NCBI RefSeq assembly: GCF_002797895.1
Contig: NZ_PGES01000001.1
Coordinates: 930,001 to 994,000, forward strand
Length of the DNA stretch: 64,000 nucleotides
Reading direction: 5' to 3'
DNA from: Janthinobacterium sp. 67
GTDB lineage: Bacteria > Pseudomonadota > Gammaproteobacteria > Burkholderiales > Burkholderiaceae_D
Shown here in pieces: positions 1 to 64,000 of the stretch (position 1 is the stretch's first letter; each line of letters starts with the position of its first letter). The notes under the pieces are model-generated. The model saw only the letters and a program-made list of their open reading frames with translations, ran no database searches and was not told where the DNA came from. Position numbers and translations under genes: made by a program.

Positions 1-180
1 CCGAACGGCTCGCCGGAAGGTATCACCTCCGTCACTACGCCAGACGGTCGCTTCACGGTGCTGATGCCGCATGCGGAGCGCGTGTTCCGCAGCGTGCAAC
101 AGTCTTACCACCCTGAAGCGTGGGGCGAGGATTCGCCGTGGATGCGCATGTTCAGGAATGCACGGAAGTTTGTGGGGTAA
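1..180 (+). CDS. purL: Phosphoribosylformylglycinamidine synthase, C-terminal end (partial)
   Basis: The first 59 codons read through to a TAA and encode only the end of the protein; the rest lies left of the window. The residues [24 protein letters not shown] and [16 protein letters not shown] match the C-terminus of the glutamine amidotransferase domain of large-type PurL, which converts FGAR to FGAM in purine synthesis. The His and Glu in MPHAERV correspond to the His and Glu of the class I amidotransferase triad. Base composition is GC-rich like most of the window, in contrast with the next gene. A Rho-independent terminator follows about 60 bases later. Confidence 0.95.
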
Positions 181-240
181 TTTAGTTTGTTTTCAGCGCG
201 GCACCTTGGGTCAAGGCGCTGTTGCTGGGCTGGAAATGAG

Positions 241-272
241 AAAGCCGCTGTCGGGAGATAGCGGCTTTTTTC
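241..272 (+). terminator. Rho-independent terminator after purL
   Basis: A perfect 9-bp stem AAAGCCGCT/AGCGGCTTT with a 10-base loop is followed by a T-rich run. It ends the purL transcript. The opposite strand also has a short T-rich stretch after the stem, so it may serve the convergent deaminase gene as well. Confidence 0.85.
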
Positions 273-284
273 TTTTTGCTATTG

Positions 285-1976
285 TCAAGCAGGGATGCCT
301 TTCGGGACTATTTCTGGTGCGAGTGCATTCAACTCATCTTTGTAGGCCATAATTGGTGAGTAAAGTTTATGGAACGATCTTCCTATGGCGCCTGAGAATA
401 GCTCCATATATGGGTTTGATTCCCCGCCCTCTATTATGTGTGCAATTGAAATTCCTGGGTAAGGGTCAATGTAAAATATTTTTCTGATTCCTAGTTGATA
501 GGCTTTTTTTGCGCATAATTCACAAGGGCTTGCTGTCGTGAATAGAAAGCCGCCATAAATTCCCTGGCCACCATATTTTGATATTTGCAAAAAAGCATTT
601 TCTTCCGCGTGTAGCGATCGTGTATGAACTTGATTATTGGTTTTGTATATCGAATTAAATTCTGACTTGAAGCAGTACGATACATTTCTTCCGGTCGATG
701 CGATTTTTATGTATCTTTTGTTTCTTTCTTTGAAATTATTTATATATATTTCATCATTTTTCTCATAATTACTGAAGGCAATTTTATCCAATCCGCTTAA
801 GAGATCATCTCTATTTCTAAGATTGCATGGAACATGTCCGTGTGGCGTGTCATTCCAACCTATTGCTTTCACGGAAAAATTATTGTCTGTAATTAATGCG
901 CCAACTTGACGAGATATGCAGCCGGAATTTAATTTTGCAGTGTAGGCAATTTGCATACAACGCTCTAGTGCTGTTGGCGTGATAATTCCCGGACGTTTCA
1001 TTAACGAGATTAGACGTGTAATTTGATTTGTGAGATTGGTTAGTTTTCCAACTCTGCTATCTCCATTCGGGTTGCTTAAATAAATATCCGCACGTTGAAG
1101 GCATCCTTGAATATCTTGCATAGAATATGTGGATTCAACCTCAATATCGCGATTGGCATACTCTGTTGAATCTATGGATTCTATTTCTTTTGCAGAGAAG
1201 TTTTGCAAGGCGAGTCTTATGAGCCTCTGCTCATCGGGGCAAGAAACTGCAACTAAGTGGAAATTTGTTATTCTGTCTTGTAGAAAAACTGCTTCTAGAG
1301 GGTTGCGTAATGCATCAACAGCAATCAGGGATTTTCGCCCTAAAGTCTGATTACATATCATTAGTTCACTTATGACGTCGTGAACATATTTTACTAGAGA
1401 GAAGAATGCCCCCTCTTTTACCTTGCTGTCAAAAGGAGAGCCAGAAAAGCGAATATTTGATCCAAATACTTGATATAGTGGAACAATAACAGTTTCACCT
1501 AGCCTTGTCTTTAGTTCGTCACTTTTTTTGGGGAGATATTCCGTATAAAATTCGATAATTTGTTTTGGGTCTTTTCTTTCATATATGTCTTTGCAGTGAA
1601 ATTCTAACTCCAATAGTGTTTCTCTTGCTATTGAATGTGCATCTTCTTTCTCGGGTGTTGCTGTTTTTATAAATTCAACTGCTTTTTTTACTCCATTCTT
1701 AATTAGTAATAAGGTTATTATTGATCTTACTTGAATTATTTGGAATGGGTGCCATGTTTTTGTTAAGTGGCGATGTATTATTTTCTGTTTCCTTTCATCG
1801 TTGCTGCTTGGATTGTCTCCTTTATATAGGGTGTGATGTAATTCACTAAGATCTGATCTTAATATTGATGCCACTGTTGAACACCCACTTCCGGTTCTTC
1901 CGGTGAGGCCAATAACTATATGGTCATTGTCACCTTCATAGATGGTATTTATTGCTGACTTAATATATTGGCCCAT
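285..1976 (-). CDS. Anti-phage dCTP/dCMP deaminase: P-loop kinase-like domain fused to zinc deaminase domain
   Basis: This 563-residue protein has a nucleotide-kinase-like N-terminal domain and a cytidine/deoxycytidylate deaminase C-terminal domain. The C-terminal half shows the zinc site LHAEEN (H456, catalytic E458) and SPCELCAKK (C485, C488). The N-terminus has a P-loop-like GLTGRTGSGCST at residues 23-34 in which the Walker A lysine position is Cys32. This two-domain layout and length match the defence dCTP deaminases (AvcD/DCD type), which deplete dCTP during phage infection; the defence role here is inferred from that family. The gene is strikingly AT-rich with A/T third positions, unlike all neighbours, so it was probably acquired horizontally. 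A purine-rich site (AAGGAAAG) precedes the ATG. The gene lies 33 bases downstream of amj in the same orientation and may be cotranscribed with it. No toxin or sRNA partner was recognised. Confidence 0.82.
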   Translation of the reverse strand: MGQYIKSAINTIYEGDNDHIVIGLTGRTGSGCSTVASILRSDLSELHHTLYKGDNPSSNDERKQKIIHRHLTKTWHPFQIIQVRSIITLLLIKNGVKKAVEFIKTATPEKEDAHSIARETLLELEFHCKDIYERKDPKQIIEFYTEYLPKKSDELKTRLGETVIVPLYQVFGSNIRFSGSPFDSKVKEGAFFSLVKYVHDVISELMICNQTLGRKSLIAVDALRNPLEAVFLQDRITNFHLVAVSCPDEQRLIRLALQNFSAKEIESIDSTEYANRDIEVESTYSMQDIQGCLQRADIYLSNPNGDSRVGKLTNLTNQITRLISLMKRPGIITPTALERCMQIAYTAKLNSGCISRQVGALITDNNFSVKAIGWNDTPHGHVPCNLRNRDDLLSGLDKIAFSNYEKNDEIYINNFKERNKRYIKIASTGRNVSYCFKSEFNSIYKTNNQVHTRSLHAEENAFLQISKYGGQGIYGGFLFTTASPCELCAKKAYQLGIRKIFYIDPYPGISIAHIIEGGESNPYMELFSGAIGRSFHKLYSPIMAYKDELNALAPEIVPKGIPA

Positions 1977-2009
1977 GACTTTCCTTGGTTTTAATTATTG
2001 AAAGCTTAC

Positions 2010-2816
2010 CTACAACCCCTTCGCCACCCCCACAATCACCACCGCCGACGGCACCAGCAAAAGCTGTGCAATCAGCGTCCCCGCCAATCTGCTTCCCACC
2101 AGCCACACCACCGCGCGCCGGAACTGCGATTCTTCGATCTTGCCCTCTACGACGTCATCCGTCATGCCCGACATGTGCGGATCGATGAAGACGGCCATCA
2201 TGATCGTGGCGCCGCCGTTGATGATCGATGAAAGCGTGCTGGAGGTCACGCGCACGCTGGGGTCCAGCACGCCCGCGTACAGGGCGGCGAAGACACCTAC
2301 CGTCCACAGGGCCGTGGCGATGACGTTCATGGCTGTCATGGAGACGGAGACGCCGGATTGTTGGCGCAGGCCCGTGACGTTGGCGGGTTTGGGCAGGCTG
2401 GCGGAGGTCTTGAGGTAGGACAAGCCGCCCTTGAAGACGGCGTGCAGCAAGAGCTTCGGTACCGACCTGTGTACCTGGAAGTGCTCGACGGCGCGGCAGA
2501 AGGCGCGCTGGAAGGTGGGGATCAGTATGGCGCCGAGGATGGTCGCCAGGCTGGCGGAGAATAGCAGCCAGCGGAAGTCGACTAATAAAGTGCTGGCGGC
2601 AACATGCTGGTCTATGCCCGTTTCCACGCGCTTGGCGAGGAATGGTCCAAGGAAAGAGTTCGACGTGCGCGACAGCAGCATCAGGATGCTGAACAGGGCC
2701 AGCGAGACGGCGATGCGCCGCGTGCGGATGCCGGCGATGCGCACGGAATAGGCGAGTGTGCCGATGATGTGGATGATGAACGTCAGTGCGCAAATCAGCA
2801 GCAATTGCTTGTCCAT
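2010..2816 (-). CDS. amj: Lipid II flippase, Amj family
   Basis: The 268-residue multi-pass membrane protein begins MDKQLLLICALTFIIHIIGT and contains the family-typical stretches RIAGIRTRR and SLALFSILMLLSRTSN, followed by several hydrophobic helices. It matches the Amj/YdaH family (DUF2837). Members can act as alternative lipid II flippases to MurJ, moving the peptidoglycan precursor across the inner membrane. The ATG at 2816 is preferred because AAGG lies about 8 bases upstream; an in-frame ATG 33 bases earlier would add a non-conserved extension. It is transcribed away from the terB side. The AT-rich deaminase gene immediately downstream appears to have been inserted behind it. Confidence 0.85.
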   Translation of the reverse strand: MDKQLLLICALTFIIHIIGTLAYSVRIAGIRTRRIAVSLALFSILMLLSRTSNSFLGPFLAKRVETGIDQHVAASTLLVDFRWLLFSASLATILGAILIPTFQRAFCRAVEHFQVHRSVPKLLLHAVFKGGLSYLKTSASLPKPANVTGLRQQSGVSVSMTAMNVIATALWTVGVFAALYAGVLDPSVRVTSSTLSSIINGGATIMMAVFIDPHMSGMTDDVVEGKIEESQFRRAVVWLVGSRLAGTLIAQLLLVPSAVVIVGVAKGL

Positions 2817-2941
2817 CACAACCTTGCAGTATGGAAAATGTAATTCCATCCTGCCATGGAATTATTTATTTTTCAACTGCAAATAAGATAATTTTATGTG
2901 ATTGGGGTTTTGTGGTGGTTTGTGTGGAGTTGACTGAATTT

Positions 2942-3004
2942 CACCCCAAGGCAGAAACTGGGGTCAGACCCGACGGGTCTGACCCCGGCCTTTGCCTGTG
3001 GGTG
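2942..3004. repeat. Dispersed palindromic repeat, copy 1 (core 2960-2986)
   Basis: The core is a perfect palindrome with 13-bp arms, GGGGTCAGACCCG and CGGGTCTGACCCC, around a single A at 2973. Imperfect complementarity continues outward (CACCCCAAGGCA against TGCCTGTGGGTG). It lies in the 315-base divergent gap between amj and terB. The same core recurs at 13443-13469 and, with one mismatch, at 18790-18816. I see no other structured element in this gap. Confidence 0.85.
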
Positions 3005-3131
3005 AGATAAATGCCGCCAGTGAGCGTCTGACTGGTTTCCTTGCTTGTATTTCAAGCTTGCACCCTCAACTACCGTGGGTAGCGGCAAGATCTTGCCGCT
3101 CGACATGAATCAACCAACCCGGAGGTACACC

Positions 3132-3587
3132 ATGAGTTTCGATTCCTTTTTGTCCAAGCTGAAGACCAAAGCCAGCGAACTGAAAACCGAAGCGCTGAAG
3201 TACAAGAACAAGGATTTCCTGAACGCCGCGATGGCGGGCTCGGCCCTGATCGCCATGGCCGACGGCAGCGTCAGTGCGGAAGAAAAGCAGAAGATGGTCA
3301 AATTCATTGAAAGCAATGACGCGCTGTCGGTGTTTACCACCACGGACGTGATCAAGGCGTTCCAGGAATATGTCGGCCAGTTGGAGTTCGACAAGGATAT
3401 CGGCGAAGCCAAGGCGTATCAGGCGCTGGGCAAGATGAAGTCGAATGTGGAGGCGTCGCGCCTGCTGGTGCGCATGATCATCGCCGTCGCTTCGTCGGAC
3501 GGCAATTTCGACGCCAACGAGCAACGCGTGGCCAGCAAGATTGCGCGCGAACTGGGCTTGAATCCAGGCGAGTTCGAGCTGCAGTAA
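3132..3587 (+). CDS. terB: TerB-family tellurite resistance/stress protein
   Basis: The 151-residue product has the same length as classical TerB and shares its features: an N-terminal KYKNKDFLNA segment, MADGSVSAEEKQKMVKFI, and a second acidic helical repeat ASSDGNFDANEQ. TerB folds as an all-helical metal-binding protein associated with the inner membrane and belongs to the Ter stress-response network. The ATG at 3132 has a strong GGAGG 7 bases upstream; an upstream in-frame ATG (3045) lacks a good site and lies near the repeat. No terC, terD or terZ is adjacent, so it is an isolated terB. A VWA/PP2C/kinase cassette of the TerY-P type lies 3.3 kb downstream on the same strand. Confidence 0.9.
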   Translation: MSFDSFLSKLKTKASELKTEALKYKNKDFLNAAMAGSALIAMADGSVSAEEKQKMVKFIESNDALSVFTTTDVIKAFQEYVGQLEFDKDIGEAKAYQALGKMKSNVEASRLLVRMIIAVASSDGNFDANEQRVASKIARELGLNPGEFELQ

Positions 3588-3610
3588 CTTTCAAGCCAGC
3601 CGGCTCCGGC

Positions 3611-4135
3611 TTAACTCTTGTCCCACCACGGCGGCGTGCCCGACGACCAGGGGCACGCCATTTGCACTTCGCTGATCCTGTAGCGGATCTCGATCACCTG
3701 GCCTGGGCTGAAGGGACCGCGTTTCCAGTCGCCGGAATCAAAGACGTAGCCTTTGCCCTTGATGCAAAGACTGGTCGGATTGTTGCCGATGGGGCCGGTC
3801 GAGTGCAGGGTGACGCGCACTTCGCCGTTGGCGTCCAGCGGGGCGTCGCCGCCCATGAAAAGTGGATCCGAGCCGATGTCGCAGACAGTGGTGCTGCCTA
3901 TCTTGCTGCAGTGCTTGATATACGTTTGCTGGCGCGCATTGGCCAGGTAATCGTCATGCCGCATCGGCTTGCCGTCGTCATAGGTAAAGCGCAGGATGAC
4001 TTGCGTGGGCTCGCTGGCCGGATGGCGTGTGGTGCTCGTGCACGCGGCGCTGACGAGGGCCATCAAGGGCCAGGCCAGCAGGCGCAGGCCGCCGCGCAGC
4101 ACGGTGAAGATCGGATTACTGCGAGGTGTCTGCAT
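3611..4135 (-). CDS. Putative lipoprotein or secreted protein of unknown function
   Basis: The 174-residue product starts MQTPRSNPIF and has an Arg-containing n-region, a hydrophobic segment LLAWPLMALVSAAC and then a Thr/Ser-rich linker, consistent with a signal peptide. Cys32 could be lipidated, but the lipobox SAAC is weak because Ser occupies the usual Leu position. The mature part is small and mostly beta-like, with Cys at ATYIKHCSKIGSTTVCD-like spacing and near LCIKGKGYVF. I do not recognise a family. An in-frame start 147 bases upstream would precede the signal peptide with arginine-rich sequence and is less likely. It is convergent with terB. Confidence 0.6.
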   Translation of the reverse strand: MQTPRSNPIFTVLRGGLRLLAWPLMALVSAACTSTTRHPASEPTQVILRFTYDDGKPMRHDDYLANARQQTYIKHCSKIGSTTVCDIGSDPLFMGGDAPLDANGEVRVTLHSTGPIGNNPTSLCIKGKGYVFDSGDWKRGPFSPGQVIEIRYRISEVQMACPWSSGTPPWWDKS

Positions 4136-4229
4136 TGCGCTCCATGGGCCGTTGCCGTTCGTTTCAGGAATTTGGCGGCGATGATAGCACGCGATGGCAG
4201 CGCCTGGCCTGCCGCGCCTGTGCGCCGCT

Positions 4230-4673
4230 TCAACGCGACGCCAGGCCGATGTTTTGTATGTGGGAGGGCACGATGCCGCCACTCGACACCTTCTGCGACG
4301 GCACCACCATCACCAGTTCGCCATCCACGCTGCCGTCATCATTGTGGTCGATGCGCACTTTCAGCTGGCGGTCCAGCGCGACGAAGGCGTTGCGGTCGGT
4401 GGCGATGATACGGTGCTCTTCCTGCTTGCCGATACGCGCATACATGACGGCGCCGGCGAGGCGCAGTTCCATGGTGTCGCCATTCGACAGATCATAGGTG
4501 CCGACGAACTTCTTGCAATCCTGGCGCATCATGTAGCGCGGATGTTCGGGCACGTCGATGCGCAGCGAGTTGCCCGGCACCGTGACGGTGTGTTCGGGCG
4601 GCAGGGCCTGCGCAGTGGCTGCGGGGCTGGCGGCGGCAAGGCACAGCAGTGTGCCCAGGATGATGGTTTTCAT
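4230..4673 (-). CDS. Small exported protein, paralogue of the gene at 5262-5711
   Basis: The 147-residue product has a clear signal peptide (MKTIILGTLLCLAAASPAA, probable cleavage near ATAQA). The mature domain shares an alignable core with the product at 5262-5711: FVGTYDLSNG, GAVMYARIGKQEEHRI, FVALDRQLKVRID, DGSVDGELV and IVPSHIQNIGLASR. The start is supported by GAGGA about 9 bases upstream. Function is unknown; the duplicated beta-rich domain suggests a periplasmic or surface role. The two copies flank an unrelated gene, all on the minus strand. Confidence 0.7.
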   Translation of the reverse strand: MKTIILGTLLCLAAASPAATAQALPPEHTVTVPGNSLRIDVPEHPRYMMRQDCKKFVGTYDLSNGDTMELRLAGAVMYARIGKQEEHRIIATDRNAFVALDRQLKVRIDHNDDGSVDGELVMVVPSQKVSSGGIVPSHIQNIGLASR

Positions 4674-4821
4674 GGTGTCGTCCTCGTTGATTGATGGCCT
4701 CTGGCGCATGGTGCCGGCAGGCATGGGGCAGCAACCAGTCTAGGCGCGGCTTTGGCGCTGCGCATCGTCCATTCGGTGGAGAACTGCAGAGTATGCGGCG
4801 CCGGTACTGCGCGGCGCAATG

Positions 4822-5262
4822 TTACCGGGCACCGTGATTCATTTCCTGCAGCACCTTCTTGCACAGCAGGCCATAGTCCACGCCCGTGCCGCGCTTGCGT
4901 GCGGCCGGCTCGTAGCGGGCGCTGATGTCGTCCCACGCCACGCTGCCAGGCAGGGGGCGCAGCGCGTCGTCAAGGTCCATCTCGAAGTGGATGAAGTGGC
5001 CGTCGGCGCTCAGCAGCTTGCCGTACACGGCGGGCATGCCGGGGTAGGCCAGACGCAGGTCGAGCATGATGGAGGTGCCCAGCGCCACGCCGTGGCTGGC
5101 CGCGTACTGGCGCAAGGCCTCGGGCAAGGGACGCGCACGCCACCAGGCCGCCTTCTGTCTGATGGCTGCCTGGGTCAGCGTGTTTTGCTGCTGGACAGAA
5201 TAGTGTCTGCTCATGGCGGCCACCCATGCGGAGTGCAGAATGCGGCACGCGGCTTGTTGCAT
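4822..5262 (-). CDS. Hypothetical protein, translationally coupled to upstream gene
   Basis: The 146-residue product has no family I recognise. Its ATG (5262-5260) overlaps the stop of the preceding gene in a TGATG arrangement, indicating translational coupling. The N-terminus is not a convincing signal peptide. The body contains LGTSIMLDLRLAYPGM, DGHFIHFEMDLDDAL and YGLLCKKVLQEMN. Sitting between two paralogous exported proteins, it may belong to the same functional unit. Codon use matches the neighbours. Confidence 0.6.
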   Translation of the reverse strand: MQQAACRILHSAWVAAMSRHYSVQQQNTLTQAAIRQKAAWWRARPLPEALRQYAASHGVALGTSIMLDLRLAYPGMPAVYGKLLSADGHFIHFEMDLDDALRPLPGSVAWDDISARYEPAARKRGTGVDYGLLCKKVLQEMNHGAR

Positions 5263-5711
5263 CAACGTAAGGCCAGGCCCATGCTTTGCACGTGGGCAGG
5301 CACGATGTCGCCGCTGGCCAGTTTTTCGGCCGGCATCTGCATCAGCACTTCGCCGCCCACGCTGCCATCGTTGCGCAAGTCGATGCGCACGGCCAGTTGC
5401 CGGTCCAGCGCCACGAAGCTGTGGCTGCCGCTGGCGACGATGCGGTGTTCTTCCTGATCGTCGATACGCGCATACATGATGGCGCCGATGCTGCCGATAT
5501 TGCGCAGGTGGAGTACTTGCCCGTTCGACAGCTCATAGCCGCCGCGGAACGGGGCAAACGTTTCCGCATTCATAAAATGTCTTTGGGGCGGCAGTTCGAT
5601 CGTCTGCAGGCGTCCGCCTGGAATGACGACGGTCTGGCTGTCGGGGAGCGATTGCGCATTTGCCAGCAGGGCGCAAACGCCCAGGGTGCCGGCCAGTATC
5701 CATGTTTTCAT
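5262..5711 (-). CDS. Small exported protein, paralogue of the gene at 4230-4673
   Basis: The 149-residue product starts MKTWILAGTLGVCALLANAQ, a typical signal peptide with cleavage near ANA-Q. The mature part repeats the core of its neighbour: GGYELSNGQVLHLR, IMYARIDDQEEHRIVA, SFVALDRQLAVRIDL, DGSVGGEVLMQMP and DIVPAHVQSMGLALR. It therefore arose by duplication. It is the first gene of a probable three-gene minus-strand unit (5711 to 4230) and its stop overlaps the start of the next gene. Function is unknown. Confidence 0.7.
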   Translation of the reverse strand: MKTWILAGTLGVCALLANAQSLPDSQTVVIPGGRLQTIELPPQRHFMNAETFAPFRGGYELSNGQVLHLRNIGSIGAIMYARIDDQEEHRIVASGSHSFVALDRQLAVRIDLRNDGSVGGEVLMQMPAEKLASGDIVPAHVQSMGLALR

Positions 5712-5813
5712 TTTTTTACCCGTCCTTGAACTGTGGTGCCGTCCGCTGCCGGCGCGGCGATATTGTTGTCGATACCAGGGAAGCCGAACCGGCTGTCAGC
5801 ACGCGCTGTGGTG

Positions 5814-5889
5814 ACACTGGCGAGGTGCGGGCGACCGGTCTTGCCAGTGTAGGCAGGCAAGTTGTCCTGCACATCATCCGATCGGATGA
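5814..5889. promoter_or_regulatory. Two inverted repeats between luxR-type gene and small exported-protein genes
   Basis: ACACTGGC (5814-5821) pairs with GCCAGTGT (5843-5850) across a 21-base loop. A perfect 16-bp palindrome TCATCCGATCGGATGA lies at 5874-5889, eight bases beyond the stop of the LuxR-type gene. Either could be an operator or a weak transcription end; there is no U-tract, so a Rho-independent terminator is not supported. Confidence 0.4.
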
Positions 5890-5896
5890 CGCGGCC

Positions 5897-6643
5897 TCAT
5901 GCGTCGAGTACGGCCAGGTGCGCCGTCGCGCCGTGGATCAGCGCGATCAGCTCGCCCTGGCGCCGCGTGTCCGTTTTCAGATAGGTATGGTGCAGATGCG
6001 TCTTGACGGTGTTGACGCTGATGCCGCCGCGCGCGGCGATTTCCTCGATGGTGGCACCTTGCGCCAGTTCCTTGCCCACCAGCGCTTCGGCTTGCGTCAA
6101 ATCGAACAGCTGGCGCAAGGCAGTGGCGGACGTGCTCGCTTGTGCGGGGTCGCGCGCGATCAGCAACGCGCATGGCGGCTGGCAGGCGGCGAGCAGGGTG
6201 ACGGTCACTGCCAGCGGGGTTTGCTGCTTGCGCGCCAGGCGCAGCGACTGGCATTGCGGTGGACCACCGGCGCCGGCGATGACGATGCGCACGGCGCGCA
6301 CGAGGGCGGGCGGCGCAGCGTTTGCCAGTTGCGCCGCATGCAGGGCGTGGCCGGCGGGCGTGGCGAAGCGCAGCCCGAGGCTCGCGTCGAGCACCAGCAC
6401 GGCGGCGCCCATGGCGTCGAGCGCCGCCAGGGCGCAGCGGCTGGCCAGTTGCGCTTCGCGCAGGCGCTGCTGCAGGCACAGGGCGCGCTGCAGATGCGGC
6501 AAGAGTTCCTGCCATTGCTGGCTGTTCAGTGCCGCGCTGTCGAGTTGAGGCCAGTCGTCCGTGCCGCAAGCCGTTTCGTACAGGGCGGCAATCAATGCGC
6601 CCACGTCCTCGGTGACTGTCGCTGTACCCATGCTTGCCCCCAT
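5897..6643 (-). CDS. LuxR-family transcriptional regulator
   Basis: The 248-residue protein ends in a LuxR/FixJ-type helix-turn-helix: FDLTQAEALVGKELAQG, then IEEIAARGGISVNTVKTHL and HHTYLKTDT. The N-terminal 170 residues are Ala/Leu-rich and resemble the poorly conserved PAS-like sensory half of LuxR regulators lacking an autoinducer domain. Two starts are possible: ATG 6643, or ATG 6631, which has a GGGGGC run 5 bases upstream. A palindrome (6647-6659) sits immediately upstream. The gene is divergent from the VWA/PP2C/kinase operon across about 265 bases, so it may regulate that operon, but this is inference. Confidence 0.85.
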   Translation of the reverse strand: MGASMGTATVTEDVGALIAALYETACGTDDWPQLDSAALNSQQWQELLPHLQRALCLQQRLREAQLASRCALAALDAMGAAVLVLDASLGLRFATPAGHALHAAQLANAAPPALVRAVRIVIAGAGGPPQCQSLRLARKQQTPLAVTVTLLAACQPPCALLIARDPAQASTSATALRQLFDLTQAEALVGKELAQGATIEEIAARGGISVNTVKTHLHHTYLKTDTRRQGELIALIHGATAHLAVLDA

Positions 6644-6646
6644 AGC

Positions 6647-6659
6647 CTGATGACATCAG
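6647..6659. promoter_or_regulatory. Operator-like palindrome upstream of luxR-type gene
   Basis: CTGATG-A-CATCAG has perfect 6-bp arms and ends three bases before the upstream ATG of the LuxR-type gene. Its position fits an autoregulatory operator in the divergent promoter region. No experimental or family evidence supports this. Confidence 0.3.
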
Positions 6660-6763
6660 TGTGCCGCAGGCGTGCAGGTGCGGAACTGGGTAAGGGCGGT
6701 GTTGCAGTACGATCCGCCGCACCTTTGTGGGGAAGGGCTGGTCGTTGCCATCTGGCCTGGGCA

Positions 6764-6777
6764 ACTATCAAGATAGT
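6764..6777. promoter_or_regulatory. Operator-like inverted repeat in divergent intergenic region
   Basis: ACTATC-AA-GATAGT has perfect 6-bp arms. It lies mid-way in the gap between the LuxR-type gene and the VWA gene, in a locally AT-rich stretch where promoters for the five-gene operon would be expected. I could not assign convincing -35/-10 boxes. Confidence 0.3.
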
Positions 6778-6908
6778 ACAAAGACATCTATGCTGCAATG
6801 GTTTGCAAAAATATGCGTGGATAGTGTTCTGTAGGAAACTCGCGCGGGCAAAATACGTCGATGATGTAAGATTCGCACTATGACCGATTTCACATTTACC
6901 GATTGCCC

Positions 6909-7592
6909 ATGAGTTCAATAATGATTCCCGACGTCGCCCTCGTCGACAACACCGAACAACGCACGCCATTGGTGCTCGTGCTGGACTGCTCCGGCAGCAT
7001 GGATGGCGAGCCTGTCTCGCTGCTCAACGAAGGCCTGGCCTTGCTGGAACAGGAACTCAAGTCCGACGTGATCGCCGCCAAGCGCGTGCGCATCCTGGTG
7101 ATTCAATACGGCGCCCACGATGAAGCCGTGGTGGCCAGCAACTGGTGCGATGCCATGGATTTCACGGCACCCCTCTTGGCCGCGAACGGCACCACGCCGA
7201 CCGGTGCGGCCGTCGAACTGGCGCTGGCCGAGATCGAGCAGGAAAAGCAGCGCTTCCGCCAGGCGGGCGTGGCGTACACGCGGCCATGGCTGTTTTTGAT
7301 GTCGGACGGCGAGCCGACGGACCGCTGGCAGCACGGCGCCGAGCAGGCGCGCGCGGCGGAACAATCGAACAAGGTGGCGATCTTCCCCATCGCCGTGGGC
7401 GACAACGCGAATATCGATTCCCTGGGGCAGTTTTCCAGCCGTGGCGAGCGGGGCGTGAAGCAGCTGAAAGGCTTGCAGTTCCGCGAACTGTTCCTGTGGC
7501 TGAGCGCCAGCATGCAGGTGGTGTCGCAATCGCGTCCCGGTGCGCAGGCCCAGCTGGCCTCGACGGACGGCTGGTCTGTCGTGAGCACCTGA
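6909..7592 (+). CDS. VWA-domain protein, TerY-like
   Basis: The 227-residue cytosolic protein is essentially one von Willebrand A domain. The MIDAS motif DCSGSMDG starts at D26, with the further metal-site segments NGTTPTGAAV and FLMSDGEPTDRW, then IFPIAVGDNAN. It matches TerY-type VWA proteins, which act as metal-dependent protein-binding partners. It has no signal peptide. It is the first gene of a plus-strand operon, with the PP2C gene starting 3 bases after its stop. VWA + PP2C + kinase is the composition of the TerY-P triad described for Ter-linked stress systems. The start is uncertain; ATG 6921 is an alternative. Confidence 0.85.
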   Translation: MSSIMIPDVALVDNTEQRTPLVLVLDCSGSMDGEPVSLLNEGLALLEQELKSDVIAAKRVRILVIQYGAHDEAVVASNWCDAMDFTAPLLAANGTTPTGAAVELALAEIEQEKQRFRQAGVAYTRPWLFLMSDGEPTDRWQHGAEQARAAEQSNKVAIFPIAVGDNANIDSLGQFSSRGERGVKQLKGLQFRELFLWLSASMQVVSQSRPGAQAQLASTDGWSVVST

Positions 7593-7595
7593 TCG

Positions 7596-8363
7596 ATGGC
7601 AGCAGTGCAAGCAACACAGGATGCCTGGCGCGTGTTCGGCGCGTCCGTCACGGGCAAGGCGCACCTGGATAAAGACATCCCTTGCCAGGATGCGCACGCG
7701 CATGCCGTCGTGGGCGATGTGCTGGTGGCCATCGTCTGCGATGGCGCCGGTTCGGCCCGGCTCAGCGAGCAGGGCGCGCAGTTTGTGGCAAGGCAGACCG
7801 TGCAGGCGCTGGCCGGACGGCTGGAGCAGGGCGCCACCGTGCAGGATTTGCTCGACGGTGCGCTGGCCGGCACCCTGGCGCAGATACGCGCCGCGCTGGA
7901 CGACATCGCCCGCGCCGCCAATGCCACCCTCGATGATTACGCTGCCACAGTCGTGGGCGTGGTCATGGGAGCGGAGGCCGGCTTCTTCTTCCACCTGGGC
8001 GATGGCCTGGGCGTGGCGCAACTGCTTGACGGTAGCGAACTGATCTCGCTGCCCGCCAACGGCGAATACGCGAACGAAACCTATTTTATCAGCGGCGAAC
8101 GCTGGCGCGAACAGCTGCGCCTGTTGTCGATACCCCGGTCCGTGCGCGGCGTCGTGCTGATGTCGGACGGCTGCATGCCCTTTGCCATGGGCAAGAACAA
8201 TGCGGCCTTGTACGCGCCGTTCATGGATGCCGTGCAAGGCTATTTGCGCACGGTCGACAGCGTCGAGCTGGGCAATGAAGCGCTGGCGTCCACCCTGGCC
8301 GACCCGCGCACGCACCAGATCACGGGCGACGACAAGACCCTGCTGCTGGCCTTGCGCGCATGA
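7596..8363 (+). CDS. PP2C-family Ser/Thr phosphatase
   Basis: The 255-residue product has the PP2C metal-site order: CQDA (30-33), VCDGAGSA with D49, HLGDG (133-137), VLMSDG with D191, and a final TGDDKTLL near the C-terminus. It fits the PP2C_2 group paired with cytosolic or membrane kinases. It probably removes phosphates placed by the kinase encoded next. Its TGA overlaps the kinase ATG (ATGA at 8360), so the two are translationally coupled. There is no signal peptide. No strong ribosome-binding site is visible upstream, which suggests coupling to the VWA gene as well. Confidence 0.88.
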   Translation: MAAVQATQDAWRVFGASVTGKAHLDKDIPCQDAHAHAVVGDVLVAIVCDGAGSARLSEQGAQFVARQTVQALAGRLEQGATVQDLLDGALAGTLAQIRAALDDIARAANATLDDYAATVVGVVMGAEAGFFFHLGDGLGVAQLLDGSELISLPANGEYANETYFISGERWREQLRLLSIPRSVRGVVLMSDGCMPFAMGKNNAALYAPFMDAVQGYLRTVDSVELGNEALASTLADPRTHQITGDDKTLLLALRA

Positions 8364-10711
8364 GCCGGAAGCAGGGTGTGACACCGGGCCTGAGTCCGGG
8401 TGGAAAAATTTGGCTCGATAAAGTCCGCAGTTTGGTCTTGGGCAAACTGATTAAAAGCGGCGGCGCGGGCAGCGTGTATCTGCTGCCGGGCGCGCCCACG
8501 CAGGTGGCCAAGCTGTACCACCCGCACCTGGACCGGGCCGCCAATCGGCGCAAGCTCGAGGCGATGCTGGAACTGTCGCCCGAGCTGCCCGACCAGGTGG
8601 AAAACGGCAAGCGCTACGTGCAGATCGCCTGGCCGCAAGCGGCCGTGTTCGACGGCCAGGGCGGCTTTGCCGGCTTCGTCATGCCCTTGCTGGACATGGC
8701 GCAGACGGCCGAGCTGGAACAGATCATGCAGGAGCGGCAAGCGCGCGCGGCCGGCTTGCCCACGGGACTCGGACCCAAGCTGACCCTGGCCGCCAACCTG
8801 GCCGCCGTCATCGATGCGCTGCACCAGCAGCAGCATTACGTGGTCGACCTGAAACCGGTGAACCTGCGCTTTTACCGCGATTCGCTGTACATCGCCATGC
8901 TCGATTGCGACGGTTTCAGCATCCAGGGCCATGCCGAGCGTTTTCCTGCCGAGCAATTCACGGCCGATTACCTGGCGCCGGAATTCCAGCGTAAGGGCAT
9001 GCCGGCGGGCACGGAAATGGCGCAGGACCGCTTCGCGCTGGCCGTCGTCATCTTCCAGTTGCTCAACTTTGGCATCCACCCGTACAGCGGGCGGCCCGGC
9101 AATGCGCAAGTGGCGACCGACATTCCCGGGCGCATCCGCGACGGCTGCTATGCGTATGGCGTCAAACGCCACAAGCAGCTGGCGCCGAACGCGACGAGCG
9201 GCCATGCCTTGATGCCGCCCGAACTGCGCGCCATGTTCGACCGCGCGTTTTCCCCGTCCCCCAAACCCCAGCGGCCCTCGGCGGCCGACTGGGCGCAATT
9301 GCTGCGCGGCTATGCGCAGCGCAGCGGCGGCAAGCTCGTCGTGTGTGCCGCGAATGCCGAACACCAGCATTTTGCGGGCTTCGGCTGCGCCGCCTGCGCG
9401 CGCGACAAGGTCATCGGTGTGGCAGCGCAAGCGTCCGTGCTTGCGCAGCAGCAGATACTGGCGCAGTCCCAGCCTCGGCAGCGCAGCACGCGCGGCGCAC
9501 ACCATACGGCGCCGGGGCAAGCGCCCGTGCGGCTACCGGCAGGCGGTGCGCAGGCCAATGCGGTCGGCATTTCCGGCAAGGGCTGGGCCGTGGTGGTGCT
9601 GCTGATCGTGCTGTTCCTGATCGGCTTTACGGCCTGGACCTCGTCGCCCGATGAAGCCAAGGCCAAGGCCGCCCTGCAGGCGCAAGCGGACCAGGCGGCT
9701 GGCCTGGAAGTATTTCGCTGGCGCTCGCCCAAGGCGGCCGGCTTCCAACCGTCCGATGCGCGCAAGGCCGTGCGCAGCCTGTCGCAAGCGATCAGCAAGG
9801 GCGACGATGACGCCGTCACGCGTGGCTTGCAGCTGTTGTACCGTTCCGGCCAGGAAAAGTCGCCCGGCTACGGCGGCGACAGCACGCAGGTGCGGCTGCG
9901 CGCCTCGTTGCTGGAGGGCCTGGGCTGGGTGCCCGGCTATGAGCCGGCGCTGGTCGCTACCTATCTTGACTTGCTGCAAGCGAACCCGCGCGACCATCTG
10001 GTGGCGGCGGCCATGGGCCGCATGCACCTGAGCCTGAACGAACCGCAGGCGGCGCGCCAGTACTTCGAGCAAGCCGTGTGGGCGCATCCGACGGATGGCA
10101 CGGCCTGGCTGGGCATGGCCGCTGCCGCGCAGCTGCGCGGTGGCGACGAGGGCGATGCCGTCAATCTGGTGGCGCTGGCGCAACTGACGGCTTACCGCTA
10201 CGCCGTGGAGCATGCCTTGCCGGCCGAGCCGGGTCAGCCGGCCGACAATGGCGTGGCGCGCATGACGCAGCGCATGGATCTGAACGCCAAGGTGCTGCGT
10301 CTGGCGCAGCCGGGCGCTTACCAGAAACGCTGGGACAAGGTACTGGCCGAGGGCGCGCTGCTGGCAACCAGGCTGAAGGCCTTGCCGCCCTTGCGGGACC
10401 AGGTCGGCGGCGTACAGCGCGAGACGATGACGACGGTTGCGTATGGCGTGCTGGACGAAAAGCACGAAACGGGTGAAAACCGCTTGACCTTGACCATTAC
10501 CGCCGATGGCACCCTGAGCCATGCGGCGGCCGAGTTGCCGATGGAACCGATGCTCAACAAGGTGCTGCTCGATAGCGTCAAGCGCTGGACCTACTTGCCG
10601 GCCGTGCAGCACGGTCAATTGCAGGAAGCCAAGGTTGTGGTGCTCGTGCGCTACCGCGATGGCCAGGTCAGCTTCGTGCCGGGCGGCGTGGCCGTCACGG
10701 CGGAAAATTAG
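8360..10711 (+). CDS. Membrane-spanning Ser/Thr protein kinase with Zn-binding-like linker and periplasmic TPR/TonB-C-like tail
   Basis: The 783-residue protein starts with a kinase domain: Gly loop SGGAGSV (33-39), Lys51, catalytic VVDLKPVNL with D163 and N168, metal-site variant LDCDGF (181-186) and YLAPEF (204-209). A Cys/His cluster (C329, H335/H337, C343, C346) follows, resembling the Zn-ribbon of TerY-P kinases. A single transmembrane helix lies at about 407-425. The region after it is Ala-rich and TPR-like (about 520-610), and the last 95 residues resemble a TonB C-terminal domain (ITADGTL, VKRWTYLPAV). The predicted layout is a cytosolic kinase with a periplasmic sensor tail. The partner phosphatase and VWA protein are encoded upstream; the MORN genes follow 9 bases after the stop. 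Confidence 0.85.
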   Translation: MSRKQGVTPGLSPGGKIWLDKVRSLVLGKLIKSGGAGSVYLLPGAPTQVAKLYHPHLDRAANRRKLEAMLELSPELPDQVENGKRYVQIAWPQAAVFDGQGGFAGFVMPLLDMAQTAELEQIMQERQARAAGLPTGLGPKLTLAANLAAVIDALHQQQHYVVDLKPVNLRFYRDSLYIAMLDCDGFSIQGHAERFPAEQFTADYLAPEFQRKGMPAGTEMAQDRFALAVVIFQLLNFGIHPYSGRPGNAQVATDIPGRIRDGCYAYGVKRHKQLAPNATSGHALMPPELRAMFDRAFSPSPKPQRPSAADWAQLLRGYAQRSGGKLVVCAANAEHQHFAGFGCAACARDKVIGVAAQASVLAQQQILAQSQPRQRSTRGAHHTAPGQAPVRLPAGGAQANAVGISGKGWAVVVLLIVLFLIGFTAWTSSPDEAKAKAALQAQADQAAGLEVFRWRSPKAAGFQPSDARKAVRSLSQAISKGDDDAVTRGLQLLYRSGQEKSPGYGGDSTQVRLRASLLEGLGWVPGYEPALVATYLDLLQANPRDHLVAAAMGRMHLSLNEPQAARQYFEQAVWAHPTDGTAWLGMAAAAQLRGGDEGDAVNLVALAQLTAYRYAVEHALPAEPGQPADNGVARMTQRMDLNAKVLRLAQPGAYQKRWDKVLAEGALLATRLKALPPLRDQVGGVQRETMTTVAYGVLDEKHETGENRLTLTITADGTLSHAAAELPMEPMLNKVLLDSVKRWTYLPAVQHGQLQEAKVVVLVRYRDGQVSFVPGGVAVTAEN

Positions 10712-10720
10712 AGGAATACC

Positions 10721-12067
10721 ATGAAAATCAAGACCCTATGCGCCGTGCTGGGCGCTTCATTGCTGACTCCCGGCATGGCGCAGGCGGACATCGTGCAGCG
10801 CCTCGTGGTGACCGCCATGGCCGCCGAGCAAGATAGCGAAGGCGGCGATGTGTTCAGTATTGCGGGCACGACCGCCTGTGGCGGCAAGCAGATACGCATG
10901 GATGCCCGATCGGTGAACCTGGACGAGGCGCCATACGAAGCGCTGAAAGCGCGGCTGGCCAAGCAGATCCGCAGCAAGACGCCCATGCTCGTCACCGTGA
11001 AAAATTGCCCCGAGGATCAAAGCGTGCCCATCGTGCGGCAGATCGCCGCCTGCACGCCAGCGGCTTGCGCCGACGGTCGGGCGCGGTTGTACCTGCACGA
11101 GCGCTTCTTCCCCATCGAGCAGGAAAAGGCGCCGAATGTGCTGCTGTTGCCTTTGCCGAAAGGCAAGCTGCCGGGTACGTGGAAGGTGGACATTTACAGC
11201 GTGGCCGGTCACAAGCTGCGCCTGTCGGGCCAGGTCAACCACGCCGATTATGCGCAGGGTGAACTGGTCGGCGGCTACACCTATTATTACCCGGATGGCC
11301 AGATCGAAAAACAGGTGCCGCAAGATGCCAAGGGCCGGCAGCAGGGCGTGGCCAGCAGTTACTATTCTGATGGTACGCTGGAATCGCGCAGCCAATGGCG
11401 CGACGGTATGCCGGAAGGCATGCAGCGCAGCTATCACAGCACGGGCAAGCTGCGCGAAGCTGTGGAATTTCGCAATGGCGGCCAGGTTGACGGCACATTC
11501 GATACCTTTGATGCCAATGGCAAGCTGAAGACACGCCAGACCATGCGCGATGGCAAGCTGGAAGGCGAACTCATTACGTATTTTCCTGACGGTAAAGTTT
11601 CCAGCCGCACGCAAATGAGCAAGGGCAAGTACCACGGTCTGGCCACCTATTACCATCCGGATGGCGCCGTGCGCTCCACCATGACAATGCTCATGGACTT
11701 GCCGGCGGGCGAAGCGCTGGAATTTTATCCAGATGGCAAGGTGCAAACGCGCCAGCAGTATGCCGGGAATGGAGCGCTGCTCAAGGTCCAACGCTACAGT
11801 CCGCAAGGCGTGCTGGTGCTGGAAAGAAACTGGGACAAGCAGCTGCGTGAGCAGGGCACGTCGCGCTCGTGGTACGAGAACGGCAAGCCGGAGCAAGCCA
11901 TCGACTACGTGAACGACCGGCGCGACGGCTGGAGCCGCAGCTGGCACGAGGATGGCAGTTTGAAGGGCGAATGCCAGTATGTGGCCGGCAAGGCCCAGGG
12001 CGCATGCGGCGAAGCGCCGCCAGCGCCGGAACTGCAGCGCAAGGAGCAGGCATGGCGCGCATTGTGA
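10721..12067 (+). CDS. Exported MORN-repeat protein 1
   Basis: The 448-residue protein has a signal peptide (MKIKTLCAVLGASLL, cleavage near AQA-D), a unique N-terminal domain of about 165 residues with paired Cys, then ten MORN_2-type repeats. Repeat signatures include YYPDG, YYSDG, YHSTG, FDANG, YFPDG, YHPDG, FYPDG, WYENG and WHEDG. It is paralogous to the next gene along its whole length. MORN_2 repeats are also found in YwqK-type proteins, but no toxin gene is present. GAGG lies just upstream of the start. As the fourth gene of the VWA/PP2C/kinase operon, it may interact with the periplasmic tail of the kinase; this is inference. Confidence 0.82.
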   Translation: MKIKTLCAVLGASLLTPGMAQADIVQRLVVTAMAAEQDSEGGDVFSIAGTTACGGKQIRMDARSVNLDEAPYEALKARLAKQIRSKTPMLVTVKNCPEDQSVPIVRQIAACTPAACADGRARLYLHERFFPIEQEKAPNVLLLPLPKGKLPGTWKVDIYSVAGHKLRLSGQVNHADYAQGELVGGYTYYYPDGQIEKQVPQDAKGRQQGVASSYYSDGTLESRSQWRDGMPEGMQRSYHSTGKLREAVEFRNGGQVDGTFDTFDANGKLKTRQTMRDGKLEGELITYFPDGKVSSRTQMSKGKYHGLATYYHPDGAVRSTMTMLMDLPAGEALEFYPDGKVQTRQQYAGNGALLKVQRYSPQGVLVLERNWDKQLREQGTSRSWYENGKPEQAIDYVNDRRDGWSRSWHEDGSLKGECQYVAGKAQGACGEAPPAPELQRKEQAWRAL

Positions 12068-13413
12068 AGCATGTGCTGCTTGCAACGCTGCTGTGGCCGC
12101 TGCTGGCCCACGCCGAGATTGAGCAGCGGCAAGTAGTCACCGCGATCAAGGCGACGCCCGACGGCGACGTGCTGACCCTCGCCAGCGACAGCGGCTGCGG
12201 CGGCAGGCAGGTGCTGATGGATGCCGTGTCCGTGGGCCTGGACGCGCAGCAGTACGCCGCCATGAAGCAGCAATTGGCCAAGCTGATACGCGACAAAACG
12301 CCCTTGTTGATGCGTATCAGATCTTGTCCTACGCCAGGTAAGGCGGCTGCGCTCGCCATGCCCGATGTCGGCAAGCTGGGCGGCTGCGAGCCGCAAGCCT
12401 GTGCCGACGGCAAGGCGCGCCTGTACCTGAATCACAATCTGACGCGCGGCGAAGTCAAGGAGCATGCGCGCTATGCGCTGCTCGTCCCGCTGCCGCCAGG
12501 CAAGACGCCCGGCACCTGGCAAGTCGAGGTGGTGCACGCGCGGAAAGGCGAGCCGAAGCGGCTGATTGGCCAGGTCAACGAGCCTGATTACCTGCGCGGC
12601 AAGCTGGTGGGCAACTACAGCATGTACTACCCGCATGGCCAGTTGGAAATGCAGGTGGAGCAGGATGGGCGCGGCGTGCAGCAGGGTGTGCAGACCATGT
12701 ATCGCCCTGAGGGCCAGATTTCCATGCGCAACACGTGGCGCAATGGCGTGCAGGAAGGCGAACAGCGGATCTACCACGATACGGGCAAGCTGAACGAGGT
12801 CAGCCATTACGAGAACGGCGCCCGCGCCGATGGCCTGGTAGAAACGTTCGACACGGACGGCAAGCTGCGCACGCGCGTGACACAGGTCAAGGGCCAGACG
12901 GAGGGCGAGCTGCTGCTGTTCTATCCGGACGGCACAGTGGAAAGCCGCAGCCAGTACGTCAACGGCATCATGACGGGGCCCAGCACCGGCTATTTCCCCG
13001 ACGGCAAGGTGCAGCGCACGGCCAACTACGTAGACGACAAGCCTGTCGGCGACAGCATCGAATATTACCCGGACGGCAAAGTCGCCAACAAGCGCACGCA
13101 CAGCGGCCACTACGTCTTGCGCAGCGAACAGCGCTTCAGCCGGACCGGCGTATTGCTCGTGGACAAACGGTGGAACGCGGGCGGGCGCGAGGAGGGCGCG
13201 TTGCGTTCCTGGTATGCGAATGGCAAACCTCGTCAGTTGATCGAGTATGTCGATGGCGAACGCCAGGGCTGGACCCGGCACTGGCGCGCAGACGGTAGTG
13301 TGGAAAGCGAATGCCGCTATGTGGCGGATGAGGCGCAGGGGGAGTGCACGGGGGCGTCCGCGAAGATGTCGTACACGGAGGATGGAATTGAGTTCGAGAT
13401 GCCGGAGCAGTGA
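12052..13413 (+). CDS. Exported MORN-repeat protein 2
   Basis: The 453-residue product starts MARIVKHVLLATLLWPLLAH with signal-peptide cleavage near AHA-E; AAGGAG lies 6-11 bases before the ATG, and the start overlaps the end of the previous gene by 16 bases. The N-terminal domain aligns with its paralogue (QRQVVTAIKA, SGCGGRQVLMDAVSV, CADGKARLYL, PGTWQVEVV, LIGQVNEPDYLRGKLVG). Ten repeats follow, including YYPHG, YRPEG, FYPDG, YFPDG, YYPDG, WYANG and WRADG. It is the last gene of the five-gene operon. The two MORN proteins probably arose by tandem duplication and may form a pair. Confidence 0.82.
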   Translation: MARIVKHVLLATLLWPLLAHAEIEQRQVVTAIKATPDGDVLTLASDSGCGGRQVLMDAVSVGLDAQQYAAMKQQLAKLIRDKTPLLMRIRSCPTPGKAAALAMPDVGKLGGCEPQACADGKARLYLNHNLTRGEVKEHARYALLVPLPPGKTPGTWQVEVVHARKGEPKRLIGQVNEPDYLRGKLVGNYSMYYPHGQLEMQVEQDGRGVQQGVQTMYRPEGQISMRNTWRNGVQEGEQRIYHDTGKLNEVSHYENGARADGLVETFDTDGKLRTRVTQVKGQTEGELLLFYPDGTVESRSQYVNGIMTGPSTGYFPDGKVQRTANYVDDKPVGDSIEYYPDGKVANKRTHSGHYVLRSEQRFSRTGVLLVDKRWNAGGREEGALRSWYANGKPRQLIEYVDGERQGWTRHWRADGSVESECRYVADEAQGECTGASAKMSYTEDGIEFEMPEQ

Positions 13414-13426
13414 AGCATGTCAATTA

Positions 13427-13487
13427 ACCCAAGACAAGGACTGGGGTCAGACCCGTCGGGTCTGACCCCGGCTCTTTGCCTGAGGGT
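13427..13487. repeat. Dispersed palindromic repeat, copy 2 (core 13443-13469)
   Basis: The core arms GGGGTCAGACCCG and CGGGTCTGACCCC are identical to copy 1, with T instead of A at the centre (13456). The flanks pair imperfectly (ACCCAAGACAAGG against CTTTGCCTGAGGGT). It lies between the convergent MORN2 and nadB genes, where it could work as a bidirectional transcription end, although no T-run follows. Confidence 0.85.
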
Positions 13488-13534
13488 TCGGTGATGCTAT
13501 CGGCTTACAAATAGTCTAGGACCGAGGCGTAACA

Positions 13535-15148
13535 TTAGCGGTGCGGCGGCGTCAGCACGCTGGCGATCGCCTTCGGCAAGGTTTCCGGATAATCGCGGCT
13601 GAAGTGCAGGCCACGGCTTTCGCGGCGCGACAGAGCGCTGTTGACGATCATCGAGGCCACGTCGACGAGATTGCGCAGTTCCAGCAGATCGTGCGTGATG
13701 CGGAAGTTGCGGTAGTACTCGTCGATCTCTTCCTTCAAGAGCGCGATGCGGTGCTGGGCCCGTTCCAGGCGTTTCGTCGTGCGCACGATGCCCACGTAAT
13801 TCCACATGAAGCGGCGCAGCTCGTCCCAGTTGTGGGAAATCACCACTTCCTCGTCCGCATCCGTGACCCGGCTTTCATCCCAGTCGGGCAGATACGGCGT
13901 GCCCAGCTTTTCCTTGCTTTCGATATCCTGTGCGCAGGCGCGGCCGATGACGATGCATTCGAGCAGGGAATTCGACGCCAGGCGGTTGGCGCCGTGCAGG
14001 CCCGTGCATGCCGTTTCGCCCACTGCGTACAAGCCCGGCAAGTCGGCGCGGCCCGCCAGGTCCGTCACGACGCCGCCGCACGTGTAGTGGGCGGCGGGCA
14101 CGATGGGAATCGGCTGCTTGGTGATGTCGATGCCCAGTTCCAGACAGCGCGCGTAGATGGTGGGGAAGTGTTCGATGAGGAATTCGGCCGGCTTGTGGCT
14201 GATGTCCAGGTGCACGTAGTCGAGACCGCGTTTCTTGATCTCGAAGTCGATGGCGCGCGCCACCACGTCGCGCGGCGCCAGTTCGGCCCGTTCATCGTGC
14301 GCCAGCATGAAGCGCGTGCCCGCCGCCGCGCCCGCTTCGGGCGGCAGTTTCAGCAAGCCGCCTTCGCCACGGATGGCTTCGGTGATCAAAAACGATTTGG
14401 CGTATGGGTGGTACAGGCAGGTCGGGTGAAACTGGATGAATTCCATGTTCGACACGCGGCAGCCGGCGCGCCAGGCCATGGCGATGCCGTCGCCGCTGGC
14501 CGTGTCGGGATTCGTTGTATATAAATACACCTTGCCGGCGCCGCCCGTGGCCAGCACGGTGTGCTCGGCGGCAAAGGTCAGTACCTTGCCCGTTTGCTCA
14601 TCCTGCACGTACAGGCCGTGGCAATGCGGTTGGGCGTTGCGCTGGGTCGGCTTCATGCCCAGCTTGTCGGAGGTGATCAGGTCGATCGCGCAATGGTGTT
14701 CGAACAGGCTGATGTTCGGGTGGGCGCGCACTTTTTCTTCCAGGGTCACCTGCACGGCGTGGCCGGTGGCGTCGGCCGCGTGGATGATGCGGCGCTGGCT
14801 GTGGCCGCCTTCGCGTGTCAGGTGAAAACCCAGCTCGGCCGAGGCGTCGCGCGTAAACGGCACGCCTTGCTCGATCAGCCATTCGATGGCTTCGCGGCCG
14901 TGCTCGACGATGTAGCGCGTGGCGCTCTCGTCGCACAGGCCGCCGCCCGCGATCAGGGTGTCTTCGATGTGCTGCTGGTGGCTGTCGCCCGAGTCCAGCA
15001 CGGCCGCGATGCCTCCCTGCGCCCAGTTGCTGGCGCCATCGAGCAGCGCGCGTTTGGAAATGATCGCGACGGTGCGCGTCTCAGCTAAATGCAGTGCAAC
15101 CGATAAACCCGCCAGGCCACTGCCGACAATCGCTACATCAAATTTCAT
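13535..15148 (-). CDS. nadB: L-aspartate oxidase
   Basis: The 537-residue flavoprotein oxidises L-aspartate to iminoaspartate, the first step of de novo NAD synthesis. It shows the N-terminal FAD site [14 protein letters not shown] (6-19), [12 protein letters not shown], the succinate-dehydrogenase-family segment [11 protein letters not shown], and the characteristic [20 protein letters not shown]. Length matches bacterial NadB. Neither nadA nor nadC is adjacent, so the gene stands alone. It converges with the MORN operon and diverges from the exopolysaccharide transferase gene. Confidence 0.95.
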
Positions 15149-15353
15149 GACATTTATCTTTTTTTAGGGGAAGCATACTATAGTCCATTTCACATCAATC
15201 GGTAATGTGTTGAGATAAATTCTGCCGGTGAAAGATAGCTGGGGCTGTAGCTTGTGGCGCATCAATGTCTACTTGGAACAGTTCGCCATGATGGCAAGAC
15301 CGGTATCAGGCCGCTATGCGCGCGGCGTGGTGCTTCTTGCCGCAGGGGGAACC

Positions 15354-16742
15354 ATGATCCGCATCTTCAGCCATTATGTCTCGAAAACAGCGTTTATCTT
15401 GCTGTTGCTGGAAATCATGATCCTGCTGCTGTCGGCCACCCTGACGTCCTTGCTGTGGCTGGCGGACGGCAGCCGCGTGCTGCGGGTGAGCGAGCTCTAC
15501 CTGTCGTCTTCGATCTTTGCGCTGGTCATCGTGCTGAGCATGAGTGCGCTGGGCATGTACCAGCACCGTTCGCGCGAAGACATCCGCAACACCTTGCTGC
15601 GCATCCTGCCGTCGTTCGCGCTCGGTTTTGCCGTACTCAGCGTTCTGATCCGTTTTATTCCTTCCTTGCATTTCGGGCGCGGCAGCGTGCTGATCTTCGG
15701 CCTGGGCGCCATCGGCGTGCTGCTGGCGCGCCTGGTGGTGTTCAAGTCATCGCAATCGGCGCTGATGGAAGGACGGCTGATCCTGGTGGGGGGCGGGGCG
15801 CTGGCGCGCGAATGCATGGACCTGGCTGCCAGCAAGATCGGTTTCCATCAGTTTACGGTGGTCGGCTGTGTCAGTGTGGCTGGCGAGCAATGCTGCGTGC
15901 CGGCCTCGGCATTGCTGCCGGCCGGACCGTCCTTGCTGGCCACGGCCCAGCGCCATGCCGCCCATGAAATCGTCGTGTCCGTCAGCGACCGGCGCAATGG
16001 CGCGTTTCCTGCCAAGCAACTGCTGGAATGCGCGCTCGGCGGGGTGAAGGTGATCGACGCGGCCACGTTTTTCGAGCGCGAAGCGTGCCAGATTCGCATC
16101 GATTCCTTGCAACCGAGCTACCTGATCTATGGCGGCGGCTTCGACCAGAGTTTTTTCCGCGCCGCATCGAAGCGCTTGTTCGACCTGGCCGCCAGCGGCG
16201 TCATCTGCCTGGCCGCGCTGCCCGTGATGCTGGTGACGGCCCTGTGCATCCGCCTGGAGGATGGCGGCCCCGTGTTCTATCAGCAAGAACGGGTGGGGCG
16301 CGACGGTCTGCCATTCAAGGTGCTGAAATTTCGCAGCATGCGCTGTGATGCCGAGCGCGACGGCACGCCCATCTGGGCGCTGGCCAACGATGCGCGCATT
16401 ACGCGCGTGGGCAATCTGATCCGCAAGCTGCGCATCGACGAGCTGCCGCAGATGCTCAATGTGTTTCGCGGCGAGATGAGCTTCGTGGGACCGCGCCCGG
16501 AGCGCGCGTATTTTGTCGAACAATTGCAGGAACAAGTGCCGTACTACAACATTCGCCACAACATCAAGCCGGGCATCACGGGCCTGGCGCAGGTGCGCTA
16601 CCAGTATGGCGCTTCCATCGACGATGCCGTCAAAAAATTGCAATACGACTTGTATTATGTGAAAAACAATAGCCTGTTCCTCGACTTGCTGATCCTGCTC
16701 GACACGGTGCAGGTGGTGCTGTTTGGCAAGGGCAGCCGATGA
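15354..16742 (+). CDS. PEP-CTERM/XrtA-associated polyprenyl-phosphate sugar transferase (EpsB type)
   Basis: The 462-residue protein has a hydrophobic N-terminal half with about four to five membrane spans, a nucleotide-binding-like middle part (LILVGGGALARECM) and a C-terminal bacterial sugar transferase domain: KRLFDLAASGV, GGPVFYQQERVGRDG, FKVLKFRSM, IDELPQMLNVFRGEMSFVGP and KPGITGLAQV. It would start lipid-linked exopolysaccharide repeat synthesis by transferring a sugar phosphate to undecaprenyl phosphate. The ATG at 15354 follows CAGGGGGA; an in-frame ATG at 15228 adds a non-hydrophobic extension without homology. Its TGA overlaps the prsK start. With prsK and prsR it forms the module found beside exosortase A clusters. 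Confidence 0.88.
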   Translation: MIRIFSHYVSKTAFILLLLEIMILLLSATLTSLLWLADGSRVLRVSELYLSSSIFALVIVLSMSALGMYQHRSREDIRNTLLRILPSFALGFAVLSVLIRFIPSLHFGRGSVLIFGLGAIGVLLARLVVFKSSQSALMEGRLILVGGGALARECMDLAASKIGFHQFTVVGCVSVAGEQCCVPASALLPAGPSLLATAQRHAAHEIVVSVSDRRNGAFPAKQLLECALGGVKVIDAATFFEREACQIRIDSLQPSYLIYGGGFDQSFFRAASKRLFDLAASGVICLAALPVMLVTALCIRLEDGGPVFYQQERVGRDGLPFKVLKFRSMRCDAERDGTPIWALANDARITRVGNLIRKLRIDELPQMLNVFRGEMSFVGPRPERAYFVEQLQEQVPYYNIRHNIKPGITGLAQVRYQYGASIDDAVKKLQYDLYYVKNNSLFLDLLILLDTVQVVLFGKGSR

Positions 16743-18841
16743 TGCGGGCGCAGTCGGACTGGCTGGCGGCGGCCGACGCGGCGGCCCTCAGCCATGGCTT
16801 GGCGTCGCTGGCCTTCTTCGTGCTGGCGTTGCTGCTCATCAGCAACTGGCGCGCGCGGCAAAACGTGCGAGCCTTGCTGGTCGCCTGCCTGGCGACGGGC
16901 GGCTGGGCGATGGGCACGGTGGTGCTGGTACTGCTGGGGCAGCACACTTCGCTGGCCGATGATGCGCTGGAATTGCTGCGCACCGTGGCCTGGCTCGTAT
17001 TCCTGCTGTTGCTGATCGAACCGTCGCGGCCCCGCTTGCGCCTCGTGCTGGCCGGCATCGTTCTCACGGCGCTGGCGCCGTGGCTGTCCGCGCTGGCCTT
17101 GTCGTGGCTGCCGATGGTCTTGCCGGCACGCACGGCGGCCAGCGTCAGCCGTTTGCTGCTGGCCGTACTGGGCATGTTGCTGGTGGAACAGTGGTACCGC
17201 AACACGCCGCCCCTGAAACGCTGGGGCATCAAGTTTGCGTGCCTGGGCGTGGGCGGGCTGTTCGCCTACGATTTCTATCTGTACAGCGACGCCTTGCTGT
17301 TTCGCACGGTCAACAACGACATCTGGGCCGCGCGCGGCATCGTCGACGCCCTGTGCGCGCCGCTGCTGGCCGTCTCGGCCGCGCGCAATCCGGGCTGGGC
17401 GCTGGGCCTGTCCGTCTCGCGCCAGATGCTGTACCGCTCGGCCGCCTTGCTGGGCTCGGCCATCTACCTGCTGGCCATGGCGGCCAGCGCCTATTATTTG
17501 CGCTACTTCGGCGGCACCTGGGGTTCCCTGATGCAGATGGCTTACCTGGGCGGCGCGGCCCTGCTGCTGGCGGGCGTGCTGTTTTCCGGCAGCCTGCGCG
17601 CCAAGCTCAAGGTGTATATCAATAAACATTTTTACAATGCCATCTTCGATTACCGCGAGGAATGGCTGAGATTTACGCGGGCGCTATCCGAAGATGGGCC
17701 GGCCCTGGGCGAACGCACGATACAGGCCATGGCGCAACTGGTGGAAAGCCGCGCCGGCGCCCTGTGGATTTTGCGCGAACAGGGGCAGTTCGCCCCCGCC
17801 GCCAGCTGGAACTGGCCGCCGAACACGTGGAGCGAGCCGGCGTCAGGTCCCTTGTGCCAGTTCATGGAAGCACGGCAGTGGGTGATCGACGTGTCCGATT
17901 GCCTGCAAAATCCGCGCCAGTACGGTGGCTTGCGCTTGCCGCCCGCGCTGCTGGCGCTGCCCGACGTGTGGCTGCTGGTGCCCCTGATGCTGCATGGCCA
18001 GCTGTTCGCCTTTGTCGCGCTGGCGCGGCCCCGCACGCACATCGGCTTGAACTGGGAAATCCTCGACGTGCTGAAAATTGCCGGCAGCCAGGCCGCCAGC
18101 TATCTGGCGCACCGCGAATCGCTCGATACCCTGACGGTGGCGCGCCAGTTCGACTCGTTCAACCGCATGTCCACCTTCATCGTGCACGACCTCAAAAACC
18201 TCGTGTTCCAGCTGTCGCTGTTATTGAGCAACGCGGAAAAGCACCGCGCCAATCCCGCCTTCCAGCAAGACATGCTGGGCACCCTCGACCATTCCGTGCA
18301 GAAAATGAAAACCTTGCTGCAGAAACTGGCGCGTGGCGAAGCGCCGGAAGCGCCCGCGCCGCTGCTGCTCGACGGCTTGCTGCGCCAGGCCGTGGCGGCC
18401 AAGGCGAGCCTGGCGCCGGCGCCCCGGCTGGAAATCGTCGATGGCGAACTGACGGTGCTGGCCAACCGCGCGCGGCTGGAGCGGGTGCTGGGTCACTTGA
18501 TCCAGAACGCCATCGAGGCGACGGCCAGCGATGGCAAGGTGGCCGTGCGGCTGCGGCGCGAGCAGCATACGGCCGTCGTCGAGCTCGACGATACGGGGCA
18601 GGGCATGAGCGAACAATTCATCCGCGAACGTTTATTTAAGCCGTTCGACACGACGAAGACGGCGGGCATGGGCATCGGCGTGTTCGAAAGCCGCGAATAC
18701 CTGCGCGAAGTGGGCGGCAGCCTGGAAGTGCGCAGCGCGCCGCAGGTGGGCACGACGTTTCGCATGATCCTGCCGCTGCATGCGGCCATGGGGTCTGACC
18801 CGCCGGGTCATACCCCAGATTTCCGCTGTTCTACCCGCTGA
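16739..18841 (+). CDS. prsK: PEP-CTERM system histidine kinase PrsK
   Basis: The 700-residue sensor kinase has about eight hydrophobic helices in its first 290 residues, a GAF-like region, and a kinase core with H-box FIVHDLKNLVF (His483), N-box LIQNAIEA, DDTGQGM and KTAGMGIGVF. It matches the PrsK family that pairs with the sigma54-dependent regulator PrsR in exosortase systems. ATGATG at the start overlaps the stop of the transferase gene, so either ATG may be used. The last 18 codons are unusual: they are formed largely by copy 3 of the dispersed palindrome, which probably replaced the original C-terminus after FRMILPLHAAM. The kinase core appears complete. Confidence 0.9.
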   Translation: MMRAQSDWLAAADAAALSHGLASLAFFVLALLLISNWRARQNVRALLVACLATGGWAMGTVVLVLLGQHTSLADDALELLRTVAWLVFLLLLIEPSRPRLRLVLAGIVLTALAPWLSALALSWLPMVLPARTAASVSRLLLAVLGMLLVEQWYRNTPPLKRWGIKFACLGVGGLFAYDFYLYSDALLFRTVNNDIWAARGIVDALCAPLLAVSAARNPGWALGLSVSRQMLYRSAALLGSAIYLLAMAASAYYLRYFGGTWGSLMQMAYLGGAALLLAGVLFSGSLRAKLKVYINKHFYNAIFDYREEWLRFTRALSEDGPALGERTIQAMAQLVESRAGALWILREQGQFAPAASWNWPPNTWSEPASGPLCQFMEARQWVIDVSDCLQNPRQYGGLRLPPALLALPDVWLLVPLMLHGQLFAFVALARPRTHIGLNWEILDVLKIAGSQAASYLAHRESLDTLTVARQFDSFNRMSTFIVHDLKNLVFQLSLLLSNAEKHRANPAFQQDMLGTLDHSVQKMKTLLQKLARGEAPEAPAPLLLDGLLRQAVAAKASLAPAPRLEIVDGELTVLANRARLERVLGHLIQNAIEATASDGKVAVRLRREQHTAVVELDDTGQGMSEQFIRERLFKPFDTTKTAGMGIGVFESREYLREVGGSLEVRSAPQVGTTFRMILPLHAAMGSDPPGHTPDFRCSTR
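18790..18816. repeat. Dispersed palindromic repeat, copy 3, inside the prsK 3' end
   Basis: Arms GGGGTCTGACCCG (18790-18802) and CGGGTCATACCCC (18804-18816) differ from perfect pairing at one position. It is the same element as at 2960 and 13443, in the opposite arm order. Here it is read through as coding sequence (GSDPPGHTP), giving prsK a repeat-derived C-terminal tail. Confidence 0.8.
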
Positions 18842-18856
18842 CTGGAGTGCATACGT

Positions 18857-20227
18857 ATGGCGAAACAAAAACTGCTGGTCATCGAAGACGATCCCGGCCT
18901 GCAAAAGCAGTTGCACTGGAGTTTTGACGGCTACGAAGTCTTGCTGGCAGGCGAGCGCGAGGCGGCGCTGGCGCTCGTGCGGCGCCACCAGCCTGCCGTC
19001 GTGACGATGGACCTGGGCTTGCCGCCCGACCCGGACGGCGCCACGGAAGGCCTGGCCACCCTGCGGCAAATCCTCGCGCTGGCGCCGGACACGAAAGTCA
19101 TCATCCTGTCGGGGAACCAGGAGCGGGCGCATGCCTTGAAAGCCATTGCGCTGGGCGCCTACGATTTCCACCAGAAACCGTTCGAGGCCGACATGCTGGG
19201 CCTGGTCATCGCCCGCGCCTTTTATTTGCACGCGATGCAGCAGGAAAACCGCCGCATGCTGCAGACGCAGGCGGACTCGCCCTTGGCCGGCATCGTCAGC
19301 CGCGACCCGGGCATGCTGAAACTGTGCCGCAGCGTGGAAAAAGTGGCGCCCTCGTCGGCCAGCGTGATGCTGCTGGGCGACTCGGGCAGCGGCAAGGAAT
19401 TGATTGCGCGGGGACTGCACGCGCTGTCGAGCCGCCACGCGCAACGTTTCGTTGCCATCAATTGCGCGGCCATCCCCGAAAACCTGCTCGAGAGCGAGCT
19501 GTTCGGCTATGAGCGGGGGGCGTTTACGGGCGCGGCCCGGCAAACCCTGGGCAAGATCGAGCTGGCCCATGGCGGCACTTTCTTTCTCGATGAAATCGGC
19601 GACATGCCGATGGGGCTGCAGGCGAAACTGCTGCGCTTCCTGCAAGAAAGAGTCATCGAGCGCGTGGGCGGGCGCGCCGAGATCGCCGTCGACGTGCGCA
19701 TCGTGTGCGCCACGCACCAGGACCTGAAAGTGCTGGCGGAACAGGGGCGTTTCCGCGAAGACCTGTTTTACCGTCTCAGCGAAATCGTGCTGCGCATTCC
19801 GCCGCTGCGCGAGCGGGCCGGCGATGCGGCCTTGCTGGCCCACCATTTCAAGAACAAGTTCTGCGCCAGCGAAGGCCGCAGCAACCTGCATTTCAGCGCC
19901 GGCGCGCTGCAGCTGATCGAAAGCTACGGCTGGCCCGGCAATGTGCGCGAAGTGGAAAACTGCATCAAGCGGGCCGTCATCATGTGCGACGGGCCGCAGA
20001 TCGCCGCCGATGACCTGGGTCTGCCCGCCAGCGCCCAGGCGGCGCCCCCGGACGAGCCGCTGAGCCTGCGACAGGCCCGCGAAGTGGCTGAATACAAGGT
20101 GATGGTGCGCGCGCTGGCGCGGGCCGATGGCAATATCGCCAAGGCGGCCGAGCTGCTGGGCGTGAGCCGGCCCACCCTGTACGACCTGATGGGCCATCAC
20201 GGCATCAAGTCGCAGGTGAACAGCTGA
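18857..20227 (+). CDS. prsR: PEP-CTERM-box response regulator, sigma54-dependent (PrsR)
   Basis: The 456-residue regulator has a receiver domain (IEDD at 9-12, phosphoacceptor D52 in MDLGL), an AAA+ sigma54-activation domain (Walker A LGDSGSGKEL, GYERGAFTGA loop, FFLDEIGDMP) and a C-terminal Fis-type helix-turn-helix (NIAKAAELLGVSRPTLYDL). The GAFTGA motif shows that it activates RpoN promoters. It lies 15 bases downstream of prsK. Known PrsR proteins control exopolysaccharide and PEP-CTERM genes, so the EPS genes at 44.8-64 kb are likely targets. I did not find a convincing -24/-12 element in front of them by eye. Confidence 0.92.
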   Translation: MAKQKLLVIEDDPGLQKQLHWSFDGYEVLLAGEREAALALVRRHQPAVVTMDLGLPPDPDGATEGLATLRQILALAPDTKVIILSGNQERAHALKAIALGAYDFHQKPFEADMLGLVIARAFYLHAMQQENRRMLQTQADSPLAGIVSRDPGMLKLCRSVEKVAPSSASVMLLGDSGSGKELIARGLHALSSRHAQRFVAINCAAIPENLLESELFGYERGAFTGAARQTLGKIELAHGGTFFLDEIGDMPMGLQAKLLRFLQERVIERVGGRAEIAVDVRIVCATHQDLKVLAEQGRFREDLFYRLSEIVLRIPPLRERAGDAALLAHHFKNKFCASEGRSNLHFSAGALQLIESYGWPGNVREVENCIKRAVIMCDGPQIAADDLGLPASAQAAPPDEPLSLRQAREVAEYKVMVRALARADGNIAKAAELLGVSRPTLYDLMGHHGIKSQVNS

Positions 20228-20317
20228 GTGTATTAAAAATCAAGATTGTGTAAGGCGTCGCACATACGCTGGCGCCGCCGTGGCGCATCCTTGCCTCATC
20301 TACAACAAGGAGGCGCC

Positions 20318-20761
20318 ATGAACGCGATCAATCTATTGATGCAAGACCATAAGGCCGTGAAGGCATTGTTTGCCCAATATGAAGGCTTGAGCGACCGCTC
20401 ATTTGCCACCAAGAAAAAACTGGCCGACCAGATCTGCCAGGAACTCACCGTGCACACGCAACTGGAAGAAGAAATTTTCTATCCGGCCGTGCGTCGTCCC
20501 ATCCACGATGGCGACCTGATGGATGAAGCCCTCGTCGAGCACGCGAGCGCCAAGGAGCTCATCGCGCAAATTGCCGCCATGGACCCGGCCGACGACCTGT
20601 ACGACGCCAAGGTCAAGGTGCTGTCCGAGCAGATCGAGCACCACGTCCAGGAAGAAGAGGGCGACATGTTTCCCAAGGTGCGCGAGACGGCCGTCGACCT
20701 CGACGCGCTGGGCCGGGAAATGGCCGCGCGCAAGGAACAGCTGACGGACGTCGCCGCCTGA
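20318..20761 (+). CDS. Hemerythrin HHE-domain protein
   Basis: The 147-residue protein consists of one HHE four-helix domain: MQDHKAVKALF, TVHTQLEEEIFYP, EHASAKELI and EHHVQEEEGDMFPK supply the His and Glu ligands of a di-iron site. Such proteins bind oxygen, NO or iron and are often stress-related; the role here is not known. AAGGAGG lies just upstream of the ATG. A membrane protein gene and a micro-gene follow on the same strand, so the three may be cotranscribed. Confidence 0.88.
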   Translation: MNAINLLMQDHKAVKALFAQYEGLSDRSFATKKKLADQICQELTVHTQLEEEIFYPAVRRPIHDGDLMDEALVEHASAKELIAQIAAMDPADDLYDAKVKVLSEQIEHHVQEEEGDMFPKVRETAVDLDALGREMAARKEQLTDVAA

Positions 20762-20796
20762 GCGGTTGAAAAAATCAATAACCAAGGGAGTATTCC

Positions 20797-21738
20797 ATGC
20801 AAGCTACACAATTGTCCGTCTCGGACCTGAACAATCCGGGCGTCTCTTGGGGCGCCGTGCTGGCGGGCGCGGCTGCCGCGGCCGCCTTGTCCTTCATTCT
20901 CCTGATCCTCGGCGTGGGCCTGGGCCTGTCGTCCGTGTCGCCCTGGTCGTTCAATGCGACGGCCATCGGCGTATCCACCATCGCCTGGCTGGCCTTCATG
21001 CAATTGGCCGCGTCCGGCATCGGCGGCTACATGGCGGGCCGGCTGCGCGTGAAATGGAGTTCCATCCATACGGATGAAGTGCATTTCCGCGATACGGCGC
21101 ACGGCTTGCTGGCCTGGGCTGTGGCCACCCTGATCACCGTGGCCGTGCTGGCCGGCGGCACGCGGGCCGTGCTCAGCGGCGCCATCGATGCGGGCAGCGG
21201 CGTGGCGGCGGCGGTGTCCCCAGCTGCGGCGGCGGGTGCGGGTGCGGCTGGTGCGAAGGCGGACGAGGGCGGCGGCGCCAATCCGCTCGACTATTTCTCG
21301 GACATGCTGCTGCGCGCACCTGCCGCGCCTGCCGCCGCTGCTGCCACCACCGGCACCCTGGCGGCTCCCTCGGCCAATGCCAGCACTGCCGACCAACGCA
21401 TGGAAACCGGCAGGATCTTCGCCACCAGCCTGTCCACGGGCAGCCTGGCCGCCGATGACCGCGCCTACCTGGGCCAGGTCGTGGCCAGCCGCACGGGCTT
21501 GACGCAAGCCGAAGCGGAAGCGCGGGTCGACGCCGTCTACGGCCGCGCCGCCAAGGCCGCCGCCGATGCCAAGGCGCGTGCCCAGCAGGCGGCCGATACG
21601 GCCCGCAAGGCCGGTGCCCATACGGCACTGTGGATGTTCGTCGCCTTGCTGCTCGGTGCTTTCGTGGCCAGCCTGGCGGCGACGTTCGGCGGCCGCCAGC
21701 GCGACCATGAGCGCGTGCTGCGCCACGTCACCATCTGA
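20797..21738 (+). CDS. Inner-membrane protein with Ala-rich extracytoplasmic insert
   Basis: The 313-residue protein has hydrophobic segments near residues 18-45, 57-80, 103-125 and 275-297, leaving a long Ala/Gly-rich, low-complexity loop between about 130 and 270. The loop contains a helical stretch ARVDAVYGRAAKAAADAKARAQQ. I recognise no enzymatic motif. The family is common near small stress-related genes in Burkholderiales, but no function is known to me. A purine-rich AAGGGAG precedes the start. It lies 36 bases after the hemerythrin-like gene. Confidence 0.75.
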   Translation: MQATQLSVSDLNNPGVSWGAVLAGAAAAAALSFILLILGVGLGLSSVSPWSFNATAIGVSTIAWLAFMQLAASGIGGYMAGRLRVKWSSIHTDEVHFRDTAHGLLAWAVATLITVAVLAGGTRAVLSGAIDAGSGVAAAVSPAAAAGAGAAGAKADEGGGANPLDYFSDMLLRAPAAPAAAAATTGTLAAPSANASTADQRMETGRIFATSLSTGSLAADDRAYLGQVVASRTGLTQAEAEARVDAVYGRAAKAAADAKARAQQAADTARKAGAHTALWMFVALLLGAFVASLAATFGGRQRDHERVLRHVTI

Positions 21739-21767
21739 AACCCCTACCATCAATCAAGGAGTCCTCC

Positions 21768-21842
21768 ATGCGTTCCATCCTCTTGCTGCTGCTGGGCATT
21801 CCATTGCCCATCGTCATACTGATCGCCCTGTTCGTACGCTGA
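21768..21842 (+). CDS. Small membrane peptide of 24 residues
   Basis: The ORF ATG...TGA encodes MRSILLLLLGIPLPIVILIA followed by LFVR, a single hydrophobic helix with an Arg at each end. It has AAGGAG 6 bases upstream of the ATG and is followed directly by a strong terminator at 21858, so it closes the operon with the hemerythrin-like and membrane genes. It is too short to detect by length alone, but the ribosome-binding site, the position and the purely transmembrane composition support it as a real gene. Confidence 0.65.
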   Translation: MRSILLLLLGIPLPIVILIALFVR

Positions 21843-21857
21843 CAAGGTCAACACAAG

Positions 21858-21892
21858 AACCGGTGCCCGCTGCAAGGCGGGCGCCGGTTTTT
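21858..21892 (+). terminator. Rho-independent terminator
   Basis: AACCGGTGCCCGC pairs with GCGGGCGCCGGTT (13 bp, one G:U) across a 6-base loop and is followed by T's. It ends the transcript of the hemerythrin-like gene, the membrane protein and the micro-gene. Confidence 0.88.
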
Positions 21893-21946
21893 GCATGAAA
21901 GCGGGCGCATGTGTAAGATGGCGCCATCTTTCCAACGAAACCATCC

Positions 21947-22516
21947 ATGAACGTGACCACCTTCCGTCCCTTGCTGAAAACCGCCGCCACCGCCGCTTTT
22001 GCCTGTACCGTGCTGGCCGCGTGTTCCACCCTGATCGGCCCGCGCGACGTGAACGTGTCGCTGAGCAAGATGCAGCAAGGCCTGGAGCGCCGCTTTCCCA
22101 TCGACAAGCGCGTGCTGTCCGTGCTGGACGTCAAGCTGACCCATCCGCAACTTTCCTTGCAGCCCGAGCGCGAACGGGTTGCCCTCAGCGTGGACGCCAG
22201 CGTCTTGCCGCCGTTCATACGCCAGAGCTGGCGCGGCAGCCTGGCCATGTCGGGCCGCCTCGTGCTCGACGCCCAGCGCAACGCCGTTTACCTCAGCGAA
22301 GCGAGCGTGGACAAGGTGACCATCGACGGCATGGACGAGTCGCAGCAGCGCCAGTTCGCCAAGGTGGCCGGTCTGGTGGCCGACCAGCTCATGCATGAAA
22401 CGCCGATCTATACCTTCAAACCCGACGAATTACGCTATGCGGGCGTGCAATTCGTACCCACGCAGCTCAGGACGACGAGCAATGGGCTGACCGTGACGTT
22501 CGAGCCGGTAAAATAG
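21947..22516 (+). CDS. DUF1439 (YceB-like) lipoprotein
   Basis: The 189-residue product carries a lipoprotein signal (ATAAFACTVLAAC, lipobox LAAC). The mature part shows the DUF1439 pattern: VSLSKMQQGLERRFP, VLDVKLTHPQLSLQPERERV, then a basic-acidic body and IYTFKPDELRYAG. It resembles E. coli YceB, an outer-membrane-type lipoprotein of the SRPBCC/lipid-binding-like kind. It appears monocistronic, starting after a terminator and convergent with the small gene that follows. Confidence 0.82.
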   Translation: MNVTTFRPLLKTAATAAFACTVLAACSTLIGPRDVNVSLSKMQQGLERRFPIDKRVLSVLDVKLTHPQLSLQPERERVALSVDASVLPPFIRQSWRGSLAMSGRLVLDAQRNAVYLSEASVDKVTIDGMDESQQRQFAKVAGLVADQLMHETPIYTFKPDELRYAGVQFVPTQLRTTSNGLTVTFEPVK

Positions 22517-22517
22517 C

Positions 22518-22754
22518 CTAGGCTTCGACTGCCGGCGGGCTGATTCGCGTTGCCGTGTTATTGCGCGGCGTCGCTTCTTCATGGAACAGGTCGGCCAGGT
22601 ATTCGCACAGCGCATCTGCTTCAATATCGTCAGGAATAATGAAATCGGCGGGCCGGCGCTTGCCTTCCGCACCGAGATAAAATGCGCGCCATGCTCCCTG
22701 ATTTCCGCAGATGGCGATCAGCGTGCCGAAAACATTGAATCTGCATTCCTGCAT
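22518..22754 (-). CDS. Small DUF7661-like protein
   Basis: The 78-residue product starts MQECRFNVFGTLIAICGNQG and contains GAEGKRRPADFIIPDDI and LCEYLADLFHEEA, a pattern I associate with the small DUF7661 group. Function is unknown. The ATG at 22754 is preceded by GGAGAAG; an in-frame extension to 22829 lacks this support. It is convergent with the DUF1439 lipoprotein gene (1-base gap). Confidence 0.6.
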   Translation of the reverse strand: MQECRFNVFGTLIAICGNQGAWRAFYLGAEGKRRPADFIIPDDIEADALCEYLADLFHEEATPRNNTATRISPPAVEA

Positions 22755-22900
22755 CAAACTTCTCCAGTCAAGGCGCCGGGCATAGAGATATGGAACGCGG
22801 CGGATACGGCTATTGCCAAATAGTAACATTTTCTGCTCATCGGCGCGGGCTCGAGGCGCGCTTCAGCGCTTCTCTGCTCACCGGACTTGTTCAACGGACA

Positions 22901-22930
22901 TTGTTTCCCCGTAAGCACGCGGACTATAAT
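22901..22930 (+). promoter_or_regulatory. Sigma70-type promoter for the M13 peptidase gene
   Basis: A perfect -10 box TATAAT (22925-22930) is preceded by TTGTTT (22901-22906) at an 18-base spacing. Transcription would begin near 22937 and give a leader of about 60 bases before the GTG start. Confidence 0.55.
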
Positions 22931-22995
22931 CCAGCCTCCCATGCCTGGACAAGCATGTTCCCCAACATGAAGTGAAAACAATTAAAGGAATCTTC

Positions 22996-25044
22996 GTGAA
23001 ACGCTCACTTATCAGCGCAGCTTGCTGCGCCTTGCTCGCCTTATCCTCGCCCTCGCTGTACGCCCAGCAAGGCGCTACCGCCGCCGCGCCCGTCTCCGGC
23101 ATCGACCTGAAAACCCTGGACCCGGCCGTCAGCCCGAAGGATGACTTCTACGGCTACGTCAACGGCGTGTGGACCCGCAATACGGACATCCCGGCCGACA
23201 AATCCGTCTGGGGCACGTATATTGAATTGCGCGAAATCGCCCAGGGCCAGCTGCGTGGCCTGATCGACGCCACCGTGAAAAATCCCGGCAAACCGGGCAG
23301 CGAAGCGCACAAGATCGCCGACCTGTACACGAGCTTCATGAACGAGAAGGCGCGCAATGCGGCCGGCTTCAAGCCCCTGAAGGCCGAGCTGGCCCGCGTC
23401 GCCGCCATCAAGGACAAGAAGGACTTGCCGGCGCTGCTGGCCTACATGCAAGGCAGTGGCATCCAGACGCCGTTTTCCGCCTATGTGGCGCCCGATGCGC
23501 AAGACCCCGAGCAGTACACGGTCAACATCAGCCAGTCCGGCCTGGGCTTGCCTGACCGCGATTACTACCTGAAGGATGACGACGCCAAGCTGCAAGCCGT
23601 GCGCGCCAAATACCTCAAGCATATCGAAACCATGCTGGCCATGAGCGGCGACAAGGCCGCTGCCGAACACGCGGCGCAGATCCTCGACATCGAGACGCGC
23701 CTGGCGGCCGTGCAGTGGACGCGCGTGCAGATGCGCGACCCCGTCAAATCGTACAACCGCGTCGATTTCGACAAATTCGCGGCACTGGCGCCGGCCTTCG
23801 ACTGGAATGCCTACTTTACGGCCGCCGGCCTGGCGCCGAAGGCTTCCTCGGCCGTCGTGCGCCAGCCCAGCTTCATGACAGGCTTTTCCGAGACCCTGGC
23901 CGCCGTGCCACTGGCATCGTGGAAAAGCTATCTGAACTGGCGCATCATCGAAAGCTATGCTTCCTACCTGGACAGCGCGACCGTCAAGGAGCGTTTCGCC
24001 TTCGACGGCACGGTGCTGCGCGGCGTGCCGCAAAGCGAACCGCAGTGGCAACTGGCGCTGCGCTTCACGGATAACGCCATCAGCGACGCCGTCGGCAAGC
24101 GCTATGTGCAAATGTATCTGCCGCCGGAAACCCGGCCCCGCGTGATGGCCATGTTCGACAATTTCGTCGCCTCGTTCAAGGAGGGCATCGAACAGCTCGA
24201 CTGGATGGGTCCGGAAACCAAGAAGGAAGCCCAGCTCAAGCTGGCCGCCTTGAAGCCGAAGATCGCCTACCCCGATACCTGGCGCGACTACAGCAGCATG
24301 CAGACGCAGCCGAATGACCTGATCGCCAACGTGCGCGCTTCGCGCGCGTGGAGCCGCCAGCAAAACCTGGCCAAGCTGGGCAAACCGGTCGACCGCGACG
24401 AATGGTCGATGACGCCGCAAACCGTCAACGCCAGCTACAGCCCGGCCCTGAATGCCATCACGATCCCGGCCGCCATTTTGCAGCCGCCATTCTTCAACGT
24501 GAAGGCGGAAGATGCCGTCAATTACGGCTTGCTGGGCATCACCTTCGGCCATGAAATCAGCCATGCCTTCGACGATTCGGGCAGCCAGTACGACGCCAAG
24601 GGCCGCCTGCGCAACTGGTGGACGGCGGAGGACCGCACGGCCTTCAAGGCGCTGGCCGCCGGCCTCGTCAAGCAATACGGCGCCTACAGCCCCGTGCCGG
24701 GCTACCACATCAATGGCGAGCTGACCCTGGGCGAAAACATCGGCGACAATTCCGGCCTGTCGATTACCTACAAGGCCTACCAGCGTTCGCTCGGTGGCAA
24801 GCCGTCGCCCGTCATCGATGGCCTGACGGGCGAGCAGCGCCTGTACATCGGCTTTGCGCAGAAATGGCGCGCAAAACTGCGTCCCGAAGCGGCCATTGCC
24901 CAGATCAAGAGCGACCCGCATTCGCCGGGCGAATTCCGCGCCAAGGGCACGGTCAAGAACCAGCCCGGCTTCTACGAAGCGTTCGGCATCAAGCCGGGCG
25001 ACCCGATGTATCTGCCGCCCGAGCAGCGCGTGATCATGTGGTAA
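22996..25044 (+). CDS. M13-family zinc metallopeptidase (PepO/neprilysin-like)
   Basis: The 682-residue exported peptidase has a signal peptide (VKRSLISAACCALLALSSP, cleavage near YAQ), a long helical M13 N-terminal domain (DDFYGYVNGVW, DRDYYL) and a C-terminal catalytic domain. Zinc ligands are H519 and H523 in FGHEISHAF and E580 in GENIGDNSG. NASYSPALNAITIPA matches the conserved substrate-strand region. The GTG start at 22996 is chosen because AAAGGAA lies 5 bases upstream; a GTG at 22972 is an alternative. It probably degrades peptides in the periplasm. It stands alone on its strand. Confidence 0.92.
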   Translation: MKRSLISAACCALLALSSPSLYAQQGATAAAPVSGIDLKTLDPAVSPKDDFYGYVNGVWTRNTDIPADKSVWGTYIELREIAQGQLRGLIDATVKNPGKPGSEAHKIADLYTSFMNEKARNAAGFKPLKAELARVAAIKDKKDLPALLAYMQGSGIQTPFSAYVAPDAQDPEQYTVNISQSGLGLPDRDYYLKDDDAKLQAVRAKYLKHIETMLAMSGDKAAAEHAAQILDIETRLAAVQWTRVQMRDPVKSYNRVDFDKFAALAPAFDWNAYFTAAGLAPKASSAVVRQPSFMTGFSETLAAVPLASWKSYLNWRIIESYASYLDSATVKERFAFDGTVLRGVPQSEPQWQLALRFTDNAISDAVGKRYVQMYLPPETRPRVMAMFDNFVASFKEGIEQLDWMGPETKKEAQLKLAALKPKIAYPDTWRDYSSMQTQPNDLIANVRASRAWSRQQNLAKLGKPVDRDEWSMTPQTVNASYSPALNAITIPAAILQPPFFNVKAEDAVNYGLLGITFGHEISHAFDDSGSQYDAKGRLRNWWTAEDRTAFKALAAGLVKQYGAYSPVPGYHINGELTLGENIGDNSGLSITYKAYQRSLGGKPSPVIDGLTGEQRLYIGFAQKWRAKLRPEAAIAQIKSDPHSPGEFRAKGTVKNQPGFYEAFGIKPGDPMYLPPEQRVIMW

Positions 25045-25089
25045 ATCACGTGGTAAACCCGTAGGGCAGTCGCGCAACCGCGCCGGGGA

Positions 25090-25422
25090 CTATTCCTTGG
25101 CGTGGTTGAGCGTGTACCTGGGCAGTTCGACCGTCAGGTCTTCCTGCGCCAGGCGCGCCTGGCACGACAGGCGCGAGTGGGGCTGCAAGCCCCAGGCCTG
25201 GTCGAGCATGTCTTCTTCATTGTCGCCCAGTTCATTGAGCGAGTCGAAACCCCGCACCACGACCACGTGGCAGGTGGAGCAGGCGCCGACCTGGCCGCAG
25301 GCGTGTTCGATGTCTATTTCGTTGCGCAGCAAGGCGTCGCAAATGCTCATGTTTTCCGGCGCGTCGATGACGGCGCCGTCGGGGGCCAGCTCGGGATGGG
25401 GCAGGACGGTGATTTTTGGCAT
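25090..25422 (-). CDS. fdx: ISC-type [2Fe-2S] ferredoxin
   Basis: The 110-residue product has the adrenodoxin-type cluster motif HACGQVGACSTC plus a downstream Cys in RLSCQARL, giving four Cys ligands. Length and the C-terminal ELPRYTLNHAKE match the Fdx of the iron-sulfur assembly system. It supplies electrons for Fe-S cluster assembly. Here it is separated from any iscSUA or hscBA genes. A GAGGAG site lies upstream of the ATG; the longer in-frame reading upstream lacks homology. Confidence 0.92.
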   Translation of the reverse strand: MPKITVLPHPELAPDGAVIDAPENMSICDALLRNEIDIEHACGQVGACSTCHVVVVRGFDSLNELGDNEEDMLDQAWGLQPHSRLSCQARLAQEDLTVELPRYTLNHAKE

Positions 25423-25483
25423 GCGCGATTCTCCTCGTTTATCCTTCAATGCCGCCACTGTGGACCTTCCCGCCTTGGCAAGG

Positions 25484-25882
25484 TCAAGCCCCTGCGGCAT
25501 CCTGCGCAACGATGCACTCGTCCAGATGCTCGAGCAATTGCAGGAACACGCGTTTATCCGCGTAGTGATTCATCGTGTTACTCAACAATACATCGCTGGC
25601 GGCCGCCGCCACGGCGCTGTGGGCTTGCGCGCAGGCGGCATGCAGTTTCGCCCGATCAAGTTCCAGCAGCGCCGTATTGACGGCTTCGCGTGTGAAATCG
25701 TAGGCATCCATGCCGCAGCAGTCGGCGACACAATGGGTTTCCAGCAGGCAGATCAGCGGCCACAGCTCCCCCAGCAAGGGATCGATGTCGATGGCCTGTT
25801 CATAGCGGCCGTCAAGGCTGATCCATTCGATCCAGGCATCGTCTCCGATCTGGATATCGTCTTGGCGGTCGCGTTGCGTCAT
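25484..25882 (-). CDS. DUF6331-like protein
   Basis: The 132-residue acidic protein contains CLLETHCVADCCGMDAYDFT, a Cys-rich signature I associate with DUF6331, plus LLSNTMNHYADKRVFLQLL and an acidic N-terminal part (IQIGDDAWIEWISLDGRYE). It has no signal peptide or membrane span. The clustered Cys and Asp suggest metal binding, which is inference. It lies upstream of fdx on the same strand, 61 bases away, and may be cotranscribed with it. Confidence 0.6.
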   Translation of the reverse strand: MTQRDRQDDIQIGDDAWIEWISLDGRYEQAIDIDPLLGELWPLICLLETHCVADCCGMDAYDFTREAVNTALLELDRAKLHAACAQAHSAVAAAASDVLLSNTMNHYADKRVFLQLLEHLDECIVAQDAAGA

Positions 25883-25917
25883 GTTTCAAACATTCTCGTC
25901 TTCATTGGTATCGCATT

Positions 25918-25945
25918 ATAAAAAAAACCGCCCGAAGGCGGTTTT
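25918..25945 (-). terminator. Rho-independent terminator after the lpxO-like gene
   Basis: CCGCC-CGAA-GGCGG forms a tetraloop hairpin flanked by an A-run on its left side and T's on its right. On the minus strand the A-run becomes a U-tract, so it ends the lpxO-like transcript. The T-run on the other side means it could act in both directions. Confidence 0.82.
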
Positions 25946-25965
25946 CTTGTGCGGTAATGCAGTGC

Positions 25966-26865
25966 TTAAATAAAATAGATCAGCGCGATGATGCCGACCA
26001 CCAGCGCCACGCGGGTGACCTGGTAGGCCGTCTTGTTCCACGCCTTGAAGCGGCGGCGGTACTGGCCCATGGTCCAGGAAATCTGGAACAGCTTGCTCAC
26101 GCCGCCCACCTGGTCGCCCAGTTCGTTGGGCGAGGCGGCGGCCGTCATCAGAGTGCGGCCCAGCCAGCGGTTCAAGCCTTGCGCCCAGCGGTAGCGCATC
26201 GGGCGCTCGATGTCGCAGAACAGGATGATGCGGTCGCTGTCGGCATCGTTGCGCGCCCAATGGATATACGTTTCATCGAACATCACGGCCTGGCCGTCGC
26301 GCCAGCTGTGGCGTTCGCCATCGACGTCGATGAAGCAGCGGTCGTCGTTCGGCGTCTGCAAGCCCAGGTGGTAGCGCAAGGAACCGGCGAACGGGTCGCG
26401 GTGCGGGTTGAGCTTGCCGCCTTGCGGCAGTTCCGCGAACATGGCCGCCTTGATCGACGGAATCGATTGCAGCAAGGCATAGGTCTGCGGGCACATCTGC
26501 TGCGCCGACGGGTGGTTCGCGTCATACCATTTCAGGTAGAAACGCTTCCAGCCGTATTTGAAGAAGGAATTGAAACCCACGTCATTGTTCTTTTCGGCCG
26601 CCTTGATCTTTTTCATTTCCTGCATGCGCAGCGCTTCATCGCGGATGATCTGCCAGTTCTGCTGCAGCGGCGCCAGTTCCGGGAATTGCTCGACGGCCAG
26701 ATACGGCGTGGCCGGCACCTTGGAAAAGGTGTGCATGAACAGGTTCAGCGGCGCCATGAACGAGGAGTGATCGAAGATCTGGCGGCGGAACGGCAGGCGC
26801 ACCTTGCCCCGAAAATGAATATGTAAAACAGAAAACACAAAAATGCCCAGCAAGGCCCACTTCAT
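25966..26865 (-). CDS. lpxO: Aspartyl/asparaginyl beta-hydroxylase family protein, LpxO-like lipid A hydroxylase
   Basis: The 299-residue protein has an N-terminal membrane anchor (KWALLGIFVFSVLHIHF), a catalytic Fe(II)/2-oxoglutarate domain and a second hydrophobic segment near the C-terminus (ALVVGIIALIYF). Iron-site segments are NPHRDPFAGSLRYHL and HWARNDADSDRIILFCD. The twin-anchor layout is typical of LpxO, which 2-hydroxylates the secondary acyl chain of lipid A at the inner membrane. The symbol reflects the closest family; the substrate is not shown by sequence. A GAGG site precedes the start. It is followed by the terminator at 25918-25945. Confidence 0.82.
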   Translation of the reverse strand: MKWALLGIFVFSVLHIHFRGKVRLPFRRQIFDHSSFMAPLNLFMHTFSKVPATPYLAVEQFPELAPLQQNWQIIRDEALRMQEMKKIKAAEKNNDVGFNSFFKYGWKRFYLKWYDANHPSAQQMCPQTYALLQSIPSIKAAMFAELPQGGKLNPHRDPFAGSLRYHLGLQTPNDDRCFIDVDGERHSWRDGQAVMFDETYIHWARNDADSDRIILFCDIERPMRYRWAQGLNRWLGRTLMTAAASPNELGDQVGGVSKLFQISWTMGQYRRRFKAWNKTAYQVTRVALVVGIIALIYFI

Positions 26866-27009
26866 ACACAACCTCGTTTTTTAAGAATGGGGCAATTATA
26901 ACCAGTTAATGCCATCGCCACCCCGTGCCTCGGTGAAGGAAAGATGAAGCGGCGGACGGGATCGCTGTGCCCTACAATGGCCGTTTCTACCCACTTATCC
27001 GAGGTAACA

Positions 27010-27459
27010 ATGGAAATCTGGCACGCACCGCTCGACCTGGCCATCCTCAATGCCGCCAGCGAGGGCACGGCCATGCGCCACCTGGGCATCGTATTCACGG
27101 CTTTCGGTCCCGACTGGATCGAGGCGACCATGCCCGTCGACCACCGCACCATGCAGCCGTTCAAGCTGCTGCATGGCGGCGCTTCCGTCTTGCTGGCCGA
27201 AACCCTGGGCAGCATGGCCGCGAATGCCTGCCTCGATTCCAGCCGGCACGTGAGCGTGGGCCAGGAAATCAACGCCAACCACTTGCGCGGCGTGCGCGGC
27301 GGTTACGTGACGGGGCGCGCCACGCCCATCCACCGGGGCCGGACCAGCCAGGTCTGGGAAATCCGCATCACCGGCGACGACGGCAAGCTGTGCTGCATCT
27401 CGCGCATCACGATGGCCGTCATCGACGCGCCGGGCAAGGGGGGATACGGCAGCCCTTGA
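27010..27459 (+). CDS. Hotdog-fold thioesterase (PaaI/YdiI-like)
   Basis: The 149-residue product has the acyl-CoA thioesterase II-type pattern: KLLHGGASVLLAETLGSMA with the catalytic Glu in AETLGS, VGQEINANHLR and the C-terminal hotdog strands. Length fits the MenI/YdiI group, which hydrolyses aromatic or short acyl-CoA. The ATG at 27010 has GAGGT 5 bases upstream; an in-frame upstream ATG at 26944 has no support. It is divergent from the LpxO-like gene. Confidence 0.85.
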   Translation: MEIWHAPLDLAILNAASEGTAMRHLGIVFTAFGPDWIEATMPVDHRTMQPFKLLHGGASVLLAETLGSMAANACLDSSRHVSVGQEINANHLRGVRGGYVTGRATPIHRGRTSQVWEIRITGDDGKLCCISRITMAVIDAPGKGGYGSP

Positions 27460-27514
27460 CTTGCATCAAGGCACTAAAAGTGGACGCGTGAAATCATAAA
27501 TAACGCTGTTCGCT

Positions 27515-27520
27515 TATAAT
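27515..27520 (+). promoter_or_regulatory. Probable -10 box in the leader region of the chemoreceptor gene
   Basis: TATAAT occurs within a locally AT-rich stretch of the 250-base gap between the thioesterase and chemoreceptor genes. No good -35 was found at 16-18 bases. The resulting leader of about 180 bases contains a small hairpin (GCTGGTTTCCAAGTAACCAGC-like, near 27658-27678) that I cannot assign to a known riboswitch. Confidence 0.35.
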
Positions 27521-27709
27521 TCAGTGTACCGTTGCATTGCGCGGGTTTCTCTCCGCGCGCGTACATTGCCCGACATTAGAAGCTGACTGCCCAAAAAACG
27601 CCAGTTAGAGACCCATCCCGCGCCATGCGGGAAAGGCACCACGACGGCGAGCAGATCGCTGGTTTCCAAGTAACCAGCAACAATCAACTTTTACAGGGCA
27701 ATAACAACA

Positions 27710-29290
27710 ATGATGTCATTCAATCGTTTGACGATAGGCGCGCGCCTGAGCGCAGGCTTCGGGCTGCTGGTGCTACTCATGCTGGTACTGGCTGCCTTCG
27801 CGCTGCTGCGCATCGGCGCCATCTCCGGCGCCATGGACGCGCAAGAAAAAGTCCAACAGGAAAAACTCGAGCCACTGTACGTGGCGCGCGAAGCGCTCGA
27901 CCAGACGGGCCTGGCCGCCCGCAACGCGTATATCTTCCAGGACCAGGCCGCCGCCGAGAAAGAGCTGGCCATCCTCGACAGCCAGAAGGCGCTCTACCTG
28001 GAAGCGCTTGCGCGGCTGGCGCCACAGTTTGCCGGCGATGCGCAATTCGAGAAAGTCAGCACGGGCTTGAAAGCCATGGCGCAGGAATTGCAGCGGCCGC
28101 GCCAGTTCCGCGCCGCAGGACAGATGGAGCAGTACGGCACCTTCCTCGTCGAAGAGTGCAGCCCCTTGCGGCGCCAGATCGTCGTCGACATCGATACCGT
28201 CCTGAAGAGCGTCCAGCGCGAATCGGAGCAGGCCAGCGTGGCCGCGCGCGCCATCTACGGCCAGTCGCTGCGCTGGATCGGCGTGCTGGCCGCGCTCAGC
28301 GTGCTCATTTGCATTGCGGTCGCCATCGTCATCACGCGCGGCCTGCTGCGCCAGCTGGGCGGCGAACCGGCGTATGCGGCCATGATCGCCGGGCGCATCG
28401 CGCTCGGGGAGCTGGCCATCGACGTACACACGCGCGACGGCGACGACAGCAGCCTGCTGTTTGCCATCAAGACCATGCGCGACAACCTGGCCGCCATCGT
28501 CGGCAAGGTACGCCACGGCACGGAAAGCATTGCCACGGCGTCGACCGAGATCGCCTCGGGCAACCGCGACCTGTCGCAGCGCACGGAGCAGCAGGCCGGC
28601 TCGCTGGAAGAAGTGGCGTCATCGATGGAAGAACTGATTTCCACCGTGCGCCAGAATGCGGACAACGCCCAGCAGGCCAACCACCTGGCGCGCGAAGCGT
28701 CGAAGGTGTCGGAGCAGGGCGGCAAGGCGGTGGCCGAAGTCGTGCACACCATGGGCCTGATCAATGCCTCGTCGAACAAGATCGTCGACATCATTGGCGT
28801 GATCGACAGCATCGCCTTCCAGACGAATATCCTCGCCTTGAACGCGGCCGTGGAAGCTGCGCGCGCAGGCGAACAGGGGCGCGGTTTCGCCGTCGTCGCC
28901 ACCGAGGTGCGCAACCTGGCGCAGCGCTCGAGCGCCGCCGCGCGCGAAATCAAGGCCCTGATCGACGATTCCGTCAGCAAGGTCGGTACGGGCACGCTGC
29001 TTGTCGAGCAGGCGGGCGCCACCATGCATGACGTGGTGGCCGGCATTAGCCGGGTGACGGGCATCATGGCCGAGATCAGCCATGCGACGCAGGAGCAGGG
29101 CGCCGGCATCGAGCAAGTCAACCGCGCCATCGTCGACATGGACCGGGTGACCCAGCAAAACGCGGCCCTCGTCGAGCAGGCCGCCGCCGCCGCGCACGAA
29201 CTGCAGCAGCAGGCGGCGCAGCTGGAACAGGAAGTGGGCATCTTCAAGCTGGCCAAGCGGGCCAACGGTCCCCTGAGCCTGGCCGCCTGA
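27710..29290 (+). CDS. Methyl-accepting chemotaxis protein
   Basis: The 526-residue receptor has two membrane helices (about 13-33 and 187-211) flanking a periplasmic four-helix-bundle-like sensor, a HAMP region and a long cytoplasmic coiled coil. The signalling tip is [32 protein letters not shown], with methylation-helix Gln/Glu pairs such as [20 protein letters not shown]. It would relay ligand signals to CheA/CheW. There is no C-terminal CheR-tether pentapeptide. The first of two adjacent ATGs is used here. No che genes are adjacent, so it is an orphan receptor. Confidence 0.95.
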
Positions 29291-29371
29291 GATGGGTGGC
29301 GCGCCAACAGCCGTGCGCCAATAGTCGTATTCCGCGCTACAATGAGAGCTGGATCACCGCCAGGACGACTC

Positions 29372-29908
29372 ATGCAAGTGCGCAGCAGCCATGATCTATC
29401 CAGCCCGGACGACGACAAACCGGCGCCGCCCGTGCTGGAGCTGGCCCTTGCCGGTCTCGGCTGGGGCTTGCTGACCTGCATGCTGTGCTTTGCCATCCTG
29501 TTCCTCACCAAATGGCTGCTGCCGCCCGAATACTGGGGTGCGCACACGGGCCTGTCCAAGTTCAAGCGCGAAATGTCGCTGCCCCTGCTGGTGTTCTGGG
29601 TCGTCATCTATTCCCCCATCCTGGAAACCTTCCTCGGCCAGCTGCTGCCGCTGGAAATCCTCCGGCGCCTGGGCGCCAGCCGCCAGCTCAGCGTTTTTAG
29701 CGGCGCCATCCTGTGGGCCATCGTGCATTTCATCAGCGGCGGCTTGCTGCACGCCATCGTCGCGCTGGGCTCGGGCGCCATGTTCAGCTTTGTCTACCTG
29801 CGCTACCGCGCCCCCAGTGTGGCCGTTGCCTATGCGACAACGACGTTTGCGCGCGCCTGCAACAATATCGCCATCCTGGTGGCCGTGTTCTACGGCCTGG
29901 ATGCCTGA
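29372..29908 (+). CDS. Small polytopic membrane protein, degenerate CPBP-like
   Basis: The 178-residue protein has four to five hydrophobic segments. The arrangement YSPILETFLGQLLPLEILRR, then AIVHFISGGLLHA, then TTFARACNNIA resembles the three motifs of CPBP/Abi intramembrane proteases. The canonical EExxxR of motif 1 is missing (only ET remains), so activity is doubtful. The start could be ATG 29342 or ATG 29372; the latter has AGGAC upstream. Its 3' end overlaps the convergent MFS gene by 19 bases. Confidence 0.6.
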   Translation: MQVRSSHDLSSPDDDKPAPPVLELALAGLGWGLLTCMLCFAILFLTKWLLPPEYWGAHTGLSKFKREMSLPLLVFWVVIYSPILETFLGQLLPLEILRRLGASRQLSVFSGAILWAIVHFISGGLLHAIVALGSGAMFSFVYLRYRAPSVAVAYATTTFARACNNIAILVAVFYGLDA

Positions 29909-31389
29909 GTCCCATCCTTCCGAAGCAAGTACGGCACCAGCGCCGCCAGCGCCACGGCCAGCACCGCCAGGCCGAGCAATAGCTGGCGGAAGGCGGCGTC
30001 ATAGCTGGTCCGCAGCAGTGCTTCCTGGCCGCCCAGCAGCTGTGTTGCTTGTTGTATATCGCCGAGCGCGGCGCGGCTGGCGGCGGCCAGTACGGGCAAC
30101 TCGGCCGGCAGCTGCCGCGCCAGGCCCGCGCCGATCAGGCTGGCCAGCACGGCGCCCGCCAGGGCCAGCGCCACGCCATCGGCGCTGACGCGCACGGTAT
30201 TGAAGATACCCGTGGCCATGCCGGCGCGCTCCGTTTCCACCACGCTCAAGGCCATGCCATCCATCAAGCCCCACGGCAAGCCGATGCCTACGCCGATCAG
30301 CAGCAGGGGACCGGCCAGCGCGGCGGCGCCGGCATGGCCCAGCACCTGCGCCAGCCAGGCCAGGCCCGCCGCGGCCAGCAGCAATCCCGCCGCGCACAGG
30401 GCGCCGGTCGTGATCCAGCGCGACAGCAGCGCCGCCAGCACGGGCACGAGCAGCAGCGGCGCGGCCAGGGCGATCATCAGACGGCCCGCCGCCAGCGCGG
30501 ACATGTCGTCGATGCCGATGAAACGCCCCGGCAGCATGACGATGAGCACGATGAACAGGAAGGCGGGCGAGGCGGCCAGCACTTGCACGGCGACAAAGCG
30601 GCGCTGGCGGAACAGCGACAAATCCAGCATGGGCCGCGCCGTCCTGCGCTCAATCGCGCCAAAGGCGAGGAACAGCAGCACGGACGCGGCGACGGACAGC
30701 AGCACGGCGCCGTTGCGCCAGCCGTGTTCGGGTATCAGCAGCATGCCCAGGGTCAGCAAGCCCAGCGCGGCGCTGAAGCTGATGGCGCCTGGCCAGTCCA
30801 GCCGGTCCTTGCCGCGCGCGGGATCGGCCGGCACGTTGCCCCATACCAGCAGCATGCCGATGGCGCCCAGCACGGCCGTGGCGTAAAAGATGGCGGGCCA
30901 GCGGGCCAGCGCCAGCATGGCGCCGGCCGCCAGCGGACCGAAGGCCAGGCCCAGGCCGAACGTCGTGCCCAGCACGCTCATCACCCGGCTGCGGGCAGCG
31001 CCGTGGAACAATGGCGCCAGCGACGACATCGCGGCGGCGAACGCGGCCGCGCCGCCCAGGCCCTGCACGAAACGCAGCGCGGCGATCCATGCCACCGATG
31101 GCGCGACAGCGATGGCCAGGGTCGCCACGCAGAACAGCGCCAGTCCCGCCAGCCAGACGCGGCGCCGTCCCAGCACGTCCGTCAGGCTGCCGGCCACCAT
31201 CATGGCGCTGCCATAGCTGAGGATATACGCATTGATGACCCAGTTCAGGGCGGCGGCGCTGCCGTGCAATTCGGCGCCGAGGGCGGGCAGGGCCACGGCC
31301 GGGCCCGTGAAACACAGGGGTATCAGCAAGCCCGTCAGGCAAGCGGCCAGCACTTGCAGCGGGAGGGAAAGACGTGAGGAAGAGGACAT
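29890..31389 (-). CDS. MFS transporter, DHA2-like drug efflux type
   Basis: The 499-residue protein has about 14 hydrophobic helices, the motif A segment GSLTDVLGRRRVWLAG between helices 2 and 3, and an antiporter-type segment FGPLAAGAMLALARWPAIFY. Layout and length match the 14-helix DHA2 drug:H+ antiporters. The start at 31389 (MSSSSRLS) is chosen because the longer reading upstream is not membrane-like. It is divergently arranged with a LysR regulator across 110 bases, the usual set-up for regulator-controlled efflux. Confidence 0.85.
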   Translation of the reverse strand: MSSSSRLSLPLQVLAACLTGLLIPLCFTGPAVALPALGAELHGSAAALNWVINAYILSYGSAMMVAGSLTDVLGRRRVWLAGLALFCVATLAIAVAPSVAWIAALRFVQGLGGAAAFAAAMSSLAPLFHGAARSRVMSVLGTTFGLGLAFGPLAAGAMLALARWPAIFYATAVLGAIGMLLVWGNVPADPARGKDRLDWPGAISFSAALGLLTLGMLLIPEHGWRNGAVLLSVAASVLLFLAFGAIERRTARPMLDLSLFRQRRFVAVQVLAASPAFLFIVLIVMLPGRFIGIDDMSALAAGRLMIALAAPLLLVPVLAALLSRWITTGALCAAGLLLAAAGLAWLAQVLGHAGAAALAGPLLLIGVGIGLPWGLMDGMALSVVETERAGMATGIFNTVRVSADGVALALAGAVLASLIGAGLARQLPAELPVLAAASRAALGDIQQATQLLGGQEALLRTSYDAAFRQLLLGLAVLAVALAALVPYLLRKDGTQASRP

Positions 31390-31499
31390 GGGTGTCGGAT
31401 ATGAAAGAAAGAGGGGCGAGTATGGCGCGCCCCTCATTGAAGAAAAATGGGCTAAACTGATCAACATATCGGACAAGAATGTCTTTAATGGGGATTTGC

Positions 31500-32393
31500 A
31501 TGGATAGCTTGGGTGGCATCGCCATGTTCGTGCAGGTGGCCGACAGCGGCAGTTTTTCGGCCACGGGGCGGCTGCTGGGCCTGTCATCGTCGGCCGTCGG
31601 CAAGAGCGTGGCGCGCATGGAGGCGCGGCTGGGCGCGCGCCTGTTCCAGCGCAGCACGCGGCATCTGGCTTTGACGGCGGAAGGGGAAAAATTCCTGCAG
31701 CGCTGCAAGCGCATCCTGGCCGAGGTGGAAGCGGCCGAGCGCGAACTCGGTGAATCGGGTGGCGCGCCCAGCGGCCGCCTGCGCATCAGCCTGCCACGCT
31801 ACAGCGGCCTGTTCGAAGCGGCCATCGGCGCGTTCATGCAAGCCTATCCGGCCATCGAACTCGACCTCGATTTTTCCGACGCCATGGTCAACATCGTCAG
31901 CGACGGCTTTGACGCGGCCGTGCGCACGGGCGAGCTGGCCGATTCAAGCCTGATGCGGCGCAAGCTATGCACGTTCCGCCGGCTGCTGGTGGCGTCGCCC
32001 GCCTACCTGGCGCGCCATGGCCGGCCCGCCGATGGCATCGAACTGATGCAACACCAGCGCCTCGACTACCGCTTTCCCGCCACAGGCCGTTTGGAACAGT
32101 GGCCGCTGATGGACGAGGCTGTGCAGCCGGTGCCCGGCATGGTGTGCAACAGCGTGGAAATGCGCGTCTACCTGGCCGTGCAGGGGCAGGGCGTCGCCTA
32201 TCTGCCCGCATTCGCCGTGCAGCGCGAGCTGGCGGCGGGGCAACTGGTGTCGCTGCTGGACGAGCATACGCAGGCGCGCACGGCATTCTGGCTGCTGTGG
32301 CCGGCCAGCCGCCACCTGCCGCCGCGCTTGCGCGTCTTCATCGATTTCCTCGTGGAGCAGTTGCAGGATCAAACTTTTGGAGGCTTGCCATGA
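31500..32393 (+). CDS. LysR-family transcriptional regulator
   Basis: The 297-residue protein begins MDSLGGIAMFVQVADSGSFS and carries the LysR winged helix (SATGRLLGLSSSAVGKSVARM, LGARLFQRSTRHLALTAEG), followed by a LysR substrate-binding domain (SGRLRISLP, RKLCTFRRLLVASPAYL). It belongs to the CrgA/DsdC-like group that often controls an adjacent divergent transporter, here the MFS gene. Its TGA overlaps the ATG of a 50-codon gene. Confidence 0.92.
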   Translation: MDSLGGIAMFVQVADSGSFSATGRLLGLSSSAVGKSVARMEARLGARLFQRSTRHLALTAEGEKFLQRCKRILAEVEAAERELGESGGAPSGRLRISLPRYSGLFEAAIGAFMQAYPAIELDLDFSDAMVNIVSDGFDAAVRTGELADSSLMRRKLCTFRRLLVASPAYLARHGRPADGIELMQHQRLDYRFPATGRLEQWPLMDEAVQPVPGMVCNSVEMRVYLAVQGQGVAYLPAFAVQRELAAGQLVSLLDEHTQARTAFWLLWPASRHLPPRLRVFIDFLVEQLQDQTFGGLP

Positions 32394-32542
32394 CGCAGGA
32401 CGCTTCCCTGACGCCCTTGCAGTGGCATGTGGCCGGCGCCACCGTGCGCCACGACCACCCGTTTGCCGTGCCGTCGCTGCCGCCGCAGGAGCCGTTGACG
32501 GCGTCCTTGCGCGCCTTGCTGGCCGCAGCGCCTGGCAAGTAA
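32390..32542 (+). CDS. Small coupled gene of 50 residues, unknown function
   Basis: The ORF starts in ATGA overlap with the LysR stop and has TTTGGAGG 8 bases upstream, so it is well placed for coupled translation. The product contains LTPLQWHVAGATVRHDHPFA and a Leu/Ala-rich C-terminal helix (LTASLRALLAAAPGK). I recognise no family. The good ribosome-binding site and coupling argue that it is translated. Confidence 0.55.
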   Translation: MTQDASLTPLQWHVAGATVRHDHPFAVPSLPPQEPLTASLRALLAAAPGK

Positions 32543-32586
32543 GCGCCATCTCCCCAAACTGTGGCGTCGTGCGTATTGCTGGCGGC

Positions 32587-33738
32587 CTACTTCGCGCTTT
32601 CCATCGATTCCACCGTGTCGAAAATAGGCGCCAGCGCGCTTTCCATGGCGCCGGCGGTAGCGTCGCCGCTCTGGTTGGTGATGATGAAGATCCCCAGCTG
32701 ATATTGGGGAACGACCCAGGCGTAGCTTTGCGCGCGCGGCACGCCGCCATGGTGTACATAATGCGTGCCCAGCTGGCGATTGCTGCCGATGTTCCAGAAG
32801 TAGCCAATGCTGAAGTCGTCCTGAAAGCGCACCAGCGGCTTGTGCGATTCGACGACCGCGCGATGGGCGCTCAATTGCAGGCGCAGGTATTTCGCCATGT
32901 CCGGCACGGTCGACTTCAGGTTGCCGGCCGCCCCCCAGGGCAGTTGCGGCATCGGTGTCGTCACGACGGGATTGTCGCTGTGGTAGCCGGGCGCCAGCCG
33001 ATCACTATCCCCGGCTGCGATTTTCAGCCTGGTATCGTGCATGCCGGCTTCGCGCGCGATGAATTGCGTGAGCAGCACTTCATAGGGCATGGCGTAGATT
33101 GTTTCGAGCGTGTGTGCAATGAGTTCGGTGCCGGCGCTGGAATAGGCGTAGTCCTCCCCTAGCGGACCCTTGATGCTGACTGCATGTAAATCCTGCCAGA
33201 ATTGCTGTTGTCCGTAGTCGGCATAGGCCGCATTGAGTTTTGCCGGCGTGGCGTGTGCCGTGAAATCCTGCAATATGGCGTTCACCTGCAATGGCAGCAT
33301 GCCCGGCATGGTGCTGGTGTGCGTGATCAAATGGCGCAGGAGAACGGGCTGACCTTGCCACTGCAGGTTCGGGTAGGCCTCCGGCAGGTACTGTTGTATG
33401 GGATCGTCGAGCGCCGCCTTCCCGTCCAGCACGGCGTTCGCCAGCAGCAGGCCGGCAAAAGTCTTGCTGACCGAGCCGATTTCATACAGGGTTGTATCGT
33501 TCGGCGGATTGGCTTTGCCGGTCTCCAGCTCGCCTTGATGCAGAACGAATTCCTTGCCGCGATAAACGACGGCAATCGAGGTCGCGTGCAGCAATGTCGA
33601 CTGCAGCAGCGTGGTTGCGGTCTGGCGCATGGCCGCAGGAATGTCATGCGCAGGTGCCGTGGCTGCGGGCTTGCAGGCTGCCAGCAGCAGTGTCATTACA
33701 GTGATGCTTGCGGCGAGTTTGGTCATCTTGCGCACCAT
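32587..33738 (-). CDS. Beta-lactamase-fold serine hydrolase (class C/esterase-like), lipoprotein
   Basis: The 383-residue product has a lipoprotein signal (ASITVMTLLLAACKP, lipobox LAAC). The serine beta-lactamase-fold motifs are SVSKTF (nucleophile Ser, Lys), YAYSSAG at the YxN position, and HHGG at the KTG/HxG position. It fits the AmpC-like family that includes esterases, D-aminopeptidases and AmpH-type enzymes; the non-canonical second and third motifs argue against a classical AmpC. Starts at ATG 33738 or ATG 33726 are possible, neither with a strong ribosome-binding site. The open frame continues much further upstream antisense to the RTX gene, which is not coding. Confidence 0.8.
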   Translation of the reverse strand: MVRKMTKLAASITVMTLLLAACKPAATAPAHDIPAAMRQTATTLLQSTLLHATSIAVVYRGKEFVLHQGELETGKANPPNDTTLYEIGSVSKTFAGLLLANAVLDGKAALDDPIQQYLPEAYPNLQWQGQPVLLRHLITHTSTMPGMLPLQVNAILQDFTAHATPAKLNAAYADYGQQQFWQDLHAVSIKGPLGEDYAYSSAGTELIAHTLETIYAMPYEVLLTQFIAREAGMHDTRLKIAAGDSDRLAPGYHSDNPVVTTPMPQLPWGAAGNLKSTVPDMAKYLRLQLSAHRAVVESHKPLVRFQDDFSIGYFWNIGSNRQLGTHYVHHGGVPRAQSYAWVVPQYQLGIFIITNQSGDATAGAMESALAPIFDTVESMESAK

Positions 33739-34047
33739 CGAGGGGGGAGGGGCATTCTCGCACGTTGGTTCAACGGTGACAGAAAAAACTTGGCAAAAAT
33801 CTTCCCTTCTTTCTTCCAGACAGTGTGACATTTGCATGACAAATAACAGTGCCTGTCCCGATTGCGCGTCATTAAGGCGTGCATGCGAGGCGACGCTCAA
33901 GCGCGCGCCGTCCATGCGCCAAAAGTGACGGACCGTTGAAGGTGCACCTTGGACTGCAGTCAGAGGCGGCCGGGACTTTTGCCTTGCATGCCGGCTTGCG
34001 CCGGCATATTCGATTTTGGTTTTAAGTTCAACGACAGGAACTGCAAC
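33739..34047. other. 309-base divergent gap upstream of the RTX gene, with a stem-loop at 33988-34007
   Basis: The gap separates the serine hydrolase from the RTX gene. The hydrolase-proximal part contains a C/T-rich stretch (33739-33760) and an AT-richer part (33780-33850) where promoters are likely, but I could not assign boxes. A perfect stem-loop ATGCCGGC-TTGC-GCCGGCAT lies about 40 bases before the RTX start. It has no U-run, so it may be an operator or mRNA-stabilising structure. Confidence 0.5.
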
Positions 34048-37000
34048 ATGACTGAAAACAATGCATCTGGCTCCAGCGTCTCCGCCATCGACGCTTACCT
34101 GAACAGTTCCGCCGCTGCCCAGCGCTTCACGGGCACGGCGAACGCCGATGTGCTCACCGGCACCACGGGCGCCGACGTGCTCGAAGGCCTGGCCGGCGAC
34201 GACACGTATTACGTCAACCACAGCGGCGACGTAATCGTCGAGCTGGCCAACGGCGGCAGCGATACCGTCTACACCAGCGCCAATTACACGGTGGCCGACA
34301 ACGTCGAGAACGTGCGCCTGACCGCAGGCGGCCTGACGGTAACGGGCAGCGCCAATACCAATAACGTCTTTTTCGTTGACGCGGCCGGTGGCAACAGGAT
34401 CGATGGCGGCGGCACGGGCAACACGGTCAACTACATGGCTGCGGGCACGGGCGTGACGGCGACCTTGTCCGGAGCGAATGGCCCGGTGACGGCGCCGCCC
34501 GGCAGCGACGTGCTGCTCAATATCGCCAACCTCATCGGCAGCAAGCTCGACGATGTCCTGAGCGGTAACGAGCTCAAAAACGCCCTCGTGGGCGGTTTTG
34601 GCAACGATATCCTGCGCGGCGGCAAGGGAGACGATACCCTGGCCGGCATGCAGGGCGACGACACCTATCTTTTTGCCCGCGGCGACGGCGCCGACATCAT
34701 CGTCGAGGTGGAAGAGGCGGCCAGCCATAACGTCGTCTCCTTCCTGGCCGGCGTCAGCGCCGACCAGCTGTGGTTCCGCCAAGTGGGCACGGCGCTGGAA
34801 GTGAGCACCATCGGCACGGCCGACAAGATCACCATCAATGGCTGGTATTCCGGCACGGCGCCGCGCATCCAGGAATTCCGCACGGCCGATGGCCGCGTGT
34901 TGCTGGGCAGCGACGTGCAAAACCTCGTGCAGGCGATGGCGGGCCTGGCGCTGCCGCCGGCCGGCCAGCTGACCTTGCCGGCGGCGACGGCCGCCGCCCT
35001 GGCGCCGGCGCTGGCGCAGAACTGGCGCACGGAAGGGCCGTCCCAGCCCGGCAACGGCGTCTTTACCGGCACGGCGAATCCGGACATCATCCAGGGCACG
35101 GCGGGCGCCGACGTGATGGCGGGCCTGGCTGGCGACGACACGTATTACGTCAACCACAGCGGCGACGTGGTGGTGGAACAGGCTGGCGGCGGACGCGACA
35201 CCGTCTATGCCACGGTCGATTACACCTTGGCCGCCAACGTCGAAGAGGTGCATGTGAGCGCCGCCGGCCTGACGGTGACGGGCAACGGCAATGACAACGT
35301 GTTCCACGTCGATGTCGCCGGCGGCAACGTGCTGCGCGGCACGGGCACGAACGGCACGGCTACCTATGCTGGTTCCAAGGCGGGCGCGACGGCCAGCATC
35401 GTTTCCACCAACGAATCCCACGCGGCCCGCCCGGGCAGCGATGTGCTGGTGAATATTTCCAGCGTGACGGGCAGCGGCTATGACGACGTGCTGTCTGGCA
35501 ACGAGTTGGCCAATACCCTGGCCGGCGGCCTCGGCAACGACACCTTGCAAGGCGGCAAAGGCAACGACGTGCTGACGGGCGGCTTGGGCGACGATACCTA
35601 TGTCTTTGCGCGCGGCGACGGCGCCGACGCCATTGTCGAATCGTCCGCCGATGCCAATTACGACACCATCGCCTTCCTGGCCGGCGTCAACATCGACCGG
35701 CTGTGGTTCCGCCAGGTGGGCAATGACCTGGAAGTGAGCACCATCGGCACGACGGACAAGATCACCATCCGCGCCTGGAACGCGGCCGTGCCGAACATCG
35801 AGGAATTCCGCACGGCCGCCGGCCACGTCATGCGCGGCGCCGACGTGCAGCTGCTGGTGCAGGCGATGGCGAACCTGACGCCGCCGCCGCTGGGCCAGCT
35901 GACCTTGCCGGCCAGCACGGCCACCGCCCTGGCGCCCGCGCTGGCCCAGGCCTGGCACTTCAACGGTCCCACGCAACCGACGGGGCAGACCTTCGTCGGC
36001 ACGGCGGGCGCCGACGTCATCAACGGCACGGCCGGCGCCGACCTGCTGCAAGGCCTCGGTGGCGACGACACGTATTACGTCAACCACGGCGGCGACTTCA
36101 TCGATGAGCGGGGCAATGGCGGCAACGACACCGTGTACACCAGCGTCAACTACACGGTGGCCGACAACGTCGAGTACGTGCGCCTCACCGGTCCCGGCCT
36201 GACGGTGACGGGCAGCGCCTATACCAGCAACGTCTTCCATGTCGGCACCGCCGGCGGCAACGTGCTCGACGGTGGCGGAGCGGGCAATTCGCTGTCCTAC
36301 GCCACTTCCACGAGGGGCGTGACGGCCGCCTTTGCGCCCGTTGGCGGCCCGATGACGGCGCGCGCGGGCAGCGACGTGCTGGCCAATTTCAATGCCGTCA
36401 TCGGCAGCAAGTTCGATGACGTGCTGACCGGCAATGAACTGAAGAACATCCTGCTGGGCGGCCTCGGCAACGATACCCTGCAAGGCGGCAAGGGCGACGA
36501 TGCGCTGGCCGGCACGCTGGGCAACGATACCTATATCTTCGCCCGCGGCGACGGCGCCGACACCATTTCCGAGGCGGACGAGGCGGGCAGCCGCGACGTG
36601 GTGTCCTTCCTGGCCGGCGTCAGCGCCGAGCAGCTGTGGTTCCGCCAGGCGGGTGCCAACCTCGAAGTGAGCACCATCGGCACCGCCGACAAGGTCACCG
36701 TCACGGGCTGGTACGAGAGCGCAGGGCGACGCATCGAGGAATTCCGCATGGCCGATGGCCGGGTCTTGCTGGGCAGCGATGTACAAAAGCTCGTGCAGGC
36801 AATGGCAGGCCTGACGCCGCCACCGGCTGGCCAGCTGACCTTGCCTGCAGGCACGGCCGCCATCCTGGCGCCGGTGTTGGCGCAGAACTGGCGCGCCGCG
36901 CAGCAATTTAATGCCGTCAGCCAGGACGGAATCGGCGGCTGGCAAGCGGATTCCGCGCAGCTGGTGCAAGCGATGGCCGGCTTTGCCGTGCCGGCGGCCG

Positions 37001-37065
37001 CATCGGCGCCATGGTCAGGTCACGGCAATCCGTCGACGCAGCTCCAGCTGGCGGCGGCGCATTAA
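34048..37065 (+). CDS. RTX-repeat protein, three tandem units of about 311 residues; type I secretion substrate
   Basis: The 1005-residue protein has no signal peptide and no Cys. Three near-identical units have corresponding GDDTYYVN motifs near residues 51, 363 and 673 (periods about 312 and 310 residues). Each unit holds two haemolysin-type calcium-binding blocks (for example GGLGNDTLQGGKGDD), a beta segment (DTVYTSVNYTVADNVE), a haemolysin-related C-terminal segment (VSFLAGVSADQLWFRQVG) and an LVQAMAGL...LTLPA spacer. I see no catalytic domain, so it is likely a structural, adhesive or biofilm surface protein. The ATG at 34048 has AGGA upstream. The exporter genes follow directly, making this the obvious cargo. 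Confidence 0.9.
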   Translation: MTENNASGSSVSAIDAYLNSSAAAQRFTGTANADVLTGTTGADVLEGLAGDDTYYVNHSGDVIVELANGGSDTVYTSANYTVADNVENVRLTAGGLTVTGSANTNNVFFVDAAGGNRIDGGGTGNTVNYMAAGTGVTATLSGANGPVTAPPGSDVLLNIANLIGSKLDDVLSGNELKNALVGGFGNDILRGGKGDDTLAGMQGDDTYLFARGDGADIIVEVEEAASHNVVSFLAGVSADQLWFRQVGTALEVSTIGTADKITINGWYSGTAPRIQEFRTADGRVLLGSDVQNLVQAMAGLALPPAGQLTLPAATAAALAPALAQNWRTEGPSQPGNGVFTGTANPDIIQGTAGADVMAGLAGDDTYYVNHSGDVVVEQAGGGRDTVYATVDYTLAANVEEVHVSAAGLTVTGNGNDNVFHVDVAGGNVLRGTGTNGTATYAGSKAGATASIVSTNESHAARPGSDVLVNISSVTGSGYDDVLSGNELANTLAGGLGNDTLQGGKGNDVLTGGLGDDTYVFARGDGADAIVESSADANYDTIAFLAGVNIDRLWFRQVGNDLEVSTIGTTDKITIRAWNAAVPNIEEFRTAAGHVMRGADVQLLVQAMANLTPPPLGQLTLPASTATALAPALAQAWHFNGPTQPTGQTFVGTAGADVINGTAGADLLQGLGGDDTYYVNHGGDFIDERGNGGNDTVYTSVNYTVADNVEYVRLTGPGLTVTGSAYTSNVFHVGTAGGNVLDGGGAGNSLSYATSTRGVTAAFAPVGGPMTARAGSDVLANFNAVIGSKFDDVLTGNELKNILLGGLGNDTLQGGKGDDALAGTLGNDTYIFARGDGADTISEADEAGSRDVVSFLAGVSAEQLWFRQAGANLEVSTIGTADKVTVTGWYESAGRRIEEFRMADGRVLLGSDVQKLVQAMAGLTPPPAGQLTLPAGTAAILAPVLAQNWRAAQQFNAVSQDGIGGWQADSAQLVQAMAGFAVPAAASAPWSGHGNPSTQLQLAAAH

Positions 37066-37092
37066 ACCGTTGAGTAACTAGATCCACCCTCA

Positions 37093-37131
37093 CGCAGCCG
37101 GACCGGGGCGACCGGCGCCGGCCTGGCTGCG
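37093..37131 (+). promoter_or_regulatory. Inverted repeat between RTX gene and exporter operon
   Basis: CGCAGCC (37093-37099) pairs with GGCTGCG (37125-37131), with further GC-rich complementarity inside. No T-run follows. It could act as a partial terminator or processing site, lowering exporter expression relative to the RTX cargo. Confidence 0.35.
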
Positions 37132-37155
37132 CCATTGAATCTCTTATATTGCCCG

Positions 37156-39338
<2,183 letters not shown>

Positions 39339-39342
<4 letters not shown>

Positions 39343-40682
39343 GCGCCGGCCACCGCCTGGCCGCGTATGGCGAGCTGTTGCAACGTTACGCTCAGGTGCT
39401 GCGGCACAGCTGGCGCGACCGCGCCGCCTTGAGCGGCCCCGTGCTCAGCGAAGACGAGGCGGCCTTCTTGCCGGCCGCGCTGGCGCTGCAGGAGCGGCCC
39501 GTGTCGCCTTCGCTGCGCCTGACGGCCAGGGTGCTGATGCTGCTGGTCGGCTGCGTCGTGCTGTGGGCGGTCTTCGGCCAGGTCGACATCATCGTCAATG
39601 CGGCCGGCAAGATCATTCCGTCCGGCAACACCAAGACCATCGCCTCGGTTGACGTGGCGGCCGTGCGCGCCCTGCACGTGAAGGAAGGGCAGGCCGTCAA
39701 GGCGGGTCAGCTGCTCGTGGAACTCGACAGCCGGGGTCCGGACGCCGAACGCGACAAGGCCGCCGGCGACGCCGTGGCGGCCGCGCTGCAAATGGCCCGC
39801 TCGCGCGCGCTGATCGCCGCCGTCGATACCTTGACGCCGCCCAGGCTGGTGGCGCCCGATGGCGCCTCCGCCGCCCAGCGCGAGGAAGCGCAGGGCCACC
39901 TCGATGGCCAGTACGCGAGTTTCCGCGCCAGGCTCGCGCATCTCGATGGAGAAATCGCCCGCTACGCCCAGGCGCTGCCGCTGGCCACGCGGCGCGCCGG
40001 CGACTACCAGGCGCTGCTGGCCACGCGCGACGTGGCCGAACACGCGTGGCTGGAAAAGGAGCAGGCGCGCATCGACCTGGCCGGCCAGCTGGCGTCGGCC
40101 CGCAGCGAGCGCGCGGCCCTGGTGGCGCAGACGCGCAAGGACGCCTACGACGCGCTGACGGAAGGGGCGAGGGTGGCGGCGGCCAGCGGCCAGGATGCGC
40201 GGCGCGCGGGCGCCCGCGGCAGCCTGCTGCGCCTGACGGCCCCCGTCGACGGCACGGTGCAGCAACTGAAACTGCACACGGTGGGCGGCGTCGTGCCGGC
40301 CGCGCAGGCGCTGATGCAGATCGTGCCGCGCCAGGGCAAGCTGGAAATCGACGCCGTGCTGGAAAACCGCGACGTCGGCTTCGTGCAGCCGGGCCAGGCG
40401 GTGGCCATCAAGGTCGACGCCTTCGATTACACAAAATACGGCACCGTGCCCGCCGTCGTCAGCAGCGTCTCGCGCGACGCCGTCGAGGATGAAAAAAAGG
40501 GGCTTGTGTATGCCGTGAAAATCACGCTGCAGCAGCCGTCCATCGTCATCGACGGCAGATTGGCGCCGCTGTCGGCCGGCATGGCGGTGCGCGCGGAAAT
40601 CCGCACGGGGACGCGCAGGGTGATCGAATACGTGCTCTCGCCGCTGGTGCAGCACCAGAAGGAGGCGCTGCATGAACGCTAG
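39339..40682 (+). CDS. HlyD-family membrane fusion protein of the type I secretion system
   Basis: The 447-residue protein has an N-terminal cytosolic tail, one membrane helix (LTARVLMLLVGCVVLWAVFG, about 62-82), a lipoyl/barrel half-motif (AAVRALHVKEGQAVKAGQLLVELD), a long periplasmic helical hairpin (about 120-290), and the second half-motif (APVDGTVQQLKLHTVGGVV). It bridges the ABC transporter to the outer-membrane channel. The ATG overlaps the ABC stop, and its own stop overlaps the start of the outer-membrane factor by 11 bases. Confidence 0.92.
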
Positions 40683-42030
40683 ACGCCGCGTCATGGCCGC
40701 CATCGCCGCCAGCTTGCTGCTGGCCAGTGCTGCGGCGCAGTCGGGCGAGCATGAGGCCGCGCCATGCCCGTCCGCGTACGAGGCGAGCGTGCGATTGACC
40801 TTGCCGGCGGCCGTCGACCTGGCCCTGTGCCGCAACGCGCAGGTGCACAGCGCCTGGGCCGGCATCCGGCTGCAGGCGGCCGGGCTGGGCGAGGCCAGGG
40901 CCGCCTTTTTGCCGACCCTGAATGCGGGCCTGAGCCGGGTGCACGACCGCACGGCCTATCCCGGCGCCAGCACGCCGTCCGGCAGCTTGAACAGCAATAC
41001 GGGATCGCTGAGTTTTTCCTGGCGTTTGTTCGACTTTGGCGGGCGCGCGGCGGGCCAGCGTTCGGCGCAAGCCATGCTGGACGCGGCCCTGGCCAACCGC
41101 GACGCCGTGCTGCAAAAGACGCTGGCGGCCACCGTCAGCGCGTATTTCGAGGCCCAGACGGCGCGGGCCAACGTGCGGATGCGCGAGGAATACCGGGCGC
41201 TGGCCAATGAAACGGTGCAGGCCACGCAGCGCCGCGCCCAGCGGGGCCTCGGTTCGCACAGCGACACCCTGCAGGCGGCGAGCGCGCTGGCCAAGGCGGC
41301 CCTGGGCGCCAGCCGGGCCGATGGCGAATTCCGGAAGGCGCGCGCCGTGCTCGTCTATACGCTGGGCTTGCCGGCCGAGGCGGGCGTGGTGCTGGATGAC
41401 GATGCGGATGCCCCGGTGGCTGGCCTGCGTGAAGATTTGCACACCTGGCTGGCGCTGGCCCAGGCGCGGCACCCGGCCATCGTGGCCGCGCAGGCGCAGC
41501 TGGCGGCCGCGCGCGAACGGGTGGCCGTGACCGAGTCGGAGGGCCGGCCCAGCATCGACCTGACGGCCAATATCTACCAGAACGGCCGCCCCAACCAGGG
41601 CTTGTCCGCCGCGTCCACGCGCGAAACCCTGGTGGGCATCTCATTGAACATTCCCCTGTTCGACGGTTTTGCGCGCCACTACAAGGTGCGCGGCGCGCTG
41701 GCGCAGGCCGGGCAAAGGGAAGCCGAGGCGCAAGAGGTGCAGCAGCAGACCCTGATGGAACTGGTGAAAACGCATGCGGAAGCGAGCACGGCCTTGGCCA
41801 ACCTGGCCGCGTCGCAAGCATGGCTGGACGCGGCGCGCGATGCCCAGGCCAGCGTGCAACGCAAGTTCGGCCTGGGCGCGGCCGACATCCTGGAAATGCT
41901 GAACACGCAGTCGGCGCTGCTCGAGGCGCAGCAGGAGCGCATCCGGTGTCAGGCGGAATGGCGTTCGGCCCGGCTGCGTCTGCTCGCCAGCGCCGGCGTG
42001 CTGGGACGGGAGGCGATTGCAGGGCGTTAA
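40672..42030 (+). CDS. TolC-family outer-membrane factor of the type I secretion system
   Basis: The 452-residue product has a signal peptide (RRRVMAAIAASLLLASAAAQ) and two TolC-type repeats: LTLPAAVDLALCRNAQV followed by LQAAGLGEARAAFLPTLNA in the first, and WLALAQARHPAIVAAQAQL in the second. IPLFDGFARHYKVRGA and AADILEMLNTQSALLEAQQE complete the family pattern. GGAGG lies upstream. It forms the outer-membrane exit channel and closes the RTX/type I operon. Confidence 0.92.
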   Translation: MNARRRVMAAIAASLLLASAAAQSGEHEAAPCPSAYEASVRLTLPAAVDLALCRNAQVHSAWAGIRLQAAGLGEARAAFLPTLNAGLSRVHDRTAYPGASTPSGSLNSNTGSLSFSWRLFDFGGRAAGQRSAQAMLDAALANRDAVLQKTLAATVSAYFEAQTARANVRMREEYRALANETVQATQRRAQRGLGSHSDTLQAASALAKAALGASRADGEFRKARAVLVYTLGLPAEAGVVLDDDADAPVAGLREDLHTWLALAQARHPAIVAAQAQLAAARERVAVTESEGRPSIDLTANIYQNGRPNQGLSAASTRETLVGISLNIPLFDGFARHYKVRGALAQAGQREAEAQEVQQQTLMELVKTHAEASTALANLAASQAWLDAARDAQASVQRKFGLGAADILEMLNTQSALLEAQQERIRCQAEWRSARLRLLASAGVLGREAIAGR

Positions 42031-42111
42031 TAGGCGCATTCCGCGCGCCATGCCGGCGCAATTATGACTATATTAGAGAGGCTAATCCACACACCGGCCA
42101 AGGGAGACATC

Positions 42112-42609
42112 ATGCACAGCATACAAAAGATTACCCCGTGTTTATGGTTCAACGGCCACGCCGAGGCGGCGGCCCTGTTTTATACGGGGATATTCCCCAA
42201 TTCGAAGATCGGCCAGATCCTGCGCTATGGCGAGGAGGGCAAGGAAATCCACGGCCAGGAGCCGGGCAGCGTGCTGACGGTGGCGTTCGAGCTCGATGGC
42301 CAGACGTTTACGGGCCTGAACGGCGGCCCTTTGTTCCAGTTTTCCGAAGCCATCTCGTTCCAGGTCAATTGCGAAACCCAGGACGAAGTCGACCACTACT
42401 GGAACCAGCTGTCCGAAGGCGGGCCGCCGGAAGCGCAGCAATGCGGCTGGCTCAAGGACCAGTTCGGCGTGTCCTGGCAGATCGTGCCCACCATCATGGT
42501 CAAGCTGCTGGGCGATCCCGACCCCGTCAAGGCCCAGCGCGTGATGAAAGCCATGATGGGCATGAAAAAGATCGACATCGACGAGATCAAGCGGGCGTAC
42601 GCGGGTTAG
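42112..42609 (+). CDS. VOC-superfamily protein (PhnB/3-dmu-9_3-mt type)
   Basis: The 165-residue protein begins MHSIQKITPCLWFNGHAEAA and shows the family pattern ALFYTGIFPNSKIG, FTGLNGGPLFQFSEAISFQV, CGWLKDQFGVSWQIVP. Such PhnB-like proteins adopt the glyoxalase fold; the enzymatic role is usually unknown. AGGGAGA lies upstream of ATG 42112, so this start is preferred over an in-frame ATG at 42064. Confidence 0.9.
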   Translation: MHSIQKITPCLWFNGHAEAAALFYTGIFPNSKIGQILRYGEEGKEIHGQEPGSVLTVAFELDGQTFTGLNGGPLFQFSEAISFQVNCETQDEVDHYWNQLSEGGPPEAQQCGWLKDQFGVSWQIVPTIMVKLLGDPDPVKAQRVMKAMMGMKKIDIDEIKRAYAG

Positions 42610-42718
42610 TCCGGCAGCGGGGACGGTGCGCGGCCGCACGCCAGCGGCGCGCCCTGTCCAAGATGGCCGGCATTTGCTATAGTTCCTGCCATCTTTCCAC
42701 CTGCCTACCTGACCTGCC

Positions 42719-43942
42719 ATGACCACTAGCCCCACCATCGCTCCCCGCACCTTCGGTACGCCCCTGTCTTCCACCGCCATCAAGGTCATGCTGCTGGGCT
42801 CGGGCGAACTGGGCAAGGAAGTGATCATGTCGCTGCAGCGCCTGGGCGTGGAAGTGATCGCCGTCGACCGTTATCCGAATGCGCCGGGCCACCCGGTGGC
42901 GCACCGCTCGCACGTGATCGACATGAGCGACGGCGTGGCCCTGGCCGCCCTGATCGAGCTGGAAAAGCCGGACCTGATCGTGCCGGAAATCGAAGCCATT
43001 GCCACCGATACGCTGGCGGCGCTGGAAGCGGCCGGCCAAATCACGTGCATCCCGAACGCACGCGCGGCCGTGCTGACGATGAACCGCGAAGGCATCCGCA
43101 CCCTGGCGGCGGAAACCCTGGGCGTGGCCACGTCGCCATACCGCTTCGCCAGCAGCCTGCAGGAGTTGCAGCTTGCCTGCCAGGAAATCGGTTTTCCGTG
43201 CGTGGTGAAACCCGTGATGTCCTCGTCGGGCAAGGGCCAGTCCAAGCTCGATGGCGCCGCTGACGTGGACGCGGCGTGGGCGTATGCGGCCAGCGGCAGC
43301 CGGGTCGATACGGGCCGCGTCATCGTCGAGGGTTTCATCGACTTCGATTACGAAATCACCTTGCTGACCGTGCGCTTTGTTGCCGCCTCGGGCCAGATCG
43401 AGACGCAGTTCTGCGAGCCGATCGGCCACTTGCAGGTGCATGGCGACTACGTGGAATCGTGGCAGCCGGCCCGCATGGCGCCGCTGGCACTCGAGCGTTC
43501 GCGCGACATCGCGCGCAAGGTGACGGACAACCTGGGCGGCCTGGGCCTGTTCGGCGTGGAGCTGTTCGTCAAGGATGACATGGTGTGGTTCTCGGAAGTG
43601 AGCCCCCGTCCGCACGACACGGGCATGGTCACCATGGCCAGCCAGGTGCAGAGCGAATTCGAGCTGCACGCGAAAGCCATCCTTGGCTTGCCCGTCAACG
43701 TGGCGCTGCGTTCGCCCGGCGCGTCTGCCGTCATCTACGGCCAGCTGGAAGCGAAAGGCATCGCCTTCGAAGGCGTGGCCGACGCCTTGAGCGTGCCGGG
43801 CGCCGACGTGCGCCTGTTCGGCAAGCCGGAATCGTTCGCCCGCCGCCGCATGGGCGTGGCGCTGGCCACGGCCGACGATATCGACACGGCCCGCGCGCGC
43901 GCCGTGCTGGCCGCGTCCAAAGTGAAACCGGTCGCCCGCTGA
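42719..43942 (+). CDS. purT: Formate-dependent phosphoribosylglycinamide formyltransferase
   Basis: The 407-residue ATP-grasp enzyme converts GAR plus formate and ATP to FGAR, the step before PurL. Conserved segments are [50 protein letters not shown] and [15 protein letters not shown]. Length matches E. coli PurT plus a short N-terminal extension. Its TGA overlaps the start of the DUF6678-like gene (TGATG). It is not near purL in the genome beyond both being in this window. Confidence 0.96.
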
Positions 43943-44391
43943 TGGCTGAATCCATGGTCGAGGCCAGCCTGCCGCAGGCCGATGCCGGCGGCGACGACAT
44001 CAAGCGCAAGCTGCGCGGTTACATCGCGCGGCGCAACCTGGCCGGCGCCGCCAACGATTGCAAGTGGAACGAACTGCTGGCCTTCATGCGCGGACGCACC
44101 GACTGGGCGCCATCGTACCGTTACGGTTCCGTCACCGGCTATGTGTCGCGCTGGGATACGGAATGGGATTACCACCCGCCGTTCCCGTTCCTGGGCGTGG
44201 AATGGCTCGATATCAGCCTGTACTCGGAAGAACACGTGGCCATGCTGCTGCCAAAGAAAATCATCGATCACGGCGTGTGGATCGTGCCGGAGCTCAAGCG
44301 CATCGGCTTCGATTTCGAGGTGCGGGACCGGGTGGCGCGCATCTGGGGCTACTTGCCGCGCTCGTACCACGATTTTCCTCCCGCCGACTAA
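43942..44391 (+). CDS. DUF6678-like protein
   Basis: The 149-residue protein contains KWNELLAFMRG, PSYRYGSVTGYVSRWDTEWD, PFPFLGVEWLDIS and IVPELKRIGFDFEV, the pattern of the DUF6678 group (aromatic, mostly beta-rich, cytosolic). Function is unknown; distant relatives occur beside polymorphic-toxin immunity genes, but nothing here shows a toxin. The start overlaps the purT stop (TGATG), so it is translationally coupled to purT, probably by later insertion. Confidence 0.65.
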   Translation: MAESMVEASLPQADAGGDDIKRKLRGYIARRNLAGAANDCKWNELLAFMRGRTDWAPSYRYGSVTGYVSRWDTEWDYHPPFPFLGVEWLDISLYSEEHVAMLLPKKIIDHGVWIVPELKRIGFDFEVRDRVARIWGYLPRSYHDFPPAD

Positions 44392-44395
44392 TTCA

Positions 44396-44807
44396 AAGAG
44401 TAACTACCTGCCTGAAAACGCTATCCCGCCAGTACCGCAACGGGACGACGCCGTCGTCCGCCTTCGACGGCGATCCGGTGCAGGCACCATCGTGGCTGTT
44501 CGATCTGGTCTACCAGGTCAGCCAGAACGTGGCCGACCATGGCTCCATCGATTTGCTGGTGCAGCGTCACGGCAGCGTGTCGATGGCGCTGGACTTGCAC
44601 GATGCGCCCAAGGGCCTCGAATGCGAAAACGAACAGGTAGGCATGCTGCTGGCCCCGGGCGCTAGCACCATTGATGCTGCTGACGCTCACCGTGCTGCAG
44701 CCGGCCGAACTGGCGTATATCAGCGCGGCGCGACCTGGCCGCGGCACTGGCCGCGTCGCCGACGGGGCATCTGATCCTGACCCGGCGGCCGGCCGTTACT
44801 CCCCGCT
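44396..44807 (+). pseudogene. Frameshifted remnant of an unidentified gene
   Basis: Coding-like stretches appear successively in three frames: NYLPENAIPPVPQRDDA near 44400, then SWLFDLVYQVSQNVADHG and VSMALDLHDAPKGLECENEQ (44490-44650), then LLTLTVLQPAELAYISA (44674-44725), then DLAAALAASPTGHLILTRR to a stop near 44807. Joining them needs about three frameshifts, so no intact product remains. The pieces look like one small cytosolic protein I cannot identify. Sequencing error is an alternative. The 3' end overlaps the convergent TPR gene. Confidence 0.5.
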
Positions 44808-45506
44808 AGGCGGTTCCACCGGCACGGCAGCTGGTGCTTCCGATTCCGCCGCTTTCGGCGCTTCCTTCGCTTCCACGACGGCGGGTGCCGGCGGCGGCTC
44901 GCGCCATTTGCCCGCCGCCTTCAGCTTGTTCTTCAGCCCCGGCAAGGGAAAACCCAGCGCATAGGCTTTTTGCGCGTGCGCGCTGGCCTTCTCGTATTCC
45001 TTCTTCTTTACATACATCAGGCCCAGGTTGTACTGGATGGTGGCCTGGTCCGGCGCCATGCGGCTGGCTGCGTCCAGCTGTTCCAGCGCCTTCGCATCCT
45101 GGCCCGTGGACAGCAGGTAGTTCCCGAATACCATGCGCGCCGTCACGTCCTGGGGTGCGAAGGCGATGGCCCGTTCGAAGTAGCAGCTGACCGTGTAGCG
45201 GGCGCCCACGGGTTGCGGGCTTTTCAGGCGCAATCCCAGCTTGGCCATCGACGCCAGCGCCCGGTGATGGTTCGGGAAGTGCTCTAGTGTGTAGCCGATG
45301 TCGGCGCCCAGGCTGCCCGTCATGCCTTGCGTGAGCGTTTCCACGGCGCGTGAAAAATGGAATTTCTCGATCACGGACAGGCCGGTGCGGTCTTCCGCGC
45401 TCGTGTAGTCGCCGCCCGGCGTGCGCTTGACGTAGGGCGGGCAATCGGCGGCACCGGCATGGGCGCAGCAGGCGGCGAGGGTGCAGGCAAACAAGCGATG
45501 CTTCAT
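44796..45506 (-). CDS. Exported TPR-repeat protein at the end of the EPS arm
   Basis: The 236-residue protein has a signal peptide (MKHRLFACTLAACCAHAGA) and about three TPR-like helical pairs, such as YFERAIAFAPQDVTARMVFG, KALEQLDAASRMAPDQATIQ and YNLGLMYVKKKEYEKASAHA. A Pro/Glu/Ala-rich tail follows (EPPPAPAVVEAKEAPKAAES). It is the last gene of the minus-strand EPS arm, its ATG overlapping the glycosyltransferase stop. TPR proteins occur in many export machines, so an assembly role is plausible but not shown. Confidence 0.8.
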   Translation of the reverse strand: MKHRLFACTLAACCAHAGAADCPPYVKRTPGGDYTSAEDRTGLSVIEKFHFSRAVETLTQGMTGSLGADIGYTLEHFPNHHRALASMAKLGLRLKSPQPVGARYTVSCYFERAIAFAPQDVTARMVFGNYLLSTGQDAKALEQLDAASRMAPDQATIQYNLGLMYVKKKEYEKASAHAQKAYALGFPLPGLKNKLKAAGKWREPPPAPAVVEAKEAPKAAESEAPAAVPVEPPSGE

Positions 45507-46777
45507 GTCGGACTCCTGTGACTGACCTGGTCCAGCAAATCGGCCAGGGCGTTGCTGCGGGCTTGCCGCGATTGCAGGGCGATGGCCGTGGGGCTGGCCA
45601 GCGGCGCGCGGCCCTGGCGTGCCAGTTCCAAAAAGCGCAGCAGGGCGCGCGCGCAGTCGCTGCTCGACGCCAGCTGGCCGATGGTGTCGATGCCGCAAAG
45701 GCGCAGCTTGGCCGCGCTGTCGCCGGCCAGGTCGGTCAGCGCGAGGATGGGGCGGCGGCAGCGCAGGTATTCATACAGCTTGGCGGGAATCTGCTCGTTG
45801 CAGTTGGCCGCCTGCAGCAGCAGCAAGCCGTCGGCGGCCAGCATTTCCCGCAGCGCCGCGCCGTGCGGCTGCAAGGGCTCCAGGCTGACCAGGTCCAGGA
45901 TGCCGTATTGCGCCAGCAAGCCCGCCAGCCACGCATCGTGGCCTGTGGCGCGCAGCACCAGCTGGAAATTGCGGGCGTGCAGCACGCCGTCGCGGCGCAG
46001 CCGGGCCAGCGCTTCGAACAGCGGCCGCGGATCGCGCTCGGACGGGTAGATCACGCCGCTGTGCAGCAGCAAGAAGCGGCTGCGGTGGCCGCGCGGCCCG
46101 GCTGGCAGCGCGGCGACCTCGTCATCGTCGTGGCCATTTTCGATCAGGCAGAAGCGCTCGCGCCCCACCTGTGCAAGGCGCCGCTGATGCGCCGCGATGG
46201 CGCCCGGCGTGGTGCAGACGATGGCCGCGCTGCGCGCCGCAATGCGCTGTTCTATCCACGCATGCATGCGGTGCAGGCGCGGCTCGGGCGGATACGGCGC
46301 CAGCGGGTCGCTGTCGTCGAGCATGGGGTCGCGCTGGTCGGCGATCCACGGCAGGCCGCTGAGTTTTTGCAAGGTCATCGCGATCAGGTGCGCCGTGGCG
46401 ATCGGATACGTCGACCAGATGGCGTCGGGACGGTATTGGCGGATCATGCGCAGGCCGGCCGGCACGGCGCTCAGCCACCAGGAACTCCAGCGGTCGGGCA
46501 GGGCCAGGCAGCGCGGATAGCGCCCGGCGATGGACAAATGGCGCGCCGCGTCCAGCGCCAGGGTGCGCCGCACGGTGGCCTGCGCGACTATCTGCGCCAG
46601 CTGCGATTCGCCCCGCTGCGCATACGCGAGCGGCGAGGGGCTGAGCACGAGCGGCTGCCAGCCGCAGTCGGGCAAATGGCGCGCAAAGCCCAAGGTGCGC
46701 AGGATGCCGCTGCCGCCGGCAAACGGCGGAAAATGGTAGGCGACCATCAGCACCCGTTTTGGCGAAGTACTTACCAT
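45503..46777 (-). CDS. Glycosyltransferase, GT4-like
   Basis: The 424-residue protein has the GT-B N-terminal pattern VLMVAYHFPPFAGGSGILRT and a C-terminal donor-binding half with IPAKLYEYLRCRRPILALTD, where the Glu of EYLRC corresponds to the family's EX7E-type region in reduced form. It resembles the glycosyltransferases found in exosortase A clusters next to the hydrolase pair. It would add a sugar to the lipid-linked repeat. The start overlaps the end of hydrolase 1 by 7 bases, and the stop overlaps the TPR gene by ATGA. Confidence 0.85.
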   Translation of the reverse strand: MVSTSPKRVLMVAYHFPPFAGGSGILRTLGFARHLPDCGWQPLVLSPSPLAYAQRGESQLAQIVAQATVRRTLALDAARHLSIAGRYPRCLALPDRWSSWWLSAVPAGLRMIRQYRPDAIWSTYPIATAHLIAMTLQKLSGLPWIADQRDPMLDDSDPLAPYPPEPRLHRMHAWIEQRIAARSAAIVCTTPGAIAAHQRRLAQVGRERFCLIENGHDDDEVAALPAGPRGHRSRFLLLHSGVIYPSERDPRPLFEALARLRRDGVLHARNFQLVLRATGHDAWLAGLLAQYGILDLVSLEPLQPHGAALREMLAADGLLLLQAANCNEQIPAKLYEYLRCRRPILALTDLAGDSAAKLRLCGIDTIGQLASSSDCARALLRFLELARQGRAPLASPTAIALQSRQARSNALADLLDQVSHRSPT

Positions 46778-47658
46778 GATCGCAGCCACCGTGCGCACAG
46801 CTGTTCGACTTCGCCGCGCCAGGCCGCGCTGGCGAACGTGTGGTTGGCGCCGTCGACCTGGGCCTGCGTCCATTGCGCGCGGGCGGCCACGGCGCGCCAT
46901 GCCGCATCGCCGTCGAGCAGGGCTTGCCACTCGCGCGCGCCCAGGTCGTCGCCGCTGAGGATCAGCAAGACCTTGCCCTGGAATTGCGTGAGCGCCCGCA
47001 GCAGGGCCGGCGCGGGCGCGTCGTCTTCCGGCGTTACCGGTGCCTGCATGGCGGCCGCCATCTGCCGCAGCGAGGCCAGGCTGGCGCCCAGCCGCAGGCC
47101 GCCGCCGGCCAGCTTGCGCCAGAAATCGCCTTGCAGCAGGCGTGGCAAATAATAGTGGCGCAAGGTGGCGCGCGCCAGGCCGGCGCTGCTGCGCACCCAC
47201 GGGTTGAGCAGGATCAGGGCCTTGACGCGCGCGTCGTGCGGCGCATGGCAGGCGGCCGCCGTGGCGCCGTCGCACAAGCCCCACAGCGCCACTTCGCGCA
47301 GCGACGGCACGGCATCGAAGAATTGCGCCAGCGCGCCGGCGATGTCGGGACCGGCGGCGCGGTAATCGCGCGCGCTGCCCTCGCTGTCGCCCATGCCCCG
47401 CAAGTCGAAACGCAGCACGGGCCAGCCCTGCGCGGCCAGCGCGCGGGCCAGCAGGACGAACTGGCGGTGGCTGCCGACCCGGTACTGCGGCCCGCCCGTG
47501 ACGATCAGGACGCCGCGCGGGCCAGGCACGTCGGCCAGGCTGAGGATGCCCGCCATGCGCGCCTGCGACTCGCCGTCATCAGCGGCGCTGCGAAAGCGCA
47601 GGGGCAGCTCGCGCACGGCTGGCGCCGCGAGATGCTGCTGGCCGCTGTCGCGCTTCAT
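46771..47658 (-). CDS. Exosortase A system-associated hydrolase 1 (alpha/beta hydrolase)
   Basis: The 295-residue protein matches the first of the two alpha/beta hydrolases of XrtA exopolysaccharide clusters: VLIVTGGPQYRVGSHRQFVL, VLRFDLRGMGDSEG, LWGLCDGATAA and ILLNPWVRSSAG. The usual nucleophile-elbow Ser is replaced in GLCDGA by Cys, typical of this family as I recall it. The C-terminal His lies in DGANHTF. The reaction is unknown. An AAGGA site precedes the ATG, which overlaps the stop of hydrolase 2. Confidence 0.9.
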   Translation of the reverse strand: MKRDSGQQHLAAPAVRELPLRFRSAADDGESQARMAGILSLADVPGPRGVLIVTGGPQYRVGSHRQFVLLARALAAQGWPVLRFDLRGMGDSEGSARDYRAAGPDIAGALAQFFDAVPSLREVALWGLCDGATAAACHAPHDARVKALILLNPWVRSSAGLARATLRHYYLPRLLQGDFWRKLAGGGLRLGASLASLRQMAAAMQAPVTPEDDAPAPALLRALTQFQGKVLLILSGDDLGAREWQALLDGDAAWRAVAARAQWTQAQVDGANHTFASAAWRGEVEQLCARWLRSW

Positions 47659-48512
47659 GGCGGCGTCCTTTCCTCGTCGAGCCAGTCGCGGCACAGCGCG
47701 CGCGTGGCGTCCAGCAGTTGCGGACACGCGAGCAGCTCGCCGCTGTGCCAGAACGGCCCATCGCCGAAACTGGCCACGTGGACGGCGGCGCCCAGGTCTC
47801 GCCATTGCCGCGCCAGCGGCGGCAAAGGCGTGGCTGCCTGTTCCGCCCCCTGATGATCGAGCCAGTAGACCGGCACGGATGGCGGCAGCGTGGACGCACT
47901 GACGCGATCGATGGCGTGCGCCAGCGCGGGCGCCAGCAGGTAGCCGGCCACTTCCACAGGCTCGCCTTGCGCCAGCGCGGCACGCGCCTGGCCGGGCGCT
48001 TCCCGCGTGCCGCCAGCCAGCATACCCGTCGCCAGGCGCAGGCGCAGGAAGCGGTCGATAACGCGCCGTCCATCGAGTTCCGGTTGCCACAACAGCAAAC
48101 GCGCCAGGGGCAGCGGCGGGCGGCTGGCGAAATCGAGGGCCAGCAGGGCGCCCAGGCGCAAGCCCCACACGCTCAAGGGGCCGTCGACCCGTTGCGCCAG
48201 CCACGCGCACGCCAGGTGCAGATCGTTGTGCCAGATATCCCAGCGCGCTTCGCCAAAGTCGCCACTGCTGTCGCCGCAGCCGAACAGGTCGATCTGCAGC
48301 ACGCTGTAACCCGAGGCGGCAAAGGCGCGCGCCTGCGCGGCGGCCACATGGCGGCTTTTATTCAGTTCCTCGGCAAATGGGTGGACGTAGACGATGCCGC
48401 CGCGCGCGGCCTGGCCCGGCGGCGGCAGGTGCAGCAGGCAGTAGCGCTGGCCGCCGCTGGCGGGCAGGAAGAAGGGCAGCAGCGGCAGCGCGTCGGTGAG
48501 GGCGCGGTTCAT
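47655..48512 (-). CDS. Exosortase A system-associated hydrolase 2 (alpha/beta hydrolase)
   Basis: The 285-residue protein shows the hydrolase 2 pattern: GIVYVHPFAEELNKSRHVAA, VLQIDLFGCGDSSGDF, LSVWGLRLGALLALDFA. The nucleophile-elbow position is GLRLG rather than GxSxG, so hydrolytic activity by a canonical Ser is unlikely; this substitution is seen in the family. It is invariably paired with hydrolase 1 in exosortase A clusters and probably acts on an acylated or lipid-linked intermediate; that role is inferred. The start overlaps the ACP stop. Confidence 0.9.
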   Translation of the reverse strand: MNRALTDALPLLPFFLPASGGQRYCLLHLPPPGQAARGGIVYVHPFAEELNKSRHVAAAQARAFAASGYSVLQIDLFGCGDSSGDFGEARWDIWHNDLHLACAWLAQRVDGPLSVWGLRLGALLALDFASRPPLPLARLLLWQPELDGRRVIDRFLRLRLATGMLAGGTREAPGQARAALAQGEPVEVAGYLLAPALAHAIDRVSASTLPPSVPVYWLDHQGAEQAATPLPPLARQWRDLGAAVHVASFGDGPFWHSGELLACPQLLDATRALCRDWLDEERTPP

Positions 48513-48754
48513 GGTCGCAGCTTTGCAAACACGAAATCGTGCAGGGTGCCGACGGTGGCGAAGTGGCGCGCGTGGATGTCGTCGTCGGCGACGATGATGC
48601 CGAAATGGTCTTCCAGCGCGGCGATCACGCCGATCACGGCCATCGAGTCGAGTTCCGGCACGCTGCCAAGGAGCGGCGTGTGGCTTTCCAGCAGTCGCCC
48701 GTTCAAGCCCAGGGTCGTGTCGAGGATGTACTTTACTGCTTCAAGATGCGGCAT
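48509..48754 (-). CDS. Acyl carrier protein of the exosortase A cluster
   Basis: The 81-residue acidic protein carries the phosphopantetheine attachment motif ELDSMAVIGVIAALED, with the Ser in DSM. It is a stand-alone carrier, probably loaded by the acyl-CoA/acyl-ACP ligase encoded divergently at 49706. It could deliver an acyl or amino-acid-derived group for polysaccharide modification. It overlaps the GNAT gene by 22 bases and hydrolase 2 by 4 bases. Confidence 0.9.
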   Translation of the reverse strand: MPHLEAVKYILDTTLGLNGRLLESHTPLLGSVPELDSMAVIGVIAALEDHFGIIVADDDIHARHFATVGTLHDFVFAKLRP

Positions 48755-49497
48755 GTCAGCTCCAGGGAAGGGTAGTGCGGCAGGCGGCTGGTATCGAAGG
48801 CCAGGCAGGGGATGTCGTCCGGGCGGCGCGACAGGTGCAGATACGGCGGCAGGCTGGCGGCCATCCATTGCCAGCGCCCGCAGCGCATGAAGGTGGCCAT
48901 GCCCAGCGCGTGCGTGCCCAGGCGCGCATGGGCGCCCAGCGAGGCGCGGTTGAAACGCGAGATGCGGCTGCATGACCAGCGCACGCCCTGCGCGTGCAGC
49001 ACGGCGTTGGCTTCTTCCCACAGGCGGGCGAAGACGAGGCCACCGCGCTGCTCGGGATGCACCCATACATCGAGGTCCCACGACGACTGATTTGAGGCCA
49101 GCGCATAGCGGGCACGCACCTCGTCTTCCTGGCAGCCGTGGCGCAGCAGCCATATCCAGCCAACCATGCCGGACTTGTCTCGCGCCACCAGGCATTGCGC
49201 ACCTTGCCGGTAGCGCTCGCGCAGCGCGCCAGGCCGGCGCTCGGGACCGGGCGGCAAGTCCGCTTCCGCCACGCAGGGCGTGACGGCGATGGACTTGCCG
49301 CGCCCGCGGCACAGCGAGCCGGGCGCCACGGCTTGCGCCACAAACTGGTAGCGGTACAGCGCGCAGCGCCCGCCCGGCACCGCTGCCAGCAGCCGCGCCA
49401 CGGCCAGCCAGGCGCTGTCGCGCCAGCCCAGCTGGCGAAGGCTGGCGGCAAGCCCTTGCAAGCGGGGGAAATGGAGAAAATGGGCGAGGCTGGCCAT
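48733..49497 (-). CDS. GNAT-like N-acyltransferase of the exosortase A cluster
   Basis: The 254-residue protein contains LVARDKSGMVGWIWLLRH, EDEVRARYALAS, WDLDVWVHPEQRGGLVFARL and SRISRFNRASLGAHARLGT, which resemble a GNAT acetyl-CoA-binding core and the R/G-rich P-loop-like segment. It is the first gene of the minus-strand EPS arm. The ATG 49497 lacks a clear ribosome-binding site, so the start is uncertain (49578 is an alternative). It probably transfers an acyl group to a sugar amine or to the carrier-bound intermediate. Confidence 0.75.
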   Translation of the reverse strand: MASLAHFLHFPRLQGLAASLRQLGWRDSAWLAVARLLAAVPGGRCALYRYQFVAQAVAPGSLCRGRGKSIAVTPCVAEADLPPGPERRPGALRERYRQGAQCLVARDKSGMVGWIWLLRHGCQEDEVRARYALASNQSSWDLDVWVHPEQRGGLVFARLWEEANAVLHAQGVRWSCSRISRFNRASLGAHARLGTHALGMATFMRCGRWQWMAASLPPYLHLSRRPDDIPCLAFDTSRLPHYPSLELTCRILKQ

Positions 49498-49705
49498 GGC
49501 GGTCAAGGATGGGGCGGCTGTGCAGCCAACGCTGTCATTAGAGCGCAGCGGCCCATGGCCGATGTTGCGCGGCCTCAAGCATTGCGCCGGATAGGCCAGC
49601 GCCCGCCGGGAGAGGTGCTTACTTGATAAAAATCAACACTGCCGCGGCCGTTTATCCTAATCATAGGGGAATGCATGGTAATCATGGCAACCTTGGGGCG
49701 ACACG
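49498..49705. promoter_or_regulatory. Divergent promoter region of the EPS arms
   Basis: This 208-base gap separates the minus-strand arm (GNAT to TPR) from the plus-strand arm (ligase to asparagine-synthase-like gene). It becomes AT-rich near 49620-49670 (TTGATAAAAATCAAC and TTTATCCTAATCATAGG), where promoters should lie. A TGGCA at 49684 has no correctly spaced GC partner, so no sigma54 promoter can be supported by eye. Confidence 0.45.
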
Positions 49706-51304
49706 ATGGCGACACTGATACACGATCTGATCTTCGAAACGGCGCAGCGCGCCCCCCACGCGCCGGCCCTGTCGTGGCAGGGCGAGCAATTGAGCTATGC
49801 CGCGCTGGCGCAGTCCGTGCGCGAGGCGGCCGCTACCCTGCTGACCCTGGGATTGCAAGGTGGCGCGCGCGTGGCCGTGTACCTGGAAAAACGCCCGGAA
49901 AACGTCAGCGCCATGTTTGGTACGGCTGCGGCCGGCGGCGTGTTCGTGCCCGTCAATCCGCTGCTCAAGCCGGACCAGGTAGCCTACATCCTGGCCGATT
50001 GCAACGTTGCCATCCTCGTCACGTCGCGCGAACGGCTGGCACAGCTGGGCCCGGCGCTGGCCGCCTGTCCAGACTTGCGGACGGTGCTGCTGACGGGCGA
50101 AGGGGAGGCCGAGTCCAACCTGGGCAAGGTGCGCGTGCTGCCGTGGAGCGCGGTCTCCGCCGCCAGCGTGCCCGCGCCCATACCCCATGCGGCGATCGAC
50201 GTGGACATGGCCGCCATTCTATATACCTCGGGCAGCACGGGACGACCGAAAGGCGTGGTGCTGTCGCACCGCAACATGCTGGCGGGCGCGCTCAGCGTGT
50301 CGGGCTATTTGCGCAACACGCCGCAGGACCGCATCCTGTGCGTCCTGCCGCTCAGCTTTGATTACGGCCTGAGCCAGCTGACGACGGCGTTCGCCAGCGG
50401 CGCCTGCGCCGTGCTGATGAATTACCTGTTGCTGCGCGATATCGTCGAAGCCGTCGAGCAGGAAGCCATCACGGGCCTGGCCGCCGTGCCGCCGCTATGG
50501 GTGCAGTTGTCGCAGCTGAGCTGGCCCCTGTCCACCCCCTTGCGCTACATCACCAATTCGGGCGGCGTGATGCAAAGGACCACGCTCGACCGGCTGCGCC
50601 AGTCGCTGCCGCGCACGCAGGTCTACCTGATGTATGGCTTGACGGAAGCGTTCCGCTCGACCTATCTGGCGCCGGAACAGCTGGAACGGCGCCCCGATTC
50701 CATTGGGCAAGCGATCCCGAACGCGGAAGTGCTGGTGCTGCGTCCCGACGGCAGCGTGTGCGACGCCGACGAGCCGGGCGAACTCGTGCACCGTGGCGCG
50801 CTGGTGGCGCTCGGCTACTGGAACGACGCGGCGCGCACGGCCGAACGCTTCAAGCCGCTGCCGCCGCAGGCAAGCGGCCTGGTGCTGCCGGAGCTGGCCG
50901 TCTGGTCGGGCGACACGGTGCGCCGCGATGCGGATGGCTATCTGTATTTTGTCGGGCGCAGCGATGACATGATCAAGACGTCGGGCTACCGGGTCAGCCC
51001 GGCCGAGATCGAAGAAGTCGCGTATGCGAGCGGGCTGGTAGGCGAAGCGGCAGCGCTGGGCTTGCCCCATGCCGTGCTGGGCCAGGCCATCGCCTTGCTG
51101 GTGACGCCCGCGCCCGGCGTGGCATTGCAGCGCGACAGCGTGCTGGAGGCCTGCCGCGCCCGCTTGCCCAGTTATATGGTGCCGCAGTGGGTGGAGATCC
51201 GCGACGGCGTGCTGCCGCGCAATCCGAACGGCAAGATCGACCGCCCCTTGCTGGCCAGGGAACTGGCGCGCGCGCATGCGGTCCAAACAGGAGACGCGGC
51301 ATGA
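49706..51304 (+). CDS. Acyl-CoA ligase (AMP-forming), exosortase A system-associated
   Basis: The 532-residue enzyme has the adenylate-forming core motifs YTSGSTGRPKGVV, YGLTEAFRST, SDDMIKTSGYRVSP and the C-terminal NGKIDR with the catalytic Lys. It belongs to the ligase family that accompanies XrtA clusters and probably activates a carboxylic acid for transfer to the adjacent ACP. It is the first gene of the plus-strand arm; its stop overlaps the decarboxylase start (ATGA). Confidence 0.92.
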   Translation: MATLIHDLIFETAQRAPHAPALSWQGEQLSYAALAQSVREAAATLLTLGLQGGARVAVYLEKRPENVSAMFGTAAAGGVFVPVNPLLKPDQVAYILADCNVAILVTSRERLAQLGPALAACPDLRTVLLTGEGEAESNLGKVRVLPWSAVSAASVPAPIPHAAIDVDMAAILYTSGSTGRPKGVVLSHRNMLAGALSVSGYLRNTPQDRILCVLPLSFDYGLSQLTTAFASGACAVLMNYLLLRDIVEAVEQEAITGLAAVPPLWVQLSQLSWPLSTPLRYITNSGGVMQRTTLDRLRQSLPRTQVYLMYGLTEAFRSTYLAPEQLERRPDSIGQAIPNAEVLVLRPDGSVCDADEPGELVHRGALVALGYWNDAARTAERFKPLPPQASGLVLPELAVWSGDTVRRDADGYLYFVGRSDDMIKTSGYRVSPAEIEEVAYASGLVGEAAALGLPHAVLGQAIALLVTPAPGVALQRDSVLEACRARLPSYMVPQWVEIRDGVLPRNPNGKIDRPLLARELARAHAVQTGDAA

Positions 51305-52560
51305 AGGACTTGATCCGCTCGAACAGTATGGAATTGCCCGCGCACTCGGTCTGGGGCCAGCAGTTTGCCGTGGACGGCGACATGCTGCTGGTGGGTGGCG
51401 TGCCCCTGCGGCGACTGGCACAGCGAGTGGGCAGCACGCCGTTCTATGCCTATGAACGCGCGCACATCACGCGCCGCGTGGCGGAGCTGCGCGCCGCCTT
51501 GCCGGCCGGCGTGCATGTGCATTACGCCATGAAAGCCAACCCGATGCCTGCCGTGGTGCAGTGGCTGGCGGGCCTGGTCGATGGCATTGACGTGGCCTCG
51601 GGCGGCGAACTGGCCACGGCGCTCGATACGCCGATGGCGCCGGAGCGCATCAGTTTTGCAGGGCCGGGCAAGAGCGATGGCGAACTGGCGCGGGCCGTGG
51701 CGGCGGGCGTATTGATCAACGTGGAGTCGGGCGCCCAGCTGGAAAGGGTGGCGCTGGCCAGCGAACGGCTGGGCGTGACGGCCAGGGTGGCCGTGCGCGT
51801 GAATCCCGATTTCGCCTTGCGCCGCACGGGCATGCGCATGGGCGGTGGCGCGCAGCCCTTTGGCGTCGATGCGGCGCTCGTGCCGGCGCTGCTGGGCCGC
51901 ATCGGCCAGCTGGGGCTGGATTTTTACGGTTTTCACCTGTATGCGGGCTCGCAAAGCCTGTCGGCGGGGGCTCTGGCCGAAGCCCAGTCCCTCAGCGTGC
52001 AACTGGCCCTGCAACTGGCCGACAGCGCGCCGTCGCCCTTGCGCACCCTGAATATCGGCGGCGGCTTCGGCGTGCCGTATTTTCCCGGCGATCAGGCGCT
52101 CGACCTGGCGCCTGTCGCCGCAGGCTTGCAGCGGCAGCTCGATCTGCTGGCCCAGGCGGCGCCCGGCGTGCGCCTGAACCTGGAGCTGGGCCGCTATCTG
52201 GTGGCCGAGGCCGGTATTTATGTGTGCAAGGTGATCGAGCGCAAGGTGTCGCACGGGCAGGTATTTTTCGTCACGGATGGCGGCTTGCACCACCACTTGG
52301 CGGCCTCGGGCAATTTTGGCCAGCTGATCCGCAAGAATTATCCGGTCGCCATCGGCAACCGGCTGCACGGCGGGCCGCGCGAAGTGGCGTCCGTCGTGGG
52401 GCCGTTGTGCACGCCGCTGGACTTGCTGGCCGACCAGATGGAGATGGCGCGCGCCGAAGAGGGCGACCTGGTGGTCGTGTTCCAGTCGGGCGCGTATGGT
52501 TTGACGGCCAGCCCGACGGCCTTTCTTGGCCATCCGCTGCCGGCCGAGGTGCTCGTATGA
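51301..52560 (+). CDS. PLP-dependent decarboxylase, exosortase A system-associated
   Basis: The 419-residue fold-type III enzyme resembles diaminopimelate/ornithine decarboxylases: HYAMKANPMP with PLP-Lys78, SGGELATAL, GFHLYAGSQ, NIGGGFGVPYFPG and LELGRYLVA. It would decarboxylate an amino acid to an amine, which may be attached to the exopolysaccharide or carrier. It is coupled to the ligase upstream and to the asparagine-synthase-like gene downstream (ATGA overlaps). Confidence 0.93.
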   Translation: MKDLIRSNSMELPAHSVWGQQFAVDGDMLLVGGVPLRRLAQRVGSTPFYAYERAHITRRVAELRAALPAGVHVHYAMKANPMPAVVQWLAGLVDGIDVASGGELATALDTPMAPERISFAGPGKSDGELARAVAAGVLINVESGAQLERVALASERLGVTARVAVRVNPDFALRRTGMRMGGGAQPFGVDAALVPALLGRIGQLGLDFYGFHLYAGSQSLSAGALAEAQSLSVQLALQLADSAPSPLRTLNIGGGFGVPYFPGDQALDLAPVAAGLQRQLDLLAQAAPGVRLNLELGRYLVAEAGIYVCKVIERKVSHGQVFFVTDGGLHHHLAASGNFGQLIRKNYPVAIGNRLHGGPREVASVVGPLCTPLDLLADQMEMARAEEGDLVVVFQSGAYGLTASPTAFLGHPLPAEVLV

Positions 52561-54494
52561 GCGGCCTGTGCGGTTGGCTGGCGGCGCCTGGCGGGGCTGC
52601 GGGTTCTGTCGCTGCCGATGCCAGTGGCGCCGCGCTGGCCAGCATGGCCGCGCCCCTGTCGCGTTTCGATAGCGCACCGCTGGCCGCCAGCGTGAGCGAA
52701 GTGGGTGGCGTGGCCGTGGCCGCCATCGATGGCAGCCGCCATGTATATCAGCGAGATGGCTTGCAGGTGGCCATCTGGGGCCGGCCCGTGCTTGACGGTT
52801 CTGCCGACGAGGTGGCAAGCCGCCTCGCTTCCCTGTGGCTGAGCCGTGGCGTGGCCGCCTGCGCCAGCCTGTCCGGGCCATTTGCTGTGGCCATCCTCGA
52901 CGCCTTTGCCGGTTCGGCCTTGCTGGCAGTGGACCGTGCCGGAATCCACCCCCTCAGCTATGCGGGCAATGGGCAGGACTTGTTCTTTGCCTCCTCGCAT
53001 GATGCCTTGCTGGCCCATCCGTCTGTGCGGGGCGCGCTCGATCCGCAGGCGCTGTATCACTACCTGTTCTTCCACATGGTGCCTGGCCCGGCCACCGCTT
53101 ATCTTGGCCAGCAGCGCTTGCTGCCCGGCGAATACCTGCATGTGCGCAGCGGCAAGCAATGCAAGGGCAGCTACTGGCAGCTGGCCTTCCAGGAGCCGGG
53201 CGCGGCGCGCACCCGGGCCAGCTTTGCCAGCGACAAGCGGGAATTCCTGCGCCTGCTGCGCCAGGCCGTGGAAAGCAGCCTGGGTGCGGATGGTGCGGAT
53301 ACGGGCGCGTTTCTCAGCGGCGGCACGGACAGTTCCACCGTGGCCGCCATCATGGGCCAGGTGACGGGCCGGCCCGCGCGCACGTATTCCATCGGTTTCG
53401 ACGCGCCCGGCTATGACGAAATGGCGTATGCGCGCCTGGCCGCCAGCCACGCGGGCAGCATCCACCACGAACGCTATGTGACGCCGGCCGACGTGCTGGC
53501 CGCCATTCCCGCCATGGCGGCCATCTTCGACCAGCCTTTCGGCAACGCCTCGGCCATACCCGCGTTTTACTGCGCGCAGATGGCGCGCGAGGATGGCGTA
53601 ACGCGCCTCTTGGGCGGCGACGGCGGCGATGAATTGTTTGGCGGCAATGAGCGCTATGCGCACCAGGCCTTGCTGTCGCAGTACGAGCGTTTGCCCGCCA
53701 TGTTGCGCCAGGGCATCATCGAGCCGCTGCTGTTCCGCGCACGCACGGGCAAGTCGTGGCGGCTGGGCGACAAGGCGCGCCGCTACATCGAACAGGCGAG
53801 CCTGCCGCTGCCGGCCCGGCTCGACAGCTACAACCTGCTGCTGCGCCATGGCCACCGCACGGTACTGGAAACGGGTTTCATCGACACCATCGACCCGGGC
53901 ATGGCGCCAGGCTGCGTGAATGGCGCGTATTGGGAGCGCCAAGGCCAGGGCTTGAGCCAGATCAACGAGTTGCTGGCCCTGGACATGCGTTTTACCCTGG
54001 CCGACAACGACCTGTTCAAGGTGCGCAAGGCGTGCGAGCTGGCTGGCGTGGAAGCGGCGTTTCCCTTCCTGCACGATGCGATGGTGGCGTTTGCCGCCCG
54101 CCTGGCGCCGCGGGACAAGCTCGACGGCATGCGGCTGCGGCCCTTCTTCAAGCGGGCGCTGGCGGAAATCCTGCCGCCGGCCATCGTGCGCAAGAAGAAG
54201 CACGGCTTCGGCCTGCCTTTCGGCCTGTGGCTGCACAGCCACGTGCCGCTGCGCGAGTTTGCCTTCGACAACCTGACGCAGCTGCGCGGGCGCGGCATCG
54301 TGCGGCCCGCCTTCATCGACGATTTGAAAGGGCGCTTGCTGGCGGAACACCCTGCCTATCACGGCACCATGGTGTGGCTGCTGCTGATGCTGGAACAATG
54401 GTTCAGCCAGCATCCGGGCGCGCTCGGTGCGCTTGCCGGCGGTTTTGCCGCATGCGCCACAGAAACGCCAGCCGTCCTCGATCCCACGGCGTAA
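52557..54494 (+). CDS. Asparagine synthase-like amidotransferase of the exosortase A cluster
   Basis: The 645-residue protein has an N-terminal glutaminase-like domain and a synthetase domain with FLSGGTDSSTVAA (PP-loop) and LLGGDGGDELFGGNERY. In canonical class II amidotransferases the nucleophile Cys follows the initiator Met (MCGI); here the sequence is MSGLCGWL, placing the only nearby Cys at position 5. The glutaminase site is therefore probably inactive and the protein may use free ammonia or an amine. It lies in the operon with the ligase and decarboxylase. Its last 92 bases overlap the convergent deacetylase gene. Confidence 0.9.
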   Translation: MSGLCGWLAAPGGAAGSVAADASGAALASMAAPLSRFDSAPLAASVSEVGGVAVAAIDGSRHVYQRDGLQVAIWGRPVLDGSADEVASRLASLWLSRGVAACASLSGPFAVAILDAFAGSALLAVDRAGIHPLSYAGNGQDLFFASSHDALLAHPSVRGALDPQALYHYLFFHMVPGPATAYLGQQRLLPGEYLHVRSGKQCKGSYWQLAFQEPGAARTRASFASDKREFLRLLRQAVESSLGADGADTGAFLSGGTDSSTVAAIMGQVTGRPARTYSIGFDAPGYDEMAYARLAASHAGSIHHERYVTPADVLAAIPAMAAIFDQPFGNASAIPAFYCAQMAREDGVTRLLGGDGGDELFGGNERYAHQALLSQYERLPAMLRQGIIEPLLFRARTGKSWRLGDKARRYIEQASLPLPARLDSYNLLLRHGHRTVLETGFIDTIDPGMAPGCVNGAYWERQGQGLSQINELLALDMRFTLADNDLFKVRKACELAGVEAAFPFLHDAMVAFAARLAPRDKLDGMRLRPFFKRALAEILPPAIVRKKKHGFGLPFGLWLHSHVPLREFAFDNLTQLRGRGIVRPAFIDDLKGRLLAEHPAYHGTMVWLLLMLEQWFSQHPGALGALAGGFAACATETPAVLDPTA

Positions 54495-55338
54495 AGCGGG
54501 GCAGCTGCAGCAGGTCGAGCTCAGCGCCGGGGCGGGCCACGCCCCAGTCCGTGGCGACGGCCGCCTTGAAACCGAGGCTCCTGACCATTGCCACGTGCGG
54601 CGCGCCATAGTCGCGTCCGGCCTTGCCGTTCGGATACGCAAACAGGCTGACGGGCGCCTGTATCAAGCTTTCCAGCTGCTGCTTGCCATCGGCGATGTCT
54701 TGCCGCGCGACGTGGTCCGGCAAGGTGGACAGAATCGGATGGCTGGCCGTGTGTGCGCCTATCTCCATGCCGGCCGCGTGCAGCTGGCGCAGCTGTGCCG
54801 TACTCAGCATGGCGTGCGGTCCCGCTGTCGCGCCCGCCTGGCGGCGGATGCGCATGGCCAGCTGCTGGCGCCGCGCGGACGGCAGGTATTTCAACAGGCC
54901 CAGCACGGTGGCGATGGCCGTTTGCCGCTGCGCCAGGGTGGCGACGGGCAACGTTCCCAGGCCGTCTTCCTGCAAATCCAGCACGGGACCGGCCGCCTGA
55001 CGCACGGCTTCGATCACCGTGTCGTTCCACATCTGTCCGCCGTCCAGATAGCCCGTGGCGATGAAAAACGTGGCGTGCAAGCCATGGCGCCGCAGCAGCG
55101 GCAGGGCCACTTGCGCATTGTCCGCATAGCCGTCGTCGAAGGTGATGCAGGCGGCGCGCGGCGGCAGGCTGCCGTCCTGCAAGCGCTGCACGGCATCGGC
55201 CAGCGGCATCGGCGTATAAAAACGTTTCAACAGACGCAGCTGGCGTTCGAACAGCACGGCATCCACTTCGCCGGGAAACAGCGGGTCGGACCGCGCCAGC
55301 ACGCGGTGGTAGATCAGGATGGACAGGGCGGCCGTCAT
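54403..55338 (-). CDS. Polysaccharide deacetylase (carbohydrate esterase 4 type)
   Basis: The 311-residue protein shows the NodB-domain motifs ITFDDGYADN (catalytic and metal Asp), IGAHTASHPILS (metal His) and LFAYPNGK. There is no clear signal peptide. It would deacetylate amino sugars of the repeat, in line with other XrtA cluster deacetylases. The ATG overlaps the O-antigen ligase stop (ATGA). The 3' end overlaps the end of the asparagine-synthase-like gene by 92 bases tail to tail, with a C-terminal RMRQNRRQAHRARPDAG read antisense to that gene. Confidence 0.9.
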   Translation of the reverse strand: MTAALSILIYHRVLARSDPLFPGEVDAVLFERQLRLLKRFYTPMPLADAVQRLQDGSLPPRAACITFDDGYADNAQVALPLLRRHGLHATFFIATGYLDGGQMWNDTVIEAVRQAAGPVLDLQEDGLGTLPVATLAQRQTAIATVLGLLKYLPSARRQQLAMRIRRQAGATAGPHAMLSTAQLRQLHAAGMEIGAHTASHPILSTLPDHVARQDIADGKQQLESLIQAPVSLFAYPNGKAGRDYGAPHVAMVRSLGFKAAVATDWGVARPGAELDLLQLPRFTPWDRGRLAFLWRMRQNRRQAHRARPDAG

Positions 55339-56621
55339 GGCAGCTCCACGACGGCGGCCCGGGGCCTGGCCGGGCGCGACGTCGGGGCCGGCGCTTGTTG
55401 CTCGACGAGGATGCGCGTAGCGATCAGGGCCGCCATCAGGTAATACGGCATGTCGAAATACAGCAGGCTGAGGAAGGCGCCACCCACGGCAAAGCCGATC
55501 AGGCTGGCCTGGCTCATGGTGGCCAGGCCATGCGCCCAGCGCAGTTCCGGCTTGCCCCGCGTGCGGCGGATGATGGCGGCGGCCGTGCGCCAGGTGGCGA
55601 TGCCCAGCGCCAGATAAATCAGCAAGCCGACAAAGCCATGTTCGCCCAGCGCCTGGAAATAAATGCTGTGCGCCGCGTGCACGTCCATGGGGTTGGGCGC
55701 ATAGCGGGCAAAGATGGCGGCGTCGGACACATCGAAGCCGCCGCCGGGAAAACGGTCGCGCGCCAGATTCCAGGCCATGCGCCAGGCATTCAGGCGGCCC
55801 ATGGCGGACACATCGTCCTGATAGGTGTTGATGGTGTCCATGCGTTCGGCCCAGCGCTCGGGCATGAAAGCGAGCAACAGGGGCGCGACGGCGCCGAGCA
55901 GCGCGCCCAGCACCAGCTTGCGCTCGCTTTTCAGCCACATGAACAGGCCCATGGCGGCAATGGCCAGCAATCCGCCGCGCGAATACGAGCCCAGCGCGGC
56001 GAGGGCCGACAGCAGCATGGCCGCCGTCAGGCCGTGACGCACCCAGCGCTTGTCCGTGTTTTGCTGCAAGTAATACATGAGGGGGATGGTGATGATCAGG
56101 GCCAGGGCCAGCGCATTGTTATCCCCGATAAACGTTTCTTCCGGCCCCCAGACCCGCTCCGTGCCGCCGCTGCGGATGGTGAAGACGCCGCCTTTCACGC
56201 CGTAATAGCCGATCGAGCCCACCAGCACCCACACGAGGCGCACGATGTCGCGCCGCGTGCGTATCACCATCATGATGACAAAGCTCATCAGCATGATCTT
56301 CATCACCTTGTTCCACTGCACCCATGACGATTCCGGCAGCAGGGCGAACGGGGCCGTGACGTTCATCCACAGGACGAACAGCAGCAGCAGTACGCTGACG
56401 GGCGTGAGCGGCAGGCTTTTCGGCTCGCGCGACATGAGCAGGCTGACCATGGTGGCGATGGCGATGATGAAGGCGAACGGCAGATGGGTGGCAAAGCCCC
56501 ACGCTTGCGTGTGCGGGTTCATCACGCTGACCCAGACCCACATCAGGCCGCCGAAGGCCGGCGCCTTCAGGATGAAGGGCAGGGAGCCAAGGATGATGAC
56601 GGTAATCAGTATGTCGCGCAT
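55335..56621 (-). CDS. O-antigen ligase/polymerase-like membrane protein, exosortase A-associated
   Basis: The 428-residue polytopic protein has about ten to twelve hydrophobic helices and a large periplasmic loop (about residues 290-345) with AHSIYFQALGEHGFVGLLIY, the Wzy/O-antigen ligase signature. GGTERVWGPEETFIGDNNAL and GSYSRGGLLAIAAMGLF match the putative O-glycosylation ligase of XrtA clusters. It probably polymerises or ligates polysaccharide in the periplasm. ATG 56621 follows AGGAG at a long spacing; an upstream TTG start (56669) is possible. Confidence 0.88.
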   Translation of the reverse strand: MRDILITVIILGSLPFILKAPAFGGLMWVWVSVMNPHTQAWGFATHLPFAFIIAIATMVSLLMSREPKSLPLTPVSVLLLLFVLWMNVTAPFALLPESSWVQWNKVMKIMLMSFVIMMVIRTRRDIVRLVWVLVGSIGYYGVKGGVFTIRSGGTERVWGPEETFIGDNNALALALIITIPLMYYLQQNTDKRWVRHGLTAAMLLSALAALGSYSRGGLLAIAAMGLFMWLKSERKLVLGALLGAVAPLLLAFMPERWAERMDTINTYQDDVSAMGRLNAWRMAWNLARDRFPGGGFDVSDAAIFARYAPNPMDVHAAHSIYFQALGEHGFVGLLIYLALGIATWRTAAAIIRRTRGKPELRWAHGLATMSQASLIGFAVGGAFLSLLYFDMPYYLMAALIATRILVEQQAPAPTSRPARPRAAVVELP

Positions 56622-56700
56622 GAAAGGGGACGCTCCTGGTTTTGCCTGCCTGGTCTTGATGCTGGTCAACGGGCAGCCGGGCAGGCTCAGTACACTGGAT

Positions 56701-56719
56701 CAACACTGCAGTCGTGTTG
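56701..56719. promoter_or_regulatory. Inverted repeat in the divergent gap before the GT fusion gene
   Basis: CAACAC and GTGTTG are separated by TGCAGTC (7 bases). It lies in the 141-base gap between the O-antigen ligase gene and the GT2-GT4 fusion gene and could be an operator for either. Confidence 0.3.
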
Positions 56720-56762
56720 TTGAAACTGTGAATCAGTTTTGTCATGGTAAGACCAAGGAGGC

Positions 56763-58853
56763 ATGTCCTTGTTGACCGTTCTCATGGCGACCTACAATGG
56801 CGCCGGCACCTTGCCCCAGGTATTGCGCGCGTACATGGGGTTGCGAGCGCCCGTGGGCGGCTGGCGCCTGATCATCGCCGACAATGGCAGCACGGATGAC
56901 ACGGCCCACGTGATCGCCGCCTTTCGCTGCCGCTTGCCATTGACTTCCATCTACGTGGCGCGGCGCGGCCGCAGTCCCGCCCTGAACGGCGCCGTCGAAT
57001 ACGCCTTGCGTTCCAGCGGCGATGGCGGCGAACTGTTCGTGTTTGGCGACGACGACGCCATGCCCGCATCGGACTGGCTGTGCCGCTTGCAGGACGGCGC
57101 GCGCGCACACCCCGGCTACGCCCTGTTCGGCGGCGCCATCGTGCCCGCCTGGCGGGAAAAGCCGCAAGACTGGCTGCTGCACCTGACCCCCGTTGGCCTG
57201 ACGTGGGGCATCACCAGCCCCGATTTGCGCGACGCGCCCATCTATCCGGGCCTGGTCTGGGGTGCCAACATGGCGATACGCCGCCGCATCTTCGAGGCGG
57301 GCGCCCGCTATGACGAAAGCATCGGTCCGCAAGGCGCCAACTACGCCATGGGCAGCGAAACCCGCCTCAACCTGGAGATGCATGCGGCCGGCAATCCTTC
57401 CTGGTTCTGCCCGCAAGCGAGGGTGGCGCACATCATCCGCGCGCCGCAAGTGCAGCGCGCCTGGATATTGCGCCGCGCCATGCTGTTCGGCCGCGGCCAA
57501 TGCCGTCTGGCCACGTTTGCACCGAGCTTGGAGTTGCTGGGTGTGCCACGCTGGATGCTGGGCAGATACGTGCGCGAGTCCCTCGGCGCCGTGCGGGCCT
57601 GGCTGCGGCGCGACCACGCCGACCTGTTCCTGCGCCAGTGGGAACGGGCCTGGCTGCGCGGCTTCTTCCATGAAGCGTGGCGGGGACGGCGCAAACGCTT
57701 GCCGCGCATCGTCATCAGCAGTTATTCGGGCGAGCTGGGCGGCATGGAGCTGCGCATGGCGCAAGAGGCGAGCATGCTGGGCGCGAGCGGCTACGACAGC
57801 GTGCTGGCGCTGCGGCGCTTTCCCGGTTTTACTGCCTGGGCGCACGACTTGCGCGCTAGGCAGTTGCAAGTGCGCGTGTATGAACCGCCCTTGTTTCTCG
57901 AACACTGGGCCTGGCGACGCTGGAACTGGCTGCGCGCCAGGGTCACGGGCGCGTGGCGGTTGCGGCGGCTGCGGCCCGACCTCGTCCACGTGGCGTTTTG
58001 CTGGACCAGTTATGGCGCGTCCATCCTGTGGCTGGCCCGGCAATGCCGGCTGCCGGCCGTGATCAGCGTGCACAATGCGTTTCCGCTGGAAGCGTTCAGC
58101 GACTGGCAGCGGCCCCGGCTGCTGGAAGCGTTTCGCACCGTCAAAGGCGTGTATGCCGTGTCGCCGTCGGCCATGCGGCATTTCCTCGAGCTGTACCGTG
58201 GCATGCTGAGTCCGGAAACGCGGCTGGCCGTGATCCCGAACGGCGTCGATACGGACACGTTCATTGCCTCGCCCGAACGCAGGGTGGTGGCGCGCAAGCA
58301 ACTCGGGCTCCCGCCGGACGCGCTCGTGCTCGGCTGCGTGGCCCGGTTGTCCGCGCAAAAGCGGCCGCAAGCGCTGCTGGCGTTGTTCGCCCGCCTGGCC
58401 GCGCAGTTTCCCAATCTATATTTAGTGCTCGTGGGCACGGGGCCGCTGGAAGCCATGCTGCGGCTGCAGGCGCAACAATTGGGCTTGCAGGACAGAATCG
58501 TGTTTGCCGGCTTCCAGCAGCGCATCGAGCAGCTGATGCCGGCTTTCGACCTGCATGTGCTGCTGAGCAAAAACGAGGGCTTCGGCATTGCCACCATCGA
58601 GGCCATGGCTTGCGGCGTGCCGGCCGTGGGAACGGACGTGCCGGGCACGCACGATATCCTGCACGATAGCGCAGGCGGGCTGCTGTTGCCGCTTGACGAC
58701 GAGCACGCCGCTTGCGCGGCCGTGGCGCAACTCTTGATGGACGTGCCCAGGCGCCTCCGCATGGGACGGCTGGCGCGCGAGGAAACCGTGCAGCGCTATT
58801 CGATGCCGCGCCTGGAACGCCAGTTGCGCGCCTTTTACGCCGGCCTCGTGTAG
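56763..58853 (+). CDS. Two-domain glycosyltransferase, GT2-GT4 fusion
   Basis: The 696-residue protein joins a GT2 domain (residues about 1-300: LMATYNGAGTLPQVL, IADNGSTDD, FGDDDAMPASDW with the metal DxD) to a GT4 domain (about 318-696: SSYSGELGGMELRMAQ, VIPNGVDTDTF, EGFGIATIEAMACGVPAVGT). The two could add successive sugars. The Shine-Dalgarno AAGGAGG lies only one base before ATG 56763, too close, so TTG 56769 is a likely real start. It heads the right-hand plus-strand arm of the EPS cluster. Confidence 0.9.
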   Translation: MSLLTVLMATYNGAGTLPQVLRAYMGLRAPVGGWRLIIADNGSTDDTAHVIAAFRCRLPLTSIYVARRGRSPALNGAVEYALRSSGDGGELFVFGDDDAMPASDWLCRLQDGARAHPGYALFGGAIVPAWREKPQDWLLHLTPVGLTWGITSPDLRDAPIYPGLVWGANMAIRRRIFEAGARYDESIGPQGANYAMGSETRLNLEMHAAGNPSWFCPQARVAHIIRAPQVQRAWILRRAMLFGRGQCRLATFAPSLELLGVPRWMLGRYVRESLGAVRAWLRRDHADLFLRQWERAWLRGFFHEAWRGRRKRLPRIVISSYSGELGGMELRMAQEASMLGASGYDSVLALRRFPGFTAWAHDLRARQLQVRVYEPPLFLEHWAWRRWNWLRARVTGAWRLRRLRPDLVHVAFCWTSYGASILWLARQCRLPAVISVHNAFPLEAFSDWQRPRLLEAFRTVKGVYAVSPSAMRHFLELYRGMLSPETRLAVIPNGVDTDTFIASPERRVVARKQLGLPPDALVLGCVARLSAQKRPQALLALFARLAAQFPNLYLVLVGTGPLEAMLRLQAQQLGLQDRIVFAGFQQRIEQLMPAFDLHVLLSKNEGFGIATIEAMACGVPAVGTDVPGTHDILHDSAGGLLLPLDDEHAACAAVAQLLMDVPRRLRMGRLAREETVQRYSMPRLERQLRAFYAGLV

Positions 58854-58868
58854 GCGCGGGCGGCCCGC

Positions 58869-60338
58869 ATGAACGCCACCCGCCATTCGTTTTTCTTTTC
58901 GTTCGCCGAAAAATACACGGTACTGCTGCTGGGCATCGTCGCCACCATGGTGCTGTCGCGTTTGCTGACGCCGGCCGAGGTGGGCGTGTATTCGCTGGGC
59001 GCCGTGCTGGTGGCGCTGGCGCAAGTGGTGCGCGATTTTGGCGTGGGGCAATATCTGATCCAGGAAAAACAGCTTGATACGGTGAAATTGCGCGCCGCGC
59101 TGGCCACCAGCCTGCTCGTCGCCTGGCTGCTGGCCGCTTTGGTGCTGCTGGCCAGCGCGCCGCTCGCGCATTTCTATGACGAACCCCGGCTGACGCTCGT
59201 GCTGCGCTTGCTGTCCATCAATTTTCTGCTGATCCCGTTCAGCGCATTAACGTTACCGATGTTGCGCCGGCAACTGCGCTTTCGCGCCATCTACGCCATC
59301 AACGCGGCCAATAGTGTCGTGAACCTGCTGGTGGCCGTGCTGCTGGCGCTGCGTGGCTACAGTTATATGAGCATGGTATGGGCGGCGTTGGCCGGTTCCT
59401 GCGCGTCGCTGCTGGTGAGCCTGCTGGTGCGGCCGAAGGAACTGCCGTGGCTGCCGGGACGGGACGGCATGGGCGACATCGCCCGCTTTGGCGCGTATGC
59501 GACGGGAGGTGGTCTCGTCGACGAGGCGGGCGTGGCGGCGCCGGACCTCATCATCGGCAAGCTGATCGGCATTGAAAGCCTGGCCCTGTTCGGCAAGGCG
59601 CAAAGCGTGCTCAATATCTTCAACCAGGCCATCACCAGCGCGATTTCTCCCGTCGTGTTTCCCCTGTTCGCGGCCCGCGCGCGCGAAGGGGGAGGACAAG
59701 GAGGGCAGGGCGGGGCGGAAACCGTGTATTTGCGCACGATCAGCTACATGACGGCGCTGTCCTGGCCGTTTTTTCTCTTTCTCGCTTGCATGGCTTTGCC
59801 CCTGATCAAGGTGTTGTACGGCGCGCAATGGATCGGATGTGTGCCCTTGATACGCATCATGTGCCTGTCCTCGGCCGTGTATAGCATGTTCAGCATGGCC
59901 CGCTACCTGTTCGTGGCGACGGGCCAGCTGCATGCGCAGGTGCGGCTCGATGCCTGGGCTGGCGCTCTCAAAGTGGCGCTGCTGCTGGCCGCGGCGCCGT
60001 TCGGCCTGGTGGCCGTGGCCTGGGCCGTGGTACTCAGCAATGTGTTGCGCAGCTGGCTGAACTACGACTGCCTGCGGCGCCTGAGCGCGCTGGACTGGCG
60101 CATCCTGGCGCGGGCATTGCGCAAGAGCCTGCTGCTTTGCGGCTGCAGCAGTGTCGCACCCGTCGCTTCATTGCTGTGGCTGCCGGCTGATACGCCGGCG
60201 CTGCTGGCGCTGACGGGCACGGCCCTGGCCACCTTGCTGTGCTGGCTGGGCGGTCTGTTCCTGTTGAAGCATGAGCTCGCCGGCGAATTCCTGTTGTTGC
60301 AACGCAAGCTGACAGGCCGTTGGCTGGCAGTCAAATAA
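58869..60338 (+). CDS. Polysaccharide flippase, Wzx/MATE type
   Basis: The 489-residue protein has about 12-14 hydrophobic helices and begins FFFSFAEKYTVLLLGIVATM, with TPAEVGVYSLGAVLVALAQV and GVGQYLIQEKQL, typical of PST/Wzx lipopolysaccharide flippases. It would move the lipid-linked repeat across the inner membrane. It starts 15 bases after the GT fusion gene, in the same operon. Confidence 0.88.
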   Translation: MNATRHSFFFSFAEKYTVLLLGIVATMVLSRLLTPAEVGVYSLGAVLVALAQVVRDFGVGQYLIQEKQLDTVKLRAALATSLLVAWLLAALVLLASAPLAHFYDEPRLTLVLRLLSINFLLIPFSALTLPMLRRQLRFRAIYAINAANSVVNLLVAVLLALRGYSYMSMVWAALAGSCASLLVSLLVRPKELPWLPGRDGMGDIARFGAYATGGGLVDEAGVAAPDLIIGKLIGIESLALFGKAQSVLNIFNQAITSAISPVVFPLFAARAREGGGQGGQGGAETVYLRTISYMTALSWPFFLFLACMALPLIKVLYGAQWIGCVPLIRIMCLSSAVYSMFSMARYLFVATGQLHAQVRLDAWAGALKVALLLAAAPFGLVAVAWAVVLSNVLRSWLNYDCLRRLSALDWRILARALRKSLLLCGCSSVAPVASLLWLPADTPALLALTGTALATLLCWLGGLFLLKHELAGEFLLLQRKLTGRWLAVK

Positions 60339-60346
60339 GGATCACC

Positions 60347-61420
60347 ATGCGTGTCGGTATCTTGTCCTACCCCATGCTGTTCCAGCGCGACGGCGGCCTG
60401 CAGATCCAGGTGCGCGAAACCATCGCCGCGCTGAACCGGCTGCCTCCGCTACCGGCGCGTCCGCTGGACGTGCAGCTGGTCGACGCCAACCATCAGCGGC
60501 TGGCCGATTTCGACGTCTTGCACGTGTTTTCGGCCAGCAATGGCACCTACCGCATCATGGAAATGGCCAGCGAGCAAGGCGTGCCCGTGGTGCTGTCGCC
60601 GCTGCTGGCGCCCAGCTGGAACCGGACCAGCGCCTGGCGCGCGCGGCTGGCCGACCGGCTGGCGGGGCGCCTGACGGAATGGATGGTGCAAACGAGCTAT
60701 GCGCAAACGCGGCGCGCCTTGCAGCTGGCCGGCGTGGTGATCGCCTTGGGCGAGGCCGAGCGCGATGCCATCGTGCAAGGCTTTGGCATGCCGCCCGACG
60801 CCATCCGTGTCTTGCCCAATGGAATCAACCCGCATTTCTTTACGGCCAATGGCGACCTGTTCCTGCGCGAAACGGGGATCGCCGGACCCTTCGTGCTGAT
60901 GGTGGGCAGTATTTCGCCATATAAAAACCAGCTGGGACTGGCCCAGGCGCTGGCAGGCGCCGGCTTGCCCCTGGTGCTGATCGGCGCCGCGCCGCGCGAA
61001 CAGCAGGCGTATCTGCAGCAATTGCTGGACTTGCCGCACGTCAGCTGGCTGGGCGCGCTCGACCATGCCGATCCGCTGCTGGCCAGCGCCTACCATGCGG
61101 CGGCTGTGGCCGCCTTGCCCAGCCAAGGCGAGGTGTTTCCCCTGAGCGTGCTCGAAGCGCTGGCGGCCGGCACGCCCGTCGTCATGACGGCGCAAAGCGC
61201 GCTGGACTTGCCCGACTCCGCGTTTGCGCTGCGCAAGGTGCGCTGGGACGATGGCACCGCGCAGCGCCAGGCCATCCTCGACTTGCTGGCGCTGCCGCCC
61301 GAACGTTCCAGCGTACAAGCCCTCGTGGAACGCTTTACGTGGGAACGGGTAGCGGCCCAGATCGCCGATTGTTACTACCAGGCGCAATCGCTGCCTGCCA
61401 GGAGGCAACATGCTGTTTAA
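60347..61420 (+). CDS. Glycosyltransferase, GT4 type
   Basis: The 357-residue protein shows the GT-B fold pattern: MRVGILSYPMLFQRDGGLQI, RVLPNGINPHFF, FVLMVGSISPYKNQLGLAQA and PSQGEVFPLSVLEALAAGTP (EX7E-type). It adds a sugar to the growing repeat. The ATG has AAGG upstream; a longer in-frame reading from 60320 lacks support. The stop overlaps the MBOAT start by 11 bases. Confidence 0.9.
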   Translation: MRVGILSYPMLFQRDGGLQIQVRETIAALNRLPPLPARPLDVQLVDANHQRLADFDVLHVFSASNGTYRIMEMASEQGVPVVLSPLLAPSWNRTSAWRARLADRLAGRLTEWMVQTSYAQTRRALQLAGVVIALGEAERDAIVQGFGMPPDAIRVLPNGINPHFFTANGDLFLRETGIAGPFVLMVGSISPYKNQLGLAQALAGAGLPLVLIGAAPREQQAYLQQLLDLPHVSWLGALDHADPLLASAYHAAAVAALPSQGEVFPLSVLEALAAGTPVVMTAQSALDLPDSAFALRKVRWDDGTAQRQAILDLLALPPERSSVQALVERFTWERVAAQIADCYYQAQSLPARRQHAV

Positions 61421-62972
61421 TTCCTTCGCCTTTCTGTTCGCCTATCTGCCCATCGTGCTGGCGGGATACTTTCTGCTGGACCGCCTCGCGCCCACCGCCG
61501 GCACGTCCGCCAATTGGCGTCGCCTGGCCCCGGCCGCCTGGCTGGCGGGCGCGTCGCTGTTTTTCTATGCCTGGTGGGACGTGCGCTATCTGCCGTTGCT
61601 GCTGGCGTCCATCTGCGTCAACTACGGCGCCGGGAGGTTGATCGGTGCCACTGCGGGCGCGGCCCGCAAGCGAGTGCTGGTCGCGGCGCTGGCGCTGAAC
61701 CTGGGCTTGCTCGCCTACTACAAATATGCGAATTTCTTCATCGACAGCGTCAATGCCATCGCCGTGACCGCTGGTGCTGGCGCTGCCAGCCTGCCATGGC
61801 ATGGCCTCGACATCATCCTGCCGATCGGTATCTCGTTTTTTACTTTCACGCAGATCGCCTTTCTCGTCGATTGCTACCGGGGCGAGGTGCGCGAATACCG
61901 CTTCATCCATTACGTGCTGTTCGTCAGCTATTTCCCGCACCTGATCGCGGGCCCCGTGCTGCACCACCGCGACATGATGCCGCAGTTCGCCGACCCCGCC
62001 AATGCCCATCCGCGCGCCGCCAATTTCGCCATCGGCCTGTCGATTTTCACGATAGGCCTGGCAAAAAAGGTGCTGATCGCCGACAACCTGTCGCCGCTGG
62101 CCATTCCCGTCTTCGCGGCCGGGGCCGAGCCGACCCTGATCGAAGCGTGGATCGGCGTGCTGGCCTACACCTTCCAGCTGTATTTCGACTTTTCCGGTTA
62201 TTCCGACATGGCCATCGGCCTGTCGCGCCTGTTCGGCGTGAAATTGCCGCTGAACTTCAATTCGCCGTACAAGGCAGCCAACATCGCCGACTTCTGGCGC
62301 CGCTGGCACATGACCTTGTCGCGTTTCCTGCGCGACTATTTATACATTCCCCTGGGCGGCAGCCGGCGCGGCGAAGCCATGCGCTACCGCAACCTGATGC
62401 TGACCATGCTGCTGGGCGGCCTGTGGCATGGGGCCGGCTGGACCTTCGTCATCTGGGGCGGCTTGCACGGCCTGTACCTGGTGCTGCAGCAGGCGTGGCA
62501 GCGGGTGTTGGGCGCGGCCCGGTCACGCTGGTGGCCCGCCTTGCTGACTTTTCTTGCCGTCATGCTGGCCTGGATCTTCTTCCGCGCGCCCGACGTGGCC
62601 ACGGCCTGGGACATCACGGGCGCGCTGGTGGGGGCGAACGGCGTAAGCCTGCCGCGCGGCCTGGCCAGCCATGCAACCAGCCTGGCGCAGTGGGGCTTGC
62701 ATCCCGCCTTCGGCGGCATCCGCTGGATCGAACTGGCCGGTCCCGGCCTGCCCGTGCTGCTGGTGGCGATGTTGCTGGCCTTCAAGGCGCCCAATACGCA
62801 AGAAATATTCTTTCTCTACGAGCCCGCCATTGAAAGAATATTTCAGCCCGCGGGGCGCTGGGTTTTCAGCTGGCGGCCCACCTCGCGCTGGAGCGTGGGT
62901 CTGGCCGCGCTGTTCGTCGCCTGCGTTTTCGGCATGAACCGGGTCACCGAGTTTCTCTATTTCCAGTTCTGA
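61410..62972 (+). CDS. MBOAT-family O-acyltransferase, AlgI-like
   Basis: The 520-residue polytopic protein has the AlgI pattern: LFFYAWWDVRYLPLLL, YKYANFF, GISFFTFTQIAFLVD, YFPHLIAGPVLHH, YFDFSGYSDMAIGL and the catalytic-His segment GGLWHGAGWTF. It would O-acetylate the polysaccharide from an acyl donor at the membrane. GGAGG lies upstream. A partner of AlgJ type follows immediately. Confidence 0.93.
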   Translation: MLFNSFAFLFAYLPIVLAGYFLLDRLAPTAGTSANWRRLAPAAWLAGASLFFYAWWDVRYLPLLLASICVNYGAGRLIGATAGAARKRVLVAALALNLGLLAYYKYANFFIDSVNAIAVTAGAGAASLPWHGLDIILPIGISFFTFTQIAFLVDCYRGEVREYRFIHYVLFVSYFPHLIAGPVLHHRDMMPQFADPANAHPRAANFAIGLSIFTIGLAKKVLIADNLSPLAIPVFAAGAEPTLIEAWIGVLAYTFQLYFDFSGYSDMAIGLSRLFGVKLPLNFNSPYKAANIADFWRRWHMTLSRFLRDYLYIPLGGSRRGEAMRYRNLMLTMLLGGLWHGAGWTFVIWGGLHGLYLVLQQAWQRVLGAARSRWWPALLTFLAVMLAWIFFRAPDVATAWDITGALVGANGVSLPRGLASHATSLAQWGLHPAFGGIRWIELAGPGLPVLLVAMLLAFKAPNTQEIFFLYEPAIERIFQPAGRWVFSWRPTSRWSVGLAALFVACVFGMNRVTEFLYFQF

Positions 62973-62974
62973 CC

Positions 62975-64000
62975 ATGGATACCGCCGGCCGCCGCTATCT
63001 TGTCTGCTTTCTCGCCTGCGTGTTCCTCGTGCTGGGCGGCATCTCGTTGCTGAACTACCACGTCGATCCCTACCTGCTGCACCAGTGGGACAGTCCCTTG
63101 TTGCAGCGCCCGCGCCAGCTCAATGAAAAGCTCGGCGCCTGGGCCAAGACCTATGCCGTGGCGCGCTACCGGCCCGCCGTCATCTACATCGGCAATTCGC
63201 GCACGGAACTGGGCCTGCCGACGGGCGTGCGCGCCATGTTCGGCGGCAAGAGCGTCTTCAACAGCGCCGTGTCCGGCGCCTCGATCGGCGACGCCATCCG
63301 CCTGGCCGAGCATGCGGCCAGGGTCAGCCGCGTCGAGACCATGGTGTGGGGCATCGACGCGCCCACGTTTTCCCTGGACATGGGCGCGGCGCGCGTGGAA
63401 GACAGCCTGACGGGCGGCGGACACGGCTTTTTCGCCCGGCGCGCCCTCGTCAACCTGAAGCGCGGCCTGACCCTGGACATGACGGAGGACAGCGTGCGCA
63501 TCCTGACCGGCAATGCCGGCGATACCTGCCGCTCCAACCTGGCCTTGTATGGCCAGCGCGACGAGACGTGCACGATCAAGGGCATACGGCACTGGCTGGG
63601 GACGGCGGACGCCATTCCCGTGCGGCTGCAGGAATTTGGCGATGGCATGGGGCCGACGCCGCCATCGACACCGGCGCTTGACGCCAGCATAGGCAAGCTG
63701 TGCCGGAGCGGCCTGCGCCTGCGCATGTACATCAATCCCACGCACGCGCTGACCTTGTACGCGCTGCACTGGCGCGGCAAGTGGGACGCCATGCAAGGCT
63801 GGCAGCGCGGCCTGGTGCGGATCGCCGAGCGCCACCGCCAGCAGGGCTGCGACGTGCGCCTGTACGATTTTTCCGGCTTTAACAGCATCACGACGGAAGC
63901 GACGCCGCTCGTCAGCGGCAAGCCCGACATGCATTATTACTGGGAAGTGTCGCACTACCGGGACAACGTGGGTCGTTTGATCCTGGCGCGCCTGTTTGGC
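62975..64000 (+). CDS. AlgJ/AlgX-like MBOAT partner protein (partial, runs off the right edge)
   Basis: The frame is open from ATG 62975 to the end of the window (342 codons). It has an N-terminal signal anchor (YLVCFLACVFLVLGGISLL) and an extracytoplasmic domain with VIYIGNSRTELGLP, FNSAVSGASIGDAIRL and MYINPTHALTLYALHW, a pattern seen in SGNH-like proteins encoded after MBOAT acetyltransferases. It probably completes acetyl transfer to the polysaccharide in the periplasm. It follows the MBOAT stop by 2 bases. The C-terminus is missing. Confidence 0.82.
   Translation, partial: MDTAGRRYLVCFLACVFLVLGGISLLNYHVDPYLLHQWDSPLLQRPRQLNEKLGAWAKTYAVARYRPAVIYIGNSRTELGLPTGVRAMFGGKSVFNSAVSGASIGDAIRLAEHAARVSRVETMVWGIDAPTFSLDMGAARVEDSLTGGGHGFFARRALVNLKRGLTLDMTEDSVRILTGNAGDTCRSNLALYGQRDETCTIKGIRHWLGTADAIPVRLQEFGDGMGPTPPSTPALDASIGKLCRSGLRLRMYINPTHALTLYALHWRGKWDAMQGWQRGLVRIAERHRQQGCDVRLYDFSGFNSITTEATPLVSGKPDMHYYWEVSHYRDNVGRLILARLFG

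What the first reader, a model, noticed from the sequence alone, without database searches (positions are those of the whole stretch)
6909..13413. Five-gene VWA/PP2C/transmembrane kinase/twin MORN operon: an extended trans-envelope TerY-P system
The first three genes have the composition of the TerY-P triad (VWA, PP2C, kinase with a C/H cluster). Here the kinase carries a membrane helix and a periplasmic TPR/TonB-C-like tail, and two signal-peptide MORN-repeat proteins complete the operon. The layout predicts cytosolic phosphosignalling controlled by an extracytoplasmic sensor that recognises the exported MORN proteins or their ligand. I know of no described system with this exact arrangement, although parts are known.
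Basis: partly seen in the sequence, partly recalled or inferred. Interest (0 to 1): 0.82.

Follow-up and report, generated by a model that had tools for sequence, protein, structure and literature searches.

The report
Cross-membrane kinase switch with exported partners
In Janthinobacterium, a known three-protein phosphorylation switch has gained a membrane-crossing sensor tail and one to three exported repeat proteins, probably so that the cell can react to events in its envelope.

Summary
Window 6909-13413 is a tight five-gene operon of a Janthinobacterium chromosome: VWA, PP2C, a 783-aa kinase (intact catalytic motifs, C/H zinc cluster, one membrane helix, TPR + TonB-C-terminal-like tail), and two signal-peptide MORN proteins. 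The extension is lineage-specific: the tailed kinase was found in 30 of 40 genomes of the genus, a MORN gene follows it in 30 of 30, and no full tail was found outside the genus in the samples searched. None of 27 homologous kinase loci read outside the genus has a MORN gene. But the MORN family has orphan members, and tail and MORN show no co-divergence beyond descent, so direct contact remains inference. Most likely this is a trans-envelope Ser/Thr phospho-switch whose periplasmic tail senses the exported MORN proteins or what they bind. A few relatives with other tails (TPR plus a lipoprotein-like gene; Ig-like/FG-GAP; a short unknown one) hint at a wider modular receptor class. Verdict: new variant of a known kind; function untested.

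The parts
6909..7592 (+). VWA-domain protein, 227 aa, MIDAS-type motif DCSGS at residue 26; homologous to YegL (41% identity)
   Evidence: Pfam VWA 1.1e-10; motif; YegL match
7596..8363 (+). PP2C-type Ser/Thr phosphatase, 255 aa, with acidic DGAG, GDG, SDG and DDKT motifs; homologous to PphC (30%)
   Evidence: Pfam PP2C_2 3.2e-40; motifs; PphC match
8360..10711 (+). transmembrane Ser/Thr kinase, 783 aa
8360..9409 (+). cytosolic kinase domain, residues about 1-350: GGAGSV, K51, D163, K165, N168, D182 present
   Evidence: K51 as the ATP-binding lysine is by position, not from the solved-structure alignment
9344..9397 (+). C/H cluster C329-H335-C343-C346 (zinc-ribbon position of TerY-P kinases)
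   Evidence: invariant in 11 of 11 aligned relatives, YegI included
9581..9637 (+). single transmembrane helix, residues 408-426; N-side net positive, C-side net negative
9749..10378 (+). extracytoplasmic helical TPR-like region, residues about 464-673
   Evidence: model m73c0df5076da and PDB comparison; Pfam TPR_14 3.2e-4, below cut-off
10454..10690 (+). TonB/TolA-type C-terminal domain ending the kinase tail, residues about 699-777
   Evidence: Pfam TonB_C 0.0039, below cut-off; tail profile matches TonB-like proteins; Foldseek 6i97_D
10721..12067 (+). MORN1: signal peptide, N-terminal domain with four conserved Cys (about 24-172), MORN solenoid (about 182-426), 448 aa
   Evidence: signal peptide by eye
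12052..13413 (+). MORN2: signal peptide, same N-terminal domain, MORN repeats, 453 aa; paralogue of MORN1 (48% identity)
   Evidence: signal peptide by eye

Best explanation
The operon encodes a trans-envelope Ser/Thr phospho-switch. The TerY-P/YegI-type kinase is anchored by one helix, with the catalytic and zinc-cluster part in the cytosol and a TPR + TonB-C-like tail in the periplasm. The co-transcribed MORN proteins are exported and act as ligand, adaptor or ligand-binding subunit for the tail. Their presence, absence or capture by an envelope or outside target changes kinase self-association and activity. The kinase phosphorylates itself and probably the VWA protein; PP2C reverses this. 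SHOWN by sequence, structure prediction and comparative genomics: gene content and order, domains, 30 of 30 linkage, purifying selection on all five genes with faster change of the exported parts than of the catalytic ones, homology to YegL-PphC-YegI. INFERRED: topology and export (predicted), co-transcription (from spacing), binding of MORN to tail, direction of signalling, VWA as substrate or scaffold, and the physiological output.
For: Catalytic residues retained. One helix with the positive-inside pattern: net charge N-side above C-side in 27 of 29 distinct kinases of the genus. Tail fold TPR + TonB-C domain. Tailed kinase in 30 of 40 genus genomes and a MORN gene directly downstream in 30 of 30, the first N-domain 76-111 nt after the kinase in 29 and 898 nt in one; 9 of the 10 genus genomes without the kinase lack the N-domain too (three of those 10 are under 90% complete). 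Short gaps and overlaps. dN/dS over 13 loci: VWA 0.04-0.13, kinase domain 0.04-0.15, PP2C 0.14-0.29, tail 0.20-0.49, MORN1 0.24-0.58: constrained, and faster outside than in the catalytic parts, as expected of a receptor and its partner. Known for relatives: YegI is a membrane-bound autokinase and PphC dephosphorylates it (PMC13232886 passages). Another tailed relative (G098) also has an exported-looking, lipoprotein-like gene right after the kinase (lipobox by eye).
Against: Tail and MORN1 divergence show no significant correlation beyond the kinase domain (partial r 0.24, p 0.11, 16 loci; about 0 in the 13 closest). In three loci (L013, L018, L029) the tail is 62-63% identical to the window's while the MORN1 N-domain is 86-87%. 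Fast change is not special to the exported parts: the cytosolic linker 351-405 has dN/dS 0.13-0.74. The MORN N-domain family has orphan members without the triad in 4 genomes of another genus and as extra copies in 3 genus genomes. No complex was modelled. No substrate or output gene is evident. Membrane helix and export are predictions from hydropathy and by eye.
Confidence: 0.5

Rival explanations
1. The MORN proteins are outputs, not inputs: envelope proteins whose export, assembly or envelope attachment is organised by the kinase tail (TPR + TonB-C as periplasmic scaffold), the phospho-switch controlling this from inside.
For: Same linkage data; MORN orphans exist, so MORN proteins may work without the kinase; TPR and TonB-C are both interaction folds; one to three MORN genes per locus.
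Against: No channel or outer-membrane protein is in the operon; the faster evolution of tail and MORN fits a receptor as well.
Confidence: 0.22
2. It is a stand-alone anti-phage defence module of the TerY-P-like kind, with the tail and MORN proteins sensing phage adsorption or injection at the envelope.
For: TerY-P-like modules with another kinase tail have antiphage activity, and TerY-P triads accompany restriction systems (PMC11090510 passages, citing Gao 2020 and Anantharaman 2012); a dCTP-deaminase defence homologue lies at 285-1976 of this window.
Against: No strong PADLOC match for the five genes (only PDC-M21C at 1.2e-3 and MkoA at 8.2e-4). Neighbours are largely shared: nadB in 13, Amj in 13 and TerB in 11 of 17 fetched stretches, the dCTP deaminase in none of them (stretches reach about 8 kb each side). 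Found in 30 of 40 genus genomes, which is high for a mobile defence gene (own judgement).
Confidence: 0.15
3. MORN genes are accidental neighbours (immunity-type YwqK MORN genes or duplicated surface proteins) that share a promoter with an independent kinase triad.
For: MORN_2 proteins are abundant and some are named antitoxins (recalled; only lists papers holding the words, not read); orphans occur; no tail-MORN co-divergence.
Against: 30 of 30 adjacency across loci with kinase identities from 95% down to 54%; MORN genes are kept behind tandemly duplicated kinases (G256, G072); no toxin domain in the operon's Pfam matches; 0 of 27 outside kinase loci have MORN.
Confidence: 0.13

Closest known systems
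TerY-P triad (VWA + PP2C + Ser/Thr kinase with C-terminal zinc ribbon; Anantharaman 2012 as described in PMC11090510, passages seen)
   Same: All three proteins, the zinc cluster behind the kinase domain, and an operon.
   Different: Here the kinase continues into a membrane helix and a 355-residue TPR + TonB-C tail, and exported MORN genes follow; no restriction genes adjoin among the proteins scanned.
E. coli YegL-PphC-YegI
   Same: Homologues in the same order (VWA 41%, PP2C 30%, kinase 27-28% identity); membrane-bound kinase with the same C-H-C-C cluster.
   Different: YegI has a 53-residue hydrophobic stretch, read as a two-helix hairpin (with a weaker stretch at 344-374), and a helix-hairpin-helix C-terminus (sub-threshold, 9.3e-4) that should return to the cytosol; no MORN genes; kinase motifs degenerate (title quoted), whereas the window kinase keeps them. 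Separate clades (midpoint root).
Hanks-type receptor kinases such as Xanthomonas PknS (PMC13147305, passages seen)
   Same: Cytosolic Ser/Thr kinase, membrane helix, extracytoplasmic domain that modulates activity.
   Different: Different kinase and tail; output through an ECF sigma factor; no VWA or exported partner genes mentioned in the passages seen.
Kinase loci G098 (L038), G634 (L069), G671 (L068) and Azospirillum oryzae plasmid (L090), this study
   Same: Kinase + zinc cluster + one hydrophobic helix, and in G098, G634 and A. oryzae a following tail.
   Different: Tails differ: TPR followed by a lipoprotein-like gene (G098), Big_5 + FG-GAP (G634, no VWA/PP2C seen), about 200 residues of unknown kind (A. 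oryzae), almost none (G671, where the kinase lies on the opposite strand to VWA and PP2C); no MORN.

Membership tests
TerY-P triad | TerY-like VWA protein | tested here: met
   Pfam VWA 1.1e-10 with MIDAS-type motif
TerY-P triad | PP2C-like phosphatase in the same operon | tested here: met
   PP2C_2 3.2e-40; 3-nt gap and 4-nt overlap with neighbours
TerY-P triad | Ser/Thr kinase fused at its C-terminus to a zinc ribbon | tested here: met
   C329-H335-C343-C346 invariant in 11 of 11 relatives; metal binding itself not testable, and the fold of the cluster was not modelled
TerY-P triad | Role in tellurite resistance, metal sensing or association with restriction/DNA processing | tested here: inconclusive
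   A TerB-family gene lies 3.3 kb upstream, seen in 11 of 17 stretches, but also beside nadB where the triad is gone (G310); function untested
YegL-PphC-YegI | Three homologous genes in the order VWA, PP2C, kinase | tested here: met
YegL-PphC-YegI | YegI architecture: hairpin-length membrane segment and helix-hairpin-helix C-terminus | tested here: not met
   One 35-residue hydrophobic segment and a TPR/TonB-C tail; separate clade. The hairpin is not uniform among YegI-clade kinases: segments of 46-53 residues in YegI, L039, L041, L043, L076, L078, a longer run in L042, but 31-38 in L040, L072, L075, L077 and none in L071
Hanks-type receptor Ser/Thr kinase | Catalytic Lys, Asp and Asn, and Mg-binding Asp | tested here: met
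   K51, D163, N168, D182 present; activity untested
Hanks-type receptor Ser/Thr kinase | Single membrane helix with extracytoplasmic sensor | tested here: inconclusive
   Predicted by hydrophobicity and charge; no fusion data
TonB/TolA C-terminal domain | Sequence and fold of TonB-CTD | tested here: met
   Tail profile matches TonB-like proteins at up to 1.4e-8; 6i97_D TMt 0.76, E 0.02; Pfam TonB_C is below its cut-off
YwqK/MORN antitoxin or immunity proteins | Partner toxin gene next to the MORN gene | tested here: not met
   No toxin domain among Pfam matches of the operon's proteins; MORN proteins begin with signal-peptide-like stretches; the downstream gene is nadB
PADLOC-listed defence system | Core proteins match a PADLOC system | tested here: not met
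   Only weak matches, 8.2e-4 and 1.2e-3

The most novel reading that the evidence does not exclude
VWA-PP2C-kinase (TerY-P/YegI) switches form a large, unrecognised class of trans-envelope receptors with exchangeable extracytoplasmic tails, each paired with its own exported partner gene. The Janthinobacterium version reads exported MORN-solenoid proteins through a TonB-type domain, a use of the TonB fold as the sensor end of a Ser/Thr kinase.
Probability: 0.3. Interest if true: 0.78.

Novelty: new variant of a known kind. Interest (0 to 1): 0.57.

Why it matters
VWA-PP2C-kinase triads recur in many bacteria, yet the signal read by the kinase is unknown; even in E. coli no condition promoting yegI and pphC expression was defined (PMC13232886 passages). 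This lineage has an extracytoplasmic tail and linked exported partners, so it offers a concrete, testable input: tail and MORN proteins can be expressed, mixed and mutated. A TonB-type domain as the far end of a Ser/Thr kinase would also be an unusual way to link outer-envelope events with cytosolic phosphorylation.
Full report
WHAT IS THERE. Five genes on the plus strand, 6909-13413, follow one another with gaps of +3, -4, +9 and -16 nt. They are a VWA protein with a MIDAS-type motif, a PP2C phosphatase, a 783-residue kinase, and two MORN-repeat proteins with signal-peptide-like starts. The kinase keeps a glycine loop, K51, D163, N168 and D182. Behind its catalytic domain is a C329-H335-C343-C346 cluster, invariant in 11 of 11 aligned relatives including YegI. 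One hydrophobic helix, 408-426, follows. The remaining 355 residues model as a TPR-like helical array and a TonB-type C-terminal domain (pLDDT 81.6). Foldseek ranks TPR proteins first (best E 8e-3) and lists the TonB C-terminal domain 6i97_D (E 0.02, TMt 0.76). The tail profile matches TonB-like proteins of other genomes at up to 1.4e-8. The MORN1 model is one continuous beta solenoid, residues about 182-426, behind an N-terminal domain of lower confidence, similar to solved MORN and OspA solenoids.

IS THE FIVE-GENE UNIT REAL? In 392 family genomes, 39 have a kinase match. Of the 40 same-genus genomes listed, 30 have the tailed kinase (in G237 the frame is broken into two pieces), one (G201) has only a 54-residue TonB-like match and 9 have none. 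Eight genomes of other genera have only the kinase domain. A profile of the MORN N-terminal domain on the same 392 genomes finds it in 35: the same 30, one weak match in G290, and 4 genomes of another genus. In 30 of 30 the first MORN N-domain follows the kinase, 76-111 nt away in 29 and 898 nt in one; 26 loci have two, 3 have one and 1 has three MORN genes. A one-sided Fisher value for kinase against MORN presence in the 40 genomes is 3.7e-8, ignoring relatedness. I looked at the nadB site in four of the ten genomes without the kinase (G310, G201, G212, G290): none has the operon there, and G310 keeps a MORN remnant between TerB and nadB, which suggests loss there.

OUTSIDE THE GENUS. VWA and PP2C were both detected in 24 (not in L069-L071; only weakly in L079-L081; in L068 the kinase lies on the opposite strand). 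None has a MORN gene by the MORN profile on called ORFs or by tblastn; some stretches are cut by contig ends. Kinase architectures vary. YegI and six or so relatives have hydrophobic stretches of 46 residues or more, read as hairpins, and several end in helix-hairpin-helix; other YegI-clade kinases have shorter stretches or none. G432 and G476, on the same branch as the genus's kinases (99/98) and with VWA 53-54% identical, have no clear helix, though G432 ends in a weakly hydrophobic stretch. G671 has one helix and almost no tail. G098 has one helix, a TPR tail and a lipoprotein-like gene next. G634 has one helix and a Big_5 + FG-GAP tail without detected VWA or PP2C. Azospirillum oryzae has one helix and a short tail of unknown kind. 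The tree has long branches, so only the broad split from the YegI group is used.

SELECTION AND DIVERGENCE. Against 13 loci, dN/dS is 0.04-0.13 for VWA, 0.14-0.29 for PP2C, 0.04-0.15 for the kinase domain, 0.13-0.74 for the cytosolic linker 351-405, 0.20-0.49 for the tail, 0.24-0.58 for MORN1 and 0.20-0.39 for MORN2 (12 loci). The five genes are constrained; the exported parts change faster than the catalytic ones, but so does the linker. Tail and MORN1 N-domain have nearly the same mean distance (0.41 and 0.40, against 0.09 for the kinase domain). A direct test of tail-MORN co-divergence controlling for the kinase domain was not significant (partial r 0.24, p 0.11), and in three loci a strongly diverged tail meets an ordinary MORN1. 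This weakens, without excluding, a tight lock-and-key pairing.

HOW IT MOST LIKELY WORKS. A TerY-P/YegI-type switch in which the kinase is a receptor: the cytosolic half autophosphorylates and probably acts on the VWA protein, PP2C resets it, and the periplasmic TPR + TonB-C tail reads the exported MORN proteins or what they bind. The phosphatase-kinase relation is known for PphC and YegI (PMC13232886 passages). Control of a transmembrane Ser/Thr kinase by its periplasmic domain is suggested for PknS (PMC13147305 passages). Binding, direction and output are inference. Rivals: the MORN proteins are outputs organised by the tail; an antiphage module; chance neighbours.

KNOWN OR NEW. The triad meets the TerY-P description in PMC11090510 (passages) and is homologous to YegL-PphC-YegI. 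The tail and the MORN genes are additions. Paper searches listed no paper on this arrangement by title or abstract start; the library holds only open-licence papers, and the YegI and PphC papers themselves were not held. I file it as a new variant of a known kind.

Noticed in passing
window 285-1976, minus strand: 563-aa homologue of the anti-phage dCTP deaminase (PADLOC dCTPase 2e-127; NCBIfam score 358.6, below its cut-off of 400), in the low-GC left end of the window; not found in 17 other Janthinobacterium stretches.
   Followed up: partly
window 2010-2849 (-) and 3045-3587 (+): An Amj-family protein (alternate to MurJ, Pfam 1.4e-91) and a TerB-family protein upstream of the operon; TerB is also kept beside nadB in G310, where the triad is gone.
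   Followed up: partly
window 3611-5711, minus strand: A cluster of small, by eye secreted proteins, two of them (4230-4724, 5262-5711) similar to each other by eye; the one scanned (5262-5711) has no Pfam match; homologues in 12-13 of 17 stretches.
   Followed up: no
L036 (G256) and L037 (G072): Two tandem tailed kinases with diverged tails before one or two MORN genes, forming their own branch within the genus.
   Followed up: partly
L052-L058: Orphan MORN N-domain proteins, mostly with few or degraded repeats and no triad in the stretch by eye, in 4 genomes of another genus and as extra copies in 3 same-genus genomes.
   Followed up: partly
L014:904-2328 and L015:889-2316: An additional MORN gene about 4.2 kb upstream of the VWA gene in two loci, with 53-54% N-domain identity to MORN1.
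   Followed up: no
L032 (G237): The kinase reading frame is broken near residue 652 in a complete-looking contig; natural lesion or sequencing error not distinguished.
   Followed up: no
L069:6945-9950: A related kinase with a membrane helix followed by Big_5 and FG-GAP domains, 1001 aa, no VWA or PP2C detected nearby.
   Followed up: partly
L092 (MT836238, human-gut scaffold deposited as phage) and PHROGs 28389, 37072, 37888: VWA-PP2C-kinase proteins also appear in records labelled phage; the L092 kinase has several hydrophobic stretches.
   Followed up: partly
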